From NCBI RefSeq assembly GCF_913054185.1, contig NZ_CAJXIV010000008.1:1-64000 (forward strand): a DNA stretch of 64,000 nt, given 5' to 3'. The notes below the pieces were generated by a model. That model was not told the DNA's origin. It saw only the letters and a list, made by a program, of their open reading frames with translations, and did no database searches. A program made the translations under genes and the position numbers. Shown here in pieces: positions 1 to 64,000 of the stretch (the first letter of the stretch is position 1; each line of letters starts with the position of its first letter). Source of the stretch: an uncultured Shimia sp. (GTDB lineage: Bacteria; Pseudomonadota; Alphaproteobacteria; Rhodobacterales; Rhodobacteraceae).

Positions 1-2757
1 CGCAAGACCACCTGCTACATGTGCGCCTGCCGCTGCGGCATCAACGTGCACATGAAAGACGGCAAAGTGGCGTACATCGAGGGCAATCGCGACCACCCGG
101 TCAACAAAGGGGTGCTCTGTGCCAAAGGCTCCGCTGGCATCATGCAGGTCAACGCGCCGTCACGACTCAAAAAACCGCTCAAACGGGTCGGCCCGCGTGG
201 CTCGGGGGAATATGAGGAAATCAGCTGGGAAGAGGCAATCAGCACCGCCGTGGGCTGGCTCACCGAGTTGCACGAAACCGCGCCACACAAATTGGCCTTC
301 TTCACCGGCCGCGACCAATCCCAAAGTTTCACCAGCTTCTGGGCGCAACACTTCGGCACGCCAAACTATGCCGCGCACGGTGGCTTCTGCTCGGTCAACA
401 TGGCCGCCGCAGGCATCTACACCATGGGCGGCGCTTTTTGGGAATTTGGCCAACCGGATTGGGATCACACCAAACTCTTCATGATCTTTGGTGTGGCTGA
501 AGATCACGACAGCAACCCGATCAAAGCGGGCATTGGAAAAATCAAAGCCAATGGGGCAAAAGTCATCGGCGTGAACCCCGTCCGCTCAGGCTACAACGCT
601 GTGGCCGATGAATGGGTTGGCATCACGCCGGGCACCGATGGGCTCTTCATCCTCGCGCTGATCCACGAGTTGATGAAGGCAGGCAAGATCGACCTGCACT
701 ACCTCGCGCAGTACACCAATGCCGCCGTGTTGGTGGACGCCAAAACCGGCCTCCTGCTGCGCGACGACGATGGCAAACAGCTGGTGATTGACCGCAAGAC
801 CGGTAAGCCCGCGCCGTTTGACCAAAAAGGCGTGCGCCCAGATCTCTCCGCCACCCACCGCCAGGCTGGCACAACCCACCGCACCGTGATGCACCTGATG
901 GCCGAGAAATATCTCGATCCACAATACGCGCCGGAAAACGTCGCAGAGAAAACCGGCATCTCCGCGCAGAAAATCAAAACCATCGCCGCAGAGCTCGCCC
1001 GCGTCGCCTTTGACGAAGCCTTTGAGCTGGATCAGGAATGGACCGATTTCCGCGGCGAAACCCACAAAACCATGACAGGCCGCCCGGTCAGCTTCCACGC
1101 AATGCGTGGCATCTCCGCCCACTCCAACGGCTTCCAGACCTGCCGCGCCCTACATGTGCTGCAAATCCTGCTGGGCACGGTCGAAGTCCCCGGCGGCTTC
1201 CGGTTTAAGCCGCCCTACCCCAAGCCGGTTGAGGCACATCCAACGCCACACGGCGTCGGTCGCCCCGGCAAACCGCTTGCCGGTCCGCACCTCGGTTTCC
1301 CCCGAGGCCCCGAAGACCTGCAAATTGCCGAAGATGGCACCGCCTGTCGCATCGACAAAGCTTTCACATGGGAAAATCCCATGTCCGTGCACGGCCTGAT
1401 GCATATGGTGATCTCCAACGCTCACGCCCAAGATCCGTACCCCATCGACACGCTGTTCATGTACATGGCCAACATGTCCTGGAACTCCAGCATGAACACC
1501 TCCGGTGTGATCAAGATGCTGACCGACCGCAATGACGAAGGCGGCTACCGCATCCCGCGCATCATCTACTCCGATGCCTACAGCTCAGAAATGGTGGCCT
1601 ACGCCGACCTTATTCTGCCGGACACCACCTATCTGGAGCGCCACGACTGTATCTCTCTGCTGGATCGTCCAATCTGCGAAGCTGACGGTGCCGCGGATGC
1701 CATCCGCTGGCCCGTGGTGGAGCCAGATCGCGACGTGCGCGGCTTTCAATCGGTGCTGATTGAGCTTGGCGCCCGCATTGGCCTGCCCGGTTTTCTTAAC
1801 GAGGACGGCACGCCAAAATGGAAAGATTACGCTGACTACATCGTGAACCACGAACGCCGCCCCGGCGTCGGCCCCCTGGCAGGGTTCCGCGGGGAAGATG
1901 GCGACCAATTTGGACGTGGCACGGTGAACCCGGAACAATTGGACAAATACATCGAGAACGGCGGCTTCGCGATTGAACACGTGCCAGACGCCGCGCGCTA
2001 CATGAAGCCTTGGAACCAAGATTACCAAGACTGGGCGGTGAAAATCGGCCTGTTTGATGCGCCGCAGCCTTTCTTGTTCCAACTCTATGTAGAACCCATG
2101 CGCAAATTCCAGCGCGCCGCCGAAGGTCACGGAGATATCCAACCGCCGGATCATTTGCGCGACCGCCTCAAGCAGGTCATGGACCCGCTGCCCATCTGGT
2201 ATGCGCCGCTGGAAGACAGCAGTGTCGATCCGGATGAGTTTGACGTGCACGCCCTCACCCAACGGCCGATGGCGATGTATCACAGCTGGGGCACCCAAAA
2301 TGCCTGGCTGCGTCAGCTGCACGGTGAGAACCCGCTTTATCTCCCAACCAAGCTTTGGGAAAAACACGGCTTCACCGAAGGCGACTGGGCGCGTGTGACG
2401 TCAGTTCATGGCGAGATCACTGTGCCAGTGGCCCATCAGGCCGCGCTCAACGAGAACACCGTCTGGACCTGGAACGCCATTGGCAAACGCAAAGGCGCTT
2501 GGGCTTTGTCCGAAGACGCGCCGGAGAGCAACAAAGGCTTCCTGCTCAATCACCTGATCCATGAGCTGCTACCGCCCAAAGGCGACGGCCTTCGTTGGGC
2601 CAATTCAGACCCGATCACGGGGCAAGCCGCATGGTTTGATCTGCGCGTGAAGATCGAGAAGGCCGAGGCCCAAAGCGAAAGCCAACCAGCCCTTGATCCC
2701 ATCAAGTCACCGGTCCCTCAGGGTCCGGATCATCTGGAATGGAAGGTGGGTAAATGA
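1..2757 (+). CDS. soeA: SoeA-type molybdopterin oxidoreductase (sulfite dehydrogenase catalytic subunit), 5' end outside window
   Basis: The reading frame is open from base 1, so the true start lies upstream. The first visible residues carry the N-terminal [4Fe-4S] motif, with Cys at 5, 8, 12 and 40 of the visible protein, followed by bis-MGD-binding oxidoreductase domains. Cys130 in GGFCSVN sits where the molybdenum ligand is expected. The C-terminal third has the dinucleotide-binding fold seen in the DMSO reductase family. SoeA oxidises sulfite to sulfate on the cytoplasmic side and passes electrons through SoeB to the quinone-linked SoeC. The genes for an Fe-S subunit and a DmsC-like anchor follow directly, which favours SoeA over soluble assimilatory enzymes. 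A tetrathionate or polysulfide reductase-like role is the main alternative. Confidence 0.8.
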   Translation, partial: RKTTCYMCACRCGINVHMKDGKVAYIEGNRDHPVNKGVLCAKGSAGIMQVNAPSRLKKPLKRVGPRGSGEYEEISWEEAISTAVGWLTELHETAPHKLAFFTGRDQSQSFTSFWAQHFGTPNYAAHGGFCSVNMAAAGIYTMGGAFWEFGQPDWDHTKLFMIFGVAEDHDSNPIKAGIGKIKANGAKVIGVNPVRSGYNAVADEWVGITPGTDGLFILALIHELMKAGKIDLHYLAQYTNAAVLVDAKTGLLLRDDDGKQLVIDRKTGKPAPFDQKGVRPDLSATHRQAGTTHRTVMHLMAEKYLDPQYAPENVAEKTGISAQKIKTIAAELARVAFDEAFELDQEWTDFRGETHKTMTGRPVSFHAMRGISAHSNGFQTCRALHVLQILLGTVEVPGGFRFKPPYPKPVEAHPTPHGVGRPGKPLAGPHLGFPRGPEDLQIAEDGTACRIDKAFTWENPMSVHGLMHMVISNAHAQDPYPIDTLFMYMANMSWNSSMNTSGVIKMLTDRNDEGGYRIPRIIYSDAYSSEMVAYADLILPDTTYLERHDCISLLDRPICEADGAADAIRWPVVEPDRDVRGFQSVLIELGARIGLPGFLNEDGTPKWKDYADYIVNHERRPGVGPLAGFRGEDGDQFGRGTVNPEQLDKYIENGGFAIEHVPDAARYMKPWNQDYQDWAVKIGLFDAPQPFLFQLYVEPMRKFQRAAEGHGDIQPPDHLRDRLKQVMDPLPIWYAPLEDSSVDPDEFDVHALTQRPMAMYHSWGTQNAWLRQLHGENPLYLPTKLWEKHGFTEGDWARVTSVHGEITVPVAHQAALNENTVWTWNAIGKRKGAWALSEDAPESNKGFLLNHLIHELLPPKGDGLRWANSDPITGQAAWFDLRVKIEKAEAQSESQPALDPIKSPVPQGPDHLEWKVGK

Positions 2758-2786
2758 GACACCAAAACCTCAAAATACGCACCTCC

Positions 2787-2819
2787 GCGATACAGTCGCA
2801 ATACAGACGCAATACCGAC
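2787..2819 (+). repeat. Three tandem 11-bp repeats (consensus GCRATACNGAC)
   Basis: Three head-to-tail 11-mers (gcgatacagtc, gcaatacagac, gcaataccgac) fill the gap between soeA and soeB and end 8 bases before the soeB start. The period is close to one helical turn. Near-identical arrays lie at 51659 and, inverted, at 25299. The function is unknown. Confidence 0.75.
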
Positions 2820-2827
2820 GGGGCAAA

Positions 2828-3589
2828 ATGACCGATTTACCCACCAAAACCGACCGCACCCTCGGCCTTGTGATTGATCTGGACACCTGCGTCGGCTGCC
2901 ACGCCTGTGTGATCTCCTGCAAAGGCTGGAACACCGAAAACTACGGTGCGCCTCTGTCAGATCAACGTCCCTATGGCACCGAGCCCATGGGCACGTTTTT
3001 GAACCGCGTACACAGCTATGAGGTCCAGCCAGAGCAAGGTAATGCGCAAACCGTGCACTTTCCAAAGTCTTGTTTGCATTGCGAAAATGCCCCCTGCGTC
3101 ACAGTTTGCCCCACTGGTGCAAGTTACAAGCGTGTTGAAGACGGGATTGTGCTGGTCAACGAAGACCACTGCATCGGCTGCGGCCTCTGCGCCTGGGCCT
3201 GCCCTTATGGTGCCCGCGAGTTGGACCAGGCCGAAGGCGTGATGAAGAAATGCACCCTCTGTGTGGACCGTATCTACAACGAAAACCTGCCCAAAGAGGA
3301 CCAGATCCCCTCCTGCGTCCGCACCTGCCCCGCCGGCGCCAGACACTTTGGCGACCTGTCTGATCCAAATTCAGATGTCAGCCAACTTGTTGAATCCAGA
3401 GGCGGATTTGACCTCATGCCAGAAATGGGCACACTTCCTGTGAACAAATACCTCCCACCGCGTCTCAAAGATTCTTGGGATGATCAGAGCCTTCTGGCCC
3501 CGCTTCTGGAACCCGTCGCTGAGGAACCAAAAGGCTTCCTTGGCTGGCTCGATAACGCCCTCGACAAACTGCCCGGAGGGACCGCCTGA
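2828..3589 (+). CDS. soeB: SoeB-type four-cluster ferredoxin subunit of sulfite dehydrogenase
   Basis: A 253-residue electron-transfer subunit of the DmsB/NrfC/PhsB family. Four cysteine groups for [4Fe-4S] clusters are visible: CVGCHACVISC at residues 21-31, then CLHCENAPCVTVC, CIGCGLCAWAC and a split CTLC...CVRTC group. The frame is open further upstream, but the ATG at 2828 is preferred: it follows GACGGGGC and begins a typical family N-terminus (MTDLPTKTDRTLG), while the upstream extension runs through the 11-bp repeats. It should relay electrons from SoeA to SoeC on the cytoplasmic face. Its stop overlaps the soeC start by one base, so the two are probably translationally coupled. Confidence 0.85.
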   Translation: MTDLPTKTDRTLGLVIDLDTCVGCHACVISCKGWNTENYGAPLSDQRPYGTEPMGTFLNRVHSYEVQPEQGNAQTVHFPKSCLHCENAPCVTVCPTGASYKRVEDGIVLVNEDHCIGCGLCAWACPYGARELDQAEGVMKKCTLCVDRIYNENLPKEDQIPSCVRTCPAGARHFGDLSDPNSDVSQLVESRGGFDLMPEMGTLPVNKYLPPRLKDSWDDQSLLAPLLEPVAEEPKGFLGWLDNALDKLPGGTA

Positions 3590-4461
3590 TGCATCCAGCC
3601 CCATCTGTCATCGTCTTCTCGACCCTCTCAGGCCTCGGTTTCGGTCTGCTGTTCTGGCTTGGCATAGATGCCAATCCCCCAACCGGTCTTGCAGCTTTCA
3701 TATTCTTTGCAATCGCTTTCGCGCTTGCAGTGGGTGGATTGCTTTCGTCCACCTTTCACCTAGGCCACCCCGAACGCGCCTGGCGCGCCCTCAGTCAATG
3801 GCGCAGCAGTTGGCTGTCCCGCGAAGGCGTCAGTGCCATCCTCGCCCTGCTCTGCATGGGCATCTACGCAATTGATCTTATCTTCCTGCAGATACACGCA
3901 ACCGCCTTGGGCTTGATCGGCGCTGCTTTGTCGCTGTTCACGGTCTTCACAACTTCGATGATCTATGCCCAACTCGACACCGTGCCACGCTGGAAAACCC
4001 CTTTGACACCAGCACTTTACCTGAGCTTTTCTTTGGCTGGTGGTGCGCTACTTTCAGGTCGTGTAAACTTTGCAATCCTACTGTTGGTGATCGCCGCCAT
4101 TTGCCAGTTTATCTGGTGGCAGCGCGGCGACGTGGCCCTGTCTGACAGCGGCACCGATCTCGGCACTGCCACTGGCTTGGGCGAGCGCGGCACCGTGCGC
4201 TCCATGGCGCATCCCCACACCGCACCGAACTATCTGGTGAAAGAGTTCATCTTCGTCATTGGCCGAAAACACGCACAAAAACTGCGCCGGATTGCCTTTG
4301 GCCTCACCTTTGTGCTGCCCATCATCTGCCTTCTGCTGCCGTTCAGCCACGTCTTGGCAATCATCGCAGTGTTCAGCCACATTGCAGGGGTTGCAACCTC
4401 GCGCTGGCTGTTCTTTGCAGAGGCCGAGCACGTCGTCGGCCTCTACTATGGTGCGCGCTGA
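3589..4461 (+). CDS. soeC: SoeC-type membrane anchor (DmsC/NrfD-like) of sulfite dehydrogenase
   Basis: A 290-residue polytopic protein of the DmsC anchor family, with about eight hydrophobic segments starting at residue 5. Such subunits hold the Mo/Fe-S dimer at the membrane and exchange electrons with quinone. The segment FHLGHPERAWRAL near residues 50-62 and the SQWRSSWLSREG stretch after it are typical of DmsC-like anchors. The start overlaps the soeB stop (TGATG). The stop codon directly abuts the stop codon of the convergent gene at 4462, leaving no room for a terminator between them. Confidence 0.83.
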   Translation: MHPAPSVIVFSTLSGLGFGLLFWLGIDANPPTGLAAFIFFAIAFALAVGGLLSSTFHLGHPERAWRALSQWRSSWLSREGVSAILALLCMGIYAIDLIFLQIHATALGLIGAALSLFTVFTTSMIYAQLDTVPRWKTPLTPALYLSFSLAGGALLSGRVNFAILLLVIAAICQFIWWQRGDVALSDSGTDLGTATGLGERGTVRSMAHPHTAPNYLVKEFIFVIGRKHAQKLRRIAFGLTFVLPIICLLLPFSHVLAIIAVFSHIAGVATSRWLFFAEAEHVVGLYYGAR

Positions 4462-5112
4462 TTACCGCGCCTTCCCGCGCCAGGTGTCCAGCCAGGCGCG
4501 GAACCGCCCCCGCTTTTCTGCCAGATTGTCCCCGGCGGCTTCAAAGCTGTCGCCCATGTCCTCAAGCACCGGATCAATCCGTGCCTGACGGAACCGGCGC
4601 CAACGCACGTAAACCGCCCAAACAATTGCGAAAAACACCGTCAGGATCAGGATGTTCAACCACGGAATGAAACTTGCATCCGGGCTATCCACAGCTTTCA
4701 CACCCACGGCATTTGGGTAAATCGACAGGAACTCGTTGCGCCAGCCATAGTGCTTCACCGCCACCCATTTCGGCGCATCCGAACTTGATTTCAAGTCACC
4801 TGCTTCAGCCTGAAGGTTGGCAGTATCAAACTTGAAATACGGCGGCCAACCTGCGCTGGTATCCTCGTTGCGATAGACCATCACGCGATCATTGGGCATC
4901 TTCGTCTCGATAAAGAACACGTCACGATTGACAGTTGTCTCGGCATTGCCCGCGTCGGATTTGGCCCAGAAAATCGAGTTCTCACCAAAATCGATCCGCT
5001 TTTCATAGGTATCTGTAACCCGCACCACATCATGCTGCGGCAGCGTGTAGTGAAAGAACGCCGCCACAAAAAGCCAGAACAGCGTCCAGAAACCCCATTT
5101 CACATAGACCAT
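4462..5112 (-). CDS. DUF1523 family membrane protein
   Basis: A 216-residue protein with a membrane segment at residues 5-24 followed by LPQHDVVRVTDTYEKRIDFGEN, an extracytoplasmic domain, a second membrane segment near residues 150-172 and a basic cytoplasmic tail. The opening and the RVTDTYEKR stretch match my knowledge of DUF1523, a family of unknown function common in Rhodobacteraceae. It is the last gene of the minus-strand run that contains the AAA+ ATPase, 12 bases after the preceding gene. No catalytic motif is visible. Confidence 0.75.
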   Translation of the reverse strand: MVYVKWGFWTLFWLFVAAFFHYTLPQHDVVRVTDTYEKRIDFGENSIFWAKSDAGNAETTVNRDVFFIETKMPNDRVMVYRNEDTSAGWPPYFKFDTANLQAEAGDLKSSSDAPKWVAVKHYGWRNEFLSIYPNAVGVKAVDSPDASFIPWLNILILTVFFAIVWAVYVRWRRFRQARIDPVLEDMGDSFEAAGDNLAEKRGRFRAWLDTWRGKAR

Positions 5113-5124
5113 TCTTCGGTCCCC

Positions 5125-5391
5125 CTAGTGGAAATTCATAAAGTAGATCAAGGCGATCACGATGGTCACAGGGATGATATAGACACCCCAAATCAATTTG
5201 CGACGCAAAGAGCCGTCATAGTCCTGCAAACCATGTTCAATAAAGGCATCTCGATCGCCGGTCATGCCTTCGCGATCCCATTCTGCTTCCAGCTTGTCGC
5301 GGCGTTTGGAGCGCGAATACAGCGACAGACAAACATAGACAATGGTGAGCACCACAAAGCCCACAACCGACAATCTCGCCAATGCAAACAT
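5125..5391 (-). CDS. Small two-helix membrane protein of unknown function
   Basis: An 88-residue protein with an N-terminal hydrophobic segment (residues 4-24), a highly charged middle (RSKRRDKLEAEWDRE) and a second hydrophobic segment at the C-terminus, giving a hairpin topology. It lies 11 bases after the DUF6638 gene and 12 before the DUF1523 gene on the same strand. Upstream, AGGAGGTAGG provides a good ribosome-binding site. I do not recognise a named family; its constant company with membrane partners suggests a complex subunit. Confidence 0.7.
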   Translation of the reverse strand: MFALARLSVVGFVVLTIVYVCLSLYSRSKRRDKLEAEWDREGMTGDRDAFIEHGLQDYDGSLRRKLIWGVYIIPVTIVIALIYFMNFH

Positions 5392-5402
5392 AGCCTACCT
5401 CC

Positions 5403-6758
5403 TCACCGTCCCGATTTGACTGCGCCCCATGGCCCAACCCGCGATATCATATCCTCAGATACCTTGCGCGTCACACGCGGCATCTCCAGCGGCGCGTCAA
5501 AGCCAAACAACGCCTCACGCGCGCCCGCTTTGTCGACCTGATACTCCCGCTCCAAGAAATCCGCCACAAAGCTCTTTTTGGTCTCCGACCAGCCTTGATA
5601 GAGATGATAGAACACCTCCTTGTGGCAAATAAACAGCTGCCGGATGTCCTTTGGCGCCAGTTCCGACAACAACATGTTCACCAGATCGCGCTGGTCCGTG
5701 TCTGTAGCCCGCAACGTGTAAAAATAAGCCGGATGATCGCTGGTGATCTTCGGCCACTTGCCGTCGCTCTCGGCCCAATCCACCATTTTGCGCAACTCAT
5801 GGTATTCAGGCGGCAGCTGCTCCGCATGGTTTCGTGCCAAACGACGAATGTCACTGCGTGTAGCGCCTGTTAGATCGACACCCGCCTCTTGCGCGGCATC
5901 CACAACGATAAAATCCATTTTCTGGCGCAATATTGCTGTACCGTCCACGCCGCGCGCTTTCACAATTGGCTCTACCAGGTCGTTGTAGTCCAGAAACTTC
6001 GCAATCTGGTTTCGGTCCTTAAAATCAAACATGTATTTGATCGGCAACTTGCCCAGCTCGGCTTTGTCCCCCGCCGTGATCACGGCTGGATGTGACAGGC
6101 CACGGAACAGGTACACCCCACCAAAATGCGCCGTCCAATAATCCTGCTGATCGAACTCCATGTGCTTGAGCGTCACCGGATTGCGCGTCACATCGCCGGT
6201 GCGTTTGGCCAGGGTGATCATGTCGGCAATCAGCACATCATCAAACCAGCCGTCTTCTTCCTGCTTGAACCGATCCGCCAGTTGGCCGAGCTTTGCCGCA
6301 TCGCGCAACGTGCCCTCAGTGGTGTCCGCCTCAATCGTGACCTTGCGAATGTCCATCAGCTTGCTTGGCTGGCTCACCGAAAACACCGAGTTCACCATTT
6401 CGCCCGCCACCGCATCCCGCGCAGTCAGGGCAAAGAGCTGTGGCTCGTTTTCCTCAATGAAATGCCGCAGAATATCGCGACTGGTGGAGAACTTGATGTT
6501 CAAAAGCGGTGCGGATTTCTGATCTGTGGTCAGCAGGATGAACTGCCGGTTGCAGCCCCCGTGGTTGAGGTAGAGATGATCGTTCAGCTCATCGCCGATC
6601 TCAGGGCTGTAGCCCGAAATATCGATGTGAAAATCGGTGAGAGTGGTGGTCTTACCGGTCAAATGTTTGAGCGCACGATTGTAGCGCTCCACCAGCACCG
6701 GCGAGGCCACCTCAATCAGATTGCCAAACATCAAGCCGCGTTGGATCAATCTATGCAT
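5403..6758 (-). CDS. DUF6638 family protein
   Basis: A 451-residue soluble protein starting MHRLIQRGLMFGNLIEV, which I recognise as the DUF6638 family; no activity is known to me. It has no signal peptide or membrane segment. ISGYSPEIGDEL near residues 47-58 and NHGGCNRQFILLTTDQ near residues 64-80 are conserved-looking blocks. The start overlaps the end of the upstream small membrane-protein gene by 13 bases and is preceded by GAGGATG, so translation is probably coupled. It belongs to the AAA+ ATPase gene run. Confidence 0.72.
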   Translation of the reverse strand: MHRLIQRGLMFGNLIEVASPVLVERYNRALKHLTGKTTTLTDFHIDISGYSPEIGDELNDHLYLNHGGCNRQFILLTTDQKSAPLLNIKFSTSRDILRHFIEENEPQLFALTARDAVAGEMVNSVFSVSQPSKLMDIRKVTIEADTTEGTLRDAAKLGQLADRFKQEEDGWFDDVLIADMITLAKRTGDVTRNPVTLKHMEFDQQDYWTAHFGGVYLFRGLSHPAVITAGDKAELGKLPIKYMFDFKDRNQIAKFLDYNDLVEPIVKARGVDGTAILRQKMDFIVVDAAQEAGVDLTGATRSDIRRLARNHAEQLPPEYHELRKMVDWAESDGKWPKITSDHPAYFYTLRATDTDQRDLVNMLLSELAPKDIRQLFICHKEVFYHLYQGWSETKKSFVADFLEREYQVDKAGAREALFGFDAPLEMPRVTRKVSEDMISRVGPWGAVKSGR

Positions 6759-7108
6759 TTTTCATCCTCGTCTAACCGTTTTTGTCTTCCCAATGCCAAA
6801 GCCAAGATTAGCGCTGGAACAAAGAAAACCGATATCATCTTCATCTGAAAAAGCGCGTACTTCCAAAATTGATGGACATCTGCGTAACCATCAAAGGTGT
6901 CAGTCAACGACGCAAAGCACAACGCAAGCACGATTCCGACTGCAAGAACAAGGACAGCTCCAACGCCAAGTTGCTTAAGCGCAGCGGGAAGAAATGACGT
7001 GTTCGATTTCATTGTCCGTCTAGAAGCTTCTTGCGCGTTACCACACATCGCGAACGCCAACGCAACACCTAAGAACAAAGGTAAAAACAAGGCGATCAGT
7101 CCGATCAT
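6746..7108 (-). CDS. Small polytopic membrane protein of unknown function
   Basis: A 120-residue protein with three hydrophobic segments: residues 2-21, about 45-70, and about 88-107, ending in a charged tail (RQKRLDEDEK). Codon use looks more AT-rich than most neighbours. It overlaps the DUF6638 start by 13 bases and follows the preceding gene after a 75-base gap that holds a GC-rich hairpin. No family is recognised. It is probably a membrane partner of the DUF6638/AAA+ cluster. Confidence 0.65.
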   Translation of the reverse strand: MIGLIALFLPLFLGVALAFAMCGNAQEASRRTMKSNTSFLPAALKQLGVGAVLVLAVGIVLALCFASLTDTFDGYADVHQFWKYALFQMKMISVFFVPALILALALGRQKRLDEDEKCID

Positions 7109-7140
7109 AGGACACCTTCATTCAGCAATCTCATCCTCAA

Positions 7141-7162
7141 CGCGGCCTTAAGCCGGGCCGCG
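7141..7162 (-). other. GC-rich hairpin in the one sizeable gap of the AAA+ operon
   Basis: CGCGGCC and GGCCGCG form a 7-bp stem with an 8-base loop in the 75-base gap between the genes at 7184 and 6746. There is no T-tract, so this may be an attenuator or RNA-processing site rather than a full terminator. Confidence 0.4.
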
Positions 7163-7183
7163 CCCCGCTGCACCGACAGGTTC

Positions 7184-7441
7184 TCAAGCATCATCTTTAC
7201 GCCGCCCCATAACCCGGCGACAAAACTGTACCGCGTCGCCCGTGATGGTCTTCACAACCGGAAAACTCAGCTTCAGCCACATCGCGCAAAACATTAAGAC
7301 AACAACGATTGGCTCCGGTGTATGCCCCATGACCTTGTCCGCAAACACCAGCAATAGGCAGAGCAAGATGAGGCTTAAGACGGCGTCCAGAAAAAGCGTT
7401 CTGAGCCGAGTGCCAATCCCTTTGGAATACTGAGACGACAT
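7184..7441 (-). CDS. Small membrane protein of unknown function
   Basis: An 85-residue protein starting MSSQYSKGIGTRL with two hydrophobic segments (about residues 13-34 and 43-62) and a very basic C-terminus. The start at 7441 follows GGTGAGGATG and lies two bases after the stop of the gene upstream, which supports this start over a longer reading into the neighbouring gene. Two small charged-tail membrane proteins in a row, directly downstream of the AAA+ ATPase gene, suggest membrane docking partners. No family recognised. Confidence 0.65.
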   Translation of the reverse strand: MSSQYSKGIGTRLRTLFLDAVLSLILLCLLLVFADKVMGHTPEPIVVVLMFCAMWLKLSFPVVKTITGDAVQFCRRVMGRRKDDA

Positions 7442-7443
7442 CC

Positions 7444-7824
7444 TCACCGCTCCCCCGCCGCAATATCCTGCCCCCGCCGCGCTTCCACGCCCTGCGCATG
7501 ACCAAACCACACCAACCCCAAAATCGGCACCCAGACAATTGTTGTCATCGCGGCCAATCTCAGGTGCATTTGAAGCGGCGGTCCGGTGCGCCCGTCACTG
7601 CCAAACGCCAAGGCATGGGCGCCGCGCAAGTGAACAAGCAGCACCGACAGACAGCAGGCAACAGCAAACAGAACCAAAGCTGACAGCAAAATGCCCATAG
7701 CAACTTTGCCATGCGATCGTGTCTCCCGATCGACCAGCACACGCGGCAACAGCATCGCCAGAATAGCCAGAACCGCCAGCGGCGCACCCGTATTCCAAAA
7801 CCCAACGCTGTCGATCACAAACAC
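7444..7824 (-). CDS. Membrane protein coupled to the AAA+ ATPase gene
   Basis: A 126-residue protein with three hydrophobic segments (roughly residues 13-30, 42-66 and 89-108). It starts with GTG that shares its first base with the TAG stop of the AAA+ ATPase gene, so translation is tightly coupled. The C-terminus ends two bases before the next gene start. No family recognised; position suggests it works with the ATPase at the membrane. Confidence 0.68.
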   Translation of the reverse strand: MFVIDSVGFWNTGAPLAVLAILAMLLPRVLVDRETRSHGKVAMGILLSALVLFAVACCLSVLLVHLRGAHALAFGSDGRTGPPLQMHLRLAAMTTIVWVPILGLVWFGHAQGVEARRGQDIAAGER

Positions 7825-9761
7825 TAGGCTTTGCCCTCCAAATAGCGTCGCTTCGCCGCCTCGGACCGCTGCATGTCACGCACCATATTGGAGATCGCGA
7901 CCTCATCGGATTTGTCGGCATAGCGGAACTCGCTGTCCGCATAGCGGTTGATTTCCTGCACCACCATGTCCGTGGTGATCGGCACCCGCAGCTCGCCAAT
8001 CATTGCGGCCTTTGTGTCGTAGTCTTTCTGCAAGAACAGTTCCGGCTGCTCCATCCATTCATCTGGAAGTTCAAAATCCATCGCCCGCACCTTTACGGCG
8101 TCCGTGATGTTCTTGATCGCCCGTCCCGTGAAACGCGGATCGGCCTCTTGGATGGCCTTCAAATAGGTGCCCATCTTGGCAATGTTGTCCAGCTCGCCAA
8201 CCTGTCCATGCACCTTATCAAAGACGTTAAGCAACCCCGGCTCATGGGGCCGCGAGTGGCTCTCAAAACTCGCCGCCACAGCTTTCTGAATGGCCTGCGC
8301 CTCAAACAGCGTGTGATCTCCCAACGCAATGTCGTGGTTCTTGCCCATCAACAGCGCAAGGATGTCGATGTAATCCTCTTGCGTTTGCGGCCCGTCCACC
8401 AGGAAACGGGCACCGGCCCGCTGGCGCAGCGCATCGTCTACGTTTTCCGGGTAATTGGAAAACATACCAAAGGTACAGTTCCCACGCACCACGGTATTGG
8501 CGCCCGCAAAGGCCTCCATAAAGACAGCCGTGACCTCTTGTTGGCCCGCCGAACTTTGTCGATCGCCACGTTTGCCGGCTATCTGATCGATGTCGTCAAT
8601 CGTGCCAAAGCCAATCACTTGCGGATCAAGCACGTTTTGCACAAACGCCTTGGCGTTCTGCCCCGACTTGCCCTGATAGCTGTCGATATTATCGATGCCA
8701 AAGTTCTGATAGCGGAAGGCATAGCCCGCCACCTGACAATAGTCGTTGATCAGACCCGCCATCATCTGAATAAGCGTGGTTTTCCCGGTGCCCGGCGCGC
8801 CGTCGCCCATGAAGGTAAAGATAAACCCGCCCAGCTCCGCAAACGGATTGAGCCGCCGGTTAAAGTCATAAGCCATCAGCATCTTGGCCAGCTTCATCGC
8901 CTGATATTTGGCGATGTGGTTGCCCACAACTTCGTTGGGTTTTTTGAATTGCATGGTCAGCGTGCTGCCTTTGGCCGCCCGCGCAGGTGTAAACCCGTTG
9001 ATGGTCAGCTCATCCGCTTCCACCTTCCAACTTGCGCCCACAAAGGCCCCCAGGTGCGGCGCGTTCTGTGCCCGCAACGTGACCTTCTCCATCAACTGCT
9101 CGGCAAAAGCACAGACACAGGCAACCAGCCGGTCCTCATCCGAAACCAGCGCAGCAATGTCCTGATCCAGCTCCCACAACGCGCCATGCAAAGCCAGCGA
9201 CGCATTGTCGGTCAAAATCTCTTCTACTTCACCAACCTCAACCTGCGTCTCACCCAACAAGGGCGCCAATAGAAACGACGTCGCATTGGCAAAGACATAA
9301 GCAACTGCCAAAGCCTCCGCCGCCAAAAGCTCGGAAAACGTTGTTTTCTTATCTGCGCCCAGCGCGCCCGCCAAATTATCCCGCTTCAAATCCGCCAAAC
9401 CGGACGCTTCGGCGAAGTTCTCTCCGACCGCCAAAGCAATCGCCAAGGCCCGCCGCATCCCGTGCAACACATTGGCCTGCACCGGCGACACCAGCGGGTC
9501 TTCCCCGCCCGCGCCTTCAATGCGCTCCACCAGATGCACACCTTCGGGCCGCGCGGTCGAGCGTGTCACCAACCCCGGCGTGGTGCTGCGAAACCGTCGC
9601 CGCGTGCCAATTCCACTGGAACGTTCTGGTGCCGCCACAGGGTCTTTCCCCTTGGCAATCCGCGGCGTGTGATCAAAGCCATCCAGCATTCCCACAGCCG
9701 CGTCATAATGCTTGCGAATATCCTCTTCGCGCAGCTCCATCTGATCACTTGTCAAGCTCAT
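7824..9761 (-). CDS. AAA+ family ATPase of an uncharacterised membrane-linked cluster
   Basis: A 645-residue protein whose C-terminal half is a classical AAA module: Walker A GAPGTGKTT at about residues 321-329, Walker B ending in DDID at about 388-391, sensor-1-like SNYPENVDDALRQR at about 435-447 with candidate arginine-finger residues after it, and a sensor-2-like FTGRAIKNI further on. The N-terminal half (about 300 residues) matches nothing I know and may bind substrate or adaptor. The start at 9761 (MSLTSDQMEL) is preferred to one 27 codons upstream. Small membrane proteins lie downstream and a coiled-coil protein upstream on the same strand. The substrate is unknown; remodelling of a membrane complex is inference. 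Confidence 0.78.
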   Translation of the reverse strand: MSLTSDQMELREEDIRKHYDAAVGMLDGFDHTPRIAKGKDPVAAPERSSGIGTRRRFRSTTPGLVTRSTARPEGVHLVERIEGAGGEDPLVSPVQANVLHGMRRALAIALAVGENFAEASGLADLKRDNLAGALGADKKTTFSELLAAEALAVAYVFANATSFLLAPLLGETQVEVGEVEEILTDNASLALHGALWELDQDIAALVSDEDRLVACVCAFAEQLMEKVTLRAQNAPHLGAFVGASWKVEADELTINGFTPARAAKGSTLTMQFKKPNEVVGNHIAKYQAMKLAKMLMAYDFNRRLNPFAELGGFIFTFMGDGAPGTGKTTLIQMMAGLINDYCQVAGYAFRYQNFGIDNIDSYQGKSGQNAKAFVQNVLDPQVIGFGTIDDIDQIAGKRGDRQSSAGQQEVTAVFMEAFAGANTVVRGNCTFGMFSNYPENVDDALRQRAGARFLVDGPQTQEDYIDILALLMGKNHDIALGDHTLFEAQAIQKAVAASFESHSRPHEPGLLNVFDKVHGQVGELDNIAKMGTYLKAIQEADPRFTGRAIKNITDAVKVRAMDFELPDEWMEQPELFLQKDYDTKAAMIGELRVPITTDMVVQEINRYADSEFRYADKSDEVAISNMVRDMQRSEAAKRRYLEGKA

Positions 9762-9780
9762 CTTAAAGTCCTCGCCAACA

Positions 9781-10662
9781 CTATGAATTTCTCCGCTCAA
9801 AGGCGGCGCGATAGAGAATTTCCAACGCGTCGGTTTGTTCAATCAAATCACTGGGCTGAAGGGACAAACGATAAACTTGCCATTTTGAGTTATACTCAAG
9901 GGTATCAAAACCAGCCTCATCAACGAGTTCGTCAAACTCGTCGCTTCTCGGAAGCTTTATCTCCAAATTGAAACGCTGCTTCTTGGGTCTAAAGGTCACA
10001 AAATTGAAAGCCTGATTGTTTTTAACTAAGCCGATGTAGTGCTTGTTGAAATTCAACTGAAGCGAAGGCTCGAGCTTCTGAAGTTCCGACAGAACCTTAT
10101 CGGCCAGCTTGACAATTTGGGGGGCCGACTTCTTTTCCCAATATTGGCGATCCGTAGGTGCCGAAAGTGCGTCCTCGTCGTCGTCAATCGGGCCCCTGGA
10201 AACAGCGACCAACACTTTCGTAAACAATAGCGAAATCTCGCCATCTATTTCAAAAGCAGACACTTGGATGGCTATTAATGGAATGGTTCCATTGAAAAGC
10301 GAGATCACGTTCAAAAACCGGCTGGTAACCTCTTCTGCGACGATCACGGCACAATGTTCAAATTGTGGATATCGTTTCCGCTCAATATCCCAGTACTCCA
10401 CGGTTCTAATGATATGAGATTCATCTGTGGAACCGAGCTGGAGCTCTACCTCGTAACGTTGAGACCGTTCTCTATCTTCAAGCAGCAAGTCCAACCGACC
10501 TGCCCGCGGCTGTCGCCTTTCGCGATCTCGCACGGTCACTTCGCCTAGGCCCAATATGGCCGGATCATTAGCAATGATTTCTTGGAGCCATTGTTCTGAA
10601 AACTCAGGGTGATTTCTTAAATTCAATTTTTTTAAAGGTCGATATTTCATTTTTGTTTCCAC
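9781..10662 (-). CDS. PD-(D/E)XK nuclease-like protein, probable insertion in the AAA+ operon
   Basis: A 293-residue protein. Near residues 30-95 it shows an order typical of DUF91/NucS-like PD-(D/E)XK folds: a helix with WLQEIIANDPAILGLGE, then GRLDLLLED, then YEVELQLGSTDES. The usual Glu-x-Lys is replaced by Glu-Val-Glu-Leu-Gln, so activity is uncertain. The C-terminal half resembles nothing I recognise. Base composition is visibly more AT-rich than the flanking genes, and the gene sits between two cluster members with gaps of 41 and 19 bases, which suggests late arrival. The ATG at 10662 or one four codons later could be the start. It may be a defence or repair nuclease. Confidence 0.65.
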   Translation of the reverse strand: METKMKYRPLKKLNLRNHPEFSEQWLQEIIANDPAILGLGEVTVRDRERRQPRAGRLDLLLEDRERSQRYEVELQLGSTDESHIIRTVEYWDIERKRYPQFEHCAVIVAEEVTSRFLNVISLFNGTIPLIAIQVSAFEIDGEISLLFTKVLVAVSRGPIDDDEDALSAPTDRQYWEKKSAPQIVKLADKVLSELQKLEPSLQLNFNKHYIGLVKNNQAFNFVTFRPKKQRFNLEIKLPRSDEFDELVDEAGFDTLEYNSKWQVYRLSLQPSDLIEQTDALEILYRAAFERRNS

Positions 10663-10703
10663 ACTAAAACACTGTTACCGTTGGCTTGGCTTGAAAGACC
10701 AAA

Positions 10704-11825
10704 TCAATACCTCAGCACCCGCCCCTGCGGGCTCACCACATATTTCGTCACGCTGCCAAACCCCGGTGGGTTCAATTCCTCAAGCGCCTGAAACGGCCGT
10801 TGCGGCAGGATGATTGCGCGCTCCATGCTGGTCGCGCCGGTGTCGACACCTCGGCCAGAAAACGGATCCAGTGCAAACACCTCACGTTCCACCGTACCAA
10901 ACCAGCCAGAGCGTTCATCCTGCACACGCTCGCTCACCAAATCCTCGGTGGTCCAGGCCAGTGTCCAATCCTCGCCGTCCGGCGCCCGTGCGGCCTCCAG
11001 AACTTCGCGGATGGGCCCGGTCTGCTTTGTGTAAGCGCTCGAATACATCGGACCGACATGAATGCGCCGCAAACGCTTGGGGTGCAGGTCGTCAAAACTC
11101 TCATCAAAGCCTTTGGCGATCGTCACCAGTTTCAGGCCCCCAACCGCCTGCCCCATCAGATGCGCTTGCACCTCCGGCCAGCGCCGCTCATCTTTGGGCA
11201 GCGCCCGTCGCCCGGTGTCCTCAAGATCCATGAGGTAGATCGTCGGCAAGTTCACTTGGCTGTCATACACCGCCCAATGCAGCAGATATTTGCGCCGCCG
11301 CTCCGACAGATTGCCCTGCCAGCGCACCTCTGGATGGTTCTGCGCCCAGAACAGCTCTCCCTTCAGCAACTCCTCATAATAAAGCCGCTGGCTCAGCGCG
11401 AATTGCAACTTGGTCGGGATCTCCTGATCGCCAATAATACCGCGCAGCATGTCATCCTTGAGCTGCTCTGCACTTGGCATATTGCGCAAATGGCTTTCGG
11501 CCTGCTGCGCATCATTGGCCATGACCAACAACTCGTTGAACACCGGAAAGCCACTCTCCACCGCGTCCATAGAAAGACTGCCAAAGAACTGCCCAGTTTG
11601 GCGGCCCACCAGCAGGTATTTCATGCTCAGCGCTTTGAACGTATAGCCAATCGACGCCAGATAGCGCGTGAGGATTTCCACCTCATTTTGTCCAATTGCA
11701 CCTTCAGCCGCCCGCGCCGCCGCCACCTGCGTCAGATGCTCGGTGATGCGTTCAAATTTTTGGAAATACCGCCGCGACGCGCGAGTCTCCATCAGAGCGG
11801 TGTGGTCTTTGGTTGTGTCGTTCAT
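10704..11825 (-). CDS. Uncharacterised 373-aa protein of the AAA+ cluster
   Basis: A soluble 373-residue protein with an N-terminal helical region (MNDTTKDHTALMETRASRR) and no signal peptide, membrane segment or catalytic motif that I recognise. The ATG at 11825 follows GGAGGAGG and overlaps the stop of the small upstream gene in an ATGA arrangement, which fixes the start. The C-terminal part is rich in beta-type sequence (VTKYVVSPQGRVLRY). It is co-transcribed with the coiled-coil and AAA+ genes, but separated from the ATPase gene by the AT-rich nuclease-like gene. Confidence 0.68.
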   Translation of the reverse strand: MNDTTKDHTALMETRASRRYFQKFERITEHLTQVAAARAAEGAIGQNEVEILTRYLASIGYTFKALSMKYLLVGRQTGQFFGSLSMDAVESGFPVFNELLVMANDAQQAESHLRNMPSAEQLKDDMLRGIIGDQEIPTKLQFALSQRLYYEELLKGELFWAQNHPEVRWQGNLSERRRKYLLHWAVYDSQVNLPTIYLMDLEDTGRRALPKDERRWPEVQAHLMGQAVGGLKLVTIAKGFDESFDDLHPKRLRRIHVGPMYSSAYTKQTGPIREVLEAARAPDGEDWTLAWTTEDLVSERVQDERSGWFGTVEREVFALDPFSGRGVDTGATSMERAIILPQRPFQALEELNPPGFGSVTKYVVSPQGRVLRY

Positions 11826-12007
11826 TTTCCTCCTCCGGGACACGCAATGTCACGGGTCGCGCCCGACTCCGCCCCCCAGGGTGGGCGTGATTTTGCAAAG
11901 TCAGCCACGCTTCCACCCCGCAGGAATTGGGTCAATGGCTGCGCCAGCTCGACAGCCGCCCTCGTGCTCGGGCGCGCTCCAACGGTTTTAAGAATCTCAG
12001 CTTTCAC
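11822..12007 (-). CDS. Small 61-aa protein linking two cluster genes
   Basis: A 61-residue frame starting with GTG (MKAEILKTVG) that overlaps the end of the upstream membrane-protein gene by 11 bases and whose TGA stop overlaps the ATG of the downstream gene by four bases (ATGA). Such perfect nesting between two real genes, without a gap, suggests translation through all three. The product has no recognisable motif. It could alternatively be a non-functional translated linker that keeps ribosomes on the message. Confidence 0.45.
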   Translation of the reverse strand: MKAEILKTVGARPSTRAAVELAQPLTQFLRGGSVADFAKSRPPWGAESGATRDIACPGGGK

Positions 12008-12311
12008 CAGAACTCTTCCCTCGCTTCAAAATCCACCGCCTCACAAGACTGCTCACAAAAATTATCGCAACCGCAGCTCCGGCAAAAACGCCCCAACCGA
12101 GCATGTCATGCTCATACTCCGGGAAGCTTTGTGTTGGCTCGGCCAACCGCCACACCAGAAATCCGGCAAGAAACAGTACGGTGGCACTCGCTGTCCAGAG
12201 TTTGTCCGCGCGGCCCAAAAACAACGCCGCAATAGCATCCGCAACACACAGCGCAGATTTGCCTGCTGCGCGGGCAAAATTTCCTAGGTAGCTCTGCGAC
12301 CGCTTCATCAA
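11997..12311 (-). CDS. Two-helix membrane protein of the AAA+ cluster
   Basis: A 104-residue protein with a basic N-terminus (MMKRSQSYLGNFARAAGK), two hydrophobic segments (about residues 40-57 and 70-88) and a basic C-terminal tail, so both ends probably face the cytoplasm. It follows the coiled-coil gene by 12 bases and overlaps the next small gene. No named family recognised. Confidence 0.65.
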   Translation of the reverse strand: MMKRSQSYLGNFARAAGKSALCVADAIAALFLGRADKLWTASATVLFLAGFLVWRLAEPTQSFPEYEHDMLGWGVFAGAAVAIIFVSSLVRRWILKRGKSSGES

Positions 12312-12323
12312 CTCAAAGAGGCA

Positions 12324-13400
12324 TCACGCCCCATAAAGGTTCTTATCGTGCTTCTCGACAATCTTCTGGAACCGGCGCGCAAAGCGTTCATCCGCCTTGG
12401 CCTTCGCCTCAAGCACATCGCGGGCAAACACCATGTGTTCCTCATGAGCTTCCATCATGTCAGCCATCTTTTGATTGGTCGCCGTGCCAATCGCCGCCAT
12501 TGACGCCTGCGCTTCTTTGTCTGTCTCCACACCAATTTCGTTGATGCGGTGGGCCACATCCTGCTGCTGCGCGGTCTTCAAAGATTTGGTCAGCGCATCA
12601 TAGAGCACCACGCGCTGCTTGGTGTCTGTTTGCAGCTTGTTGATCAGCACCATCTGCGTCGCCGCCTGATTTTGCAGCGAGTCGACCCAGGTCTTGCCCT
12701 TCTCGATATAGCGCTCAAGCGTCTGGCTCTGGGCAAGTTTCACCTGCTCCTGCTGCACCAGCTCGTTATAGGATTTGTTCAAATCCGCCAGCTCGGTTTC
12801 CAGCTTGGTGCGCGCCGCCGCGTCCTGCTCCACAGCAATCTTGTTCTCGACTTCGATGATCTTGGGATCCATGCCCATGATCTCAGCGCGCAGACTCTCC
12901 AGCTCGCCAACTGTGAACTCACGCTCATCTAGCGTCTCTGTCAGGTTTTGCTCGACTTTGACCTTTTGCTCTTCGAGCACGGACAATTGGCTTTCCAAAA
13001 GTTTGGTGATCACATCTGATTTGGCAATCAGGTCCTGCAGTTTGTCGTCAATATTGGCAGTTTTGATCCGCTCGGCCCGCATGGAGTCAGACTTGCCGCG
13101 ACTAAACACACCTACAAAGCTCTCCCAGCCGGTCTTGTCCCGCATCTGGTCAAAGTCTTTGGAGAAGGCGGATGTCACGTCATCCAGCCCCATAATCAGC
13201 TCAGCTATGTTGGAGTTCATCACGTCTGTATGCGCGTGCACATCGTCCAGCGTTGCGTTCTCGATATCGATTGCAATGTCGTCGCCGGTTTTCATCTTCG
13301 CCCGTGCCGCATCAATGCGCCCGGTCAGCTCGGCAATCTTATTTTGTGCTTCGGCCACCTGCGCTTGAGACTCACGCACTTGGGTTTCAAAATTTGCCAT
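12324..13400 (-). CDS. Long coiled-coil protein heading the AAA+ cluster
   Basis: A 358-residue, strongly charged, almost entirely helical protein with heptad-like stretches from residue 5 to about 330 (for example ESQAQVAEAQNKIAELTGRI and VEQNLTETLDEREFTVGEL). It has no signal peptide. The overall look resembles TelA/KlaA (toxic anion resistance) proteins or PspA-like scaffolds, but I cannot confirm either family. It is the first gene of the run, with a 197-base leader region upstream, so the operon promoter probably lies at 13401-13545. A filament or membrane scaffold acted on by the AAA+ ATPase is a reasonable hypothesis. Confidence 0.68.
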   Translation of the reverse strand: MANFETQVRESQAQVAEAQNKIAELTGRIDAARAKMKTGDDIAIDIENATLDDVHAHTDVMNSNIAELIMGLDDVTSAFSKDFDQMRDKTGWESFVGVFSRGKSDSMRAERIKTANIDDKLQDLIAKSDVITKLLESQLSVLEEQKVKVEQNLTETLDEREFTVGELESLRAEIMGMDPKIIEVENKIAVEQDAAARTKLETELADLNKSYNELVQQEQVKLAQSQTLERYIEKGKTWVDSLQNQAATQMVLINKLQTDTKQRVVLYDALTKSLKTAQQQDVAHRINEIGVETDKEAQASMAAIGTATNQKMADMMEAHEEHMVFARDVLEAKAKADERFARRFQKIVEKHDKNLYGA

Positions 13401-13545
13401 AAAACACTCCCTCTTTCCAATACCTTGAGCCTGATATGGGGAATGTTACTTCCATTTACATCGGACTCGGATTCAATTTGGGCAGAGTGTTGCAAATGTG
13501 CATGGCAAAAGAAAGGGGTCGTAGACACGCACCCGCAATTCGCGA

Positions 13546-13577
13546 GGTTTTGGCCGCTTATTCACGCGGCCAAAACC
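13546..13577 (-). terminator. Perfect 12-bp hairpin downstream of creatinase
   Basis: GGTTTTGGCCGC and GCGGCCAAAACC pair perfectly around an 8-base loop, 20 bases past the creatinase stop on the minus strand. No T-tract follows the stem, so it could act as a terminator or as an RNA 3'-end stabiliser. It also separates creatinase from the AAA+ operon promoter region. Confidence 0.6.
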
Positions 13578-13597
13578 AAGTGTGGTCTTACGCCGGC

Positions 13598-14806
13598 TTA
13601 GCCAACGACGTTAAACTCCGGTCCATAAGGGTAGCCGGTGATGTTCTCATTGCCATCCTCGTTGATCACCAGGATGTCATGCTCGCGATATCCGCCGGCC
13701 CCTGGTTGCCCGTCCGCGATGGTCAACATAGGCTCCATGGAAATCACCATGCCCGGTTCCAGCACCGTAGGAATGTCTTCGCGCAGCTCCAGCCCGGCTT
13801 CACGGCCATAATAGTGGCTTAGCACACCAAAGCTGTGGCCGTATCCAAAGGTGCGATATTGCAGCAGATCGCGCTCTGCAAAGAAGTCATTGATCTGCTC
13901 CGTCACCTCCGCACAGCTCGCGCCAGGTTTCAGCAGCGAAATCCCCAACTCATGCGCGCCAACGTTGGCTTCCCAAATCTTCAGGCTTGCGTCATCCACT
14001 TCACCCACAAACAAGGTGCGCTCCAATGCCGTGTAGTAGCCGGAGATCATCGGGAACGTGTTCAGCGACAGGATATCTCCACGCTGCAACTTGCGGGATG
14101 TCACCGGGTTATGCGCCCCATCGGTGTTGATGCCGGATTGGAACCAGACCCATGTGTCGCGATATTCGGCGTCCGGAAACCGCTTCGCAATCTCCAACTC
14201 CATCGCATCGCGGCCCGCCATAGCCACATCAATCTCACGCACACCTTCTTTGATGGCATCGCGGATCGCATAACCGCCCACATCCGCCACTGCCGCGCCC
14301 GCGCGGATCATCTCGATCTCCGCCGTACTCTTGTGCATACGCTGATGCATCGTGGCTTCATACAGGTCCACCACGCTGGAGGGCGACAGGAAGCTCTGCA
14401 ACTTGCCTTGCTGCATCAAAGTCAAGTGATCGCTCTCAATACCAATCACCGCGCTGCCACCAGTGATCGACTTAATTGCCCGCCAGTAATTGTCGCGCTG
14501 CCAATCTGTGTAGGTGATGTTGTCACCGTAACACCGGCGCCACGGCTGCCCGGCGTCGATGCCCGCCGAAATGGTCACACATTCGGTTGGTGTCACCACA
14601 ACAGCATAGGGTCGACCAAAGGAGCAGTAGGTGAAACCCGAGTAGTAGGACACATTGTGCATCGACGTGAACACAGCGGCATCCACGCCACGCTCTGACA
14701 TAATTTTGCGCAATCCCGTAACACGGTTGGCATACTCTGCCTCCGCAAATTGCAAAGGGGCTTTCTCGCCATTGTGGAAACGGTAAAACTCTGGACGTGA
14801 TGTCAT
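13598..14806 (-). CDS. Creatinase (creatine amidinohydrolase)
   Basis: A 402-residue pita-bread enzyme that hydrolyses creatine to sarcosine and urea in the cytoplasm. It aligns along its full length with Pseudomonas creatinase as I remember it, including SFGRPYA, DWQRDNY, WFQSGINTDGAHNPVT and TFGYGHSFG. The catalytic His232 and the active-site Glu262 and Glu358 fall at exactly the numbers used for the Pseudomonas enzyme. Unlike metal-dependent M24 peptidases, the family needs no metal. The usual partners (creatininase, sarcosine oxidase) are not adjacent. It diverges from the P1 peptidase gene across a 210-base gap that should hold both promoters; I see no clear operator there. Confidence 0.93.
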   Translation of the reverse strand: MTSRPEFYRFHNGEKAPLQFAEAEYANRVTGLRKIMSERGVDAAVFTSMHNVSYYSGFTYCSFGRPYAVVVTPTECVTISAGIDAGQPWRRCYGDNITYTDWQRDNYWRAIKSITGGSAVIGIESDHLTLMQQGKLQSFLSPSSVVDLYEATMHQRMHKSTAEIEMIRAGAAVADVGGYAIRDAIKEGVREIDVAMAGRDAMELEIAKRFPDAEYRDTWVWFQSGINTDGAHNPVTSRKLQRGDILSLNTFPMISGYYTALERTLFVGEVDDASLKIWEANVGAHELGISLLKPGASCAEVTEQINDFFAERDLLQYRTFGYGHSFGVLSHYYGREAGLELREDIPTVLEPGMVISMEPMLTIADGQPGAGGYREHDILVINEDGNENITGYPYGPEFNVVG

Positions 14807-15016
14807 GTTGACCTCCGATAAAAGAGGTCCCGGCGTTCAGGACTGGAAAGATAAGTGCGCATTCCCAGCAGGAATGTGGCGACGCCATCGCCAGTGCTGT
14901 GGCCATTCTGTCAAAACTTCCGACGTAGCGACACACGGAATCCGACACAGATGTCTCAACCGCGACCTTGCGCGCAAAAATTGCACGCCTACTGTGGCCT
15001 CAATAGGAGGCACTCA

Positions 15017-15988
15017 ATGCAAACCGGACCCAAAAACCTGATCACCGACGTAGCTGGCTTGCGGGTCGGAAACGCGCAAAATGACCATGTCAAATCCGGC
15101 ACCACCGTGCTGATCAGCGATGCGCCGTTCACCTGCGGTGTGTCCGTTATGGGAGGTGCCCCCGGCACCCGTGAAACCGATCTTTTGGCGCCCGACAAAA
15201 CCGTGCAACAAGTGGACGCCCTCACCTTGTCCGGTGGCTCTGCTTTTGGATTGGACGCCCCGTCTGGCGTCGCAGATGCCCTCCGCACCCGGGGCCGGGG
15301 ATTTCCCGTCGGGGATCAAACAGTCCCAATAGTGCCCGGCGCAATCTTGTTTGACCTCCTAAATGGGGGAGACAAAAACTGGGATGAAAACCCCTACAAA
15401 GCCCTTGGCGCAATGGCGCTGTCTGAGGCCGGAGAGGATTTTGAACTAGGCTCCGTTGGCGCAGGCACCGGTGGAACCCTCGCAACCCACAAAGGGGGAC
15501 TAGGCTCCGCCTCCATGCTCCTGCCATCTGGCCACACCGTTGGCGCACTGGTCGCTGTAAACGCGCTTGGCGATGCTTCACCGGATGGAGAACACTTCTG
15601 GGCCGCCCCTTGGGAAGTTGGCACCGAATTTGGCGGCAAAGGGTTCCTGCCGTCGGCTCCCAGCAACTTACCAAACACCAAGCTTTCGAGCCACAACACC
15701 ACCATTGCCATTGTCGCCACAGACGCCAACCTGACCCAAGCGCAATGCACACGTTTGGCCACCGCCGCCCACGACGGCATGGCCCGCGCACTTGTGCCGT
15801 CGCACACGCCAATGGATGGCGATCTCATCTTTGGCGTCAGCACTGGCGCCATGCCACTCAAGGAGGACATCGCCGACACCCTCTGGCTGGGCCACGCCGC
15901 CGCAACCTGCCTTGCCCGTGCGATCGCACGCGGCGTCTGGCACGCCGCACCAAAAGAAGGTGACACTCACCCCTGTTTTCGATCTTAG
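15017..15988 (+). CDS. P1 family peptidase (DmpA/NylC-like self-processing aminopeptidase or amidase)
   Basis: A 323-residue protein of the DmpA/NylC Ntn-type family. The opening (LITDVAGLRVGNAQ), the TLSGGSAFGLDAPSGV block and the AVNALGDA block are typical. The Asn-Thr of SSHNTTIAIVATDA is the expected autocleavage site, which frees an N-terminal nucleophilic Thr. Members cleave N-terminal L- or D-residues, beta-peptides or nylon oligomers, so the substrate is not predictable. The ATG at 15017 is chosen because AGGAGG sits six bases upstream. Its 3' end overlaps the convergent esterase gene by four bases. Confidence 0.82.
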   Translation: MQTGPKNLITDVAGLRVGNAQNDHVKSGTTVLISDAPFTCGVSVMGGAPGTRETDLLAPDKTVQQVDALTLSGGSAFGLDAPSGVADALRTRGRGFPVGDQTVPIVPGAILFDLLNGGDKNWDENPYKALGAMALSEAGEDFELGSVGAGTGGTLATHKGGLGSASMLLPSGHTVGALVAVNALGDASPDGEHFWAAPWEVGTEFGGKGFLPSAPSNLPNTKLSSHNTTIAIVATDANLTQAQCTRLATAAHDGMARALVPSHTPMDGDLIFGVSTGAMPLKEDIADTLWLGHAAATCLARAIARGVWHAAPKEGDTHPCFRS

Positions 15989-16764
15989 GAAAACAACATC
16001 CGCGCCATGTCACTGTCCGGATCAGAGAAGGCATCAATCACATCAAAGTGGTGCTTTCCACCTGCCACGACCATGTCGCAATCCCAGGCTTCTGACAGCC
16101 AGCGCGCCTGATCCAAGAATACGGGTCGTTCTTTGGCTCCAACCAAAACGGTCACATCCACACCCTCACGCGGCGTCTGCAATACCGGACTTTCGGCTGC
16201 ACATTCCGCTTCATCAAGTTTGAGGTCGTTGTTCATCGACGTGTTCATCATCGGGCGCAAATCTGCTACTGGCGAGATTGGCACCACACGTGAGATCCGC
16301 GCCGCCACATCCTCAGGCAACACCCCGTCACACGCCATACGCGCCACGAGGTGCCCGCCAGCGGAATGGCCAGCCAACATAATCGGGCCCGCCACATGTT
16401 CAGCGGCCTTAGTGACTGCCGCTGCAACCTGCTCCGTGATTTCTGAAATCCGCACCGAAGGCGCGAGATCATACGACGGTAAAGCAACGGCCCAACCCCG
16501 CGAAACCGCTGCCCGTGCAAAATGGCTCCAGTAAGACTTGTCAAAGAGTAGCCAATAGCCACCGTGCACAAACACCAGCAACCCTTTGACCGCCCCTTCA
16601 GGTCGGATCAGGTCAAGTTTGAGACGATCTCCTTCGCCATATGGGACATCTTCCTCCATTGCAGACGTGGCCCGGTAGGCCGCTGCATCTCGCTCCCAGC
16701 GTGACGGAAACTCTTCCGCCCCCTCAATATAGGCGCCGTTTGAATATGCGTCGTCCCAATCCAT
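15985..16764 (-). CDS. Alpha/beta hydrolase, arylformamidase (kynurenine formamidase)-like
   Basis: A 259-residue serine hydrolase. HGGYW near residues 67-71 forms the oxyanion-hole motif typical of arylformamidases, and GHSAGGHL holds the nucleophilic serine. PISPVADLRPM and a late GGKHHFDV supply the region of the Asp and the catalytic His. Kynurenine formamidase acts in tryptophan degradation, but no other kyn genes are near, so a general esterase role is equally possible. The gene overlaps the convergent P1 peptidase gene by four bases. Confidence 0.72.
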   Translation of the reverse strand: MDWDDAYSNGAYIEGAEEFPSRWERDAAAYRATSAMEEDVPYGEGDRLKLDLIRPEGAVKGLLVFVHGGYWLLFDKSYWSHFARAAVSRGWAVALPSYDLAPSVRISEITEQVAAAVTKAAEHVAGPIMLAGHSAGGHLVARMACDGVLPEDVAARISRVVPISPVADLRPMMNTSMNNDLKLDEAECAAESPVLQTPREGVDVTVLVGAKERPVFLDQARWLSEAWDCDMVVAGGKHHFDVIDAFSDPDSDMARMLFS

Positions 16765-16897
16765 GTGATTCCTCCCCAGATACTCTCCGCACTCTGAGCG
16801 AAACTATTTCAAACCTCAAACATCTTTTACCCATGAGATCTCCGCCATAAAGGCATCCCCAGTCAAAAAGGCATGCGAAGTGTTCATCGCTTCAAGC

Positions 16898-18100
16898 TTA
16901 AGCCCTGAACCGCACCATAAGTAGATAAACAGCCACGCCCAGTGCCGCCAAACTTCCAGTCCACACCAACGCAGTCTGATATCCTAGCCAATCCGCCAAT
17001 AACCCCATCGCGCCTGCGCCCAGCGCCGAGCCGCCAGCAGCAATCACCGCCCACAAGCTCATCACCCGGCCGCGCATATCATCCTCCAGATCAAGCTGAA
17101 TGGCTGTTTGCGTGGAAATCGCTGTGACCGTCGTAACAAAGGACATGCCTGCCGCCAAAACCAATGCCAGTTCCCATGTTGATGCCAGCCCAAGGGTCGC
17201 AACCAACATCAACCCAAAAACAATCGCCAAACGCGTGGTCAACGGCAGACGCCCCGGCACTTGCGGCGGCAAAACCGCTTGTGAGAGCCCGCCTAGGATC
17301 GCCCCAAATCCCGTCACACTCATCAAAACCCCAAGCCCTTCCGCGCCGCGGCCAAAAACGCCGTCGGCCAAGGGCGGCAAAACCTCCAGCGCCCCACGTG
17401 CCACCAACGCAAGTACACCCGCAATGAGCATCGCCTCCCGCACTGTTTCAGAACGCCAAACATATTGGACGCCAGCCCCCAATGCGCGGAAAAACGGCTC
17501 TTGCGCACTGCCGGACTCACGCCGAGGGCGCAGCGACAGTCGCGTGACCGCAAAGAGGTAAGGTGCAAACAGCACGGTCTGCACAAACAAGGTTTCAGCC
17601 ACACCTATTGTCGCGATCAAAACCCCACCCAACGCCGGTCCAACCATGCGGGCGATGTTAAAATTGATTGCCACAATTGTGACCACCGAGCCCACTTGAT
17701 GACGCCGCACAAGCCGTGGTGTCAGCGCCATACGCACCGGATGATTGGCGGCAATCACCATACCGATCGAAAGCGTGATCAGGGCAATAACCAACGGTGT
17801 TGCCCAACCCAACGCGACCATCGCCCAAAGTACAGCACTCAGCATCGCGTTAATGCTTTGCAGAACCAGCAAGGTCTGCTTCACACGCCACCGGTCCACC
17901 CAAACGCCAAACAACGGCGACAACACAATTGAAGGTGCAAACAACAAAAACGCCACCGCGCCCACAAAGCTGGCGGAGCCCGTCATGTCCCAAGCCAACC
18001 AGCCGATCGTGACGCGCTGCATCCAGATCCCCAACAAGCCAAAGGCAGAGCCAAAGACATAGGTGCGGAAATTAGCCGACTTCAAAGCGCCCAGATTCAC
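16898..18100 (-). CDS. MFS transporter (EntS/MFS_3 type)
   Basis: A 400-residue integral membrane protein with about twelve hydrophobic segments. The opening MNLGALKSANFRTYVFGSAF and the first cytoplasmic loop FGVWVDRWRVKQTLL are typical of the MFS_3/EntS branch, which exports siderophores or drugs. No siderophore genes are near, so the substrate is unknown. It stands alone on the minus strand between the esterase gene and the Hsp20 terminator. Confidence 0.8.
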   Translation of the reverse strand: MNLGALKSANFRTYVFGSAFGLLGIWMQRVTIGWLAWDMTGSASFVGAVAFLLFAPSIVLSPLFGVWVDRWRVKQTLLVLQSINAMLSAVLWAMVALGWATPLVIALITLSIGMVIAANHPVRMALTPRLVRRHQVGSVVTIVAINFNIARMVGPALGGVLIATIGVAETLFVQTVLFAPYLFAVTRLSLRPRRESGSAQEPFFRALGAGVQYVWRSETVREAMLIAGVLALVARGALEVLPPLADGVFGRGAEGLGVLMSVTGFGAILGGLSQAVLPPQVPGRLPLTTRLAIVFGLMLVATLGLASTWELALVLAAGMSFVTTVTAISTQTAIQLDLEDDMRGRVMSLWAVIAAGGSALGAGAMGLLADWLGYQTALVWTGSLAALGVAVYLLMVRFRA

Positions 18101-18163
18101 GCGCCTCTCCCGATGTTGGAAAACTTGCCGGCACCATGCCCTTCACAGGTTAAGAACACAACC

Positions 18164-18196
18164 AAACAAAAACGCGCGCTCCGTGTGGAACGCGCG
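18164..18196 (-). terminator. Rho-independent terminator of hsp20
   Basis: On the minus strand a 10-bp stem (CGCGCGTTCC with GGAGCGCGCG, one G-T pair, loop 18183-18186) is followed directly by TTTTTGTTT. It lies about 45 bases after the hsp20 stop. Confidence 0.85.
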
Positions 18197-18240
18197 CCTG
18201 ACAACAAGGGAAGAATTGTTAGGTCAGTTTTGGTTGGAGG

Positions 18241-18714
18241 TTAGTTGACAGCTTTGGCGTCAACCACTTCCTGCTTCACCGCTTTGGATGAACCGCTGGA
18301 AATCTCAATCCGACGCGGTTTCAGCGCTTCGGGGATTTCGCGTTCCAATTCAATGTGCAGCATACCGTCTTCGTGGCTCGCGCCGGTCACGCGTACATGG
18401 TCCGCCAAATGAAAGCGGCGCTCAAACGCACGCGTGGCGATGCCACGGTGCAAATACGTTTTATCCGCAGTCTCGTCGCCTTTTTTGGCGGTCACAACCA
18501 AAGCGTTCTGCTTGACTTCGATGTTCAGGTCATCAGCCGAGAAACCGGCAACGGCCAACGAGATGCGATAGGCATCATCAGCGGTTTTTTCGATGTTGTA
18601 TGGTGGGTAGCTTGGCTGGGCGACATCGTTGGACAAAACGCGGTCCATCATGTTTGCCAATTGGTCAAAACCTACGGTCGACCGGTAAAGCGGAGCGAGA
18701 TCAAAAGTGCGCAT
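18241..18714 (-). CDS. Small heat shock protein (Hsp20/IbpA type)
   Basis: A 157-residue alpha-crystallin-type holdase that binds unfolding proteins in the cytoplasm. The start MRTFDLAPLYRSTVGFDQL is that of class A rhizobial/IbpA-like Hsp20. The crystallin domain spans about residues 35-130, with RAFERRFHLADHV in the middle. The IxI-type C-terminal anchor is seen in RRIEI. GGAGG precedes the ATG by seven bases. Upstream are a heat-shock-like promoter and a 5' UTR hairpin, and downstream a strong terminator, so it is a single-gene unit. Confidence 0.9.
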   Translation of the reverse strand: MRTFDLAPLYRSTVGFDQLANMMDRVLSNDVAQPSYPPYNIEKTADDAYRISLAVAGFSADDLNIEVKQNALVVTAKKGDETADKTYLHRGIATRAFERRFHLADHVRVTGASHEDGMLHIELEREIPEALKPRRIEISSGSSKAVKQEVVDAKAVN

Positions 18715-18777
18715 GGGTTATCCTCCATTGAGCGACAACGATATGTGGTGCCTTCCATTTGGACAGGCGATGAATGT

Positions 18778-18803
18778 GTGAGACCCGATCATCGGCGCCT
18801 CAC
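18778..18803 (-). other. Hairpin in the hsp20 5' leader
   Basis: On the minus strand GTGAG...CTCAC encloses CCGAT...ATCGG, giving a two-tier hairpin in the leader about 60 bases before the start codon. It does not cover the ribosome-binding site as drawn. A regulatory or stabilising role is possible; the sequence does not look like a ROSE thermometer. Confidence 0.4.
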
Positions 18804-18812
18804 GCATACTGA

Positions 18813-18838
18813 CCTATGTTGGCAAAATAGAGTTTCAA
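18813..18838 (-). promoter_or_regulatory. Candidate heat-shock (RpoH-type) promoter for hsp20
   Basis: On the minus strand GTTGAAA is followed after about 14-15 bases by CAACATAGG, which resembles alphaproteobacterial sigma-32 promoters (TTGAA, then CAT-type -10). It lies about 100 bases upstream of the hsp20 start. Confidence 0.4.
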
Positions 18839-18847
18839 CCCCGCGAG

Positions 18848-19666
18848 TTAAGGACGCACAAATTTTGCGCCACCGCCGCTGCGGGTGCCAACTTGTATGC
18901 GGGTCACCCCCGTCGCCGTCTTAACTGCTGGCCGATCTCCCACGCGCATGCGCCTTTTCAATTCGGCGACAACGTCTGGCAACTCCATACCAAAAGACAC
19001 ACTCTCGCCCTGACCATTCTTTCCAATCGCCGAAACCACCGACAGGATCCGCACCCTATTGCCATACCGCACAAACACTGGCGCGCCGGACGAGCCAAAG
19101 GTGACGTTGCAGTCAAAGGTCAACACGCCCCAGCCACGTTGCAAAATTGAACAATCGCGCTGCCAGGACAGGTGCTCACTGCGCCCACGCCCGTAGCTCA
19201 AAACAGACACTTTCTCCCCTTCCTGAGGATCAACGTGAATGGCAAACGGATCCGCTTCACCAGTGGAAATCGGCGAGTCCAAACGCAGCAGGGCCACATC
19301 GTGAGGGATCATTTTACCACTGATTTTACCGTCCGCGTTATCTTGGTAATCGACGGCCACCACCACGCGATTGACCTGCCTTTCGGCCAAAGCATCACCA
19401 GAGACATATCCGGCCCGAAATGTGATTTGTTCCGGCGGAATTGGCGTGCCATTTTTGTCAAAAACACAATGCGCCGCGGTCAGCACCTGGTCCGGCGCAA
19501 TCAAAGCCGCTGAACAAAATCCAGCGCCGCGCATATCCAATCGCCCCAAGGCCTCCCAGCCCAAAAGATCACCGCGGCTTGTCAGCGGCTGAAGCCGTTC
19601 GCCCGCAGTCACCGGCAATGCAGACAAACACACGATCAACGCGCTCAAGATCATTGAAACCCGCAT
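18848..19666 (-). CDS. Secreted trypsin-like serine protease, copy 1
   Basis: A 272-residue S1-type protease with a signal peptide (MRVSMILSALIVCLSALPVTAG). The triad is visible: His in LTAAHC, Asp in HDVALLRL and Ser in FGSSGAPV. The ATG at 19666 is chosen because AGGAG stands eight bases upstream; earlier GTG/ATG codons are too close to it. The protein ends GAKFVRP, exactly like the neighbouring copy. It should act in the periplasm or outside the cell. The two genes are a divergent tandem duplication 20 bases apart and probably co-transcribed. Confidence 0.83.
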   Translation of the reverse strand: MRVSMILSALIVCLSALPVTAGERLQPLTSRGDLLGWEALGRLDMRGAGFCSAALIAPDQVLTAAHCVFDKNGTPIPPEQITFRAGYVSGDALAERQVNRVVVAVDYQDNADGKISGKMIPHDVALLRLDSPISTGEADPFAIHVDPQEGEKVSVLSYGRGRSEHLSWQRDCSILQRGWGVLTFDCNVTFGSSGAPVFVRYGNRVRILSVVSAIGKNGQGESVSFGMELPDVVAELKRRMRVGDRPAVKTATGVTRIQVGTRSGGGAKFVRP

Positions 19667-19686
19667 ACTCATCACTCCTAAATCAC

Positions 19687-20478
19687 CTACGGACGCACAA
19701 ATTTGGCACCTGTGCTGTTGCGCTTCTGTAAAGACATCAATCCGCCTGCCGTCGCCGACGACTTGCCGTGCTCTGCAAATAACTCAGGCAATGTGTGGTC
19801 CAGCGCCGCGCCCAGGGCCACCTTGGTGCCTTTCACTTCTGCCTTTGCTGCAACCACAGAGGCGATCCGCACTTTGCCGTCTTCAAAAACAAACACCGGT
19901 GCGCCGCTGCTGCCAAAATCGATATTGCAGGACAGGACGTAAACGCCGCGCTGACGCCCCATCACCTGACATACCTCTTGAAAGGAAGGCGCTTCTTCAC
20001 GGCCAACAGCATAAGACACAACGCCAATTTGGGATCCTTTTCTCAGCCCAGTCGCAGTTTCAAACGGCGCAACTGTGGTATTTCGAATGGGATGATGCAG
20101 CTCCAAAAGCGCCAGGTCATTTTGCACATTTTCAATTTTGGCTTCAGAACTGTAGGCGTATTTTGGGTGCACCACGGCGCGACGCACGGTCCGATAAGCT
20201 TCCGCACGGCCGTTTCGCCACCCAGCACGGAATTCAATCTGCCGCACATCATAGGCCGCACCACTGGACTTCTCATAAAGACAATGCGCCGCGGTCAGCA
20301 CCAAATCCGGCGCAACCAATGCGCCTGTGCAAAAGCCCCGACCGTCAATCTCAAGCCGCCCGACGCCCCCCCAATCACGGCTGTCCTCCCCCGTATCCAA
20401 TCGCTGAAGTGTGGTGTCTTGTGCGGCGACCAATCCACCCCAAAAAATCACGCTTAGAATTGTCAGTAGCCGAACCAC
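19687..20478 (-). CDS. Secreted trypsin-like serine protease, copy 2
   Basis: A 263-residue S1-type protease with signal peptide MVRLLTILSVIFWGGLVAAQ. The triad His is in LTAAHC, Asp in QNDLALLEL and Ser in FGSSGAPV. It resembles the downstream copy in domain order and ends with the same GAKFVRP tail, though the rest is well diverged. It is the first gene of the pair. Such proteases are often called V8/trypsin-like; substrate unknown. Confidence 0.83.
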   Translation of the reverse strand: MVRLLTILSVIFWGGLVAAQDTTLQRLDTGEDSRDWGGVGRLEIDGRGFCTGALVAPDLVLTAAHCLYEKSSGAAYDVRQIEFRAGWRNGRAEAYRTVRRAVVHPKYAYSSEAKIENVQNDLALLELHHPIRNTTVAPFETATGLRKGSQIGVVSYAVGREEAPSFQEVCQVMGRQRGVYVLSCNIDFGSSGAPVFVFEDGKVRIASVVAAKAEVKGTKVALGAALDHTLPELFAEHGKSSATAGGLMSLQKRNSTGAKFVRP

Positions 20479-20580
20479 GTTGGGCCTCCACGCTCAGGTT
20501 TCCTCTGATCTACTGCCCCCCTGCGGCGGAAATAGGGCGCGACCTTGTCACGCCTCTGATTAAAAGAACAAGCGGGAAGG

Positions 20581-21903
20581 TTAACGCAAATTGGGAATCT
20601 CGGGAACCTGCTTACCTGGCTCCGTAAGCGCACGTGGCTGAGGCCCGCCGGTTGCCCAATCCAGCAGCTCCACAGTGTGCACGATTGGCACCTCGGTGGC
20701 ACTGCCGATCTGCATCATGCAACCGATATTGCCTGCCGCAATTATGTCTGGTTTTTTGGCTTCAAGAGTACGCACTTTGCGTGTCTTGAGTTGCCCAGAA
20801 ATCTCCGGCTGCATCAGGTTGTACGTGCCCGCAGACCCGCAACACAGATGACTGTCCGCAGGCTCCACAACCGTGAAACCGGCCCTTTTCAACAAGTCCT
20901 TCGGATATGTCTTAATCTGTTGTCCATGCTGCAAGGAACACGCGGCATGATAGGCTACGACAGCGTCCTGATCCGCACCGCTTGGCAGATCAAGCTTCAT
21001 CAACACTTCAGACACATCCATCGCAATGCCACTTACCCGCGCCGCATCTTTTGCCAAGGCCTCATTGCGGAACATATGCCCGTAATCCTTCACCGTAGTG
21101 CCGCACCCCGACGTGTTGATCACAATGGCATCCAATCCGTCGCCATCTATCTCCGCACACCAAGCTTTGATGTTTTTGGCAGCCGTTGCATGGCTCTCTC
21201 TGGTCTTGCCCATGTGATGCGTCAGTGCCCCACAACAGCCAGCGCCCTCGGCCACCACAACTTCGCACCCCAAGCGCGTGAGCAAACGGATAGTCGCGTC
21301 ATTGATATCTGTGTTGAGAGCCTTTTGCGCACAGCCTGTCATAAGGGCCACGCGCATTTTCTGCTTTGCTTGAGGTGCAAAACTCTGTGGTTCGTCATTG
21401 CGGCTCACTGGTGGGATCGACTTAGGCGCCATGTCCAGCATCGCCCGCAACCGCGCATCCGGCATCAAAAAGCGAAACGGCCTGCCCAGCTTGGCCCCTA
21501 TCAATGCCCAACGAAACCGCATCGGATAGGGCAAGATTTGCGCCAAAACCCAGCGCAGCATGCGATCTGTAAAGGGCCGCTTGTAGTTGTCTTCAATGTA
21601 CTCCCGGGCATGGTCCACCAGATGCATGTAGTGCACACCACTAGGGCACGTGGTCATACAGGCCAGACAACTCAGACAGCGATCAATATGTTTGACGGTC
21701 TTTTCATCCGGCACACGCTCGTTTTCCAGCATGTCTTTGATCTGATAAATCCGCCCGCGTGGGCTGTCGAGCTCATCCCCCAGTATTTGATATGTTGGGC
21801 AGGTGGCTGTGCAAAACCCGCAATGCACGCAGGCGCGCAAAATTTCGTTGGCCTGTTGAATGCCGGGGGCTTTGAGCTGGTCTTTGGTGAATGTTGTTTG
21901 CAT
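20581..21903 (-). CDS. glcF: Glycolate oxidase iron-sulfur subunit GlcF
   Basis: A 440-residue subunit with two ferredoxin-type [4Fe-4S] motifs near the N-terminus (CVHCGFCTATCP and CLSCLACMTTCP) and two CCG domains further on (GCCGALTHHMG and LCCGSAGTYNL). It carries electrons from the GlcD/GlcE flavoproteins to the membrane quinone pool during oxidation of glycolate to glyoxylate. It is the last gene of glcD-glcE-glcF, starting four bases after glcE. Glycolate is an abundant algal exudate, consistent with a marine heterotroph. Confidence 0.92.
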   Translation of the reverse strand: MQTTFTKDQLKAPGIQQANEILRACVHCGFCTATCPTYQILGDELDSPRGRIYQIKDMLENERVPDEKTVKHIDRCLSCLACMTTCPSGVHYMHLVDHAREYIEDNYKRPFTDRMLRWVLAQILPYPMRFRWALIGAKLGRPFRFLMPDARLRAMLDMAPKSIPPVSRNDEPQSFAPQAKQKMRVALMTGCAQKALNTDINDATIRLLTRLGCEVVVAEGAGCCGALTHHMGKTRESHATAAKNIKAWCAEIDGDGLDAIVINTSGCGTTVKDYGHMFRNEALAKDAARVSGIAMDVSEVLMKLDLPSGADQDAVVAYHAACSLQHGQQIKTYPKDLLKRAGFTVVEPADSHLCCGSAGTYNLMQPEISGQLKTRKVRTLEAKKPDIIAAGNIGCMMQIGSATEVPIVHTVELLDWATGGPQPRALTEPGKQVPEIPNLR

Positions 21904-21907
21904 TTTC

Positions 21908-23044
21908 CTAGTCCATCAACCCAGAGTTCAAGATCCCGCGGGGATCAAATTGTGACCGCAATCCCTTCGACAAAGCGGCCAATGGTAATGGCTCAGGCTG
22001 AAAAACCGGGATGGTGGCCCGGGTTTTCTTTGAACCACGGATCAACGTCGCATGCCCTGTAAACGAGACCGACCGCACGTCCGTGCCTTGTGGTACTTGC
22101 ACCCAAACAAGCCCACCGCCCCAATCATAAAGTACAAGCATATCAGGGTGTTCCGCTCGCAATTGCGCGACCAAGCCTGGCCCGTCGCTTGGCTTCACGG
22201 ACACCCTCCAAACACTCCCAGTTTGCCCCTGCATCAAGGCCACATCCCGCACCCAAGCCCAGCCTGCCGCGACTTTCGCCGGATCACGCTCGACAAGCAC
22301 CGCGCCACCAAATTTTGCCAACAGGTCTGTCAACTTGGCAGCCCGATAAGCCACAGATGCCTCCAACCCTTCGATCCGGATCATCGTGACTGGATGACCA
22401 TCCACACCAGCCGGCGCATGTGCTGCACCGCTCACATCATAGGGAGACCCTAGTGCCGCGCTCATCGCCGCCACGGCATCCACATCCGAAAGCCCATTCA
22501 CAAGCACGCAGCCCACCGCTTCAGGCATCGCCTGTACCTTCAGGCTGACCTCAGTCAAAACGCCGAGGGTGCCCCAGCTCCCCGCCATCAGCTTCACCAA
22601 ATCGTAGCCGGTGACGTTCTTCATCACACGCCCGCCATTCTTCAAAACACGCCCCATGCCATCGACAAATCGCACCCCCAGCAGACTGTCCCGACAGGCG
22701 CCCACCTGAATCCGGCGTGGTCCACTGACATTGGCAGCCACTACGCCACCAATTGTCGATGCCCCTTTGGTGCCCAACATTCCACGATAGTCCATCGGCT
22801 CGAATGCCAACCGCTGCCCATGTGCCGCCAAGGTCGCTTCAACTTCCGCCAACGGCGTACCGGCCCCAGCAACCAGAGTCAGCGCCCCCGGCTCATAAAG
22901 TGACACGCCCGACAAGCCAGTGGTTGATAGAACCGCGCCCTGTATCGGCGCGCCAATCGCTCGCGTGCCGCCGCCTTGAATGTGTAGAGGTCCATCGGCG
23001 CTCGCGACCAGCTTTGCCAATTCGGCTTCGTTGGAAGGTTTCAT
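21908..23044 (-). CDS. glcE: Glycolate oxidase FAD-binding subunit GlcE
   Basis: A 378-residue FAD-binding subunit, shorter than GlcD, with the PCMH-type FAD motif GTKGASTIGGVVAANVSG and NVTGYDLVKLMAGSWGTLG. I start it at 23044 (MKPSNEAELAKLV), which matches the usual family opening; the frame also offers an ATG three bases earlier and a GTG at 23059 that overlaps the glcD stop (GTGA). It is needed with GlcD and GlcF for activity. Confidence 0.9.
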   Translation of the reverse strand: MKPSNEAELAKLVASADGPLHIQGGGTRAIGAPIQGAVLSTTGLSGVSLYEPGALTLVAGAGTPLAEVEATLAAHGQRLAFEPMDYRGMLGTKGASTIGGVVAANVSGPRRIQVGACRDSLLGVRFVDGMGRVLKNGGRVMKNVTGYDLVKLMAGSWGTLGVLTEVSLKVQAMPEAVGCVLVNGLSDVDAVAAMSAALGSPYDVSGAAHAPAGVDGHPVTMIRIEGLEASVAYRAAKLTDLLAKFGGAVLVERDPAKVAAGWAWVRDVALMQGQTGSVWRVSVKPSDGPGLVAQLRAEHPDMLVLYDWGGGLVWVQVPQGTDVRSVSFTGHATLIRGSKKTRATIPVFQPEPLPLAALSKGLRSQFDPRGILNSGLMD

Positions 23045-23055
23045 CATCTTCTGCC

Positions 23056-24495
23056 TCACTCTGCCACCGTGCGCCGTGCTTCACTTGCCGCCAAAGGAAA
23101 CACCTTTGCCGGGTTGAGCAACCATTTGGGATCAAACACATCTTTCACAGCCATCTGAATGTCGAGATCCTCTGGCAGGTATTGATCCACCATCAAATCG
23201 CGCTTCTCGATACCCACACCGTGCTCCCCGGTCAGACAGCCGCCAACCTCGACACAAAGCCGCAGAATATCCGCCCCAAAGGCCTCACACTTTTCCAGAT
23301 CACCGGGTTTATTCGCGTCAAACAGGATCAACGGATGCATATTCCCGTCGCCGGCATGGAACACATTGCCGACATCCAAGCCATAGTCTTTGCTCAACTC
23401 GCCAATCCGACGCAGCACATACGGCAACTGGCTCACCGGAATAGTGCCGTCCAAACACATATAGTCATTGATCTGCCCCATCGCGCCAAAGGCAGATTTG
23501 CGACCCAACCAAATCCGCGCGCTTTCATCGGCGCTGGTACTTTCACGCAATTCCACCGGATTATGCGTCCGCGCAATCGCCAAAATACGCTCCAGTTGCG
23601 CGTCGATTTCTTCGTCTGAGCCTTCGACTTCGACAATCAACAAAGCCTCACAATCGGGATAGCCCGCTCCCGCAAAAGCCTCTGTGGCGCGAATGCAGGG
23701 TCGATCCATAAACTCAATGGCCACCGGCAGAATGCCCGATTTGATAATGTCAGATACGCATTGCCCAGCGACCTCATTGCTATCAAACCCCATCAGCACT
23801 GGCCGTGCACCTTCCGGTTTGTGCAAAATACGCAATGTGGCTTCAGTCACGACGCCCAGCTGCCCCTCACTGCCACAAATCACACCAAGCAAGTCCAACC
23901 CGCCAGCGTCCAGATATGCGCCTCCAATCTCAACAACTTCGCCATCCATGGTGACCATCGTCACACCCATCAGATTGTTGGTAGTCACCCCGTATTTCAA
24001 GCAATGCGCGCCGCCCGAGTTCATGGCGATGTTGCCGGCAATTGCACAGGCCAATTGGCTGGAAGGGTCCGGCGCATAGAAGAATCCATTCTCCTCCACG
24101 GCACCGGACACGCTGAGATTGGTGCGACCGGTCTGCACACGGATGAAGCGGTTTTCATAATCCGTTTCAAGCACTTCGGTCATGCGGGCCACCCCAAGGA
24201 TCACCGAATCTGCTGTGGGCATTGAGCCGCCTGCCAAAGACGTCCCTGCGCCGCGCGGGACCACCGGAACGTTCTCCGCATGGCACACTTTTAGAACCGC
24301 CGCGACCTCTTCCGTTGAGGCCGGAAGAACCGCAGCGAGCGGCGGGCATCGGTAAGCCGTCAGCGCGTCACACTCATAAGCCCGCACTTCGACCTCATCT
24401 GAGATCACCGCATCAGCGGGCAGAACCGCCTTCAAGCGCGCAACAATATGCGCCTTTTTGGCAAGCACCTCAGGGTTTGGGGTTGGCATGTCCAT
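23056..24495 (-). CDS. glcD: Glycolate oxidase catalytic flavoprotein GlcD
   Basis: A 479-residue FAD-linked oxidase. The FAD domain shows PRGAGTSLAGGSMP and DPSSQLACAIAGNIAMNSGG, and the C-terminal domain ends with GNVFHAGDGNMHPL and GGCLTGEHGVGIEKR, all typical of GlcD/D-lactate dehydrogenases. The ATG at 24495 is chosen because GGAGG lies six bases upstream. An inverted-repeat operator overlaps the promoter. The genes for GlcE and GlcF follow. No GlcC-type regulator gene is seen next to it. Confidence 0.92.
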   Translation of the reverse strand: MDMPTPNPEVLAKKAHIVARLKAVLPADAVISDEVEVRAYECDALTAYRCPPLAAVLPASTEEVAAVLKVCHAENVPVVPRGAGTSLAGGSMPTADSVILGVARMTEVLETDYENRFIRVQTGRTNLSVSGAVEENGFFYAPDPSSQLACAIAGNIAMNSGGAHCLKYGVTTNNLMGVTMVTMDGEVVEIGGAYLDAGGLDLLGVICGSEGQLGVVTEATLRILHKPEGARPVLMGFDSNEVAGQCVSDIIKSGILPVAIEFMDRPCIRATEAFAGAGYPDCEALLIVEVEGSDEEIDAQLERILAIARTHNPVELRESTSADESARIWLGRKSAFGAMGQINDYMCLDGTIPVSQLPYVLRRIGELSKDYGLDVGNVFHAGDGNMHPLILFDANKPGDLEKCEAFGADILRLCVEVGGCLTGEHGVGIEKRDLMVDQYLPEDLDIQMAVKDVFDPKWLLNPAKVFPLAASEARRTVAE

Positions 24496-24512
24496 GGCTG
24501 GCCTCCATTGTA

Positions 24513-24535
24513 ATTGGTAAACTAATATAACCAAT
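24513..24535 (-). promoter_or_regulatory. Candidate operator/promoter of glcDEF
   Basis: ATTGGT and ACCAAT form an inverted repeat with an 11-base spacer just upstream of glcD. The spacer contains TATATT on the minus strand, a likely -10 box. The half-sites resemble those of GntR-type (FadR/PdhR/GlcC) regulators, but their usual spacing is shorter. Confidence 0.5.
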
Positions 24536-24579
24536 AATGCAGACTGGCAAGAGAGACCAACTCACGTTAGGGTGCCTCC

Positions 24580-25278
24580 ATGACTCCAAACATGCTTCTT
24601 GCCCAGTTTTCCACCCTCGATTTTGTCGCTGTTGTTGCCATCATCTCGGCCTGGATATTGGCCACGCATCTAATTGAAAATCCTCCGAAAAACAGACCTT
24701 CTGTGTCGCGTCTGATGGCGTTTTATCGGCAGGAATGGATGGTGCATTATGTGCACCGAGAAACGCGGGTTTTTGATGCACAGATCATGGGGAATTTGCG
24801 CCAAAGCACGGCGTTTTTTGCCTCATCCTCGATGATTGCCATTGGCGGTTTGGTGGCATTGATCGGGAATACGGACCAAATTGCCGGAGTCACCAAAGAC
24901 CTGACCCAGAATTCGGAACCAGCCTCTGTGCTGGAGCTCAAATTGGTTCTGGTGCTCTTGTTTATTGGCAACGCATTTCTGAAATTTGTGTGGTCTCACA
25001 GGCTCTTCGGCTATTGCTCGGTGCTAATGGCCGCCGTGCCCAATGACGCCACCGACCCCACCGCACTGTCACGGGCGAAGAAAGCCGGGACCATCAACAT
25101 CACCGCCTCGCGCAGCTTTAACCGGGGGATTCGGGCGATCTATTTTGGCCTGGCGGCCGCCGCCTGGATATTGGGGCCTGTGATGTTGATTCTGGGGGTT
25201 TTGGTAACCGTCATTGTCCTCGGACGGCGGGAGTTTGCCTCCCAATCACGCGCCGCTTTGCTGCAGGAACCGCGCTGA
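24580..25278 (+). CDS. DUF599 family membrane protein
   Basis: A 232-residue polytopic protein with hydrophobic segments near residues 13-29, 78-96, 117-134 and 185-215. LMAFYRQEWM, MGNLRQSTAFFASSSMIAIGG and RSFNRGIRAIYF are blocks I associate with DUF599. Its function is unknown. It is a single gene diverging from glcD. The glc operator and its own promoter share the 84-base gap. Confidence 0.78.
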   Translation: MTPNMLLAQFSTLDFVAVVAIISAWILATHLIENPPKNRPSVSRLMAFYRQEWMVHYVHRETRVFDAQIMGNLRQSTAFFASSSMIAIGGLVALIGNTDQIAGVTKDLTQNSEPASVLELKLVLVLLFIGNAFLKFVWSHRLFGYCSVLMAAVPNDATDPTALSRAKKAGTINITASRSFNRGIRAIYFGLAAAAWILGPVMLILGVLVTVIVLGRREFASQSRAALLQEPR

Positions 25279-25298
25279 ATTAACCCCCCAAAATCCAC

Positions 25299-25320
25299 GT
25301 CGGTATCGCATCAGTATCAC
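25299..25320 (-). repeat. Two tandem 11-bp repeats (inverted relative to the other arrays)
   Basis: Read on the minus strand: gtgatactgat then gcgataccgac, the same GCRATACNGAC unit as at 2787 and 51659. It lies between the convergent DUF599 and rlmH genes. Confidence 0.65.
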
Positions 25321-25329
25321 GGTTGTTTT

Positions 25330-25358
25330 GCGGAGGTGCACTTTCGCAAACCTCCCGC
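25330..25358. terminator. Hairpin between convergent DUF599 and rlmH genes
   Basis: GCGGAGGT and ACCTCCCGC pair (one bulged C) around a 12-base loop, 50 bases past the DUF599 stop and 28 bases past the rlmH stop. The T-tract is weak on both sides. Confidence 0.45.
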
Positions 25359-25386
25359 ACGTTAACTTTTAAAGATTAAGAGAAAT

Positions 25387-25863
25387 TTAGACGCGGTGGT
25401 AAGGTGCACCGGCCAAAATGCTGGCCGCGCGATAGAGTTGCTCGCTGAGCATCACCCGCGCCAGCATGTGTGGCCAAACCATTTTACCAAAACTCAGCTT
25501 GGCATCGGCCCGCGCCCGCAAGCTTGGGTCAATGCCGTCCGCCCCACCAATCACAAACGCCAGATCGCCACGCCCATCGTCGCGCCAGCCGCCCAGCATA
25601 GTGGCAAAGTCAGGACTGCTCATCAGTTTGCCACGCTCATCAAGCGCACAGATCACAGCACCTTTGGGAATGACACCATCCAGCAATCCCGCCTCAGCCG
25701 CCATGCCGCCGCCTTTGCGATCCTCAACCTCATGCACCGCAACCGGACCAAGGCCCAAGGCCCGTCCGGTGCGATCAAATCGTGTCAGGTAGTCGTCAAG
25801 AAGGTCACGTTCGGGACCAGACCGCAGCCGCCCAACGGCGCAGATGTGCACCTTGAGTGCCAT
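25387..25863 (-). CDS. rlmH: 23S rRNA pseudouridine(1915) N3-methyltransferase RlmH
   Basis: A 158-residue SPOUT methyltransferase that methylates pseudouridine 1915 in helix 69 of 23S rRNA on assembled ribosomes. FVIGGADGID (about residues 105-114) is the SAM-binding trefoil-knot motif, and the end MLSEQLYRAASILAGAPYHR is highly characteristic. The ATG at 25863 (MALKVHICAVG) has GGAGG seven bases upstream. It lies directly downstream of rsfS, a pairing conserved in many bacteria. Confidence 0.95.
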   Translation of the reverse strand: MALKVHICAVGRLRSGPERDLLDDYLTRFDRTGRALGLGPVAVHEVEDRKGGGMAAEAGLLDGVIPKGAVICALDERGKLMSSPDFATMLGGWRDDGRGDLAFVIGGADGIDPSLRARADAKLSFGKMVWPHMLARVMLSEQLYRAASILAGAPYHRV

Positions 25864-25908
25864 GTCATGCCCTCCGGACCTGCGATGCAACGCAGGTCAC
25901 CCAAATGC

Positions 25909-26310
25909 TTATGCGGCGCCGCCGGGGACCCACATTTTTTCGAGCTGGTAGAACTCGCGCACTTCCGGACGGAAGATGTGCAAGATCACGTCACCAGTGT
26001 CCACAAGAACCCAGTCGCCTGTTTCCTTGCCTTCAACTTTGGCGCCGCGCCCAAACTCAGCCTTCAGCCGTTCAATCAGCTTCTCAGCAATCGCGGTCAC
26101 CTGACGCGAGGAGCGCCCGGTGCAGATCACCATATAGTCGCCAATAGACGTTTTGCCGCGCAGATCGATCTGCACCACATCTTCGGCTTTGTCTTCATCC
26201 AGAGAGGTGAGGATACGGGCAAGCAGTGCCTCGCTTGTCGCATCTGATGAGTCCGACGTTACAATCGAACCAGTGTCAGTAGCATTGGCCACGTCGTTGT
26301 TCAGAGACAG
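25909..26310 (-). CDS. rsfS: Ribosomal silencing factor RsfS
   Basis: RsfS binds uL14 and blocks subunit joining when nutrients are scarce. The family core is clear: LDEDKAEDVVQIDLRGKTSI, GDYMVICTGRSSRQV and DTGDVILHIFRPEVREFYQLE. The start is unusual. AAGGAGG (26319-26325, minus strand) is ideally placed, eight bases before a CTG at 26310, giving 133 residues. The only in-frame GTG upstream (26334) would place this ribosome-binding site inside the coding region, and no ATG, GTG or TTG follows at proper distance. I annotate the CTG start with reserve. It is followed by rlmH. Confidence 0.9.
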   Translation of the reverse strand: MSLNNDVANATDTGSIVTSDSSDATSEALLARILTSLDEDKAEDVVQIDLRGKTSIGDYMVICTGRSSRQVTAIAEKLIERLKAEFGRGAKVEGKETGDWVLVDTGDVILHIFRPEVREFYQLEKMWVPGGAA

Positions 26311-26499
26311 AAGTCTGTCCTCCTTAAATCGCACCCGTTTGCCCCGGTGCCGAGCATAATTTTAAGATAGCACCGGTTGGCGCTTTTCTCAACGAAAGGC
26401 AAGGGGGATTCGCCGATAAAGCAATCAAACCTTGTGATTTCGCCCATTCATTCTAGTCTGCCCAAGGTTAACTCTATGCCAATTTGTTGAGGTGCTTTG

Positions 26500-26874
26500 A
26501 TGCGTTGCCTGAAAGCCGTTCCGTTTATTTTGACCCTTTCCGCGCTGCCCGCGTATGCCGACGACAGCTGTGTCGCAAAAATCTCAAGCAATCACGCCAA
26601 TTCCACCGCTCACATGGTCATTGAGCTGGATGATTTGGGAGAGTGGACCGAAAACGCCTTTCAGGTGAGCGCTATGGCTGCCGTTCGATTTATCGAAAAA
26701 ATGGGGTGCAAGAGCAGCGATCTAATAATCGCCCCCAAACGAAATGAGGGAAGCTGCGTGCATCTGGTAAAGAACACACCAGCCACCTGCCTGTTTCTGA
26801 GCAACCTGGGTGTGTTCAGTACACAGGAAACCTATGACTCTTTGATCAACGTGGTTTGGTTCAATCTGGACTAG
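26500..26874 (+). CDS. Small secreted protein of unknown function
   Basis: A 124-residue protein with a signal peptide (MRCLKAVPFILTLSALPAYAD). The mature part has four cysteines, which could form two disulfides. No family recognised. The ATG at 26500 is preferred to a TTG one codon earlier; TTGAGG lies upstream. The 3' end overlaps the convergent MscS gene by 14 bases. It is transcribed away from rsfS. Confidence 0.65.
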   Translation: MRCLKAVPFILTLSALPAYADDSCVAKISSNHANSTAHMVIELDDLGEWTENAFQVSAMAAVRFIEKMGCKSSDLIIAPKRNEGSCVHLVKNTPATCLFLSNLGVFSTQETYDSLINVVWFNLD

Positions 26875-28303
26875 GCGTCGTTGACGCTGTTGGAATAGGG
26901 TCCCCCTCTTCCAACACACGCACTTCGCGCTGCGGGAACGGCAAGGAAATGCCGTGTTCATGGAACGCATCCCACAGCGCCAGGTACACATTGCCGCGAA
27001 TGTTGGTCAGTCCGCCGGTGGGGTCCTCGATCCAGAAGCGCAGAATATAATCCACGCTGCTATCGCCAAATCCAACGATATGGCAGACAGGCGTGTTGGG
27101 ATAGTGCAGCACGCGAGTTACCGATTTTGCCGCCTCAATCGCCACCTTGCGCACCACATGCGGGTCGTCGCCGTAAGCCGTGCCAAAGAAGATATCGAGC
27201 CGCACGTAGCTGTCGGAATGCGACCAGTTCACCACCTGATTGGTGATCAGATCTTCGTTGGGGATCAGGAACTCTTTGCCGTCCCGTGTGACCACAGAGA
27301 TGTAGCGCGCGCCCAAGGAATTTATCCAGCCAAAGGTTTCCCCAAGCGAGATCACGTCACCAGGCTTGATCGACTTGTCCATCACAATGATCAGGCCGGA
27401 CACCAAATTGGACACCACTTTCTGCAGGCCAAAGCCAAGACCCACACCAATAAACCCGGTCAGGAAGGCAAGGCCCTTGAGGTCAAAGCCAATGATGCGC
27501 AGCCCAACAAAGAAGGCAGCGGTGTAAAGGAACACCTGCAGCAGCTTGCCAAACAGCACCCGCATGGAGGGTGAGATGTCTTCGCTGCGCTTGAGCCGCG
27601 CGTCCGCTTGGCGTGACAGCAAGCGGGTGATGGCAAAGGTCAAACCTAACAGCACAACCGCCTGCGCGATCATCCAGAGGGACAGGCGGGATTCGCCAAA
27701 CACCAAGGCCATGCTGTCCATCAGCTGCACCGCGTCGTCACGCAATCCGGTCAACACCAGCGTGACCCAAATCCACGCGCCGTAGCGCAAAAAAGTCCGC
27801 AGCGTTGTGTTTTGTACCACCCGCAACACCGCCACAACCACCAGCCAGGCCAAGGCGAGATTTGCCAACCCCACCAGCAGATATGACCGGCTGGGCCATG
27901 TAACCGCCTGCATCATCCAAACGGTAAACCAAATCAAAAAGTTAAACAGGAACAACGGCATGCGCCGATGCACCATCATTGCGTAGCGGTAGCGCAGCTT
28001 GGACCAGCCCTCGCGGGATTTGAGCCAGGCGTAAAACCGGGGTTTGATCAGTTTGGTCAGCGCAAGGGACACGGCAAGCAATCCCAGCGCAATCAAAACT
28101 TGGTAAAATGCCCACGGGCGCAGCAGGCTTTCACCAAACGCCACCACCTGCTCCCAAATGCCCAAAGCAATTTCTGTGGTTTCCGTGGTGGTTTCCGACT
28201 CCGGTGTCGACGTGACTTCCCGTTCGGCACCGGCGATGCGGTCCAACTCGGATTCCTGCGTATCGCCAACGCCTTGCGTCTCTGCGGTGTTCTCCTCACT
28301 CAT
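26861..28303 (-). CDS. MscS-family mechanosensitive channel (mid-size)
   Basis: A 480-residue membrane protein. An acidic N-terminus (MSEENTAETQGVGDTQESEL) precedes about five hydrophobic segments. The pore helix and beta domain typical of MscS follow: FIGVGLGFGLQKVVSNLVSG, then SIKPGDVISLGETFGWI, and FLIPNEDLITNQVVNWS. Such channels open under membrane tension to release solutes on hypo-osmotic shock. The ATG at 28303 is chosen after AAGGG. A second, larger MscS-like protein lies at 61435. Confidence 0.88.
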   Translation of the reverse strand: MSEENTAETQGVGDTQESELDRIAGAEREVTSTPESETTTETTEIALGIWEQVVAFGESLLRPWAFYQVLIALGLLAVSLALTKLIKPRFYAWLKSREGWSKLRYRYAMMVHRRMPLFLFNFLIWFTVWMMQAVTWPSRSYLLVGLANLALAWLVVVAVLRVVQNTTLRTFLRYGAWIWVTLVLTGLRDDAVQLMDSMALVFGESRLSLWMIAQAVVLLGLTFAITRLLSRQADARLKRSEDISPSMRVLFGKLLQVFLYTAAFFVGLRIIGFDLKGLAFLTGFIGVGLGFGLQKVVSNLVSGLIIVMDKSIKPGDVISLGETFGWINSLGARYISVVTRDGKEFLIPNEDLITNQVVNWSHSDSYVRLDIFFGTAYGDDPHVVRKVAIEAAKSVTRVLHYPNTPVCHIVGFGDSSVDYILRFWIEDPTGGLTNIRGNVYLALWDAFHEHGISLPFPQREVRVLEEGDPIPTASTTPSPD

Positions 28304-28404
28304 GGATGTACCCTTGCACGTCCGATCCCCCTGCGGCAACGCAGCTGTCACGGATTGTGCGCTTCTGCTTGAAGGAATCTGCGCGACCCTGTAGGGGGGG
28401 AGAC

Positions 28405-28491
28405 ATGAAACGCATCTATGACATTGCTGACCACGCCTTTTTGCCTTGGCGCTTCTTTGGTCAGAGCAAATCCGTCATCGCCGCGCTATGA
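28405..28491 (+). CDS. Possible 28-aa small protein upstream of leuC
   Basis: A 28-codon frame beginning MKRIYDIADHAFLPWRFFG just after a GGGGGGGAGAC ribosome-binding site and ending 73 bases before leuC. It is not leucine-rich (two Leu), so it does not look like a classic leu attenuator peptide. The strong ribosome-binding site and aromatic content suggest it is translated. Could be an independent small protein. Confidence 0.4.
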   Translation: MKRIYDIADHAFLPWRFFGQSKSVIAAL

Positions 28492-28564
28492 GCTTTTGGC
28501 GCAGCTGAGCTGTGCCCGTTAGTCAGCCATAACTTCAGCTATCCAAACAGAATGGAGAGGACCT

Positions 28565-29971
28565 ATGTCCCCCAAAACGCTCTATGATAAGATCTGGGAT
28601 GCCCATGTTGCGCATGAAGCCGACGATGGCACCTGCCTTTTGTATATTGACCGTCACCTTGTACACGAAGTGACCAGCCCGCAGGCTTTTGAAGGTCTGC
28701 GCATGGCGGGCCGCAAAGTGCGCGCGCCGGAGAGAACCATCGCCGTGCCGGACCACAACGTGCCCACCACCGAAGGCCGGGACGATCCGTCCCAGATGAC
28801 CGAAGAAAGCCGCATTCAGGTGGCTGCGCTGGACACCAACGCCCGCGAGTTTGGCGTGCACTACTATCCGGTGTCTGACGTGCGTCAGGGCATTGTGCAC
28901 ATTGTGGGCCCAGAGCAGGGCTGGACCCTGCCCGGCATGACCGTGGTCTGTGGTGACAGCCACACCGCCACCCACGGTGCGTTTGGCGCATTGGCGCATG
29001 GTATTGGCACCTCCGAGGTGGAGCACGTGCTTGCCACGCAGACGCTGATCCAGAAGAAGTCCAAAAACATGAAGGTGGAGATCACAGGCAAGCTTATGCC
29101 GGGTGTGACTGCCAAAGACATCACACTGGCGGTAATTGGTGAAACCGGCACCGGTGGCGGTACTGGGTATGTCATCGAATATTGCGGTGAAGCGATCCGT
29201 GATCTGTCGATGGAAGGCCGCATGACCGTGTGTAACATGGCGATCGAAGGCGGAGCCCGTGCGGGTTTGATTGCGCCGGATGAGACCACGTTTAACTACG
29301 TCAAAGGCCGCCCACATGCACCAAAGGCCGGTGCATTTGAGCAGGCACTTGAGTATTGGAAAACGCTCTTCACCGACGAAGGTGCGCATTTCGACAAAGT
29401 GGTCACGTTAAAAGGCGAAGACATTCAGCCGGTTGTGACGTGGGGCACCAGCCCTGAGGACGTGCTGCCGATCACTGGCGTTGTGCCACACCCTGAAGAC
29501 TTCCAGGGCGGCAAAGTCGACGCGGCCCGTCGCTCGATCGAATACATGGGTCTGACGCCAGGTCAGAAACTGACCGACATCGAAATCGACACCGTGTTCA
29601 TTGGCTCCTGCACCAACGGCCGGATCGAAGACTTCCGCGCCGTGGCCGAGGTGGTCAAAGGCAAGAAGATCAAAGACGGCATGCGGGCAATGATTGTACC
29701 GGGCTCCGGCCTTGTGCGCGCGCAAGCCGAAGAAGAAGGTCTGGCGGATATCTTCCGTGAGGCGGGCTTTGAATGGCGTCTGGCTGGGTGCTCGATGTGT
29801 CTGGCGATGAACCCTGATCAGTTGTCTGAAGGCGAGCGTTGCGCCGCAACGTCGAACCGCAACTTCGAAGGTCGTCAAGGCTATAAGGGCCGCACACACC
29901 TTGTGTCCCCTGCCATGGCTGCCGCAGCCGCCCTCACCGGCAAACTCACCGACATTCGGGAGATGATGTAA
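28565..29971 (+). CDS. leuC: 3-isopropylmalate dehydratase large subunit LeuC
   Basis: A 468-residue aconitase-family enzyme that isomerises 2- to 3-isopropylmalate in leucine synthesis together with LeuD. The [4Fe-4S] ligands are in FIGSCTNGR and [47 protein letters not shown] is the standard active-site region (quoted in parts: [24 protein letters not shown]). GGAGAGGACC precedes the ATG. The stop overlaps the leuD start by one base. Confidence 0.96.
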
Positions 29972-30576
29972 TGGAAAAGTTTGAAAAACTGCAGGGTATC
30001 GCAGCCCCCATGCCTCTGGTGAATATCGACACCGACATGATCATCCCAAAGGTGTTCTTGAAATCCATTGCCCGCACCGGCTTTGGCGCCAACCTGTTTG
30101 ACGAGATGCGATTTAACCGTGACGGCACTGAGATCGCTGATTTTGTGCTGAACAAACCGCAGTACCGTGAGGCGCAGATCCTTGTGGCGGGTGACAACTT
30201 TGGTTGTGGCTCGTCGCGTGAGCACGCGCCTTGGGCGATTGCAGACTTTGGCATCAAATGTGTGATCTCCACATCCTTTGCTGACATCTTTTTCAACAAC
30301 TGCTTCAAAAACGGCATCCTGCCCATTGTTTTGCCGCAGGAGCAGGTCGACCTGTTGATGAAAGACGCGGAAAAAGGCGCCAACGCGCGTATGACCGTGG
30401 ATCTGGAAGCGCAGGAAATCACCTCGTCGGATGGCGATGTGGTCAAATTTGACGTCGATGCGTTCAAAAAGCACTGCCTGCTGAACGGTCTGGACGACAT
30501 TGGTCTGACCATGGAGAAAGAAGCCTCCATCGACGCCTATGAAGCCAAAGCGGGCGCGTCGCGTCCTTGGGTGTAA
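29971..30576 (+). CDS. leuD: 3-isopropylmalate dehydratase small subunit LeuD
   Basis: A 201-residue swivelling-domain subunit of isopropylmalate isomerase. [31 protein letters not shown] and [13 protein letters not shown] are family signatures. Translation is coupled to leuC through a TAATG overlap. A strong terminator follows at once, ending the leuCD unit. leuB lies about 6.4 kb downstream. Confidence 0.96.
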
Positions 30577-30601
30577 GCGCACAATCGTTTGATTGACATA
30601 A

Positions 30602-30640
30602 CCCCGCACAACCGCTCAGGTTGTGTGGGGTTTTCTTTTT
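30602..30640 (+). terminator. Rho-independent terminator of leuCD
   Basis: A 12-bp stem (CCCCGCACAACC with GGTTGTGTGGGG, one G-T pair, loop GCTCA) is followed by TTTTCTTTTT. It begins 25 bases after the leuD stop. Confidence 0.93.
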
Positions 30641-30652
30641 GAGTTGATGTGC

Positions 30653-30970
30653 ATGTTTAAAGAATTGTTCAGGCGAAAAAACCGGGTTGAACGTATCCAC
30701 GGCGAATTAAAGGTGTTGATCGGGCTGTTAGAGAGTTCCGAAGGACGGGAGTTTTGGGCCAACCAGCTGCGCAGCCTGATGAAGGTCACAAACGAAACCC
30801 AGCTGTGTCATGGCATCCAGACAATGTACGGCGGCATGGGGTCATTCAATGACATTGTGTTCGACAAATTGAATGGAGATACGGGCACCGAAGAGGAGCT
30901 GAACGTTTTGAATGTACGGTTTTGTCACCACAGGAGTCGGCTATATGGCTTTACCCAGAGGCGTACATGA
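30653..30970 (+). CDS. DUF6966-like small protein
   Basis: A 105-residue protein (MFKELFRRKN start) with LLESSEGREFWANQL and the block MYGGMGSFNDIVF, which I associate with DUF6966. No activity is known to me. The gene starts only 13 bases after the T-tract of the leuCD terminator and lacks a clear ribosome-binding site, so how it is transcribed is unclear. Its 3' end overlaps the GNAT gene by four bases (ATGA-type, ATGATT with the TGA stop). Confidence 0.5.
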   Translation: MFKELFRRKNRVERIHGELKVLIGLLESSEGREFWANQLRSLMKVTNETQLCHGIQTMYGGMGSFNDIVFDKLNGDTGTEEELNVLNVRFCHHRSRLYGFTQRRT

Positions 30971-31536
30971 TTAGAGAAGGATCATGTGACCCATTCGAGC
31001 CGTTCGATAGGTTAAAAGATACCTTCGTTAAAACCGAGCGCTTGCTGGTCCGCGCCTGCAAGCTTGAAGACACCCATGCGCTCACCGCGCTGATGACTCC
31101 AACAATCAGCCAATGGGTTGCCGTTTGGCCTTCACCACTATCGGTGCAAGACGCTCAAGATATACTCCGCAACAATATCGAAGCCATGCAGCAAGGCAAA
31201 GTTTTTGCCGCCGTGGTTGTTTCAAAGGCCTCCAGTGAGATTATCGGTTGGTGCAAACTCGACATCTCTGACGACTGCGCAGAGCTGGGTTATTGGATTG
31301 GTGAGACCTCCCAGCGCAAAGGCTTTGCGATGGAGCTGTCACAAGCCGCGATTGGATTTTGTTTTGATGAGCTCGACATAACCTCTGTCAGAGCTGGTGC
31401 TCAGGTCGAAAATACGGCCTCCTTGGCCCTGCTCAAGAAACTTGGGATGTCACGAGAAAGCGTTGAGGCTGTTTGGGCCCCTGCCCGCCAGCGATTTGAA
31501 GACTGTGAGTTCTGGCGTTTGGACCGGGACAGGTAA
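30967..31536 (+). CDS. GNAT acetyltransferase (RimJ/RimL type)
   Basis: A 189-residue protein. The acetyltransferase domain starts at KTERLLVRACKLED; the acetyl-CoA-binding stretch with GYWIGETSQRKGFAMEL replaces the classical Q/RxxGxG/A loop, and VENTASLALLKKLGMSRE is the typical late helix. The RimJ/RimL group N-acetylates ribosomal proteins or small amines; the substrate here is unknown. The ATG at 30967 follows AGAGG and overlaps the preceding gene by four bases. Confidence 0.75.
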   Translation: MIREGSCDPFEPFDRLKDTFVKTERLLVRACKLEDTHALTALMTPTISQWVAVWPSPLSVQDAQDILRNNIEAMQQGKVFAAVVVSKASSEIIGWCKLDISDDCAELGYWIGETSQRKGFAMELSQAAIGFCFDELDITSVRAGAQVENTASLALLKKLGMSRESVEAVWAPARQRFEDCEFWRLDRDR

Positions 31537-31572
31537 GGCAGCGCAACACGGTCGCGCTGCCTCAGTTGACCC

Positions 31573-32787
31573 TCACTCCGCAGGCACCGCCACCTGACGA
31601 ACTGAGCCGCCCATGTGTTTGGCGTTGAGCTTCAGCACCAGCCAGATCATCGACACTTGCAAGGCAATCGCCACGGCCGAAATCGCCAGGTAGGCCAGTG
31701 AAAATTTGTCCACCAAGCCGTTGGCCACCAGCCCTTTATTGAGCCAGAAGTGCAGCATCACAGAGAGTGCAACACCGGGACAGACCAGCGCGTAAGATCC
31801 TGCGGATTTCGCAGGCCCGGTCACAAATTTGGACACATAGCCAAAGCCTCGCAGCACGGTCAGGCCAAGGGCCAGAACAGCCAACTGGATCATGAGCAGA
31901 GGCGTCAGCATCGCCAGCGCGTCACCGGCACCACCGTGCACATCAAAATGCACATGCAGCCCGTGGTTCTGGCGCATCCAGGCGATGGTGATCACAGTGA
32001 TCAGCGGCACAATGATCAAAAGCGTTGGGGCGGTTTCCTCATTGGCACCGTTTTCCATCATTGACCGCAGGCCAAGGATTACATTGGCAACCGCCAACAA
32101 GATCGCCACCACAATGAAGAAACTCGAGAGGATAAACGAAAGACCGGCAATCATGGCGGAACCACTCATCGCTGACGGGGCTGCGAGACCAACGCCCACC
32201 ATGGCAAAGGCAAACGCCGGAAGCACCTGCGCAAAGCTGTTGTTTTTGGCACAGTCAAAGCCACCCTTGGTCATCACACGACCAAAGAAATCGCGCATGA
32301 TCAACAACCCGTATCCGCCAATCAACACAAAGGCGATCATCGCAAGCGGGAAGAGGTATTCGACGACATTCCAGAGGCCCGGCACAAAAACCAAACCCAC
32401 AATGAAACCGCCATTCACCACCATCGCCAGCGCAAGCGGAATCGCCATCAATTGGGTTTCTGCGTTGGAGCTGCGCAACGCCGCATAGGCGTCAGTAGTT
32501 TTGAAGGCAGACAGGCCACGCAGGTTCCAGATCAGCGATTTGATCAGCAAAAAGGTCAGCCCGGCGATGCCACCCATGGCCGCGACAATGGAGACTTGGA
32601 GCGGCAGGTTGCCACTGGCAAAGGCGGACATGATATCTTCGAAAATTGGCACTGGGCGGCCGGGATGTGGCACCCAGAACATCAGAAACATAAAGAAGGT
32701 GACCATCAGGCCACCGGCGCCAAGCGTGGCGAGAAAGTAGAGGGGAGAGTATGGTGGGCGCATCTGCGCCGCAGAGGGGGATGACAT
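31573..32787 (-). CDS. TsoY-family multi-pass membrane protein
   Basis: A 404-residue protein with about ten to eleven hydrophobic segments. The opening YSPLYFLATLGAGGLMVTFFMFLMFWVPHPG matches (in parts YSPLYFLA, LGAGGL, WVPHPG) what I know as the TsoY (seleno)protein family, linked by name to thiosulfate and sulfur metabolism. Some relatives carry selenocysteine; here the candidate position could be the Cys of KGGFDCAKN, but that is a guess. AAGGA precedes the ATG at 32787. The promoter has an FNR box and two ATTC-N8-GAAT-like boxes, implying control by oxygen and reactive sulfur. Confidence 0.65.
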   Translation of the reverse strand: MSSPSAAQMRPPYSPLYFLATLGAGGLMVTFFMFLMFWVPHPGRPVPIFEDIMSAFASGNLPLQVSIVAAMGGIAGLTFLLIKSLIWNLRGLSAFKTTDAYAALRSSNAETQLMAIPLALAMVVNGGFIVGLVFVPGLWNVVEYLFPLAMIAFVLIGGYGLLIMRDFFGRVMTKGGFDCAKNNSFAQVLPAFAFAMVGVGLAAPSAMSGSAMIAGLSFILSSFFIVVAILLAVANVILGLRSMMENGANEETAPTLLIIVPLITVITIAWMRQNHGLHVHFDVHGGAGDALAMLTPLLMIQLAVLALGLTVLRGFGYVSKFVTGPAKSAGSYALVCPGVALSVMLHFWLNKGLVANGLVDKFSLAYLAISAVAIALQVSMIWLVLKLNAKHMGGSVRQVAVPAE

Positions 32788-32802
32788 GGCATTTCCTTTC
32801 AT

Positions 32803-32818
32803 ATTCGAATTTCAGCAT
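32803..32818 (-). promoter_or_regulatory. Degenerate ATTC-N8-GAAT box over the likely -10/+1 of the TsoY gene
   Basis: ATTC-N8-GCAT, one mismatch from ATTC-N8-GAAT. It overlaps a possible -10 box, TATGCT on the minus strand (32814-32819), so a bound repressor would block initiation. Confidence 0.35.
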
Positions 32819-32840
32819 ATGTAGGAAATTGGAGAGTACA

Positions 32841-32854
32841 TTGACATAAATCAA
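32841..32854 (-). promoter_or_regulatory. FNR/FnrL-type binding site
   Basis: TTGACATAAATCAA fits the consensus TTGAT-N4-ATCAA with one mismatch. Its centre lies about 41 bases upstream of the start site predicted from the TATGCT -10 box, the class II activator position. Confidence 0.65.
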
Positions 32855-32859
32855 TACGC

Positions 32860-32875
32860 ATTCAATTTTCGGAAT
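32860..32875 (-). promoter_or_regulatory. ATTC-N8-GAAT inverted repeat, candidate sulfide-sensor (SqrR/BigR-type) box
   Basis: A perfect ATTC-N8-GAAT lies six bases beyond the FNR box. As I recall, this is the operator pattern of persulfide-sensing ArsR-family repressors. No such regulator gene is in the window. Confidence 0.45.
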
Positions 32876-33217
32876 GTTATGAAATCAAATAAGGCGGAAA
32901 TGTGGCGCCACCGGGTGCGCAGCGCCGTTCCCTCCGCTGTCGCCTTGTAGCGACAAAGAAGACCACCACTAGATTTGGTATCACCCTGAAAAAATGGGCT
33001 TTTTTGCAGGTGGAAATTGATGCAATCGCGCACCAGTCCCGGACCTCGCTGGGCAATCACGACCAATTTCCAAACAAAACCTTGAGGCCAGCCAGCATCC
33101 AATGCCACAATAAGGCATAAATGAGGCACCTCGTCGCAAAGACGGGATCAAGTTGGAACAAGATCGCACGGCCAAAGAGCCACAAAACGCGACATCCGGT
33201 TTGAAGGGACACGAGCT
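32876..33217. other. Intergenic region without a supported gene
   Basis: About 340 bases between the TsoY promoter and the next membrane-protein gene. The one longer open frame (minus strand, 32851-33129) has no ribosome-binding site and low-complexity composition. A hairpin of CCTGAAAAAA and TTTTTTGCAGG (32985-33010, one bulged base, loop TGGGC) could be a two-way terminator or part of a small RNA. The promoter of the gene at 33218 should lie at its end. Confidence 0.5.
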
Positions 33218-34063
33218 GTGATAGGCAGAATCATTGGCGCGGCAACGCGCGCGGGACTGGTGGCATTGCTGTTTGCCTTGCCAGCCATCATCTTGCCGTC
33301 GGTGAGCGAGGATGTGGTGCATATTGTGCTGCTGTTTGCGATCTTCTCTTCCCTGTTGGTGTTCATCGAATATGTGACCACCGCGCCGTCGTTCATCGAA
33401 TTCCGTCACGCCCCACCGTTCAACCGGCTGCGGTTTTTGGCCATCTTTTTCACCGTCTTTGCGCTCTCGGTGATTGCCCGTGGCGAAGTGGCACCCAACG
33501 CCTTCACCGCCTTCCTGCACGCGCTTGGCATCATTGTGGGCGACGCAATTGATTTCCCCTACTCGCCGGTGCGTCTGATGGTGATCATGCTGCCAGAAAA
33601 CGCCACAGCGGAGTTGATCACCGAGGTGCGCACCGCATCTGGCCTCAGCTATCTGATCTCACTGATGACGCTGGCGGTGTTCTACTTCTTTGTGCGTGTG
33701 CTGGAATGGCCGGCGCGCAATGGGGCGTTTAACGTCTGGATCAACCTACCGCTGTTTGACCCAACCGCAGGAGGCGATGTGTTGCCGCGCCTGCAACGGG
33801 ATGGGCGTCTTAACATTGCGTTAGGATTTCTTATGCCATTCTTAATCCCGGCGATCATTCAGATGATGTCGGACCTGATTGATCCGATCTACTTAAGCGA
33901 TCCGATGACAATGATTTGGACCATCAGCGCATGGGCATTCATTCCCGCCAGCATGATCATGCGCGGCATCGCAATGACACGCGTCGCCAACATGATCGAC
34001 GAAAACCGCCGTCGCGCTTATGCCGCGTCGCGTGGCGTACATCCGGTGTCCTCTGCCGCCTGA
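33218..34063 (+). CDS. Polytopic membrane protein of unknown function
   Basis: A 281-residue protein with about seven hydrophobic segments and short charged loops. It starts with GTG after AAGGG, nine bases away. No named family recognised. The end (MIDENRRRAYAASRG) is cytoplasmic and charged. The next gene, for a secreted phosphatase/nuclease-fold protein, begins at or before its stop codon, so the two are probably one operon. Confidence 0.7.
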   Translation: MIGRIIGAATRAGLVALLFALPAIILPSVSEDVVHIVLLFAIFSSLLVFIEYVTTAPSFIEFRHAPPFNRLRFLAIFFTVFALSVIARGEVAPNAFTAFLHALGIIVGDAIDFPYSPVRLMVIMLPENATAELITEVRTASGLSYLISLMTLAVFYFFVRVLEWPARNGAFNVWINLPLFDPTAGGDVLPRLQRDGRLNIALGFLMPFLIPAIIQMMSDLIDPIYLSDPMTMIWTISAWAFIPASMIMRGIAMTRVANMIDENRRRAYAASRGVHPVSSAA

Positions 34064-35076
34064 TTGGCTTTCTGTCTTTTGTGAGTATTGCCCACGCGGA
34101 GACAATCCGCGTGGCGACTTATGATGTGGAGCTGACCCGCAAGGGGCCTGGCATCATGCTGCGCGACATCACGCGGGATGATCCGCAGGTGGTGGCGATC
34201 ACCCAGGTGGTGACACATCTCGCGCCAGACGTGCTGTTTTTGCAAGGCGTGGATTATGACGCCGATCTGCTGGGCGCCAAAGCGCTGCGCGATCGGTTTG
34301 CCCAAAGCGGCTTGGAGTATCCGCATGTCTTTGCGCTGACACCCAACACCGGCATTCCCACTGGGCTGGACATGAACGGCGACGGGCGGTTGCACACACC
34401 GGCGGATGCACAGGGCTATGGCAAATTTCGTGGGGCCGGTGGCATGGTGGTGCTGTCGCGCTGGCCCTTTGGCGAGGCGACGGATTTCTCGTCGCTGCTG
34501 TGGCGGGATCTGCCAGAAGCGACGCTTCCCGAGGTTGATGGGGTGCCGTTCCCGTCCGAGGAGGCCCAAGCGATCCAGCGGTTGTCGTCCAATGGCCATT
34601 GGGTTGTGTCGGTTCTGCATCCCAATGGCCCGGTGACGCTTCTGCTGTTTGCCGCGGGGCCGCCAGTGTTTGACGGGCTGGAGGATCAAAACGGGTTGCG
34701 CAACGCCGATGAACTCCGGCTTTGGGGCCACTTGCTTAACGGCAAGCTTGGAAACGCACCAAAGCCGCCATTTATACTGATGGGCGGGGCAAACCTTGAT
34801 CCCACGAAAGGCGAAGGGCGGCACACGGCCATCCAGGCACTTCTGAATGATCCGCGCCTGCAAGACCCGCTGGCAAAAGCAGGCCCCACTGTGGATTGGC
34901 GTGAGCCGACGCCGGGGGATTTGCGAGTCGATTATGTTTTGCCCAGCGCCGATCTAAAGGTAATCGCCGCTGGAGTGTTTTGGCCCAAACCCGACGCACC
35001 GGGCCACGAGCTGCTGTCGGTGAAAGACATCAAGGCCAGCCGCCATCATATGGTTTGGGTCGACATTGCTTTCTGA
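34060..35076 (+). CDS. Secreted endonuclease/exonuclease/phosphatase (EEP)-family protein, start uncertain
   Basis: The mature part begins ETIRVATYDVEL and continues with VVTHLAPDVLFLQGVDYD, GGMVVLSRWP, FILMGGANLDP and a final RVDYVLPS...SRHHMVWVDI, the order of EEP-fold metal-dependent phosphohydrolases. The signal peptide is LCRLIGFLSFVSIAHA, but no ATG, GTG or TTG lies where it should begin: the nearest are an ATG at 33931, deep inside the upstream gene, and a GTG at 34081, too late. A CTG at 34060 overlaps the upstream TGA stop. I list from 34060 but the start is unresolved. The 3' end overlaps the convergent oxidoreductase gene by 31 bases. Confidence 0.7.
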   Translation: MIGFLSFVSIAHAETIRVATYDVELTRKGPGIMLRDITRDDPQVVAITQVVTHLAPDVLFLQGVDYDADLLGAKALRDRFAQSGLEYPHVFALTPNTGIPTGLDMNGDGRLHTPADAQGYGKFRGAGGMVVLSRWPFGEATDFSSLLWRDLPEATLPEVDGVPFPSEEAQAIQRLSSNGHWVVSVLHPNGPVTLLLFAAGPPVFDGLEDQNGLRNADELRLWGHLLNGKLGNAPKPPFILMGGANLDPTKGEGRHTAIQALLNDPRLQDPLAKAGPTVDWREPTPGDLRVDYVLPSADLKVIAAGVFWPKPDAPGHELLSVKDIKASRHHMVWVDIAF

Positions 35077-35942
35077 GGCACCGCTGTTTCTGGCAACGCA
35101 GTGGCCAAGGCTTTGTGCAATTCGGTTGGTTCAAACTCCGGTAGTAACTCATCAAACCGCGCACCGTCCAAATGATGCGGTGTGTTCCACAGGTAGCGCA
35201 TCTCCAGCAGGTGTGGTGCCAGCTTCCACACCGGCGAGGCCAGTTGAATCGCCCACCACGCCATGGATTTGACTTTCAACGTGCGCCCTAGAACCTGCTC
35301 CAAAGCCTGCGCCAACGCGTTGCCGGTCAATGTGTAACCCGGGAACGGCACGTCCTCAAAACGGTTCAATTGATCGCGCTTCTCCGCCAACATCACGGCG
35401 GCACGGCAGAGGTCTGGCAAATAGGCCCACGCATGGTCCACGTCTCGCTTGCCCGGATAGGTCAGCACGCCTCGCCCAATCTTGGGTGTCATGATCATGT
35501 CAAACCAATTGCCCGAGGCTTCGGTGTCGATGAAATCCCCGGCCCGCAGAATGATGGTGCGCACCTCGCTAAAGCGATAAGCCCGCTCCATCTCGCGCCG
35601 AATTTGACCAAGAGGGTTCGTCGCTTGATGCGGGGTGGTCACACCCCATGGGCTTGGCGTGTCTTTGCCGTAAACATAGACGTTGCCCGGCACAATCACC
35701 GTGGCATCCACCATCTTGGCGGCGGCAATCACCTCGTCGTGCAGTTTTGGTACCTGCGTGGCCCAGTCGAAATATTGCGGGTTCCAGGCGTTCACGATCA
35801 CCTGCACCCCATGCACCGCTTCGCGCAGCCGGTCTTTGCTGCGATCAAAGCTGCGTACATCCCACCCGGCCTTGGCAAACGCCTGCGCTGCGTTGCGGCC
35901 AAAGCGACCATTTGCGCCAAGTATCAAAACCGTCTTTGCCAT
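35046..35942 (-). CDS. NAD(P)-binding epimerase/oxidoreductase (atypical SDR)
   Basis: A 298-residue Rossmann-fold protein starting MAKTVLILGANGRFGRNAAQ, with GANGRFG as the dinucleotide-binding loop. YVYGKDT near residue 100 occupies the region of the catalytic Tyr-Lys pair but with altered spacing, so it may bind rather than transform. Resembles NAD-dependent epimerases. The ATG at 35942 is preferred over an upstream extension of 15 codons. It diverges from a LysR gene, its probable regulator. Confidence 0.75.
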   Translation of the reverse strand: MAKTVLILGANGRFGRNAAQAFAKAGWDVRSFDRSKDRLREAVHGVQVIVNAWNPQYFDWATQVPKLHDEVIAAAKMVDATVIVPGNVYVYGKDTPSPWGVTTPHQATNPLGQIRREMERAYRFSEVRTIILRAGDFIDTEASGNWFDMIMTPKIGRGVLTYPGKRDVDHAWAYLPDLCRAAVMLAEKRDQLNRFEDVPFPGYTLTGNALAQALEQVLGRTLKVKSMAWWAIQLASPVWKLAPHLLEMRYLWNTPHHLDGARFDELLPEFEPTELHKALATALPETAVPQKAMSTQTI

Positions 35943-36027
35943 GATCTGTCTCCTGCTGTCTGGCGTCCTGAAGCAAACATGCGGCATACGGTGGCAGATA
36001 GGTATTGGCGAAATTCGCAGCCGTGCT

Positions 36028-36041
36028 ATTCATAAATGAAT
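36028..36041. promoter_or_regulatory. Inverted repeat overlapping the LysR gene start
   Basis: ATTCAT-AA-ATGAAT has perfect 6-base arms and includes the first two bases of the LysR start codon. It is a good candidate for autoregulation of the LysR gene and control of the divergent oxidoreductase. Confidence 0.45.
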
Positions 36042-36936
36042 GGACAAAACGCTCTCAAATCTCGACTGGTCATTGATTCAGTCCTTCCTGGCTGTGGCGG
36101 AAACCGGTTCGCTGTCTGGCGCGGCGCGACAGCTTAACGCCTCCCAGCCAACATTGGGGCGCCACATCAAAACGCTAGAAGACACGCTGAAGGTCGAGGT
36201 CTTCCACCGCCATGCGCGTGGCTTTGAGTTGACCGAAACCGGACAGGCGTTGCTCGCCCCGGCCCAGCGTATGGCCACCGCGATGGCCGATCTGTCACTT
36301 GTGGCAGCCGGGGACGAAACCGATCTGGCGGGCACCGTGCGCATCGCCACGTCTGTTTTCATGGCGCACCACGTGATGCCCGCAATCCTTGCTGATCTGC
36401 GCCAACAGGAACCACTCATTCAGATCGAGTTGGTGCCATCTGATGACTCCCAAAACCTTCTGTTCCGCGAAGCTGACATTGCGGTCCGCATGTACCGACC
36501 CGAACAGCTCGACATGATCACCAAACATTTGGGCGACATCACGCTTGGCATGTTTGCCGCCGAGAGCTACATCGCACGCAAAGGTCGACCGACCGGAGCC
36601 GAGGATCTGCCGCATCATGACATCGTGGGCTATGACGCCAATGACGACATCATCCGTGAAATGCGCGCCATGGGCATTCCCGCCAGCCGGGATTGGTTTG
36701 CCGTGCGCTGTGACAACCAGACTGCCTATTGGGAGCTTGTGTGTGCGGGCTGTGGCATTGGTTTTTGCCAGTCCAAAATTGCCCGCCAAACACCCGGAAT
36801 CGAAGAGGTTCCCCTTGGCTTTCCACTGCCCCAATTGCCGGTCTGGCTGACTGCCCATGAAAGCCTGCGCCACACCCCGCGTATTTCCCGCGTCTGGAGC
36901 CTGCTGGAGAGCGCATTAAAGCCCTTTGTTTCTTGA
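36040..36936 (+). CDS. LysR-family transcriptional regulator
   Basis: A 298-residue regulator. The winged helix-turn-helix lies at about residues 8-67 (FLAVAETGSLSGAARQLNASQPTLGRHIKTLE), given here in parts: FLAVAETGSLSGAARQL and QPTLGRHIKTLE. The effector-binding domain follows from residue 90. It diverges from the oxidoreductase gene, the usual arrangement for a LysR target. No obvious ribosome-binding site precedes the ATG, so the message may be leaderless or weakly translated. Confidence 0.87.
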   Translation: MDKTLSNLDWSLIQSFLAVAETGSLSGAARQLNASQPTLGRHIKTLEDTLKVEVFHRHARGFELTETGQALLAPAQRMATAMADLSLVAAGDETDLAGTVRIATSVFMAHHVMPAILADLRQQEPLIQIELVPSDDSQNLLFREADIAVRMYRPEQLDMITKHLGDITLGMFAAESYIARKGRPTGAEDLPHHDIVGYDANDDIIREMRAMGIPASRDWFAVRCDNQTAYWELVCAGCGIGFCQSKIARQTPGIEEVPLGFPLPQLPVWLTAHESLRHTPRISRVWSLLESALKPFVS

Positions 36937-36994
36937 TCTTTCACCCGCCACTCGGTAACCCGTAGCGAACCTATTTGATCAAGGACGTACCGCA

Positions 36995-38098
36995 ATGAGC
37001 ACCCCTTCGCTTCTCATCCTCGCCGGCGACGGCATCGGCCCCGAAGTCATGACCCAAGTCCAGCGTATTATTGGCTGGTTTGGCGACAAGCGTGGCCTAA
37101 AATTTGACGTGAGCGAAGACCTTGTTGGCGGCGCAGCTTATGACAAACACGGCGTGCCGCTGCACGACGACACCATGGCGAAAGCCCAAGAAGTGGACGC
37201 GGTTCTGCTCGGTGCCGTGGGTGGTCCAAAATACGACGATCTGGACTTCTCCGTGAAGCCAGAGCGCGGCCTGTTGCGCCTGCGCAAAGAGATGGATCTG
37301 TATGCCAACCTGCGCCCGGCACAGTGCTTTGACGCGCTGGCGGATTTCTCCTCGCTCAAGACCGACATCGTCTCTGGTCTCGACATCATGATCGTGCGCG
37401 AGCTGACCTCTGGCGTCTACTTCGGCGAGCCACGCGGCATCTTTGAAGAAGGCAACGAGCGTGTCGGTGTGAACACCCAGCGCTACACCGAAAGCGAAAT
37501 TGAACGTGGCGCCCGCGCGGCGTTTGAACTGGCGATGAAACGCGACAAACGTCTGTGCTCCATGGAAAAAGCCAACGTGATGGAAAGCGGCATCCTGTGG
37601 CGTGATGTGGTGACCGAGGTCTCCAAAGACTACCCCGAGGTCGAGCTTTCGCACATGTATGCGGACAACGGCGCAATGCAATTGGTGCGCGCACCGAAGC
37701 AGTTTGACGTGATCTACACCGACAACCTGTTTGGCGATATCCTGTCCGACTGTGCCGCAATGCTAACCGGTTCGCTGGGCATGCTGCCATCGGCCTCCCT
37801 TGGCGCACCAATGGACAACGGCCGCCCCAAAGCCATGTATGAGCCTGTACACGGCTCCGCACCGGACATCTCGGGTCAGGGCAAAGCCAACCCATGTGCC
37901 TGCGTGCTCTCCTTTGCGATGGCGCTGCGCTACTCCTTCAACGAAGGCGACGAGGCGGATCGTTTGGAAGCGGCTGTGGAAAAGGTTCTGGCCGATGGCG
38001 TACGCACCGCAGACCTGATGCAGGCAGACGGCGGCACCCCGGTGTCCACATCTGAAATGGGCGATGCCCTGCTGGCTGCGCTGGACGCCAGCCTGTAA
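36995..38098 (+). CDS. leuB: 3-isopropylmalate dehydrogenase LeuB
   Basis: A 367-residue enzyme that oxidatively decarboxylates 3-isopropylmalate in leucine synthesis with [15 protein letters not shown] opens the protein; [13 protein letters not shown] and [17 protein letters not shown] are family signatures, the latter holding metal-binding aspartates. AAGGA precedes the ATG by nine bases. A terminator follows. Other LysR, membrane and secreted-protein genes separate it from leuCD. Confidence 0.96.
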
Positions 38099-38124
38099 GC
38101 CCAAGCGCTTCTAATAAAATTTGC

Positions 38125-38156
38125 AAAGGCGTCCTTAGGGGCGCCTTTACCTTTTT
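38125..38156 (+). terminator. Rho-independent terminator of leuB
   Basis: AAAGGCGTCC and GGGCGCCTTT form a stem of about 10 bp (one G-T pair) around a short loop and are followed by ACCTTTTT. It begins 26 bases after the leuB stop. Confidence 0.88.
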
Positions 38157-38223
38157 GGCAATTTGTTTTCCGAGAGGGCTTTCAAGCTGCTACCACTAAG
38201 ACAGGCAAGTTTTGGAGGTCGAC

Positions 38224-38862
38224 ATGAAGCATGTCCTCGGGGGCGCCCTCACGCTGGTTCTTAGTGCTGCCGCAACCGCAGAAACCTTCAAGGCAGACGT
38301 CTGGGCCGACAATTGGTTTGCCCTTTATGCCCATGGCGCACTGGTCGGGCAGGACCGGATTTCCATTGCCACCGAGAAGTCATTCAATGCGGAGAGTTTC
38401 ACCTTCACGGCAGAGCGCCCTTTCATGTTGGCGTTGATCGCCAAAGACTTCAAAGAGAACGACACCGGGCTGGAATACATCGGCACCAACCGTCAGCAAA
38501 TGGGCGACGGTGGCGTGATCCTGCAGATCAAAGATGCCGCTGGAAAGCTTGTGGCGGTGTCGGACAAAGACTGGCGCTGCAAGGTGATCCATGAGGCGCC
38601 GCTGAACAAATCCTGCGCCAAGGAGCGCAACCCACGGGTTGGCGAAGGGCCATGTGGGTTTGAAGCCAGCACCCCGCCCCGCGGCTGGACAGCAGAGTAT
38701 TTTGACGATTCAGATTGGCCTCGCGCCACGGAATACAAAAAACGGCACGTGCGGCCCAAAGACGGCTACGACAGGATCAAATGGCACCGCCGCGCGGAGT
38801 TCATCTGGGGGCCAGACTTGGAGACCAACAACACGTTGATCTGTCGGCTGAAGGTTAACTGA
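38224..38862 (+). CDS. Secreted protein of unknown function, carbohydrate-binding-like
   Basis: A 212-residue protein with a signal peptide (MKHVLGGALTLVLSAAATAE). The mature protein opens FKADVWADNWFALYAHGALVG and contains FDDSDWPRAT, features reminiscent of galactose-binding-like jelly-roll domains; four or more cysteines may form disulfides. In relatives I remember, this domain can precede a PEBP domain, which is absent here. GGAGG lies five bases before the ATG at 38224. Function not assignable. Confidence 0.6.
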   Translation: MKHVLGGALTLVLSAAATAETFKADVWADNWFALYAHGALVGQDRISIATEKSFNAESFTFTAERPFMLALIAKDFKENDTGLEYIGTNRQQMGDGGVILQIKDAAGKLVAVSDKDWRCKVIHEAPLNKSCAKERNPRVGEGPCGFEASTPPRGWTAEYFDDSDWPRATEYKKRHVRPKDGYDRIKWHRRAEFIWGPDLETNNTLICRLKVN

Positions 38863-38938
38863 TCCGTCTCTTTTCAAGTCGCCCGCACCCACCTTATTGG
38901 GGTGTGACCTGCGTAAATGCTATTTATGGTTGATTTAT

Positions 38939-38978
38939 TGCCTTAGCCTGATATCCAAAATCAAACTGGATTAAGGCA
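38939..38978 (+). promoter_or_regulatory. Hairpin that can sequester the ribosome-binding site of the DUF2167 gene
   Basis: TGCCTTA...ATCC can pair with GGAT-TAAGGCA to give an 11-bp stem with a 7-base bulge. The TAAGG inside the right arm (38972-38976) is the only ribosome-binding site for the ATG at 38984, so folding would block translation. Confidence 0.45.
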
Positions 38979-38983
38979 TTGCT

Positions 38984-39877
38984 ATGAAACGTATACTTTC
39001 GGCTATTGTGCTGAGTTGCCTGGCCCAAACGGGCCTGGCGAAACCCTTTGAAACGGTTTTTCCCGATGTCGCGTTTCAAGACAAATCCGATCCGATTTTC
39101 GCAATTCTATCCTCCATGGACTACCAACAGGGGCGGATAGACCTGCCCGGCGGACAGGCCTATCTGGATGTGCCAGACGACTATTATTATTTGTCCCCAG
39201 CCGACACAAATACCGTTTTGGTGGATCTTTGGGGCAACCCCAACGGCGACAGCCTGGGCATGATTTTCCCCGTCAGCTACACGCCACTTGACGAAAACGC
39301 TTGGGGCGCGATTTTGAGCTGGGACGATATCGGTTATGTGTCTGACAAAGACGCCGCCACCATCGATTATGACGACCTCCTGCGCACTATGCAGAGAGAC
39401 ACTTTGGCAGAAAACGATTGGCGGGTATCCAACGGCTACGAGAAAATCACTCTGGAGGGCTGGGCCGAGGCGCCCAAATATGACGTCGCCGTGCGCAAAC
39501 TACACTGGGCGCAAGAACTGGCCTTTGACGGCGCGCCGGTGAATACCCTCAACTACAACCTGCGCGCGCTTGGCCGAAAAGGGGTGTTACAGCTGAATTT
39601 TGTGGCCGGCATGTATCAGTTAGAAGAGGTCAAGGCAGCGCTGCCTTCTGTGGCCAAGATGACCGCATTTCAGGAAGGCGCGCGCTATGCTGATTTTGAC
39701 CCCTCTATCGATCAGGTGGCCGCCATTGGCATTGGTGGATTGATCGCCGGCAAAGTGGCCGCCAAAACCGGGCTAATTGCCGTGGCCTTGATCTTCTTGA
39801 AAAAATTCTGGTTTTTAGCCCTGTTGCCAATTGCCTGGCTGCGCAGCTGGGTCTCAAAACGCAAAGAAGACGCCTGA
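38984..39877 (+). CDS. DUF2167 family membrane-anchored protein
   Basis: A 297-residue protein with a signal peptide (MKRILSAIVLSCLAQTGLAK), a periplasmic domain with VDLWGNPNGDSLGMIFPVSY that I associate with DUF2167, and one or two hydrophobic segments near the C-terminus (about residues 245-285) with a basic cytoplasmic end. The function is unknown. A hairpin over the ribosome-binding site suggests translational control. It converges with the MCE operon across 22 bases. Confidence 0.78.
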   Translation: MKRILSAIVLSCLAQTGLAKPFETVFPDVAFQDKSDPIFAILSSMDYQQGRIDLPGGQAYLDVPDDYYYLSPADTNTVLVDLWGNPNGDSLGMIFPVSYTPLDENAWGAILSWDDIGYVSDKDAATIDYDDLLRTMQRDTLAENDWRVSNGYEKITLEGWAEAPKYDVAVRKLHWAQELAFDGAPVNTLNYNLRALGRKGVLQLNFVAGMYQLEEVKAALPSVAKMTAFQEGARYADFDPSIDQVAAIGIGGLIAGKVAAKTGLIAVALIFLKKFWFLALLPIAWLRSWVSKRKEDA

Positions 39878-39899
39878 CGCAGCTAGCGGCAAGGCTTCC

Positions 39900-40562
39900 C
39901 TAGCGCAAGGCGGGGCGCGGATTGCGTTGGCCGTGGCTGTAGATGGTTTTTACGCTCCATTCCACCGCGCGCCGCATGGTTTTGCCCAAAGCGTCATCAA
40001 AGGCCACCACTACGTCGCTCATCTCGTCACTGGGCGACATCATGACCTTTTGAAAGGATTGCGAGCCAATGATGTGATCATCATAAGCATCCACAATTTT
40101 GAGGTTAATGCGCACATGTATTTCCAGTGCACCATTTTCGGTTTCCACCGCTGGCAGGCGTGCCTGAAACTCTCGCAAGTCTGACACAATCAGGAAGTCC
40201 GGGCGCAACGCCACGGAGGAACGCCCAACGGCGGCCACCTTGCCACTGTTCTCAAAACTCTCGATCAACAGCGTTTGCACAATCACTGGCGCCCGGTCGA
40301 CCCAACGCGCCACCGGCAGATATTCAAACTGATACGGCGTCGGCTGCACTGCAATCTGGTCTGTGTCCACCGCGGCGTGGGCGGTGGGCTCTTCGATCAC
40401 AATTTGATGGGCGAGCCGCGGCAGGCCTGAGGAAAATGTGCTTTTGGGCGTGAGCGTATAAAGGTCCGTTGGCGCCGCCGCCCGGTTTAATGTGCCCAGC
40501 CCGCTGCATCCAGAAAGCGCCAATGTTGCGGCCAAAACGCTGGCCCATCCCCATCGTGTCAT
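39900..40562 (-). CDS. ABC-type transport auxiliary lipoprotein of the MCE system
   Basis: A 220-residue lipoprotein. The signal peptide ends in the lipobox LSGC at about residues 16-19. The domain (LYTLTPKSTF at the start, then YLPVARWVDRAPVIVQTLLIESF) is the PqiC/ABC-auxiliary type that sits in the outer membrane and receives lipids from MCE tunnels. It is the last gene of the operon and overlaps the MCE gene by four bases. Confidence 0.85.
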   Translation of the reverse strand: MTRWGWASVLAATLALSGCSGLGTLNRAAAPTDLYTLTPKSTFSSGLPRLAHQIVIEEPTAHAAVDTDQIAVQPTPYQFEYLPVARWVDRAPVIVQTLLIESFENSGKVAAVGRSSVALRPDFLIVSDLREFQARLPAVETENGALEIHVRINLKIVDAYDDHIIGSQSFQKVMMSPSDEMSDVVVAFDDALGKTMRRAVEWSVKTIYSHGQRNPRPALR

Positions 40563-42673
40563 CGGCTAAACTCCGATCCTTGCGTGCCGAGAAGAAACCG
40601 TGCCGGGTCACGTTTGATCCGCGCCACCAGCCGGTCAAGGTTGCCCACCAAATAGCGAGATTCTTCTACAAATTTAACAGTTTGCGGCAAGCCTAGCCGC
40701 AGGAATTCAGACACTTGCCGCTCGTTGCGTTGCACAATACCATCCACTGTGCCCAACAGATTTGAAGCTGACTTGGACGCCGCCAAAACTTCATCAGACG
40801 CCTTGCTGATGTCATCAGACACGCCAGTGACGGTGCCCGAAACCGCAGCCACCGCGCCGCTGATATCAGTCATGATCTGATCCACATCTTCGTCCAATAT
40901 GCGGTTCACGCCGCTAAAGGTATCGCCCGCAGTATTCAGAGTAGCGTCAGCTGTTTCCATCGCCTGATAGATCGCTTCCAAGGTCCGATTGGAACGCTCA
41001 AATGTGTCAATCGCGGTCGTCAAAGCGTCACTGGCCTGGGGCGAGAGCGTTGCCAGTTGCCCCGTCGCATCCACAGCCAGCGTGTCGATGCTGGCAATCA
41101 TGGTGTTGGCGGCTTGGGCTGCCTCGGAGATGTTTTCCACCACATCAGGCAGGCGCTCATCCACCGTCACCCGAATGGCATCAAGCGCTGTGCGGGCGCT
41201 GGCCGCTGCCTCGCGCGCATCTTCGACCATGTCTGTTGCGCCGCCCCGCACCAGCGTGTTCACCGCGTCGGCCGTGTCATCGAGCGAGCGCAACATTTCA
41301 TCCGAAAGTTCCAACGCCTCGTTGAAATTCGCCAAGGTTGTGCGCGCCTCAACCAACCGCGCAGTTGCTGTTTCCAGCATCACCGCACCTTGATCCGTGA
41401 TCTCCTGCACACCGGTCTCAATTGCCGCCAGGGTTTCATTGGTTTGATCAATCAGCGGCGACACTTTGGTATTCGCCAAATCGCGCACAGTAGTTAGGGC
41501 AGCCGTTGCCTCATCAGCGAGTGGCTGTAGGTCTGTGTTCATCACAGTGGTGGCCGTGTCAGATGCCACGCGCACGGAGTTGAGCGTATCCGTGGCGGCA
41601 TTGGTGGCCGTTTCAAAGGCCGATATGGCTGTCTGCGTCTGCTCGACACGGGCCTGCACGCTGGTGCCCACCTCTTCATAGCGCGTCATCAGGCTGGACG
41701 CATCGGTGCCAACTTGCGCAATCTGGGTTTCCATCACCGCCGCCGTGTCCTGCACCTGTTGCACCAAGGCGGGCAGGCGCTCGTCAATCAAGGCCTGTGC
41801 TGATTGCATCGCGGAAATCGCAGACGGCTCCAAAACCGCAACTACATTTTCCAAAGCGGCCGCCGCATCCGCGCCACGCTGGATGAAGTCTTTGAGGTCG
41901 TCTTTCATCAGGCCATCTGCCGTGGCAAAGGCGCTTTCAGCATTTTCCAATGTGCCTTTGGTAAGCTCCGCTGCGTCTTTGATCGAACCCAGCGCGCCGG
42001 TCGCCTCGACCAGCGTTTCCTCCGCCGTGTCCGACAATGTCTCAAGCCGTGTGGTGAACGCCGCAATTTCCCGCGCCGCGCTGCCCACGTCTTCCGACAG
42101 CTCTTCAAACTCCGCCAAAGTGCGATCCAGCCGCCCTGATGCACTGGCCAAATTGCCCAGCAGCTCACTCACTGCTGCGGTGTTTTCGTCACTCACCACG
42201 GTTTGCAGATTTTCCAAAAGGCCAATCGCCTTTTCCATCAACTGCGGCGCGCCTTCGACCACCGATTGCAGGGCGCTCTTTTCCGTGGTGATTTCACTAT
42301 ATTGCGGCAAGGCGGCGGCCTCAAGTGTGCCACCGGACAGCGCCACAAAGCTCACGCCCGTCACGCCCTGTCCCTGCAGTTTGGCAATTGTGTCGACCTT
42401 CACCGGCGTGTCGGCCCCAACCTCAATGCGCACCCGCACCAGCGAGGGGTTCTCGTCATCCAGCTCCAGCATCACAACCTGCCCCACCGGCAAGCCATTG
42501 TAGCGCACGCTGCCCGCCATACCGAGGCCGCCGACGTTTTCAAACAGCACATCGTAATAAGCGTATTGCTTCTCCAGATCGATCTTCGCGAGCCACAGCA
42601 CAAACAGGAACGAGCCGATCAGGCCGACCAGCGCGAACACCCCAATCAGGAGGTAGTTTGCCCGTGTCTCCAT
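40559..42673 (-). CDS. MCE-family (MlaD-like) protein with very long helical extension
   Basis: A 704-residue protein: one membrane helix (about residues 6-28), one MCE domain (about residues 38-115, LFENVGGLGMAGSVRYNGLPVG and GVTGVSFVALSGG), and about 550 residues of Ala/Thr/Asp-rich helical sequence. A classical MlaD has about 180 residues. The long helical part may form a needle spanning the periplasm, as in other long MCE proteins. It is the substrate-binding part of an ABC lipid transporter with the permease and ATPase encoded upstream. Confidence 0.88.
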   Translation of the reverse strand: METRANYLLIGVFALVGLIGSFLFVLWLAKIDLEKQYAYYDVLFENVGGLGMAGSVRYNGLPVGQVVMLELDDENPSLVRVRIEVGADTPVKVDTIAKLQGQGVTGVSFVALSGGTLEAAALPQYSEITTEKSALQSVVEGAPQLMEKAIGLLENLQTVVSDENTAAVSELLGNLASASGRLDRTLAEFEELSEDVGSAAREIAAFTTRLETLSDTAEETLVEATGALGSIKDAAELTKGTLENAESAFATADGLMKDDLKDFIQRGADAAAALENVVAVLEPSAISAMQSAQALIDERLPALVQQVQDTAAVMETQIAQVGTDASSLMTRYEEVGTSVQARVEQTQTAISAFETATNAATDTLNSVRVASDTATTVMNTDLQPLADEATAALTTVRDLANTKVSPLIDQTNETLAAIETGVQEITDQGAVMLETATARLVEARTTLANFNEALELSDEMLRSLDDTADAVNTLVRGGATDMVEDAREAAASARTALDAIRVTVDERLPDVVENISEAAQAANTMIASIDTLAVDATGQLATLSPQASDALTTAIDTFERSNRTLEAIYQAMETADATLNTAGDTFSGVNRILDEDVDQIMTDISGAVAAVSGTVTGVSDDISKASDEVLAASKSASNLLGTVDGIVQRNERQVSEFLRLGLPQTVKFVEESRYLVGNLDRLVARIKRDPARFLLGTQGSEFSR

Positions 42674-42676
42674 GCC

Positions 42677-43480
42677 TTAAGTGCCCCCAGTCCCGTTGCC
42701 CGTGCCTTTGACCTGCGCCGCCCGCGCGCGTGGGCCGGTGAAATACTCCTGCACCCACGGATGATCGACATCGGTCATTGTTTCTATTGGACCTTCTACC
42801 AGAACACGCTTCTCGGCAAGCACCGCAATGCGATCACAAATCGCATATAGGCTGTCCAGATCATGCGTGACCATAAACACGGTGATGCCAAGACTGCGCT
42901 GCAACTCGCCAATCAAGTCGTCATAGGCCGCCGCGCCCACCGGATCGAGGCCCGCCGTGGGCTCATCCAGAAACACAATCTGCGGGTCCAGTGCGAGCGC
43001 GCGTGCCAAGGCGGCCCGTTTGCGCATCCCGCCGGACAGCTCGCTGGGCAACTTGTCACAGGCCAATTGCGGCAAGCCGACAAGGCTAATTTTGAGCGCG
43101 CCCAGTTCTTTCATCAGAGTGGGCGACAGCTTCAAATGCTCCCGCATCGGCGCCATCACGTTTTGCAAAACCGTCAGTGAGGAAAACAGCGCCCCATCTT
43201 GAAAGGCCACACCCCAACGGGTTTCGACCTTGCGCCGTTCTTCCTCCGGCGCGGTGAGCACATTGGTGCCCAGCACCTCAATGGTGCCCGCCGCCGGTTT
43301 ATTCAGGCCAACAATGGTGCGCAATAGCACCGATTTGCCGGTCCCGGACCCACCAACAATGCCCAGCACCTCGCCGCGCCAGACGTCCAAATCCAGCTTG
43401 TCATGCACCACCTGCGGCCCAAACTGATTGCGCAACCCGCGGACCTTGATGATGGCATCGCGTTGTGGCGTGTCACTCAT
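42677..43480 (-). CDS. MlaF-type ATPase of the MCE lipid transporter
   Basis: A 267-residue ABC ATPase. Walker A GGSGTGKSVLL, signature LSGGMRKRAALARALA and Walker B IVFLDEPTAGLDP are intact. The sequence is typical of Mla/TTG2A ATPases. The ATG at 43480 (MSDTPQRDAI) follows the permease stop by two bases; the frame is open further back through the permease gene but that extension is an overlap artefact. It powers lipid movement between the membranes. Confidence 0.93.
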   Translation of the reverse strand: MSDTPQRDAIIKVRGLRNQFGPQVVHDKLDLDVWRGEVLGIVGGSGTGKSVLLRTIVGLNKPAAGTIEVLGTNVLTAPEEERRKVETRWGVAFQDGALFSSLTVLQNVMAPMREHLKLSPTLMKELGALKISLVGLPQLACDKLPSELSGGMRKRAALARALALDPQIVFLDEPTAGLDPVGAAAYDDLIGELQRSLGITVFMVTHDLDSLYAICDRIAVLAEKRVLVEGPIETMTDVDHPWVQEYFTGPRARAAQVKGTGNGTGGT

Positions 43481-43482
43481 GC

Positions 43483-44613
43483 TCACACCCCCAACTGCGC
43501 AAAGAAGATCGAGAACAGCGCATCTAGCGCGATCACCAAAAAGATGCCCTGCACCACGCTTGAGGTGGTGCGACGTCCCACACTGGTGGAGCTGCCCTGC
43601 ACCTGAAACGCCTGCCAACAAGCCACAACGCCAATCACCAAGGCAAAAAACGGCGCTTTCACCATGCCCACCAGCAGATGTTTCACCGCGATGTTGTCAT
43701 GCAGCCGGGTGATGAACATGCCGGGGTTCACATCCAGACTGACCCAGCTCATCAACGCACCGCCAAACAGGCCAAACAAATTGGCGACAAAGCCCAAAAG
43801 CGGCAGCATGATCAAAAGCCCCAACACCCGCGGCACCACCAGCACCCGCACCGGATCAAGGCCCAGCGTCTGCATCGCGTCGATTTCCTGCTGCACCTTC
43901 ATCGAGCCCACCGAGGCGGTGAAAGCTGACCCAGAGCGCCCCGCAACAATGATGGCCGTTAGCAAAATGCCCAACTCGCGCAGCACCGAAATGCCAATCA
44001 GCTCAACCACAAACACCTCTGCGCCAAACTGCTGCAATTGGCTTGCACCCTGAAAGCCCAAGACCACGCCAATCAAAAACCCCATCAAGGCGATGATCGG
44101 CACCGCGTTGAATCCCACGTCCTGCATATGCGTGACCAAACTGGCCCAGCGCACCTTGTGTGGCCGCACAAATATATCCGCCAAACCGACAAGCGTTTGG
44201 CCAAGAAAACTCACCAGAGACAGCGCATCCTGCCAACCGAACACCAGATTGCGGCCGATGTTGGCCACCCACTGCAAGCGCCCGTGTTCTGGCAGCTCGT
44301 GCGGGGTTTCTTCCGGCGTGGCCGTTGTGACAGTCTCAAGCAACGCGAGGTGATCCACAGCTCCTGCGATCTGCACCTCGGCGCCCCCTTGCTGCAACCG
44401 CCTACGCAGTTGCGCCACCAGCCAGGCGCCGCCAGTGTCAAAGGCCGACAAAGCGGTCAAATCAATCTGCACGTGCTTTTCGGTTGGTGAGGTTTGCGCA
44501 AAGACCCCCTCGATTTCGGCCAAATAGGCTGTCAGCAATGCCCCGGAGAGCTGCACCACGGCGCAGCCGTTTTGCGCTTCCACCCGCAGAACAGGCGCGA
44601 CCATAACGGTCAT
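43483..44613 (-). CDS. MlaE-type permease with N-terminal STAS domain
   Basis: A 376-residue protein: a STAS domain at about residues 5-95 (HVQIDLTALSAFDTGGAWLVAQL, here in parts HVQIDLTALS and FDTGGAWLVAQL) is fused to an MlaE permease domain with PIIALMGFLIGVVLGFQGA and five or so membrane helices. In E. coli the STAS function is a separate protein, MlaB; the fusion is common in alphaproteobacteria. First gene of the four-gene MCE operon. Confidence 0.92.
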   Translation of the reverse strand: MTVMVAPVLRVEAQNGCAVVQLSGALLTAYLAEIEGVFAQTSPTEKHVQIDLTALSAFDTGGAWLVAQLRRRLQQGGAEVQIAGAVDHLALLETVTTATPEETPHELPEHGRLQWVANIGRNLVFGWQDALSLVSFLGQTLVGLADIFVRPHKVRWASLVTHMQDVGFNAVPIIALMGFLIGVVLGFQGASQLQQFGAEVFVVELIGISVLRELGILLTAIIVAGRSGSAFTASVGSMKVQQEIDAMQTLGLDPVRVLVVPRVLGLLIMLPLLGFVANLFGLFGGALMSWVSLDVNPGMFITRLHDNIAVKHLLVGMVKAPFFALVIGVVACWQAFQVQGSSTSVGRRTTSSVVQGIFLVIALDALFSIFFAQLGV

Positions 44614-44699
44614 GCGCTAAGCACCCCGCCGTCCCTCATGTCCGTCAGAAACCGGATCATCCTGCCCAAATCTGTTGCCTCAAACCATTTTATGGAAGC

Positions 44700-45488
44700 C
44701 TAGCCCAGCGCCACTTGCCGCTCAAGCTCTGCCACATCAGGCCGCTCCAACCGCGTCAACGCTTGCATCACCAACCGTTGCGCCCGTGCCCCTGGCCAAT
44801 CGGAGGGCAACACCGCGTCTTGCACGTCGCCATGGCGCAACCGCAGCCGCCGCCAGTGATGCAAAATCACCAAGCGCAAAGCTGCCCGATCCAAAATTCC
44901 CTCAGGTGTGGTATGGGCCAGGACGTGTTCCACCGTCGTTGACAGGGCGTTGTATTCTGCTGCCATCTGATCGGGCACCAATGCGGCCCCCGCCCAGCCC
45001 GGCAATCGCTCCGGTGCAAAGCGACTGAGCAAAATATCCTCACTGGACCGCACCGCACCAGCCACCAAAGCGCTGCGTGCGGACAGGGACACAGCCTGCG
45101 CTGGCAACATTTCTAGAAACTCCGCCGCCGTCAAATTTGGTCCGCCAATCGCCAGCCAGACAACCTCTGTGGTCTCTGCGAACCCATATATCTGCGCCCG
45201 CACCGCCTCGGTTTCTTCCCAACCTTTTGTGGTCAGTTGATGTGCCGACAATCGCCCGCGCTTTTCCGAAATGATCCAGCCATCACGACGCAGCCGGTGT
45301 ACCGCCACCCGCAGCGCCTGATTGTTGATGCCCAGCCGACCAACCAAAGCGTCCAGCACCGGCCCAGACAGCCAAGCCTCCTGGCTCTGAAGCAAGTCAC
45401 CCAAAATAGTAACCACAACCGACCAGACCTTAAGCGGGCCACAGCCGGAAACGGCATTGATATCTTCTTGCAGATCAACAGTTTGCAT
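44700..45488 (-). CDS. PaaX-family transcriptional regulator
   Basis: A 262-residue regulator with a winged-helix N-terminus (VWSVVVTILGDLL, then LGINNQALRVAVHRLRRDGWI) and the PaaX C-terminal domain. PaaX in E. coli represses phenylacetate catabolism and responds to an aryl-CoA thioester. Here no paa genes are near; the divergent operon holds an acyl-CoA carboxylase, so an acyl-CoA of that pathway is the likely effector. The 135-base gap between the two should hold its operator. Start taken at 45488 (MQTVDLQEDI). Confidence 0.85.
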   Translation of the reverse strand: MQTVDLQEDINAVSGCGPLKVWSVVVTILGDLLQSQEAWLSGPVLDALVGRLGINNQALRVAVHRLRRDGWIISEKRGRLSAHQLTTKGWEETEAVRAQIYGFAETTEVVWLAIGGPNLTAAEFLEMLPAQAVSLSARSALVAGAVRSSEDILLSRFAPERLPGWAGAALVPDQMAAEYNALSTTVEHVLAHTTPEGILDRAALRLVILHHWRRLRLRHGDVQDAVLPSDWPGARAQRLVMQALTRLERPDVAELERQVALG

Positions 45489-45623
45489 GGTGCCAATCTT
45501 ACGCCTCTCCGGCTGCAACAACAAGCATAGGCCGCAGCGTCACATTCACACTCTCTTGATGCGCCCGCGCCTCCGGCTCACAGTGGCCTCGAAATTCGGG
45601 ACCGCTCAGGAGGAGGAGCCCCC

Positions 45624-47243
45624 ATGTCGTTTGAGACACAAATCACGCCAAATGCGCCTGCGTTTGGGCAAAACCGCGATGCCATGCTCACCGCTGTAGC
45701 GGAGTTACGGGCGCTGGAAAATCGCGCCGCAGAGAAATCCGAACAACGCCGGGACCGCTTTGCCGCACGGGGCCAGATCACGCCGCGCGAACGCCTCGCC
45801 CGCTTGCTGGATCCTGGCCTGCCGTTCCTGCGCCTGCACAGCCTTGCAGGGTATTTGCAAGACAGCGACGACCCGGAGAAATCCCTGCCGGGCAGCACGT
45901 TCTTGATGGGCATCGGATTTGTATCTGGTGTGCGCTGCATGATTTTGGTGGATGACAGTGGCATCAACGCTGGGGCGCTCTCGCCGATGTCCTTGCAGGC
46001 CATGTTGTCCGCCCAAGAGATCGCCCTGCGCCAGAAGCTGCCGTTTGTGCATCTGGTGGAAAGCGCAGGCGCCAACCTGATGAACTACCGCGTGGAAGAC
46101 TGGGCCTTGGGCGGCGGTGTGTTCCGCAACCTCGCGCGGCTCTCGGCGGCAGGCTTGCCAACGATTGCGGTTTTGCACGGTCCCTCCACCGCCGGCGGTG
46201 CCTATATGCCGGGCCTGTCGGACTACGTGATCGGCGTGAAGAAAAATGGCATGGCGGCACTTGCGGGCGCCGCACTGGTCCATGCCGCGACTGGCGAAGT
46301 GGCCAAAGACGCTGATCTTGGTGGCGCGGAAATGCATGCGACCACCTCCGGTCTGGTGGAATATCTTGCCGAAGACGATGTACACGCCATCGCACTGGCC
46401 CGCCGCGTGATGACGCGTTTGGATTGGAACCGCGACATGGCCAAACCAGCGGCGCGCAGTTTTGACGCGCCGAGATTTGACACGGAGGAAATCGCCGGCG
46501 TGGTGCCTGCTGACTGGTCCACACCTTATGATGCGCGCGAACTCATTGCCCGCCTTGTCGACGGCTCCGATTTTGACGAATTTAAGCCAGATTTTGGCCC
46601 TGCCACGCTTTGCACTCAGGCGCGGATCCACGGGCACACCGTGGGCATCCTTGCCAACAACGGCCCGATTGATCCGGCAGGCGCCAACAAGGCCACGCAT
46701 TTCATTCAGGCCTGTGATCAGGCTGGCACGCCGCTTGTGTTTCTCAACAACACCACCGGCTACATGGTGGGCACAGCTTATGAGCAGGCCGGGATGATCA
46801 AACACGGCTCCAAGATGATCCAGGCCGTGTCCAACGCCCGTGTGCCCAAGATCACGCTCTACTGTGGGGCCAGCTTTGGCGCGGGCAACTACGGCATGTG
46901 CGGCATCGCTTATCAGCCGGATTTCCTGTTTGCCTGGCCCACCTCCCGCTCCGGCGTGATGGGCGGCGCACAGGCTGCCAAAACCATGAGCCATGTCGCC
47001 CGTACAGGCGCCGCCCGTAAAGGCGTCGATGTAGATGAAGCCCGCATGGCCAAACAGGAAGCCGCCATTCAAGGATTGTTTGACGCACAGTCCTCGCCGT
47101 TCTTCACCTCCGGCAAAATACTTGACCACGGCGTGATCGATCCGCGCGACAGCCGCAAGGTGATTGCTTTCTGCCTTGGCACCGTGGCCGAAGCGCGCCG
47201 TCGCGACCTCAACCCCAACAGCTTTGGCGTCGCGAGGATGTGA
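45624..47243 (+). CDS. Acyl-CoA carboxylase, carboxyltransferase (beta) subunit
   Basis: A 539-residue biotin-dependent carboxyltransferase of the methylcrotonyl/geranyl-CoA carboxylase type. RITPRERLARLLDPGLPFL-like opening (QITPRERLARLLDPG), NNTTGYMVGTAYEQAGMIKHG and GASFGAGNYGMCGIAYQPDF (in parts) are typical. AGGAGGAGGAG directly upstream gives a strong ribosome-binding site. Substrate not resolved between methylcrotonyl-, geranyl- or another acyl-CoA. It overlaps into the alpha subunit gene region, three bases apart. Confidence 0.9.
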   Translation: MSFETQITPNAPAFGQNRDAMLTAVAELRALENRAAEKSEQRRDRFAARGQITPRERLARLLDPGLPFLRLHSLAGYLQDSDDPEKSLPGSTFLMGIGFVSGVRCMILVDDSGINAGALSPMSLQAMLSAQEIALRQKLPFVHLVESAGANLMNYRVEDWALGGGVFRNLARLSAAGLPTIAVLHGPSTAGGAYMPGLSDYVIGVKKNGMAALAGAALVHAATGEVAKDADLGGAEMHATTSGLVEYLAEDDVHAIALARRVMTRLDWNRDMAKPAARSFDAPRFDTEEIAGVVPADWSTPYDARELIARLVDGSDFDEFKPDFGPATLCTQARIHGHTVGILANNGPIDPAGANKATHFIQACDQAGTPLVFLNNTTGYMVGTAYEQAGMIKHGSKMIQAVSNARVPKITLYCGASFGAGNYGMCGIAYQPDFLFAWPTSRSGVMGGAQAAKTMSHVARTGAARKGVDVDEARMAKQEAAIQGLFDAQSSPFFTSGKILDHGVIDPRDSRKVIAFCLGTVAEARRRDLNPNSFGVARM

Positions 47244-47245
47244 AT

Positions 47246-49201
47246 ATGAGTACGTTTGACACAATCCTGATTGCCAATCGTGGCGAAATTGCTTGTCGCA
47301 TCATCCGCACCGCCCGAGACCTCGGCCTGCGTACTGTCGCGGTGTATTCAGATGCCGACGCAGATGCGCTGCATGTGTCTATGGCGGATGAGGCGCATCC
47401 CATTGGCCCCGCCCCTGCCGCAGAAAGCTACCTCAACATCGACGCCATTTTGGCCGCCGCGAAAGTCTCGCGCACGGGGGCGATCCACCCTGGTTACGGC
47501 TTTTTGTCCGAGAACGCTGACTTTGCCCGCGCGGTTGAACGCGCAGGTCTTGTTTTTGTAGGGCCCTCACCAGAGGCCATCGAGATCATGGGCGACAAGG
47601 CCATCGCCAAGGCGCATATGCTGGATGCCGGGGTGCCCTGCGTGCCCGGCTATCAAGGCGCAGACCAGGCTGACGCGACACTGCTGTCTCACGCACAAGA
47701 CATCGGTGTTCCACTTATGGTCAAAGCCGCAGCAGGCGGTGGCGGCAAAGGCATGCGGCTGGTCACAGACATGAATGATCTGTCAGAGGCTCTTTCGCTG
47801 GCACGCTCTGAGGCCAGCGCCGCCTTTGGCAACGACACCCTGATCCTGGAACGCGCGGTGCAAAATGCCCGCCATATCGAAATTCAGATCTTTGCGGATC
47901 ACGCAGGCCAAACCATCGCCTTGGGTGAGCGGGACTGCTCTGTGCAGCGCCGCCATCAAAAGGTGATTGAGGAAGCCCCCGCCCCCGGCATGGCGCAAAC
48001 CCTACGCAAACGTATGGAAGAAGCTGCCATCGCGGCGGCGCGATCAGTAGGCTACGTCGGCGCAGGCACGGTGGAGTTTTTGCTCGATGCAAACGGCGAA
48101 GATTTCTATTTCCTTGAGATGAACACCCGGCTTCAGGTCGAACATCCGGTCACCGAAATGATCACTGGTCTCGATCTTGTGGCATTGCAAATTGCCGTTG
48201 CCCAAGGCGCGTCTCTGCCCCTCTCTCAAGAGGATGTCACGCTCACAGGACACGCCGTCGAGGTGCGGCTTTATGCCGAAGACCCCGCCAATGGCTTCCT
48301 ACCATCAATTGGAAAAATTCATAAATTTGAAACAGATAATACCCTTCGGATCGACACTGGGGTGCGCAGTGGCGACGAAGTCACCCCACATTATGACCCG
48401 ATGCTGGCCAAGTTCATTGCCTACGGGAATACCCGCGACGAGGCGCTGCGCAAGCTGACACAGGGGCTCGACAACACCGCGATTCTGGGTGTGACCACCA
48501 ACCTGCCCTTCTCGCGTGATCTGCTGGATCACCCGGAAGTGCAAAACGGCACTGCCAGCACCACATTTCTGGATGACATCCACCCTGAGGGACCACCGTC
48601 GCCAGAGATTACGCCGCAAACAATTGCCCTCGCCGCAACACTTTTGCTGCGCAGCAAAAATAAGGCTGCGCAGGCGCAAAGCCTGCTGTCGGACATCTCC
48701 TTGTCAGGGTTTTCCAGCGATGGCGGCTTGCCCATTCCGTTGGACCTCTCGCTTGACGATGAAACGTATCCGCTCACCGCAACGGGCGTCGGCACGCTTC
48801 ACATCGCGGTTTCTGGTGACGGCTGGGCTCACACAGTCGGTCCCGATCTTCGCATCGATGGCCTGCGCAGTCATGCGCATCACACGCCCGACGGAACGGG
48901 TGGCCTCTACTTGCAAACCGAAGGCCACCACCTGCACATCTCCCGTGCACAGCCCTGGGCCACAACCGACGCTGCCGTAACCGGCGCGCTCACCGCGCCG
49001 ATGCCCGGCCTGCTGGTGGCGCTCAACGTGGCCGCCGGAGACACCGTCCAAAAAGGCGACACGCTGGCCGTACTTGAAGCCATGAAAATGCAACATCAAT
49101 TGACCGCCGCCGCAGATGGCGTTGTCGCTGCGCGCCACGTTGAGGCGGGACAACAGCTGAGCAAAGGCGCGCTGATCCTGACCATGGAAGACCCAACATG
49201 A
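47246..49201 (+). CDS. Acyl-CoA carboxylase, biotin carboxylase/carrier (alpha) subunit
   Basis: A 651-residue protein. The biotin carboxylase half opens TILIANRGEIACRIIRTAR and carries the ATP loop AAAGGGGKGMRLV and FFLEMNTRLQVEHPVTE-like stretch (FLEMNTRLQVEHPVTE). The carrier domain at the end has the biotinylation motif EAMKM at about residue 615. It supplies carboxybiotin to the beta subunit. The stop overlaps the next gene start by four bases. Confidence 0.92.
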   Translation: MSTFDTILIANRGEIACRIIRTARDLGLRTVAVYSDADADALHVSMADEAHPIGPAPAAESYLNIDAILAAAKVSRTGAIHPGYGFLSENADFARAVERAGLVFVGPSPEAIEIMGDKAIAKAHMLDAGVPCVPGYQGADQADATLLSHAQDIGVPLMVKAAAGGGGKGMRLVTDMNDLSEALSLARSEASAAFGNDTLILERAVQNARHIEIQIFADHAGQTIALGERDCSVQRRHQKVIEEAPAPGMAQTLRKRMEEAAIAAARSVGYVGAGTVEFLLDANGEDFYFLEMNTRLQVEHPVTEMITGLDLVALQIAVAQGASLPLSQEDVTLTGHAVEVRLYAEDPANGFLPSIGKIHKFETDNTLRIDTGVRSGDEVTPHYDPMLAKFIAYGNTRDEALRKLTQGLDNTAILGVTTNLPFSRDLLDHPEVQNGTASTTFLDDIHPEGPPSPEITPQTIALAATLLLRSKNKAAQAQSLLSDISLSGFSSDGGLPIPLDLSLDDETYPLTATGVGTLHIAVSGDGWAHTVGPDLRIDGLRSHAHHTPDGTGGLYLQTEGHHLHISRAQPWATTDAAVTGALTAPMPGLLVALNVAAGDTVQKGDTLAVLEAMKMQHQLTAAADGVVAARHVEAGQQLSKGALILTMEDPT

Positions 49202-49998
49202 CACTCCCCCAAGCTGACGATTTTCTGACCGAATCCGAAGTCCTGTATGAGGCCCTCGTTGATCTGTCTGATGAAGACATGCGCGCACGGACCCAGTTCA
49301 AAGGCTGGACCATCGAAGATGTATTGGTGCACCTACATTTCTGGAACACCGGCGCGGACCTTTCCGCCAGCGATGTGACCACGTTCAAAAACCGCATGGG
49401 TGCGGCGCTGGCATCCCTGAAAAAGACCGGTTCGTTGCGCGGCTTCGAAGATCAAACCGTCGCGCAGCGTGGGACAGAGCTGCGTGATCTCTGGATCCAC
49501 ACGGCCCGCGACATCGCCACGCGCTGGCGCGACAAAGACCCCAAAACCCGCCTGCCATGGGTTGGCCCGTCCATGTCTGCACGCTCCTCCATGACAGCCC
49601 GGCAAATGGAGACCTGGGCCCATGGGTTTGAAGTTTACGACACGCTTGGCAAAAGTCGGGCTGAGAGCGACCGGGTCAAAAACATTGTGGTACTTGGCAT
49701 AAACACCTTTGGCTGGTCCCATCAGGTGCACGGCCTGTCGGTGCCAGAAGTGATGCCCAAACTCACGCTGACGTCCCCCTCAGGTGAGGTGTGGGCGTTT
49801 GGCGAAGACGACAATTGCACCATCACCGGCTCCGCGTTGGATTTCGCCGCTGTGGTCACACAAACCCGCGCTCTGAGTGACACCAACCTCATGGTGCACG
49901 GCGACGCCGCGCAAACCTGGATGACCAACGCCCAATGTTTTGCCGGCCCAGCCGAAACACCACCCGCAGCGGGCAGCCGCCACAAGCAAGAGCGCTGA
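49198..49998 (+). CDS. TIGR03084-family metal-binding protein (DinB-like fold)
   Basis: A 266-residue protein with the layout of TIGR03084: an N-terminal DinB/maleylpyruvate-isomerase-like four-helix domain with FKGWTIEDVLVHLHFWN, METWAHGFEVYDTL and FGWSHQVHGL contributing His ligands for a metal. Family members are usually found beside acyl-CoA carboxylases, but their reaction is not established to my knowledge. It starts four bases inside the carboxylase gene and ends just before the BKACE gene, so it is a pathway member. Confidence 0.75.
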   Translation: MTLPQADDFLTESEVLYEALVDLSDEDMRARTQFKGWTIEDVLVHLHFWNTGADLSASDVTTFKNRMGAALASLKKTGSLRGFEDQTVAQRGTELRDLWIHTARDIATRWRDKDPKTRLPWVGPSMSARSSMTARQMETWAHGFEVYDTLGKSRAESDRVKNIVVLGINTFGWSHQVHGLSVPEVMPKLTLTSPSGEVWAFGEDDNCTITGSALDFAAVVTQTRALSDTNLMVHGDAAQTWMTNAQCFAGPAETPPAAGSRHKQER

Positions 49999-49999
49999 A

Positions 50000-50866
50000 A
50001 TGGACAAAGCCATCCTGACATGTGCGCTCAACGGCGTTTTGACCGACCCCAAACGACACCCTGTGCCGGTCACGCCCGCGCAATGTGCCGCTTCCGCGCG
50101 CGAAGCCATGGACGCGGGCGCCGCAGTGATCCACATCCATTTCCGCCAGCAGGAAGAGGGCAAAGGCCACCTGCCAAGCTGGGACCCCAAGGTGGCTGCC
50201 GAGATCGTTGGCGCCATCCGCGACGCCTGTCCCGACATCCTGATCAACGCCACCACCGGTGTGGTTGGGCCGGATTACTCTGGTGCGCTTAACTGCATCC
50301 GTGCGCTCAAACCTGAGATCGCCGCCTGCAACGCGGGATCGCTCAACTACCTCAAGCTGCGCAGCAATGGGGAGTGGGCCTGGCCACCGATGCTGTTTGA
50401 AAACCAGCCATCCAAAATCCAAGACCATCTCGATGTGATGGCCGAGACCAACACAATTCCAGAGTTCGAGTGCTTTGACACCGGTATTGTGCGCTCGGTG
50501 GCAATGTATGTGCAAAACGGCATGACCGCGCAGGCACAGTATAATTTGGTGATGGGCGTGGCCTCTGGCATGCCCGTGGACCCGGCGCTTCTGGAATTCC
50601 TGATGCCATATCTGCTGAAAGACAGTTTCTGGCAGGCCACGCTGATTGGACGTAGCGAAATTTGGCAGACCCATCAAAAAGCCGCCGAGCTTGGCGGCAT
50701 GTTGCGCACTGGCGTGGAGGATACGTTTTACCTGCCCAATGGTAACAAAACCCGCTCCAACGGCCCGTTGATCGAAGCGCTTGCCACCTGTGCCACAAAC
50801 GCCGGACGGGGCATTGCCAGCCCGGCAGAAGCGCGGGAGATGTTGGGGATCAGGCGAAAGGCTTGA
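50000..50866 (+). CDS. BKACE (DUF849) beta-keto acid cleavage enzyme
   Basis: A 288-residue TIM-barrel enzyme of the family that cleaves beta-keto acids with acetyl-CoA (3-keto-5-aminohexanoate cleavage type), using a zinc held by the HIHF histidines at about residues 46-48 and a later His/Glu. ILTCALNGVLTD at the start and AGAAVIHIHFR are family hallmarks. The gene follows the TIGR03084 stop by one base. In this operon it should process a beta-keto product formed after the carboxylation. Confidence 0.85.
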   Translation: MDKAILTCALNGVLTDPKRHPVPVTPAQCAASAREAMDAGAAVIHIHFRQQEEGKGHLPSWDPKVAAEIVGAIRDACPDILINATTGVVGPDYSGALNCIRALKPEIAACNAGSLNYLKLRSNGEWAWPPMLFENQPSKIQDHLDVMAETNTIPEFECFDTGIVRSVAMYVQNGMTAQAQYNLVMGVASGMPVDPALLEFLMPYLLKDSFWQATLIGRSEIWQTHQKAAELGGMLRTGVEDTFYLPNGNKTRSNGPLIEALATCATNAGRGIASPAEAREMLGIRRKA

Positions 50867-50896
50867 TCCTCCGAACAATCACCGCATAGTGGCGCC

Positions 50897-51646
50897 ATGA
50901 TAGACTTACTCCCGCCTGACCTGTCCCAAGCACATGCACTTTTCCTGTTGGCGGTGAGCTTCGCCACTTCGCTGATGACCGCCGCGTTGGGCATCGGTGG
51001 CGGCGCGGTCTTCCTGGCTGTGGCCGCAGTGATCCTGCCCCCTGCGGCGCTGATCCCGGTGCATGGCGTGGTGCAGCTAGGCTCCAACGCCGTACGTGCC
51101 ACGATGTTTCGCACACATATCCTGCGCAGCGCATTGCCCGCCTTCACCATCGGCGCATTGATCGGCGTGGCGATTGGCGGCAGCGTCGCGGTGAGCCTGC
51201 CTCCCGCCACCGTGCAAATAGGCATTGGCCTGTTCCTGCTGTGGGTGGTGCTCGGCAAAACCCCCGCCTGGATTGGCAAATGGCCGATTGGCGCAGGGGC
51301 ATTTTCGTCGTTCCTGACCATGTTCTTTGGCGCAACAGGTCCGTTTGTGGCCGCTTACGTAAAAACCATGAAGTTGGATCGCCACACACATGTGGCCACG
51401 CACGCCGCGCTGATGACCGTGCAGCACGGCCTCAAGGTGGCGATGTTTGCAGCGCTTGGATTTGGGTTTGCCCCTTGGGTGTTGTTCATCGCCGGGCTGA
51501 TCATCTGTGGTGCGGCGGGCACCTGGGTGGGCAAACATGTGCTGGGCCGGATGAGTGATCACGGATTTCACAAAGTGCTGAACGTGCTCTTGATCCTGAT
51601 TGCGCTGCGCCTGTTGTGGGCAGGTGCGTCTGACTTTTTGCCGTAA
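50897..51646 (+). CDS. TauE/SafE-family exporter
   Basis: A 249-residue membrane protein with about seven or eight hydrophobic segments. TAALGIGGGAVFLAVAAVILPP and the second repeat MTMFFGATGPFVAAYVKT-like stretch (FGATGPFVAAYVK) are the paired TauE/SafE motifs. Members export sulfite, sulfoacetate or other organic anions. It follows the BKACE gene by 30 bases and may export or import a pathway acid. Confidence 0.85.
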   Translation: MIDLLPPDLSQAHALFLLAVSFATSLMTAALGIGGGAVFLAVAAVILPPAALIPVHGVVQLGSNAVRATMFRTHILRSALPAFTIGALIGVAIGGSVAVSLPPATVQIGIGLFLLWVVLGKTPAWIGKWPIGAGAFSSFLTMFFGATGPFVAAYVKTMKLDRHTHVATHAALMTVQHGLKVAMFAALGFGFAPWVLFIAGLIICGAAGTWVGKHVLGRMSDHGFHKVLNVLLILIALRLLWAGASDFLP

Positions 51647-51658
51647 ATCCACACCTTC

Positions 51659-51691
51659 GCAATACAGACGCGATACCGACGCATTGCAGAT
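51659..51691 (+). repeat. Tandem 11-bp repeats, third unit degenerate
   Basis: gcaatacagac, gcgataccgac and gcattgcagat in direct order. The first 22 bases match 21 of 22 bases of the array at 2798. It lies between the TauE/SafE and U32 genes. Confidence 0.7.
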
Positions 51692-51765
51692 GTGGCACCT
51701 AGCCCCCATTTGCCCCAAACGAGGGATCGGTGTATGACGCCCCTCTGATCAGGAAAGCGCGTGCG

Positions 51766-53421
51766 ATGACCCAACACAGATCCGAACTTTTGATGCCAGC
51801 TGGCAACCTCCGCAAACTCAAGATGGCGGTGCTCTACGGCGCTGATGCTGTTTATCTCGGCACGCCCGACATGAGCCTGCGCACCAAGTCAGAGTTCTCT
51901 TTGGCCGATGTGATCGAAGGCGTAAAGTTCTGCCATGAACATGGCCGTCGCGCCTATCTGACGTTGAATTTATTCAGCCATAACAAAGACATTCCCAAGC
52001 TCGATGAGTACATCGACACCGTGCGTCAGGTGAACCCGGATGGGTTGATCATCTCTGACCCTGGCGTGTTCCAATACGTAAAAGAGCGCGCCCCGGAGAT
52101 CCCGCTGCATGTCTCCACACAGGCCAATATCGCCAGTTGGTTGACCACGCAGTTTTGGCAATCCCAAGGCGCCGACCTAGTGGTTCTGGCCCGTGAAGTG
52201 AGCTTCCCGGAGCTTGAAGAGATTCGCGAGAAATGCCCGGACATCAAGCTTGAGGCCTTTGTGCACGGCGCCATGTGTATGACCTACTCCGGCCGCTGCC
52301 TGCTGTCGAATTTCATGGCTGAGCGTGGCGCCAATCAGGGCAACTGCGCCAACTCTTGCCGCTGGAACTACAAGTTCCACATGCGTCTGAAAGACGGGAC
52401 TGTGCAGGAGCTGATTGTCGATGAAGACAACCTGCAGATGTTTGAATTCCTGCTTGAGGAAGGTGTGCGCCCCGGCGAATTCCTTCCGATCCAGGAAGAC
52501 GAACGTGGAAGTTATATCCTCAATTCCAAAGACTTGTGCCTGATGCCCAAGCTTGATGATTACCTGCGCATTGGCGTGGACAGCCTTAAGGTCGAAGGCC
52601 GCGGCAAGTCGGAGTACTACGCCGCTGTGGTGGCCCGCGCCTATCGCATGGCAATTGATGACTACTACGCCGACCCTGAAAACTGGAACGCGGCGGACTA
52701 CATGGAAGAATTGGGCACCGTCGGCAACCGCGGCTACACGCTGGCCTTCCACAAGGGCCGTTTGACCAATTTGGCGCACGGGTACGAGCAAACTCAGGCA
52801 ATTGCCCAATGGGAATATGCCGGCTTTGTTGCCGATGTTGCTGACGATGCGTTCCTTGTTGAAGTGAAGAACAAGCTGGAGCCCGGCGACGTGCTCGAAA
52901 TTGTGTCGCCAGTGGCCCGCAACACCATTCTTTTGCGCGCGTATGACTACGAAGTGGCTGAAACCGGTGAGAAAAAAGAGGTTGTGCACGGCTCGACCAA
53001 AACCATAATCCGCCTGCCGTTCTCGCTATTTGAACACGAAAACATCACCGATCTGCGTAGCAACTTCCCGCCAATGACCGTGATCCGCAAAGAGCGCGCG
53101 CTGACCGAAGAGCAGTGGAAACGCTTGCAACTCGACAAAACCACGCTGGCGATGGAAGTCAAAGACAGCACAGGTGAAACGGCTTACAAACGTCGTCGTG
53201 ACGCGCTGGTGGAGGCGATTGAAGCTGACACCAACACAAAACGGTTCAAGACCAACCGCAAAGGCACCGAAGGCTGCTGTGGCAAAGGGTGCAATGGCTG
53301 TCTGATCTTCTGGGAAGACCCGATGTATGCCAAGGCGCGGGACGTGCTCAAGGAACGCAAAATGGGCTCGATGCTCAGCCGCGCGGAAGCTGCCGAATTT
53401 AAACTGCCTGCTGCCGAATAA
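51766..53421 (+). CDS. U32 peptidase-family protein (TrhP/YegQ-like) with Cys-rich tail
   Basis: A 551-residue protein starting MTQHRSELLMPAGN. The U32 signature is intact: EAFVHGAMCMTYSGRCLLS at about residues 165-183, followed by further Cys in GNCANSCRW. YegQ/TrhP makes 5-hydroxyuridine in tRNA using prephenate; other U32 proteins act in ubiquinone hydroxylation or rRNA hydroxylation. The C-terminus has an extra CCGKGCNGC cluster at about residues 505-513 that YegQ (about 450 residues) lacks. Possibly another Fe-S or zinc site. A two-way terminator follows. Confidence 0.82.
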   Translation: MTQHRSELLMPAGNLRKLKMAVLYGADAVYLGTPDMSLRTKSEFSLADVIEGVKFCHEHGRRAYLTLNLFSHNKDIPKLDEYIDTVRQVNPDGLIISDPGVFQYVKERAPEIPLHVSTQANIASWLTTQFWQSQGADLVVLAREVSFPELEEIREKCPDIKLEAFVHGAMCMTYSGRCLLSNFMAERGANQGNCANSCRWNYKFHMRLKDGTVQELIVDEDNLQMFEFLLEEGVRPGEFLPIQEDERGSYILNSKDLCLMPKLDDYLRIGVDSLKVEGRGKSEYYAAVVARAYRMAIDDYYADPENWNAADYMEELGTVGNRGYTLAFHKGRLTNLAHGYEQTQAIAQWEYAGFVADVADDAFLVEVKNKLEPGDVLEIVSPVARNTILLRAYDYEVAETGEKKEVVHGSTKTIIRLPFSLFEHENITDLRSNFPPMTVIRKERALTEEQWKRLQLDKTTLAMEVKDSTGETAYKRRRDALVEAIEADTNTKRFKTNRKGTEGCCGKGCNGCLIFWEDPMYAKARDVLKERKMGSMLSRAEAAEFKLPAAE

Positions 53422-53427
53422 TAGAAA

Positions 53428-53448
53428 CGCCCGGTCATTGACCGGGCG
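53428..53448. terminator. Bidirectional rho-independent terminator
   Basis: CGCCCGGT and ACCGGGCG pair perfectly around CATTG. On the plus strand CTTCTTT follows, on the minus strand TTTCTATT follows. It serves the convergent U32 and methyltransferase genes. Confidence 0.9.
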
Positions 53449-53453
53449 CTTCT

Positions 53454-53930
53454 TTATGTTCTGTAGAAATAATACCGCTCTGGCGCCACGGTTGTGGGCC
53501 CGCGCACCTGCTCAAAGCCAACCAAGGGTTGCCCAGAGACAAGCACGCCTCCCGGCAGCATGATCTCCTTGATCATGGTTGACAAACGCGCCGCTTCGGC
53601 CACGTCTTTGGCCTTATCCCCAAAGCCAAAATCGTAGTGCGCCATGGCCACTTTGGTGCCATCCACTGCCATTTTCTTGAGCATGTCTTCCGCTTCACCT
53701 TGCAGGAAATCCTGCTCTGGTGGCACACAGGAAGGATGGCAATTGAGCGCGCGGTCCATCACCCAAATCCGGCGATTGGGCGCAATTTCGCGGATGTGGT
53801 CATAGGTGCGGCCGTTGCCCAGCCCCATGTCCAGAAAATCCCCTTGAAGGCTGTCCACCATCGTGGTGCCCCATTCCAGCCCCTCGGCCTGTGCCGCAAG
53901 GCGGCGCATCATGCTGTTCAAACGGCTCAT
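53454..53930 (-). CDS. Small class I SAM-dependent methyltransferase-like protein
   Basis: A 158-residue protein with FLDMGLGNGRTYDHIRE as the SAM-binding motif I. It is shorter than most class I methyltransferases and may recognise its substrate with few additions. The substrate is unknown. The start at 53930 (MSRLNSMMRRL) overlaps the stop of the deacetylase gene by four bases. Last gene of the glycan operon. Confidence 0.72.
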   Translation of the reverse strand: MSRLNSMMRRLAAQAEGLEWGTTMVDSLQGDFLDMGLGNGRTYDHIREIAPNRRIWVMDRALNCHPSCVPPEQDFLQGEAEDMLKKMAVDGTKVAMAHYDFGFGDKAKDVAEAARLSTMIKEIMLPGGVLVSGQPLVGFEQVRGPTTVAPERYYFYRT

Positions 53931-54682
53931 GAAATGCCCTTTCCGTCGTGGCGATAGAGCCGCACCGGCCCCCCGCAAATTTCCAGCAAAAACTGCCGCG
54001 AAAACTCCCAGATATCGGCGTCATGCACAAGGTGGTGCGTGAGATATCCCAAGGGTTCTTGAGTGTCTGTGAGGCCTGCGCGACGGTCTTGCAACAGCGT
54101 CACGATCTGAGACACCAATGTCTCTGCATCCACCAAGCCTCTGTGGCCCCGCCAAAAAATTGGATCAATGTGGGTGTTGATCTGAGCCACACCTGGTGCG
54201 GCCAGCGCGGATTTCCGTGGGTTGTACGTCGACACTGCATTAAACCCAACTTCGGCCAATCCAGCGACAACTTCCGGCGATATCCGATTCCACGGCGGCA
54301 CAAACATCGGCGCAAGCCTGTCACCAAACAGGAACTGCAATCGCGCGATACCCTTTGCAGCATCGTCCAGCGCATCACTTGCGGGACGCCCGGTGCCAAA
54401 TTCCGCATTTTTTACACCATCAGGTGTATGGCTGAGATGCGCCCAGCCATGCACAACCGGCACAAAGCACTCAGCAATGTCTTTTGCCAGCGCGTCGGTT
54501 GCGTCCTTGGGAATAATCGCCAAGTGTACAGGCACGCCAGTCTCTTCGCTCAGCGACGTAAGCGTATCAAGGGCTGCCGTCGGTGCGATAGCGTCATCAT
54601 CCCGCCACCAGAATGGCAGCTCCAAGCCGTCAGCGCGCCACTGCGCCAGCTCCGCCTGCAAAGGCGACCAGTCGATCCTCAC
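53927..54682 (-). CDS. Polysaccharide deacetylase-like protein
   Basis: A 251-residue NodB-fold protein. WWRDDDA at about residues 25-31 gives the metal-binding and catalytic Asp residues and VHGWAHLSH at about residues 77-85 the metal-binding His pair. PPWNRISPEVV matches motif 3. No signal peptide, so it should act on a cytoplasmic glycan intermediate. It overlaps its upstream and downstream genes by four bases each. Confidence 0.78.
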   Translation of the reverse strand: MRIDWSPLQAELAQWRADGLELPFWWRDDDAIAPTAALDTLTSLSEETGVPVHLAIIPKDATDALAKDIAECFVPVVHGWAHLSHTPDGVKNAEFGTGRPASDALDDAAKGIARLQFLFGDRLAPMFVPPWNRISPEVVAGLAEVGFNAVSTYNPRKSALAAPGVAQINTHIDPIFWRGHRGLVDAETLVSQIVTLLQDRRAGLTDTQEPLGYLTHHLVHDADIWEFSRQFLLEICGGPVRLYRHDGKGIS

Positions 54683-55821
54683 CCGCGCAACTCCGCCAAC
54701 ATCGCCTGCGCGATGCGCACACTTTCCGCCGCGCCGTTCATCCGTAGCCCAGAGGGGCTGCGTCGGTCTTTGGACGCCACACGTTTGATCTCTGCCATCA
54801 GGCTTTGCGGGGTCAGATCGGTGGCGCTCAGCACCTCGATGCCCGGCTGAACTGACAACGCCCGCGCCCTCAGAGTTTGCTCAACTTCACCGCCATCATC
54901 AAACGGCACAAACACCGCTTGCACCCCGGTTTGCAGCACATCCAGTGCGGTGTTGTAGCCGCACATGCTGACCGACGCGGTCACATGGTGCAACATCTGC
55001 CGGAAATCGGAGCGCACCGGCTCAATCTTGATGGTGGCATCATCAGCCAGCGTTTTTAATGCGGTAATCCGCGTCTCCGCATTGCGCCCACCAACCAGCA
55101 AGCGCCATCGCAACGGGCTGCGTCTGGCAGCGGTAATCGCACATTCAAACAGGGACTGCCCTACCGCACCGCCGCCAGCACTTACCAAAATCTCACCCGC
55201 ACCAACACCGTCAGGATGCTGTTGCGGCGCAGGCGGAGCAACATAACCCGTATAGCGCAACATCGCGGTCACATCGCTGGTCAGGGGCCAGCTCAAGTCC
55301 AGCTTGGTCAAGTCGGGATCGGCGTGCACCAAAATGCCATCGTAAAACTGTTTGATCACCTCACGTGCCCGAACGGCTTTGGAGGCCTTGGACGGCGGCG
55401 CCAGAATGTCGCGTACCGAGGCCAACACCAACGCGCGCTGCGGCAAAGCATGTGCCGCCTCCAGCAACGCTTCGAACTCCGCGGATAGGCTGCGCCGGCC
55501 AAAAGGAAACAGCTCTGTGATCACCACATCCGGCGCCATGTCTTCCACAGCTTTCACCATCATCACCTGGCGCTTTGCCCGATAGGCGGCATCCGCCTCC
55601 ACGCCCAACTCGGTCAGCAGTTTGGTGAAATCCACACCATCTGAGGCCAGTGGTGGCAACTGCACCAGCGCAACGCCATCTTTGCCCAAATGGGGGGCAG
55701 GCATACCGCCCGAGAGCACCACAGCCTCATGGCCGTCGCGCGTAAAGGCGCGGGCAAGGGTCAGGGCACGGGACAAATGCCCGGTGCCCAAAAGATGAGT
55801 GACAGCGATCAAAACCTTCAT
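54679..55821 (-). CDS. MurG-like (GT28-type) glycosyltransferase, first of two
   Basis: A 380-residue GT-B-fold protein opening MKVLIAVTHLLGTGHLSRALT; GTGHLSR is the nucleotide-sugar/acceptor loop typical of MurG-like enzymes, and SAGGGAVGQSLF plus MCGYNTALDVL are C-terminal UDP-sugar motifs. It resembles the enzyme encoded at 58721 in layout. Four-base overlaps join it to both neighbours. Substrates unknown. Confidence 0.8.
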   Translation of the reverse strand: MKVLIAVTHLLGTGHLSRALTLARAFTRDGHEAVVLSGGMPAPHLGKDGVALVQLPPLASDGVDFTKLLTELGVEADAAYRAKRQVMMVKAVEDMAPDVVITELFPFGRRSLSAEFEALLEAAHALPQRALVLASVRDILAPPSKASKAVRAREVIKQFYDGILVHADPDLTKLDLSWPLTSDVTAMLRYTGYVAPPAPQQHPDGVGAGEILVSAGGGAVGQSLFECAITAARRSPLRWRLLVGGRNAETRITALKTLADDATIKIEPVRSDFRQMLHHVTASVSMCGYNTALDVLQTGVQAVFVPFDDGGEVEQTLRARALSVQPGIEVLSATDLTPQSLMAEIKRVASKDRRSPSGLRMNGAAESVRIAQAMLAELRG

Positions 55822-56405
55822 GCGCTGCGCCTTTCCAACCGCACAATATCAGGGTGTGCGACTGTAACCGTATCGCCCTCAATTTCCACCACAAACAGCC
55901 GTTTGCGCTTCACCGCAAACGGGGCGGGGCCGTCAAAATCCCAGCCGTGTGCCTTGGCCAAAATCATCCGCATGATGCCAATGTGACAGACCGCAATGCA
56001 ATCACGCTGTAAGCCAAACAGCCAGGGTGCCAAGCGATCCCAAACCATTTGAGGGCTTTCTCCACCGGGCGGCTGATAGTCCCAGCCCCACTGCTCGATA
56101 TCGCGAAACCCATTGGCAGGATCAGCCTTCAGCTCCACGCCTTTTTTGCCTTCCCAGTTGCCCCAGTCCATCTCGATCAGGGCGTCTATGACATCCGGCT
56201 TGCGCCCGGTGACAATCTCGCCAGTCTCTTGAGCGCGCAGCAGCGGGCTGGCCACCAGATCGGTGCCTTCCCAACCTGTGGGCAGTTTAAATTCTGCCAA
56301 TCCTTCACGCGCCTCATCGTCCAAAGGAATGTCCGTGCGCCCCTGAATTTGTCCGGCGCGGTTCCAATGGGTGTGTCCGTGCCGCAGCATGGCCAATCGG
56401 ATCAT
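55818..56405 (-). CDS. Histidine phosphatase (phosphoglycerate mutase-like)
   Basis: A 195-residue protein with the catalytic RHGHTHWN at residues 8-15, SPLLRAQETG, and CHIGIMR with the second catalytic His. It would dephosphorylate a sugar- or lipid-phosphate intermediate of the pathway. The start at 56405 overlaps the upstream glycosyltransferase stop (ATGA). Confidence 0.85.
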   Translation of the reverse strand: MIRLAMLRHGHTHWNRAGQIQGRTDIPLDDEAREGLAEFKLPTGWEGTDLVASPLLRAQETGEIVTGRKPDVIDALIEMDWGNWEGKKGVELKADPANGFRDIEQWGWDYQPPGGESPQMVWDRLAPWLFGLQRDCIAVCHIGIMRMILAKAHGWDFDGPAPFAVKRKRLFVVEIEGDTVTVAHPDIVRLERRSA

Positions 56406-57481
56406 AATGTCTCTTTCATCAATGGGTTCAGCACATCCCACACGGTCTGCCGGGCCGCCGCAAGCAAGTGATGCTGTTGCACCAAATCCCGCGCGTCCTG
56501 CGCTCGCCTCCGCTGGGTTTCAGCGTCATTCAACACCGCCAACAGGGCATCTGCAAGCGACTCTGATGTCTCATCGGGCACCAGCCCCTTTGTTGCGACC
56601 ACATCGCGCACGCCGGGACGATCCTGTGCCACAACCGGCACGCCATGGGCCTGCGCTTCCAGGTAGACCATGCCAAAAGCCTCATTCACACCAGGCCAGA
56701 AAAAACCGCGTGCTCGACCGTAAGCAGCAGCCATTTCGGCGGCGTCCAGTTGGCCCAAAAACCGCACCCGACCCCCATAGGGTGCCATCAGCGACTCAAC
56801 CTCAGCACGACACGGCCCATCCCCAGCAATCTCGACCTGCCAATCGCCGGTCAGATGTCCCAAAGCTTCCACGATGATGCGATAGGACGCCAGCTTGTCG
56901 CCCTTGCGCATCATACCTGCCACCAAAATGGTTGGCGCCTCCGGCTGCGCTTGTGATGGCAATGTCTCTTGCGCCAAAAACGGCGGCAGATGCACCAGCT
57001 GCTGTCCGTCTTTCAGATAATCCCGCAACGCCACCGCATCACGCTGGGTGAAGTGAAACAACACATCCGCCGCATCGCAGGCCGCTTGCGCCTTTTGTTC
57101 AAAAACATCCCAGGGCCCACCAAGGCGCTTGTTTGCCCGCGTGGCCTCAAAAGACACATAGGGAATGCCCAATGCCGCGCTCACCGCTGGCCCCAGCAAG
57201 TCCGGCGCTTTGTAATAGCTGTGATAGGTGGCCCAAACAGCCCAGTCCTCGGTTTGCCCGCGCGCAATCAACCCCGGTATCTCCGTCTCTGCCTGAGCCA
57301 AAAACTCGGCTTGAACCGCGGCGTTGCCCTGTTTGTCAAAGCTGCGCAGCTCAGACACCAAGGTTGGCGCGACATCATCCCGCGTCAGAAGTTGCATCAG
57401 ATTGCGCGCCATCTGACGCTCGCCGGACGGCACCGGATGATGCGGTGATTTTAGAGGGGCGTAGAAAGCAACGTGCCCCAT
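56402..57481 (-). CDS. GT4-type glycosyltransferase
   Basis: A 359-residue GT-B-fold enzyme starting MGHVAFYAPLKSPHHPVPSG. The C-terminal half has VAGMMRKGDKLASYRI and GVNEAFGMVYLEAQAHGVPV, the EX7E-type nucleotide-sugar motif of family GT4. Precise sugar unknown. It follows the upstream gene by four bases and overlaps the phosphatase gene. Confidence 0.85.
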   Translation of the reverse strand: MGHVAFYAPLKSPHHPVPSGERQMARNLMQLLTRDDVAPTLVSELRSFDKQGNAAVQAEFLAQAETEIPGLIARGQTEDWAVWATYHSYYKAPDLLGPAVSAALGIPYVSFEATRANKRLGGPWDVFEQKAQAACDAADVLFHFTQRDAVALRDYLKDGQQLVHLPPFLAQETLPSQAQPEAPTILVAGMMRKGDKLASYRIIVEALGHLTGDWQVEIAGDGPCRAEVESLMAPYGGRVRFLGQLDAAEMAAAYGRARGFFWPGVNEAFGMVYLEAQAHGVPVVAQDRPGVRDVVATKGLVPDETSESLADALLAVLNDAETQRRRAQDARDLVQQHHLLAAARQTVWDVLNPLMKETL

Positions 57482-57485
57482 CCGA

Positions 57486-58724
57486 TCACACCTGACGCGC
57501 AGCCGATTGCAGGCGCGCGTCCAGCTGCGCAATGCCCGGCTGCATCAGGAAATGCGCCGTGAGCCGCCCATACGCCGCCTCGGTCAGTTGTTCCCGCAGC
57601 TTTGCATCCCGCGCCAACCGCTCCATCGCGGCGGCAAGCGCCTCAGGTGCATCGCTGGACAACACACCATGTTCGCCATCAGTGATGAACTCCGGGATCG
57701 CCGACACCGGCGTGGACAGCAGGCACAACTTTTGGCTGGCCGCTTCCATCAGTACATTGGGCAACCCATCGCGGTCCCCGTCTTCGGCAATCCGGCTGGG
57801 CAACACAAACACATCTGAGATCCGCATCGCCTCGATCACTTCAGGCTGATCACAGGCCCCGCGCCAGGTGATGCGATCAGCAACGCCCAGCGTCTCGGCC
57901 TGCACTTTCAGAAGGCTGCCGTCGCCACCACCACCGATGTGTTCCCAATGCCACTCCAAATCTTTGGGCAGCAGCGCCAAGGCGGAAATCAGCCGGTCAA
58001 AACCCTTCTTCTCCACCAAACGTCCTACGGACAGGAACCGCACACTGTCCCCGTCACGCCGCTCGGTTGGTGGCTCCGGAAAACGGGTCAGGTCCAAGCC
58101 ATGATAGACCAGTTCCACCCGATCAGCCTTATCCGCCAAGCCCGCCAGATGATCTGCGCCCACTTTGGTACAGGTCGCCAAAAACGCCGCGCCATGCGTG
58201 CTCTCTTGCAGCTTTTCGCGTTTTTCCCACTCGGGTGAGGTCCAGATGTCTTTGGCATGGGCCGAGACAGACCACGGCATGTCGCGCATGATCGCCGCAT
58301 AGCGGGTTACAGACGCCGGCGTGTGCATAAAATGTGCATATAGCAGGTCAATGTCGTCCGGCAATTCCCGCGCCAACACACAGGCCTGCCCAAAGCGGCG
58401 CACGCGGTTGCGGGTCAGATCGCGGCGCAAGTCTTTAAGCCACGCTCCACAAGCCGACCAGAAACTGCGCTTGACCATTCCCGCCAACACACCTTTCAGA
58501 ACCCGCAGCGGTTCCTGATGCAGATACTCCGGCAGGTAATGCACCGGCGCCTGCAGGCGCTCATGTAGTGGGTGGCGTTTCTTATCCGTTGGGAACCGCA
58601 ACGACCAAAGCGACAGGTCATATCCCGTCTCTTCCAAAGCCACAATTTCCTGCGCAATAAATGTCTCTGACAAGCGGGGCCAACCTTTGACCACCACCGC
58701 CACCTTAGGTCTTTCAAAAGTCAT
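57486..58724 (-). CDS. GT4-type glycosyltransferase (colanic-acid-like)
   Basis: A 412-residue GT-B-fold enzyme. PRLSETFIAQEI near residue 17 is the opening of WcaL/AmsK-like colanic acid glycosyltransferases, and SVGRLVEKKGFDRLI plus DGLPNVLMEAAS are the donor-binding motifs. It overlaps the preceding gene by four bases. Confidence 0.86.
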   Translation of the reverse strand: MTFERPKVAVVVKGWPRLSETFIAQEIVALEETGYDLSLWSLRFPTDKKRHPLHERLQAPVHYLPEYLHQEPLRVLKGVLAGMVKRSFWSACGAWLKDLRRDLTRNRVRRFGQACVLARELPDDIDLLYAHFMHTPASVTRYAAIMRDMPWSVSAHAKDIWTSPEWEKREKLQESTHGAAFLATCTKVGADHLAGLADKADRVELVYHGLDLTRFPEPPTERRDGDSVRFLSVGRLVEKKGFDRLISALALLPKDLEWHWEHIGGGGDGSLLKVQAETLGVADRITWRGACDQPEVIEAMRISDVFVLPSRIAEDGDRDGLPNVLMEAASQKLCLLSTPVSAIPEFITDGEHGVLSSDAPEALAAAMERLARDAKLREQLTEAAYGRLTAHFLMQPGIAQLDARLQSAARQV

Positions 58725-59944
58725 GCAGCGCCTTGAGATCGGGCAACGCCAAGCATTGCCAAAGTACGTTCGGACACCACGTCCAGCCCGTCAAGAAGAC
58801 CGGGCACAAAGGCGTGGCTTGGTTTTGGCTGTTGCGGCAAGGCGCGAATGGCGGCGATCATGGCATTTGGAGTAAATCCATCGCGCTGCTCATCCAACAT
58901 CCGCACAAGCCCCAGGCTTTCGGCACGGCTGGCACGGATATGCTGTTCCATGCGTGGGCGTGTGCGCGGCACAATCACTACCGGTTTGTCAAACGACAGC
59001 ACCTCGCAGAAGGTGTTGTAGCCGCCCATCGAGACAATGCCCGCCGCGCCTTTCATCAGGGTTTCCATACGGCTTTCAAAACCAACCGCCTGAACCCGCC
59101 CGTCAAGCTTGGCCACACGCTCTTCAAACTCGGCCCGCACGTCCCCGCTTAGGAAAGGGCCGTAAACCAGCAAAGCACGCGGCGATAAATCCGGGTCTTG
59201 TTCATACGCGGACAGCACCAGGTCCACCATGCCAGCACCATCGCCACCGCCACCTGGCGTAACTAGAATATACGGCTGCTCCGGGGTGTCACCTTCGCTC
59301 AACGCTTCGCGGTGCAAATAGCCGGTGTATTTCATCCGCGCGCGGAAATTCTGAGACAGATCAAGCCCAGCCACCGGATCATAGATCGAGCGAAGCCCGT
59401 AGACCCATGTCTCGTCGTAGTACTTCTCTGCCGCCTCCAGCGCCCCTTTGCGGTCCCATTCCGCGGCCAGGACATTTGGCGCATCCAAGACATCTCGCAA
59501 TCCAAGCACCAAATGCGCCTTGCGTTTGCTCTTGAGCCACTCCAGCGCGGGCAGCAACTCGCCTCGAAACCCGGTGGGCTCTTTGTCCACAATCAGGATG
59601 TCGGGATCAAAATGTTCGACTGTTGCTTTGATCAACCCGGCCCGCAGGGCGGTGGTCTCATCAATGTGCAAACCAAGGCGTTCGCTTTCATAGTCACCGT
59701 CTGGCGTCTTGGTCACACCTGGCAGACGAATGTGGTCCACATTGTCAGGAAACGGGAAGCGCCCAGCAATAGGAGAGCCGGTCAAAATCAACGCCGAAAT
59801 CCGGCTGTCGGCCTGCGTGATTGCCGTGGCCAACGCGCGCGAGCGGCGCAAATGGCCCAGACCATAGGTGTCGTGGCTGTAAAACAGCACACGCGGCGAC
59901 GCATTGGCCGCCAAATCACCTGTCATAGAAATCGCCTCGGACAC
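58721..59944 (-). CDS. MurG-like glycosyltransferase, second of two
   Basis: A 407-residue GT-B-fold enzyme. VLFYSHDTYGLGHLRRSRAL supplies the GLGHLRR loop, and TPGGGGDG and SMGGYNTFCEVL the UDP-sugar motifs. It resembles the protein at 54679 but the two are not close copies. The start could be 59944 or an ATG at 59926. It follows the dehydrogenase gene by 16 bases. Confidence 0.8.
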   Translation of the reverse strand: MSEAISMTGDLAANASPRVLFYSHDTYGLGHLRRSRALATAITQADSRISALILTGSPIAGRFPFPDNVDHIRLPGVTKTPDGDYESERLGLHIDETTALRAGLIKATVEHFDPDILIVDKEPTGFRGELLPALEWLKSKRKAHLVLGLRDVLDAPNVLAAEWDRKGALEAAEKYYDETWVYGLRSIYDPVAGLDLSQNFRARMKYTGYLHREALSEGDTPEQPYILVTPGGGGDGAGMVDLVLSAYEQDPDLSPRALLVYGPFLSGDVRAEFEERVAKLDGRVQAVGFESRMETLMKGAAGIVSMGGYNTFCEVLSFDKPVVIVPRTRPRMEQHIRASRAESLGLVRMLDEQRDGFTPNAMIAAIRALPQQPKPSHAFVPGLLDGLDVVSERTLAMLGVARSQGAA

Positions 59945-59960
59945 GTCACCCGCCTCGCTC

Positions 59961-61238
59961 TTACAGCCGCCAGTCCGACTCGGACTTCGGCAAAACCCCT
60001 TTGATATCGTAAAGCAAAGCTTCCGGCTTTCCGAGGGCTCTTATCGCTTCGCCATCCATCTCGCGGAACTGGCGATGCGCAACGGCAACGACCACCGCGT
60101 CATACGTGGCATTTTGAGGCTGATCGATCAGCGAAAACCCGTATTCCGCCTCAACGACGTCGGGATCCACCCAAGGATCCCACACATCCACGTCTGCCGA
60201 GTAGCTTTTGAGCTCTTCGACAATATCCACCACGCGCGAGTTGCGCGTGTCCGCGCAGTTTTCCTTAAACGCCAATCCCATGACCAGCACCCGTGCGCCG
60301 GAGGCATTGGTGCCTTTGGCCAACAGACCTTTGATCAACTCCTGCGCCACATGGCGGCCCATGGTGTCGTTGATGCGACGGCCTGCGAGGATCACTTCAG
60401 GACGATAGCCCAGCTGCTCTGCGCGATAGGTCAGATAGTAGGGGTCCACGCCAATACAATGCCCGCCTACAAGACCCGGTGTGAACTTCAGGAAGTTCCA
60501 CTTGGTGCCGGCGGCTTCCAACACCTCCAACGTGTCCAGACCCATGCGCGAAAAGATCAGGGAAAATTCATTCACCAGAGCGATGTTCAAGTCTCGCTGC
60601 GTGTTCTCGATCACTTTGGCCGCCTCAGCGGTTTTGATCGAGCTGGCTCGATGCAGACCGGCCTTGATCACCGGACGGTAAATTGCATCCACACGGTCCA
60701 GCGTTTCGGCGTCCTGCGCCGCCACCACCTTCACCACATGTTCCAGCGAGTGCTCTGCATCACCGGGGTTCACCCGCTCCGGTGAGTAGCCCAGCTTGAT
60801 GTCCTTGCCGACCTCAAGCCCGCTGGCCTCCGCCAAGGCCGGGCCGCAGACCTCTTCTGTCACACCCGGATAAACCGTGCTTTCCAGAACAACCAACGCA
60901 CCGGACGTCAGATAAGGAGCAATTGTGTTGCACGCGCCCAAAACCGGACCCAGGTCAGGCTCTTTGGCGTCGGTGATTGGCGTGGGCACGCCAAGAATGA
61001 ACGCGGTACAGCCTGCCAAATCAGACGTTTCATGGCTAAACAGCGCCGTGCTTTTGGCCAAAGTCTCAGATGAGACTTCTCCATTTGGATCACGCCCATC
61101 AAGCAAGCGCGCCACCAGCGTGGTGTTGGTGTCAAACCCCACCACGTCAAAGCCCGCACGCGCCAACCCCAAGGCCAGCGGCAGGCCAACATACCCCAGC
61201 CCTAAAACGGCTATTTTTTCTGTCTTTGTTAGGCTCAC
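59961..61238 (-). CDS. Nucleotide-sugar dehydrogenase (UDP-HexNAc 6-dehydrogenase, WbpO/TviB type)
   Basis: A 425-residue enzyme that oxidises a UDP-sugar to the uronic acid in two NAD-dependent steps. LGLGYVGLPLAL is the Rossmann motif and GGHCIGVDPYYLT contains the catalytic Cys; this version of the motif points to UDP-N-acetylhexosamine rather than UDP-glucose substrates. It is the first gene of the glycan operon, which it presumably supplies with an acidic sugar. It diverges from the large MscS-like gene. Confidence 0.9.
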   Translation of the reverse strand: MSLTKTEKIAVLGLGYVGLPLALGLARAGFDVVGFDTNTTLVARLLDGRDPNGEVSSETLAKSTALFSHETSDLAGCTAFILGVPTPITDAKEPDLGPVLGACNTIAPYLTSGALVVLESTVYPGVTEEVCGPALAEASGLEVGKDIKLGYSPERVNPGDAEHSLEHVVKVVAAQDAETLDRVDAIYRPVIKAGLHRASSIKTAEAAKVIENTQRDLNIALVNEFSLIFSRMGLDTLEVLEAAGTKWNFLKFTPGLVGGHCIGVDPYYLTYRAEQLGYRPEVILAGRRINDTMGRHVAQELIKGLLAKGTNASGARVLVMGLAFKENCADTRNSRVVDIVEELKSYSADVDVWDPWVDPDVVEAEYGFSLIDQPQNATYDAVVVAVAHRQFREMDGEAIRALGKPEALLYDIKGVLPKSESDWRL

Positions 61239-61434
61239 GTCTCTCGTGCCTTTGTGAAAATGCGCCTCATTTCCCTAGCAACTCGCGCTATCCGGTTTCC
61301 CTGAGATTGTCACCCCCAAAGCGTGACAAGCCCCCGCAAGACATGTGCGATTTACGGCTCTGTGTCGCTTATCTGTTTTGCGGCGCAGCTCAGTTCCTGT
61401 AAGACCAAGAAACGACTACAAGAAAGACCTCCTT

Positions 61435-63786
61435 ATGATCCGACTTCTGCTTGCCGTTCTCTCGGTCTGTCTCTTTTTGCCGTTGGCCAGTGCGCATGCG
61501 CAAGAAGCCACTGAGACCGACGCATCAAACGCCATGTCACAACTGGTGCAACAAGCCAATGAAAACGGCATGACCGTCATCATTCTCGATGGCAACGGCA
61601 GCCCCGTGACGCCGGATGACACAAGTGAAGCCGTAGAAGAGATCAACGAAAAAACCACCATGACCTCGGTCATGCGCCTGCAGTGGGAACTCGAAGGCTT
61701 CAACAAAGTGCTGCAGGACCGCATTCAGCACCTGCCAGTTGCCATCAATGAAGTGCTGTTCATCCTGCGCGCCTCAAGCCCGGACGGCAGCATATTGTTC
61801 TTTGCCAAACAACTGCTTATAACGTTGGCTCTGCTGGGCGTGGGCATCCTTTTTGAACGGCAGATTTACGGCCGTAGACTGGCGGCCCGATTTGTAATTC
61901 CGTTGGTGAAAGAAGAACCCGAAGGCTACACGCAAAAGCTGCCTTTCCTAGTGGTGCGTTTTGTAGCGGGTGTCATCGGCGTGATTGTCAGTATGGCGTT
62001 TGCGGTGCTGCTTGGCTTCCTGATCTTCGGCACCTCTGATGACACCGCGGTGCGCTTCACCAATGCCTCGATCTTTGCCGCCTACGCTTTGTCCCGCCTG
62101 ATTGCGCTCATCTGGCGGATGATCCTGTCGCCTTATCTGCCGCAATATCGCATCCCGCCGTTTTCTACCCCGGACGCAAAGAAGCTGCATATTTGGGTCA
62201 TGGGCCTGGGCATCGTCGACGTAACCACCATGATTTTTGGCGAATGGCTGAGCGAACTGGGACTGGTTTATGACGTCTCCGCAGTGATGACGCTGTTGCT
62301 GTCCACCTTGTTTGCGCTTGGTAATATCGCGCTGGTCTTCGCAAACTATCGCGCCATTTCTTACGCCTTGCGCAACGGCCGCGAGCCCAACCGGGTGCCT
62401 TTGGCAACCCGCTGGGCCAGCACATTCTGGGCACCTTTGTTCATTCTTTACGTACTGTACGGGTGGGCCAGCATGTCGTGGGATTTGATCCTGGGCAATG
62501 ACACGGGCATCCCGCTGATCGCTGGTGCCTATGCCATTCTCACCGCTGTGATCGTGGTTTACGCCACCATCAACTACGGCATTGAACGCTACTTTGAGCG
62601 CAATCGCACCGTCAAAGAAGTGAATGATGCTGCCGATGCGCTGCGTGAAGAAGCTGTCGAAGAAGGTCAGCTTTCTGAGCAACAGGAAGAGGAGCTCTTT
62701 AAGCTTGAGAACCTGATTGACCATCGCCAGATGCACACCTTTGAAGAACTGGCACGCCGGATCTCAGGTGTGCTGGCCCTGGTCGCAGGGCTTTATGCCG
62801 CGCTCTATATCTTTGATGCGGATGGCATCATCGACGAGGACATGCTGGGCGGGCGTGTCCTTGATATGATTGTCATCCTGTTTATGGGCTACATTGGCTT
62901 TCACGCGTTCCGCATCTGGATTGACCGCCGCATCCGCGAGGAACAAGGTGACCCGGCTGAAGAAGCCGAGCTTGGCGATGAAGGCGGCGGCGCAAGTGCC
63001 TCTCGTCTTGCCACGCTGCTACCACTGTTCCGCAACACCATCCTGCTGGTGATAGTTGTCACCATCGTGCTGATTGTGTTGCTGGAAATGGGCGTGAACG
63101 TCAGCCCGCTGTTTGCCGGTGCTGGTGTGGTCGGCTTGGCTGTGGGCTTTGGCGCGCAATCCTTGGTGCGGGACATTTTTTCCGGCGCCTTCTTCCTGTT
63201 CGATGACGCGTTCCGCAAAGGCGAATACATCGATATTGGGGCGGTGAAAGGCACAGTTGAGAAAATCTCCGTCCGGTCGTTCCAGCTGCGCCACCACCTT
63301 GGACCTTTGCACACCATTCCCTTTGGTGAAATCCAGCATCTCACCAACTATTCGCGCGACTGGGTGATTATGAAGCTGAAGCTGCGGGTGACCTATGACA
63401 CGGATGTGGAGCGGGTACGTAAACTGGTCAAGAACCTCGGTGTTGAGCTGCTCGATGATCCGGTGATTGGCCACAACTTTATCCAGCCGCTGAAATCTCA
63501 AGGCGTGGTAGAGATGCAGGACAGCGCCATGATCATCCGCGTGAAGTTCATGACCAAACCGGGCGACCAATGGCTGGTGCGCAAAAAAGTTTATCAGGAA
63601 ATCCGCGAATTGTTTGCGCGGGAAGGTATCAAGTTTGCCCACCGTGAAGTCACCGTGCGCATTGCCGATGATGCCACCGCCGAAGACCTCACACCCAAAC
63701 AGCGCGAAGCTGTAGTCGGTGCCGTGGAAGCCGCGATTGACGAGGACGCCATGGAAGGTGGTCCAGACGGCGGTGATGATCGGTAG
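61435..63786 (+). CDS. Large MscS-like mechanosensitive channel with signal peptide
   Basis: A 783-residue protein. The signal peptide is MIRLLLAVLSVCLFLPLASAHA; a periplasmic helical domain and about eight or nine membrane segments follow. The MscS core is near residues 540-700 (GAGVVGLAVGFGAQSLVRDIFSG, in parts VGLAVGFGAQSLV, then DDAFRKGEYIDIG, HTIPFGEIQHLTNYS). It is the size of MscK/YnaI-type giants. The ATG at 61435 follows a weak AGAAAG. A hairpin lies downstream. Confidence 0.88.
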   Translation: MIRLLLAVLSVCLFLPLASAHAQEATETDASNAMSQLVQQANENGMTVIILDGNGSPVTPDDTSEAVEEINEKTTMTSVMRLQWELEGFNKVLQDRIQHLPVAINEVLFILRASSPDGSILFFAKQLLITLALLGVGILFERQIYGRRLAARFVIPLVKEEPEGYTQKLPFLVVRFVAGVIGVIVSMAFAVLLGFLIFGTSDDTAVRFTNASIFAAYALSRLIALIWRMILSPYLPQYRIPPFSTPDAKKLHIWVMGLGIVDVTTMIFGEWLSELGLVYDVSAVMTLLLSTLFALGNIALVFANYRAISYALRNGREPNRVPLATRWASTFWAPLFILYVLYGWASMSWDLILGNDTGIPLIAGAYAILTAVIVVYATINYGIERYFERNRTVKEVNDAADALREEAVEEGQLSEQQEEELFKLENLIDHRQMHTFEELARRISGVLALVAGLYAALYIFDADGIIDEDMLGGRVLDMIVILFMGYIGFHAFRIWIDRRIREEQGDPAEEAELGDEGGGASASRLATLLPLFRNTILLVIVVTIVLIVLLEMGVNVSPLFAGAGVVGLAVGFGAQSLVRDIFSGAFFLFDDAFRKGEYIDIGAVKGTVEKISVRSFQLRHHLGPLHTIPFGEIQHLTNYSRDWVIMKLKLRVTYDTDVERVRKLVKNLGVELLDDPVIGHNFIQPLKSQGVVEMQDSAMIIRVKFMTKPGDQWLVRKKVYQEIRELFAREGIKFAHREVTVRIADDATAEDLTPKQREAVVGAVEAAIDEDAMEGGPDGGDDR

Positions 63787-63818
63787 GCACCAGTCTTCTG
63801 ATCACAAAACAGATGATG

Positions 63819-63842
63819 GGGCATGTGTGGCAGAGCATGCCC
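63819..63842 (+). terminator. Weak terminator-like hairpin after the MscS-like gene
   Basis: GGGCATG and CATGCCC pair around a 10-base loop and are followed by TATTTCTTT. It lies 32 bases after the stop. Confidence 0.5.
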
Positions 63843-63961
63843 TATTTCTTTGTGAGCGCCGTTAACGAAAAACCGCATTCTCCTAAACACGCCCTTAAGA
63901 AGATACTTAGAATTTTAGCCAAATACTTGATGAATGAAGCTCAAAGGCCCACACTCATCCC

Positions 63962-64000
63962 ATGGCACATGATCTCACATACGCTTTTGACCTCTTGCAG
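63962..64000 (+). CDS. Possible start of a further gene, cut by the window end
   Basis: An open frame begins with ATG at 63962 (MAHDLTYAFDLLQ) and runs to the window edge. No good ribosome-binding site lies just upstream. Too short to assign. Confidence 0.3.
   Translation, partial: MAHDLTYAFDLLQ

Follow-up and report, generated by a model that had tools for sequence, protein, structure and literature searches.

Do the closely spaced genes around an uncharacterised AAA+ ATPase in an alphaproteobacterium encode one machine at the inner membrane? The question was raised by an operon at positions 4462–13400 of a 64,000-nucleotide stretch of DNA from an uncultured Shimia sp. (the window). An earlier note on this DNA had described twelve tightly spaced genes on one strand, including genes for a 358-aa coiled coil (CC358), a 645-aa AAA ATPase, DUF6638, DUF1523 and several small membrane proteins. 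All of these proteins are present, and the single strand (minus) and the tight spacing were borne out, but the number of genes is 11 (Table 1). The further reading of the whole set, six or more membrane proteins included, as a single machine was not supported, as five of the 11 genes lie outside the conserved unit. This unit comprises about half of the operon, namely four soluble proteins encoded in the order CC358, p373, AAA ATPase and DUF6638 (the core) and two membrane proteins, TMc88 and DUF1523. That the set matches no described system agrees with our searches of open-licence PMC papers, in which we found no published description of the operon and no mention of DUF6638, and in which the titles of the matches for DUF1523 were unrelated. 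The operon, undescribed yet widely conserved, probably encodes a machine at the inner membrane that uses ATP to work on a coiled coil.

Table 1. Features of the operon in the window (aa, amino acids; TM, transmembrane)
Feature	Position	Strand	Remarks
CC358	12324..13400	-	358-aa all-helical coiled coil; first core gene; no Pfam match above cut-off
CC358 motif SLKTAQQQDVAHRINEIG (residues 273-290)	12531..12584	-	putative AAA-module contact site
TM104	11997..12311	-	small membrane protein (hydropathy); CC358-p373 gap; lineage-specific filler; TTG or ATG start
p373	10704..11825	-	second core gene; no Pfam match
DUF5655 protein	9781..10662	-	AT-rich insert, p373-AAA gap; PF18899 E 2.8e-6
Classic-type AAA ATPase	7824..9761	-	645 aa; third core gene; PF00004
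Walker A GDGAPGTGKTT	8775..8807	-	99/99 orthologues
Pore-loop-1 position YQGKSGQ (Y362)	8658..8678	-	99/99 orthologues; putative pore role, from position
Walker B GFGTIDDID	8586..8612	-	Asp at catalytic Glu position
TM126	7444..7824	-	three-TM filler; AAA-DUF6638 slot
TM87	7184..7441	-	small membrane protein filler (hydropathy); AAA-DUF6638 slot
TM120	6746..7108	-	three-TM filler; AAA-DUF6638 slot; GC 46%
DUF6638	5403..6758	-	fourth core gene; soluble; PF20343 E 5e-241
TMc88	5125..5391	-	two-TM protein (hydropathy); Rhodobacteraceae-type tail
DUF1523	4462..5112	-	two TM segments (hydropathy) around probably periplasmic domain; PF07509 E 5e-68

Conservation was examined in 80 named loci, 74 of which are uncut by a contig end, and in wider samples of 398 Pseudomonadota genomes, 198 Rhodobacteraceae genomes and 19 diverse AAA-bearing loci. 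The core order was kept in 19/19 of the diverse loci, which span Rhodobacteraceae, Sinorhizobium and Vibrio, and the four core genes were found together with DUF1523 in 72 of the 74 uncut loci. The two exceptions are L106, a metagenome-assembled genome that has AAA alone, and L089, which is without DUF6638, TMc88 and DUF1523. Counted separately over the 80 named loci, CC358 was present in 77, DUF1523 in 74 and TMc88 in 71. At the genome level, the check proposed in the earlier note also came out in favour of a set that stays together: AAA and DUF6638 are confined to an identical 26 of the 398 Pseudomonadota genomes, CC358 occurs in those 26 and in four divergent genomes devoid of both AAA and DUF6638, and AAA and CC358 occur jointly in 81/198 Rhodobacteraceae genomes (two AAA-only, three CC-only). 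The remaining genes are far less constant. A close relative (L008, AAA 93% identical) has a compact six-gene operon without TM104, DUF5655, TM126, TM87 and TM120, and of these five fillers only TM126 is found in L042 (AAA 97%) and L043 (96%). An M24 peptidase was considered as an operon member and rejected, being found in 37/80 loci at varying distance and in none of L008-L011. Phage records yielded no AAA relative (tblastn, E up to 1e-5).

Such a pattern could also arise if the genes were co-inherited and co-transcribed and did not form one physical machine, with AAA serving another client (for example, in p373/DUF6638 maturation) and the gap genes being neutral passengers. We regard this as unlikely. 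In its favour are the existence of the compact form, the variation of the gap genes between loci (132 ORFs fell into 100 BLAST clusters) and the loss of parts in L106 and L089. Against it, AAA and DUF6638 co-occur exactly, and three genes are absent as a block along with one specific coiled-coil motif.

This block absence was observed in five loci with a CC358 homologue but no AAA, i.e. Rhizobium leguminosarum pSK03 (L172; the plasmid record defines the scope for this species) and the four divergent genomes mentioned above (L194-L197), all alphaproteobacterial. In each of them the coiled-coil gene lies beside DUF2333, and p373, AAA and DUF6638 are absent from the stretch. The motif SLKTAxQQxxAHxxNxxG was found in 96/96 AAA-linked coiled coils, all distinct sequences, and in 0/5 of the AAA-less homologues. 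Only one residue of the 13 conserved CC358 columns at 267-291 is retained in each of the five, compared with 25-67% in the other regions with conserved columns; overall, the five are strongly diverged (17-25% identity to the window CC358). Since four of them are mutually 55-88% identical, perhaps just two or three independent events are represented. Because the motif is present with AAA and missing in all five AAA-less proteins, we infer that the AAA module takes hold of the coiled coil at this site. This natural joint absence of an ATPase module and one precise motif provides a directly testable interface. The predicted structure of CC358 is modest (pLDDT 68), and in the isolated model pLDDT falls under 50 at residues 279-313, which begin inside the motif and extend past it. 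Its structural matches, including syntaxin/Sso1 (Z about 14), tripartite toxins and a designed bundle, were set aside as generic helical bundles.

The ATPase itself is well supported by its match to PF00004 (46.7 bits, cut-off 21.2; E 5.5e-12), and its best solved relatives by profile are classic AAA ATPases (best E 2.6e-5). The earlier note had reported intact Walker A, Walker B and sensor motifs. Walker A, the pore loop, sensor 1, the arginine finger and sensor 2 are indeed intact, and the pore-loop, sensor and finger patterns were present in 99/99 orthologues. The exception is Walker B. Classic AAA ATPases have a catalytic Glu at the position in question, which was placed by alignment to an i-AAA protease, and the orthologues have DD in 99/99 cases and DE in 0/99. 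This Asp suggests that hydrolysis may be slow or regulated.

Tentatively, and at somewhat less than an even chance, we read the core as a remodelling machine of AAA+ type, as yet uncharacterised, whose ATPase module is removable and acts on CC358 at the inner membrane. The reading builds on the observed gene order, co-occurrence, joint absence of module and motif, ATPase motifs and gap variability, from which we infer physical contact, a hexamer, the direction of action, the membrane site and a stress role. CC358 would form a helical hairpin and, at the inner membrane, cooperate with a membrane partner that differs between lineages, either TMc88 and DUF1523 (Rhodobacteraceae) or DUF2333 (Sinorhizobium, Shinella and relatives). 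The p373-AAA-DUF6638 module would act on it, the AAA ring having p373 and DUF6638 for its obligate cofactors. The ring would grip the C-terminal SLKTAxQQxxAHxxNxxG, and its aromatic pore loop may pull on or disassemble CC358 assemblies, as Vps4 and NSF do with helical substrates, probably in envelope maintenance or stress. Separately, the gaps inside the operon would be slots for accessory genes. If so, the operon would define a conserved four-protein bacterial machine.

With regard to the two putative cofactors, DUF6638 matches PF20343 with 800 bits (cut-off 27), and neither CC358 nor p373 has a match above cut-off in the copy of Pfam searched. The fold of p373 is confidently predicted (pLDDT 89), with a helical N-part and a mixed alpha/beta C-part, and the model had no match at E 0.001 among solved and viral structures, although this is no proof of a new fold. 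A T-fold domain was considered for p373, but its best VIA-align hits are below the trustworthy level: urate oxidase, tied with a fructose-bisphosphatase (Z 4.7), and, for residues ~174-301, dihydroneopterin aldolase (Z 4.2, rmsd 2.7, 96 residues). The idea that p373 is a paralogue of DUF6638 was rejected (hhalign probability 0.2%).

The membrane tail that follows DUF6638 is lineage-specific, consisting of TMc88 and DUF1523 in Rhodobacteraceae and of DUF2333 in Sinorhizobium, Shinella and relatives. DUF2333 was not found in the stretch at the Vibrio locus (L152) or L155, and no DUF1523 turned up at L152, L153 or L155. By hydropathy, TMc88, DUF1523 and DUF2333 each contain hydrophobic TM-like segments; DUF1523 (PF07509, 228 bits, cut-off 23) probably has a periplasmic domain between its two. 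In two loci, L145 and L113, a PspA gene (PF04012, above cut-off) and a YiaAB-type gene adjoin the operon, the YiaAB match of L113 falling below its cut-off. By gene count from shmR (SMc02726), and with a choX locus tag that we assumed in the numbering, the AAA gene of Sinorhizobium meliloti is probably SMc02733. A published study places a ChvI-bound fragment in SMc02733 (PMC3687685). Together, the PspA neighbours and the ChvI fragment lend thin circumstantial support to a membrane-stress role.

TM104, DUF5655, TM126, TM87 and TM120 fill gaps that are hypervariable, AT-rich and mostly co-oriented with the operon. TM104 (by phmmer), DUF5655 and TM87 had a match in 0/80 loci, TM120 in 1/80, and TM126, which belongs to a cluster of eight slot ORFs, in 5/80. 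DUF5655 looks like a recent insert, with a GC content of 46% against 54-59% in the four core genes; it also matches the PADLOC model PDC-S18 (E 4e-7). Slot genes were judged by ORF length, strand, GC and stop/start coupling, the coupling count being for plus-strand ORFs only. In the AAA-DUF6638 gaps, the longest ORF was co-oriented in 48/57 cases and GC was below that of the core in 48/57. By codon-usage score an ORF was clearly positive in 10 gaps only, probably because the composition of the slots is foreign. A filler is not required here, since in 13/74 loci the AAA-DUF6638 gap is too small for one. Slot genes in other loci are of nuclease, toxin-antitoxin-like and Abi-like kinds, among others, and include Mrr (L110), PIN_10 with DUF433 (L049), DUF2971 (L063), putAbiC, Fic, DUF559 and an HNH match just under its cut-off (L112). 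Small genes unrelated to one another have entered these gaps again and again, and several belong to kinds employed against phages.

Given these slot genes, the core might itself be an anti-phage defence system, with AAA, p373, DUF6638 and CC358 as the sensor of infection and the gap genes as effectors or as additional defences that the operon hosts. The content, orientation and low GC of the slots are consistent with it, and a defence system embedded in another's operon has been described for T1RM/TgvAB (PMC11411939). The operon has also moved between classes, as indicated by a Halomonas copy with an AAA 75-76% identical, and AAA weakly resembles the PADLOC models of TRIP13 (E 1.4e-4) and IetA (E 1.2e-3). 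However, the operon is nearly universal in the genus (AAA in 23/25 genomes, one match each; a 24th has at least the coiled coil), its neighbours are by eye mostly metabolic-looking genes and not a defence island, no filler is needed between AAA and DUF6638, and no core protein has a strong PADLOC match: window p373, DUF6638, CC358 and DUF1523 had none up to E 0.1. Nor were PADLOC families commoner in slots (18 families/86 ORFs) than in flanks (26 families/86 ORFs); therefore, we claim no enrichment and go no further than the family of each slot gene. Overall, we consider a defence system improbable, though worth keeping in mind. A bolder extension of the remodelling machine, which we rate as decidedly doubtful, would be a new kind of bacterial AAA+ system with two layers: the coiled coil would act alone with DUF2333 or be driven through the motif by a detachable p373-AAA-DUF6638 module, and the operon would be a platform swapping unrelated accessory genes that are translationally coupled and in several cases of defence type, thereby wiring exchangeable effectors to surveillance of the envelope. 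In any case, the hypervariable, often translationally coupled slots of marine Rhodobacteraceae and rhizobia are a new hunting ground for small membrane effectors and for genes of defence type.

Among known systems, type I R-M/BREX operons (PMC11411939) likewise carry accessory nuclease or defence-type genes between core genes, mostly co-oriented. By contrast, the window core is without a recognised defence core, is vertically stable within the genus and showed no PADLOC enrichment. The AAA shares its module, pore loop, sensors and arginine finger with i-AAA protease, Cdc48 and the proteasomal ATPases; unlike these classic AAA ATPases, it has an N-terminal region of ~300 residues without a family, a DD, not DE, Walker B, and no further Pfam match.

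Finally, the operon could be a diverged form of a known envelope system, either ESCRT-III/PspA with a Vps4-like AAA or TelA, which we consider very improbable. TelA, which came to mind on inspection by eye and has an XpaC-like partner, is likewise long (about 330-400 aa) and helical, and both occur in this genome, but with other partners than those of CC358 and at a separate locus (G000:C3); a PspA-like match with one internal stop is also found elsewhere in the genome. Against two TelA (PF05816) alignments, A10 (7 sequences) and A15 (8 sequences), CC358 had an hhalign score of 13.9 and, in a separate comparison, a probability of 0.4%, and TelA was rejected because 60 block-shuffled CC358 profiles averaged a higher score (18.2). 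As for ESCRT-III/PspA, no PspA_IM30, Snf7 or MIT was found by Pfam in the window proteins (up to E 10 for Snf7 and PspA_IM30 in CC358, and for MIT in AAA at the sequence level), nor Snf7 or PspA_IM30 in 19 coiled-coil members among the matches listed (25 of 51 families). The window operon differs further in its obligate p373 and DUF6638 and in its Walker B Asp. Nevertheless, the general plan is the same: ESCRT-III/Vps4 and the PspA operons with AAA+ ATPases, the latter described in PMC11237479, likewise combine a helical hairpin protein, a classic AAA and small membrane proteins. The likeness may extend to the mode of contact. ESCRT-III proteins contact their ATPase through a C-terminal segment, and the ATPase would likewise engage CC358 near its C-terminus.

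The operon comprises 11 same-direction genes on the minus strand of the window, at 4462-13400 (see table). A Pfam scan of ten of its proteins (all but TM104) named four above the cut-offs (AAA, DUF5655, DUF6638 and DUF1523), and NCBIfam gave no match above cut-offs to the operon's proteins.

Features of the operon and of the PspA loci near its relatives (AAA, 645-aa ATPase; CC358, 358-aa coiled-coil protein)
Feature	Position	Strand	Remark
CC358	window 12324-13400	-	first gene of 11
TM104	between CC358 and p373	-	
p373	window 10704-11825	-	
DUF5655	window 9781-10662	-	Pfam match above cut-off
AAA	window 7824-9761	-	Pfam match above cut-off
TM126, TM87, TM120	in that order between AAA and DUF6638	-	
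DUF6638	window 5403-6758	-	Pfam match above cut-off
TMc88	between DUF6638 and DUF1523	-	
DUF1523	window 4462-5112	-	Pfam match above cut-off
PspA + YiaAB-type small membrane protein gene	L145:5099-6115		PF04012 above cut-off; YiaAB above cut-off
PspA + YiaAB-type small membrane protein gene	L113:5370-6360		PF04012 above cut-off; YiaAB below cut-off

From a scan of named genomes we compared the best 80 of 562 relatives, which by title are Rhodobacteraceae, MAGs whose labels go no further down than class, and two Halomonas. The order CC358-p373-AAA-DUF6638-TMc88-DUF1523, with no other recognised gene between, was present in 62 of these 80. Contig ends interrupt six loci, and 72 of the 74 uncut ones contain CC358, p373, AAA, DUF6638 and DUF1523. 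Of the two that do not, L089 is without DUF6638, TMc88 and DUF1523, and a MAG locus (L106) has AAA alone; the AAA of L106 is an orthologue at 75% identity with no partner in 21.9 kb, either a misassembly or a true orphan. The four-gene core (CC358, p373, AAA and DUF6638) kept the same order in all 19 more diverse loci, each picked through AAA and including Sinorhizobium, Shinella, Rhizobium and Vibrio megaplasmid records. The downstream partner is DUF1523 in Rhodobacteraceae and likewise in three loci from other families (L011, L145 and L146). DUF2333 takes this place in L141-L144 (family f160), L151 (Sinorhizobium) and L154 (Shinella); none was found near the operon in L155 (Rhizobium) or the Vibrio locus L152. 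Since a close relative (L008, AAA 93% identical) has only the six genes CC358-p373-AAA-DUF6638-TMc88-DUF1523, and the nearest two among the best 80 of 562 (97% and 96%) have TM126 and none of the window's other fillers, TM104, DUF5655, TM126, TM87 and TM120 are not core.

AAA was detected in 23/25 genomes of the genus, 83/198 of the family, 7/289 of the class sample (two of the seven weak) and 26/398 of the phylum sample. DUF6638 occurs in the identical 26 phylum-sample genomes and in none of 14 control genomes, and CC358 in the same 26 plus four divergent cases. Within the family, CC358 was found in 84/198 genomes: 81 have both genes, two AAA alone and three CC358 alone. Completeness is 71-86% for four of these five exceptions and 92% for the fifth, whose AAA match sits at a contig end. 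Of the two genus genomes without AAA, one (88% complete) retains CC358 and the other (99%) lacks both. The whole operon has also crossed to Gammaproteobacteria, as two Halomonas loci (L081 and L090) carry the six genes with AAA 75-76% identical to that of the window.

CC homologues also occur without the other core genes. In Rhizobium leguminosarum pSK03 and four f160 genomes, a CC homologue adjoins DUF2333, and p373, AAA and DUF6638 are absent from the stretches examined; no AAA or DUF6638 match was found anywhere in those four f160 genomes. Flanking genes place the pSK03 site at that of the S. meliloti operon: an ArsR gene, a choline transporter and thymidine kinase lie before it in both, and on the other side, past several additional genes, come formate-tetrahydrofolate ligase, extensin and a TonB-dependent receptor. 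Four of the five AAA-less CCs are mutually 55-88% identical, so few independent losses are represented.

We aligned 19 AAA-linked CCs with these five AAA-less ones. Within columns 267-291, 13 positions are the same in 18 or all 19 of the AAA-linked sequences, and each AAA-less CC retains one of these 13; gaps fill 22/25 columns in four of them and 11/25 in the fifth. Elsewhere the AAA-less CCs retain 4-7/15 (region 45-115), 4-6/9 (116-190), 8-10/20 (191-266) and 4-8/16 (292-358) conserved positions. The pattern SL[KR]TA.QQ..AH..N..G was present in all 96 distinct AAA-linked CCs (77 from the best-80 set plus the 19 aligned, window included), whereas none of the five AAA-less CCs had it. AlphaFold2 predicted a long hairpin for CC358 (117-190, 194-287), with low confidence from about residue 279. 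We infer that the AAA module contacts CC358 at this C-terminal motif. Tentatively, and with somewhat less than even confidence, we suggest that CC358 forms a coiled-coil assembly paired with a membrane partner, and that AAA together with p373 and DUF6638 would act on CC358 at the motif and remodel it.

In the ATPase, Walker A, YQGKS at the pore-loop position, FGMF[ST]N at sensor 1, ALRQR and F[TS]GR were each present in 99/99 AAA sequences. The earlier note had described Walker B as intact, which must be corrected, as it reads DD in all 99, with an Asp in place of the catalytic Glu that may affect hydrolysis. Among solved structures, those closest to AAA are an i-AAA protease and Cdc48-like and proteasomal ATPases, all weak matches (best E 2.6e-5). 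The p373 model (pLDDT 89) has a helical N-terminal and a mixed C-terminal part. Foldseek found no match for it at E 0.001 in PDB or a viral library; in structural alignment its top partners score weakly (Z up to 4.7) and include several T-fold enzymes over about residues 174-301, tied with a fructose-bisphosphatase. Profile searches of p373 and DUF6638 against solved chains gave no match (best E 0.78 each).

The gaps between core genes behave as slots for accessory genes. The AAA-DUF6638 gap is at least 250 nt in 61/74 uncut loci. Where such a gap contains an ORF of at least 60 aa (57 cases), the longest ORF is co-oriented in 48, and in 48 GC is lower than in the core genes (mean -6.8 points); for 28 CC358-p373 gaps the counts are 25 and 26. 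A co-oriented ORF of at least 90 aa occurs in 51 slots: in 28 the first such ORF begins between -10 and +15 nt from the AAA stop, in 40 the last one stops no more than 15 nt away from where DUF6638 starts, and 22 are coupled at both ends. BLAST groups the 132 gap ORFs into 100 clusters, and a TM-like segment is present in 51 of the 80 AAA-DUF6638 slot ORFs that are at least 60 aa long. A family of ~282 aa recurs in 11 loci (e.g. L042:12512-13375), mostly with two TM-like segments and, by eye, a coiled-coil look.

A rival explanation is that the operon serves anti-phage defence, in keeping with the defence-type genes embedded in it, for which T1RM/TgvAB offers a precedent (PMC11411939). Pfam, run on 86 of the 132 gap ORFs, gave 18 families at E 0.01: DUF2971 and HATPase_c_2 twice each, and Mrr, putAbiC, PIN_10, DUF433, DUF4279, DUF4145 and others once, with a single HNH match just below its cut-off. 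Beyond these 86 are Fic (L142), a DUF559 nuclease (L143, L144 and L151) and the window's DUF5655. The slot L049:11947-13094 holds DUF433 and PIN_10 genes, a possible toxin-antitoxin pair, and that of S. meliloti Ak57 (AAA-DUF6638, L151:12106-13851) the DUF559 endonuclease gene plus an oppositely oriented ISRm16 insertion. PADLOC showed no preference for slot over flank ORFs, so the defence flavour of the slots is only qualitative. The near-universal presence of the operon in the genus also speaks against a defence role, as do its surroundings, by eye mostly metabolic genes common to subsets of loci. An M24 peptidase, for example, lies upstream in 24/72 loci. Genes resembling those of the window's convergent neighbour operon (19-4461; by eye a 912-aa molybdopterin oxidoreductase, a 4Fe-4S protein and a DmsC-like membrane protein) are found downstream in about 11-12/72 loci.

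Returning to remodelling of CC358, links of the operon to the envelope are thin: PspA and YiaAB-type genes lie within about 1 kb of it in two of all loci scanned (L145 and L113). The other link is a ChvI-bound fragment reported to lie in SMc02733 (PMC3687685). By a count from shmR, which is SMc02726 (PMC8343143), and from the choX locus tag of S. meliloti, SMc02733 is probably the AAA gene. The genome from which the window comes has a separate TelA locus (L122:444-3470), where a 292-aa gene that by eye may be XpaC-like is followed by TelA and this in turn by the gene of a 306-aa protein.

No paper naming DUF6638 was found among open-licence papers, and the operon's component families are undescribed as far as our literature searches reach. 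By plan, not by sequence, the nearest described kind is the PSP/ESCRT operons with AAA ATPases (PMC11237479).
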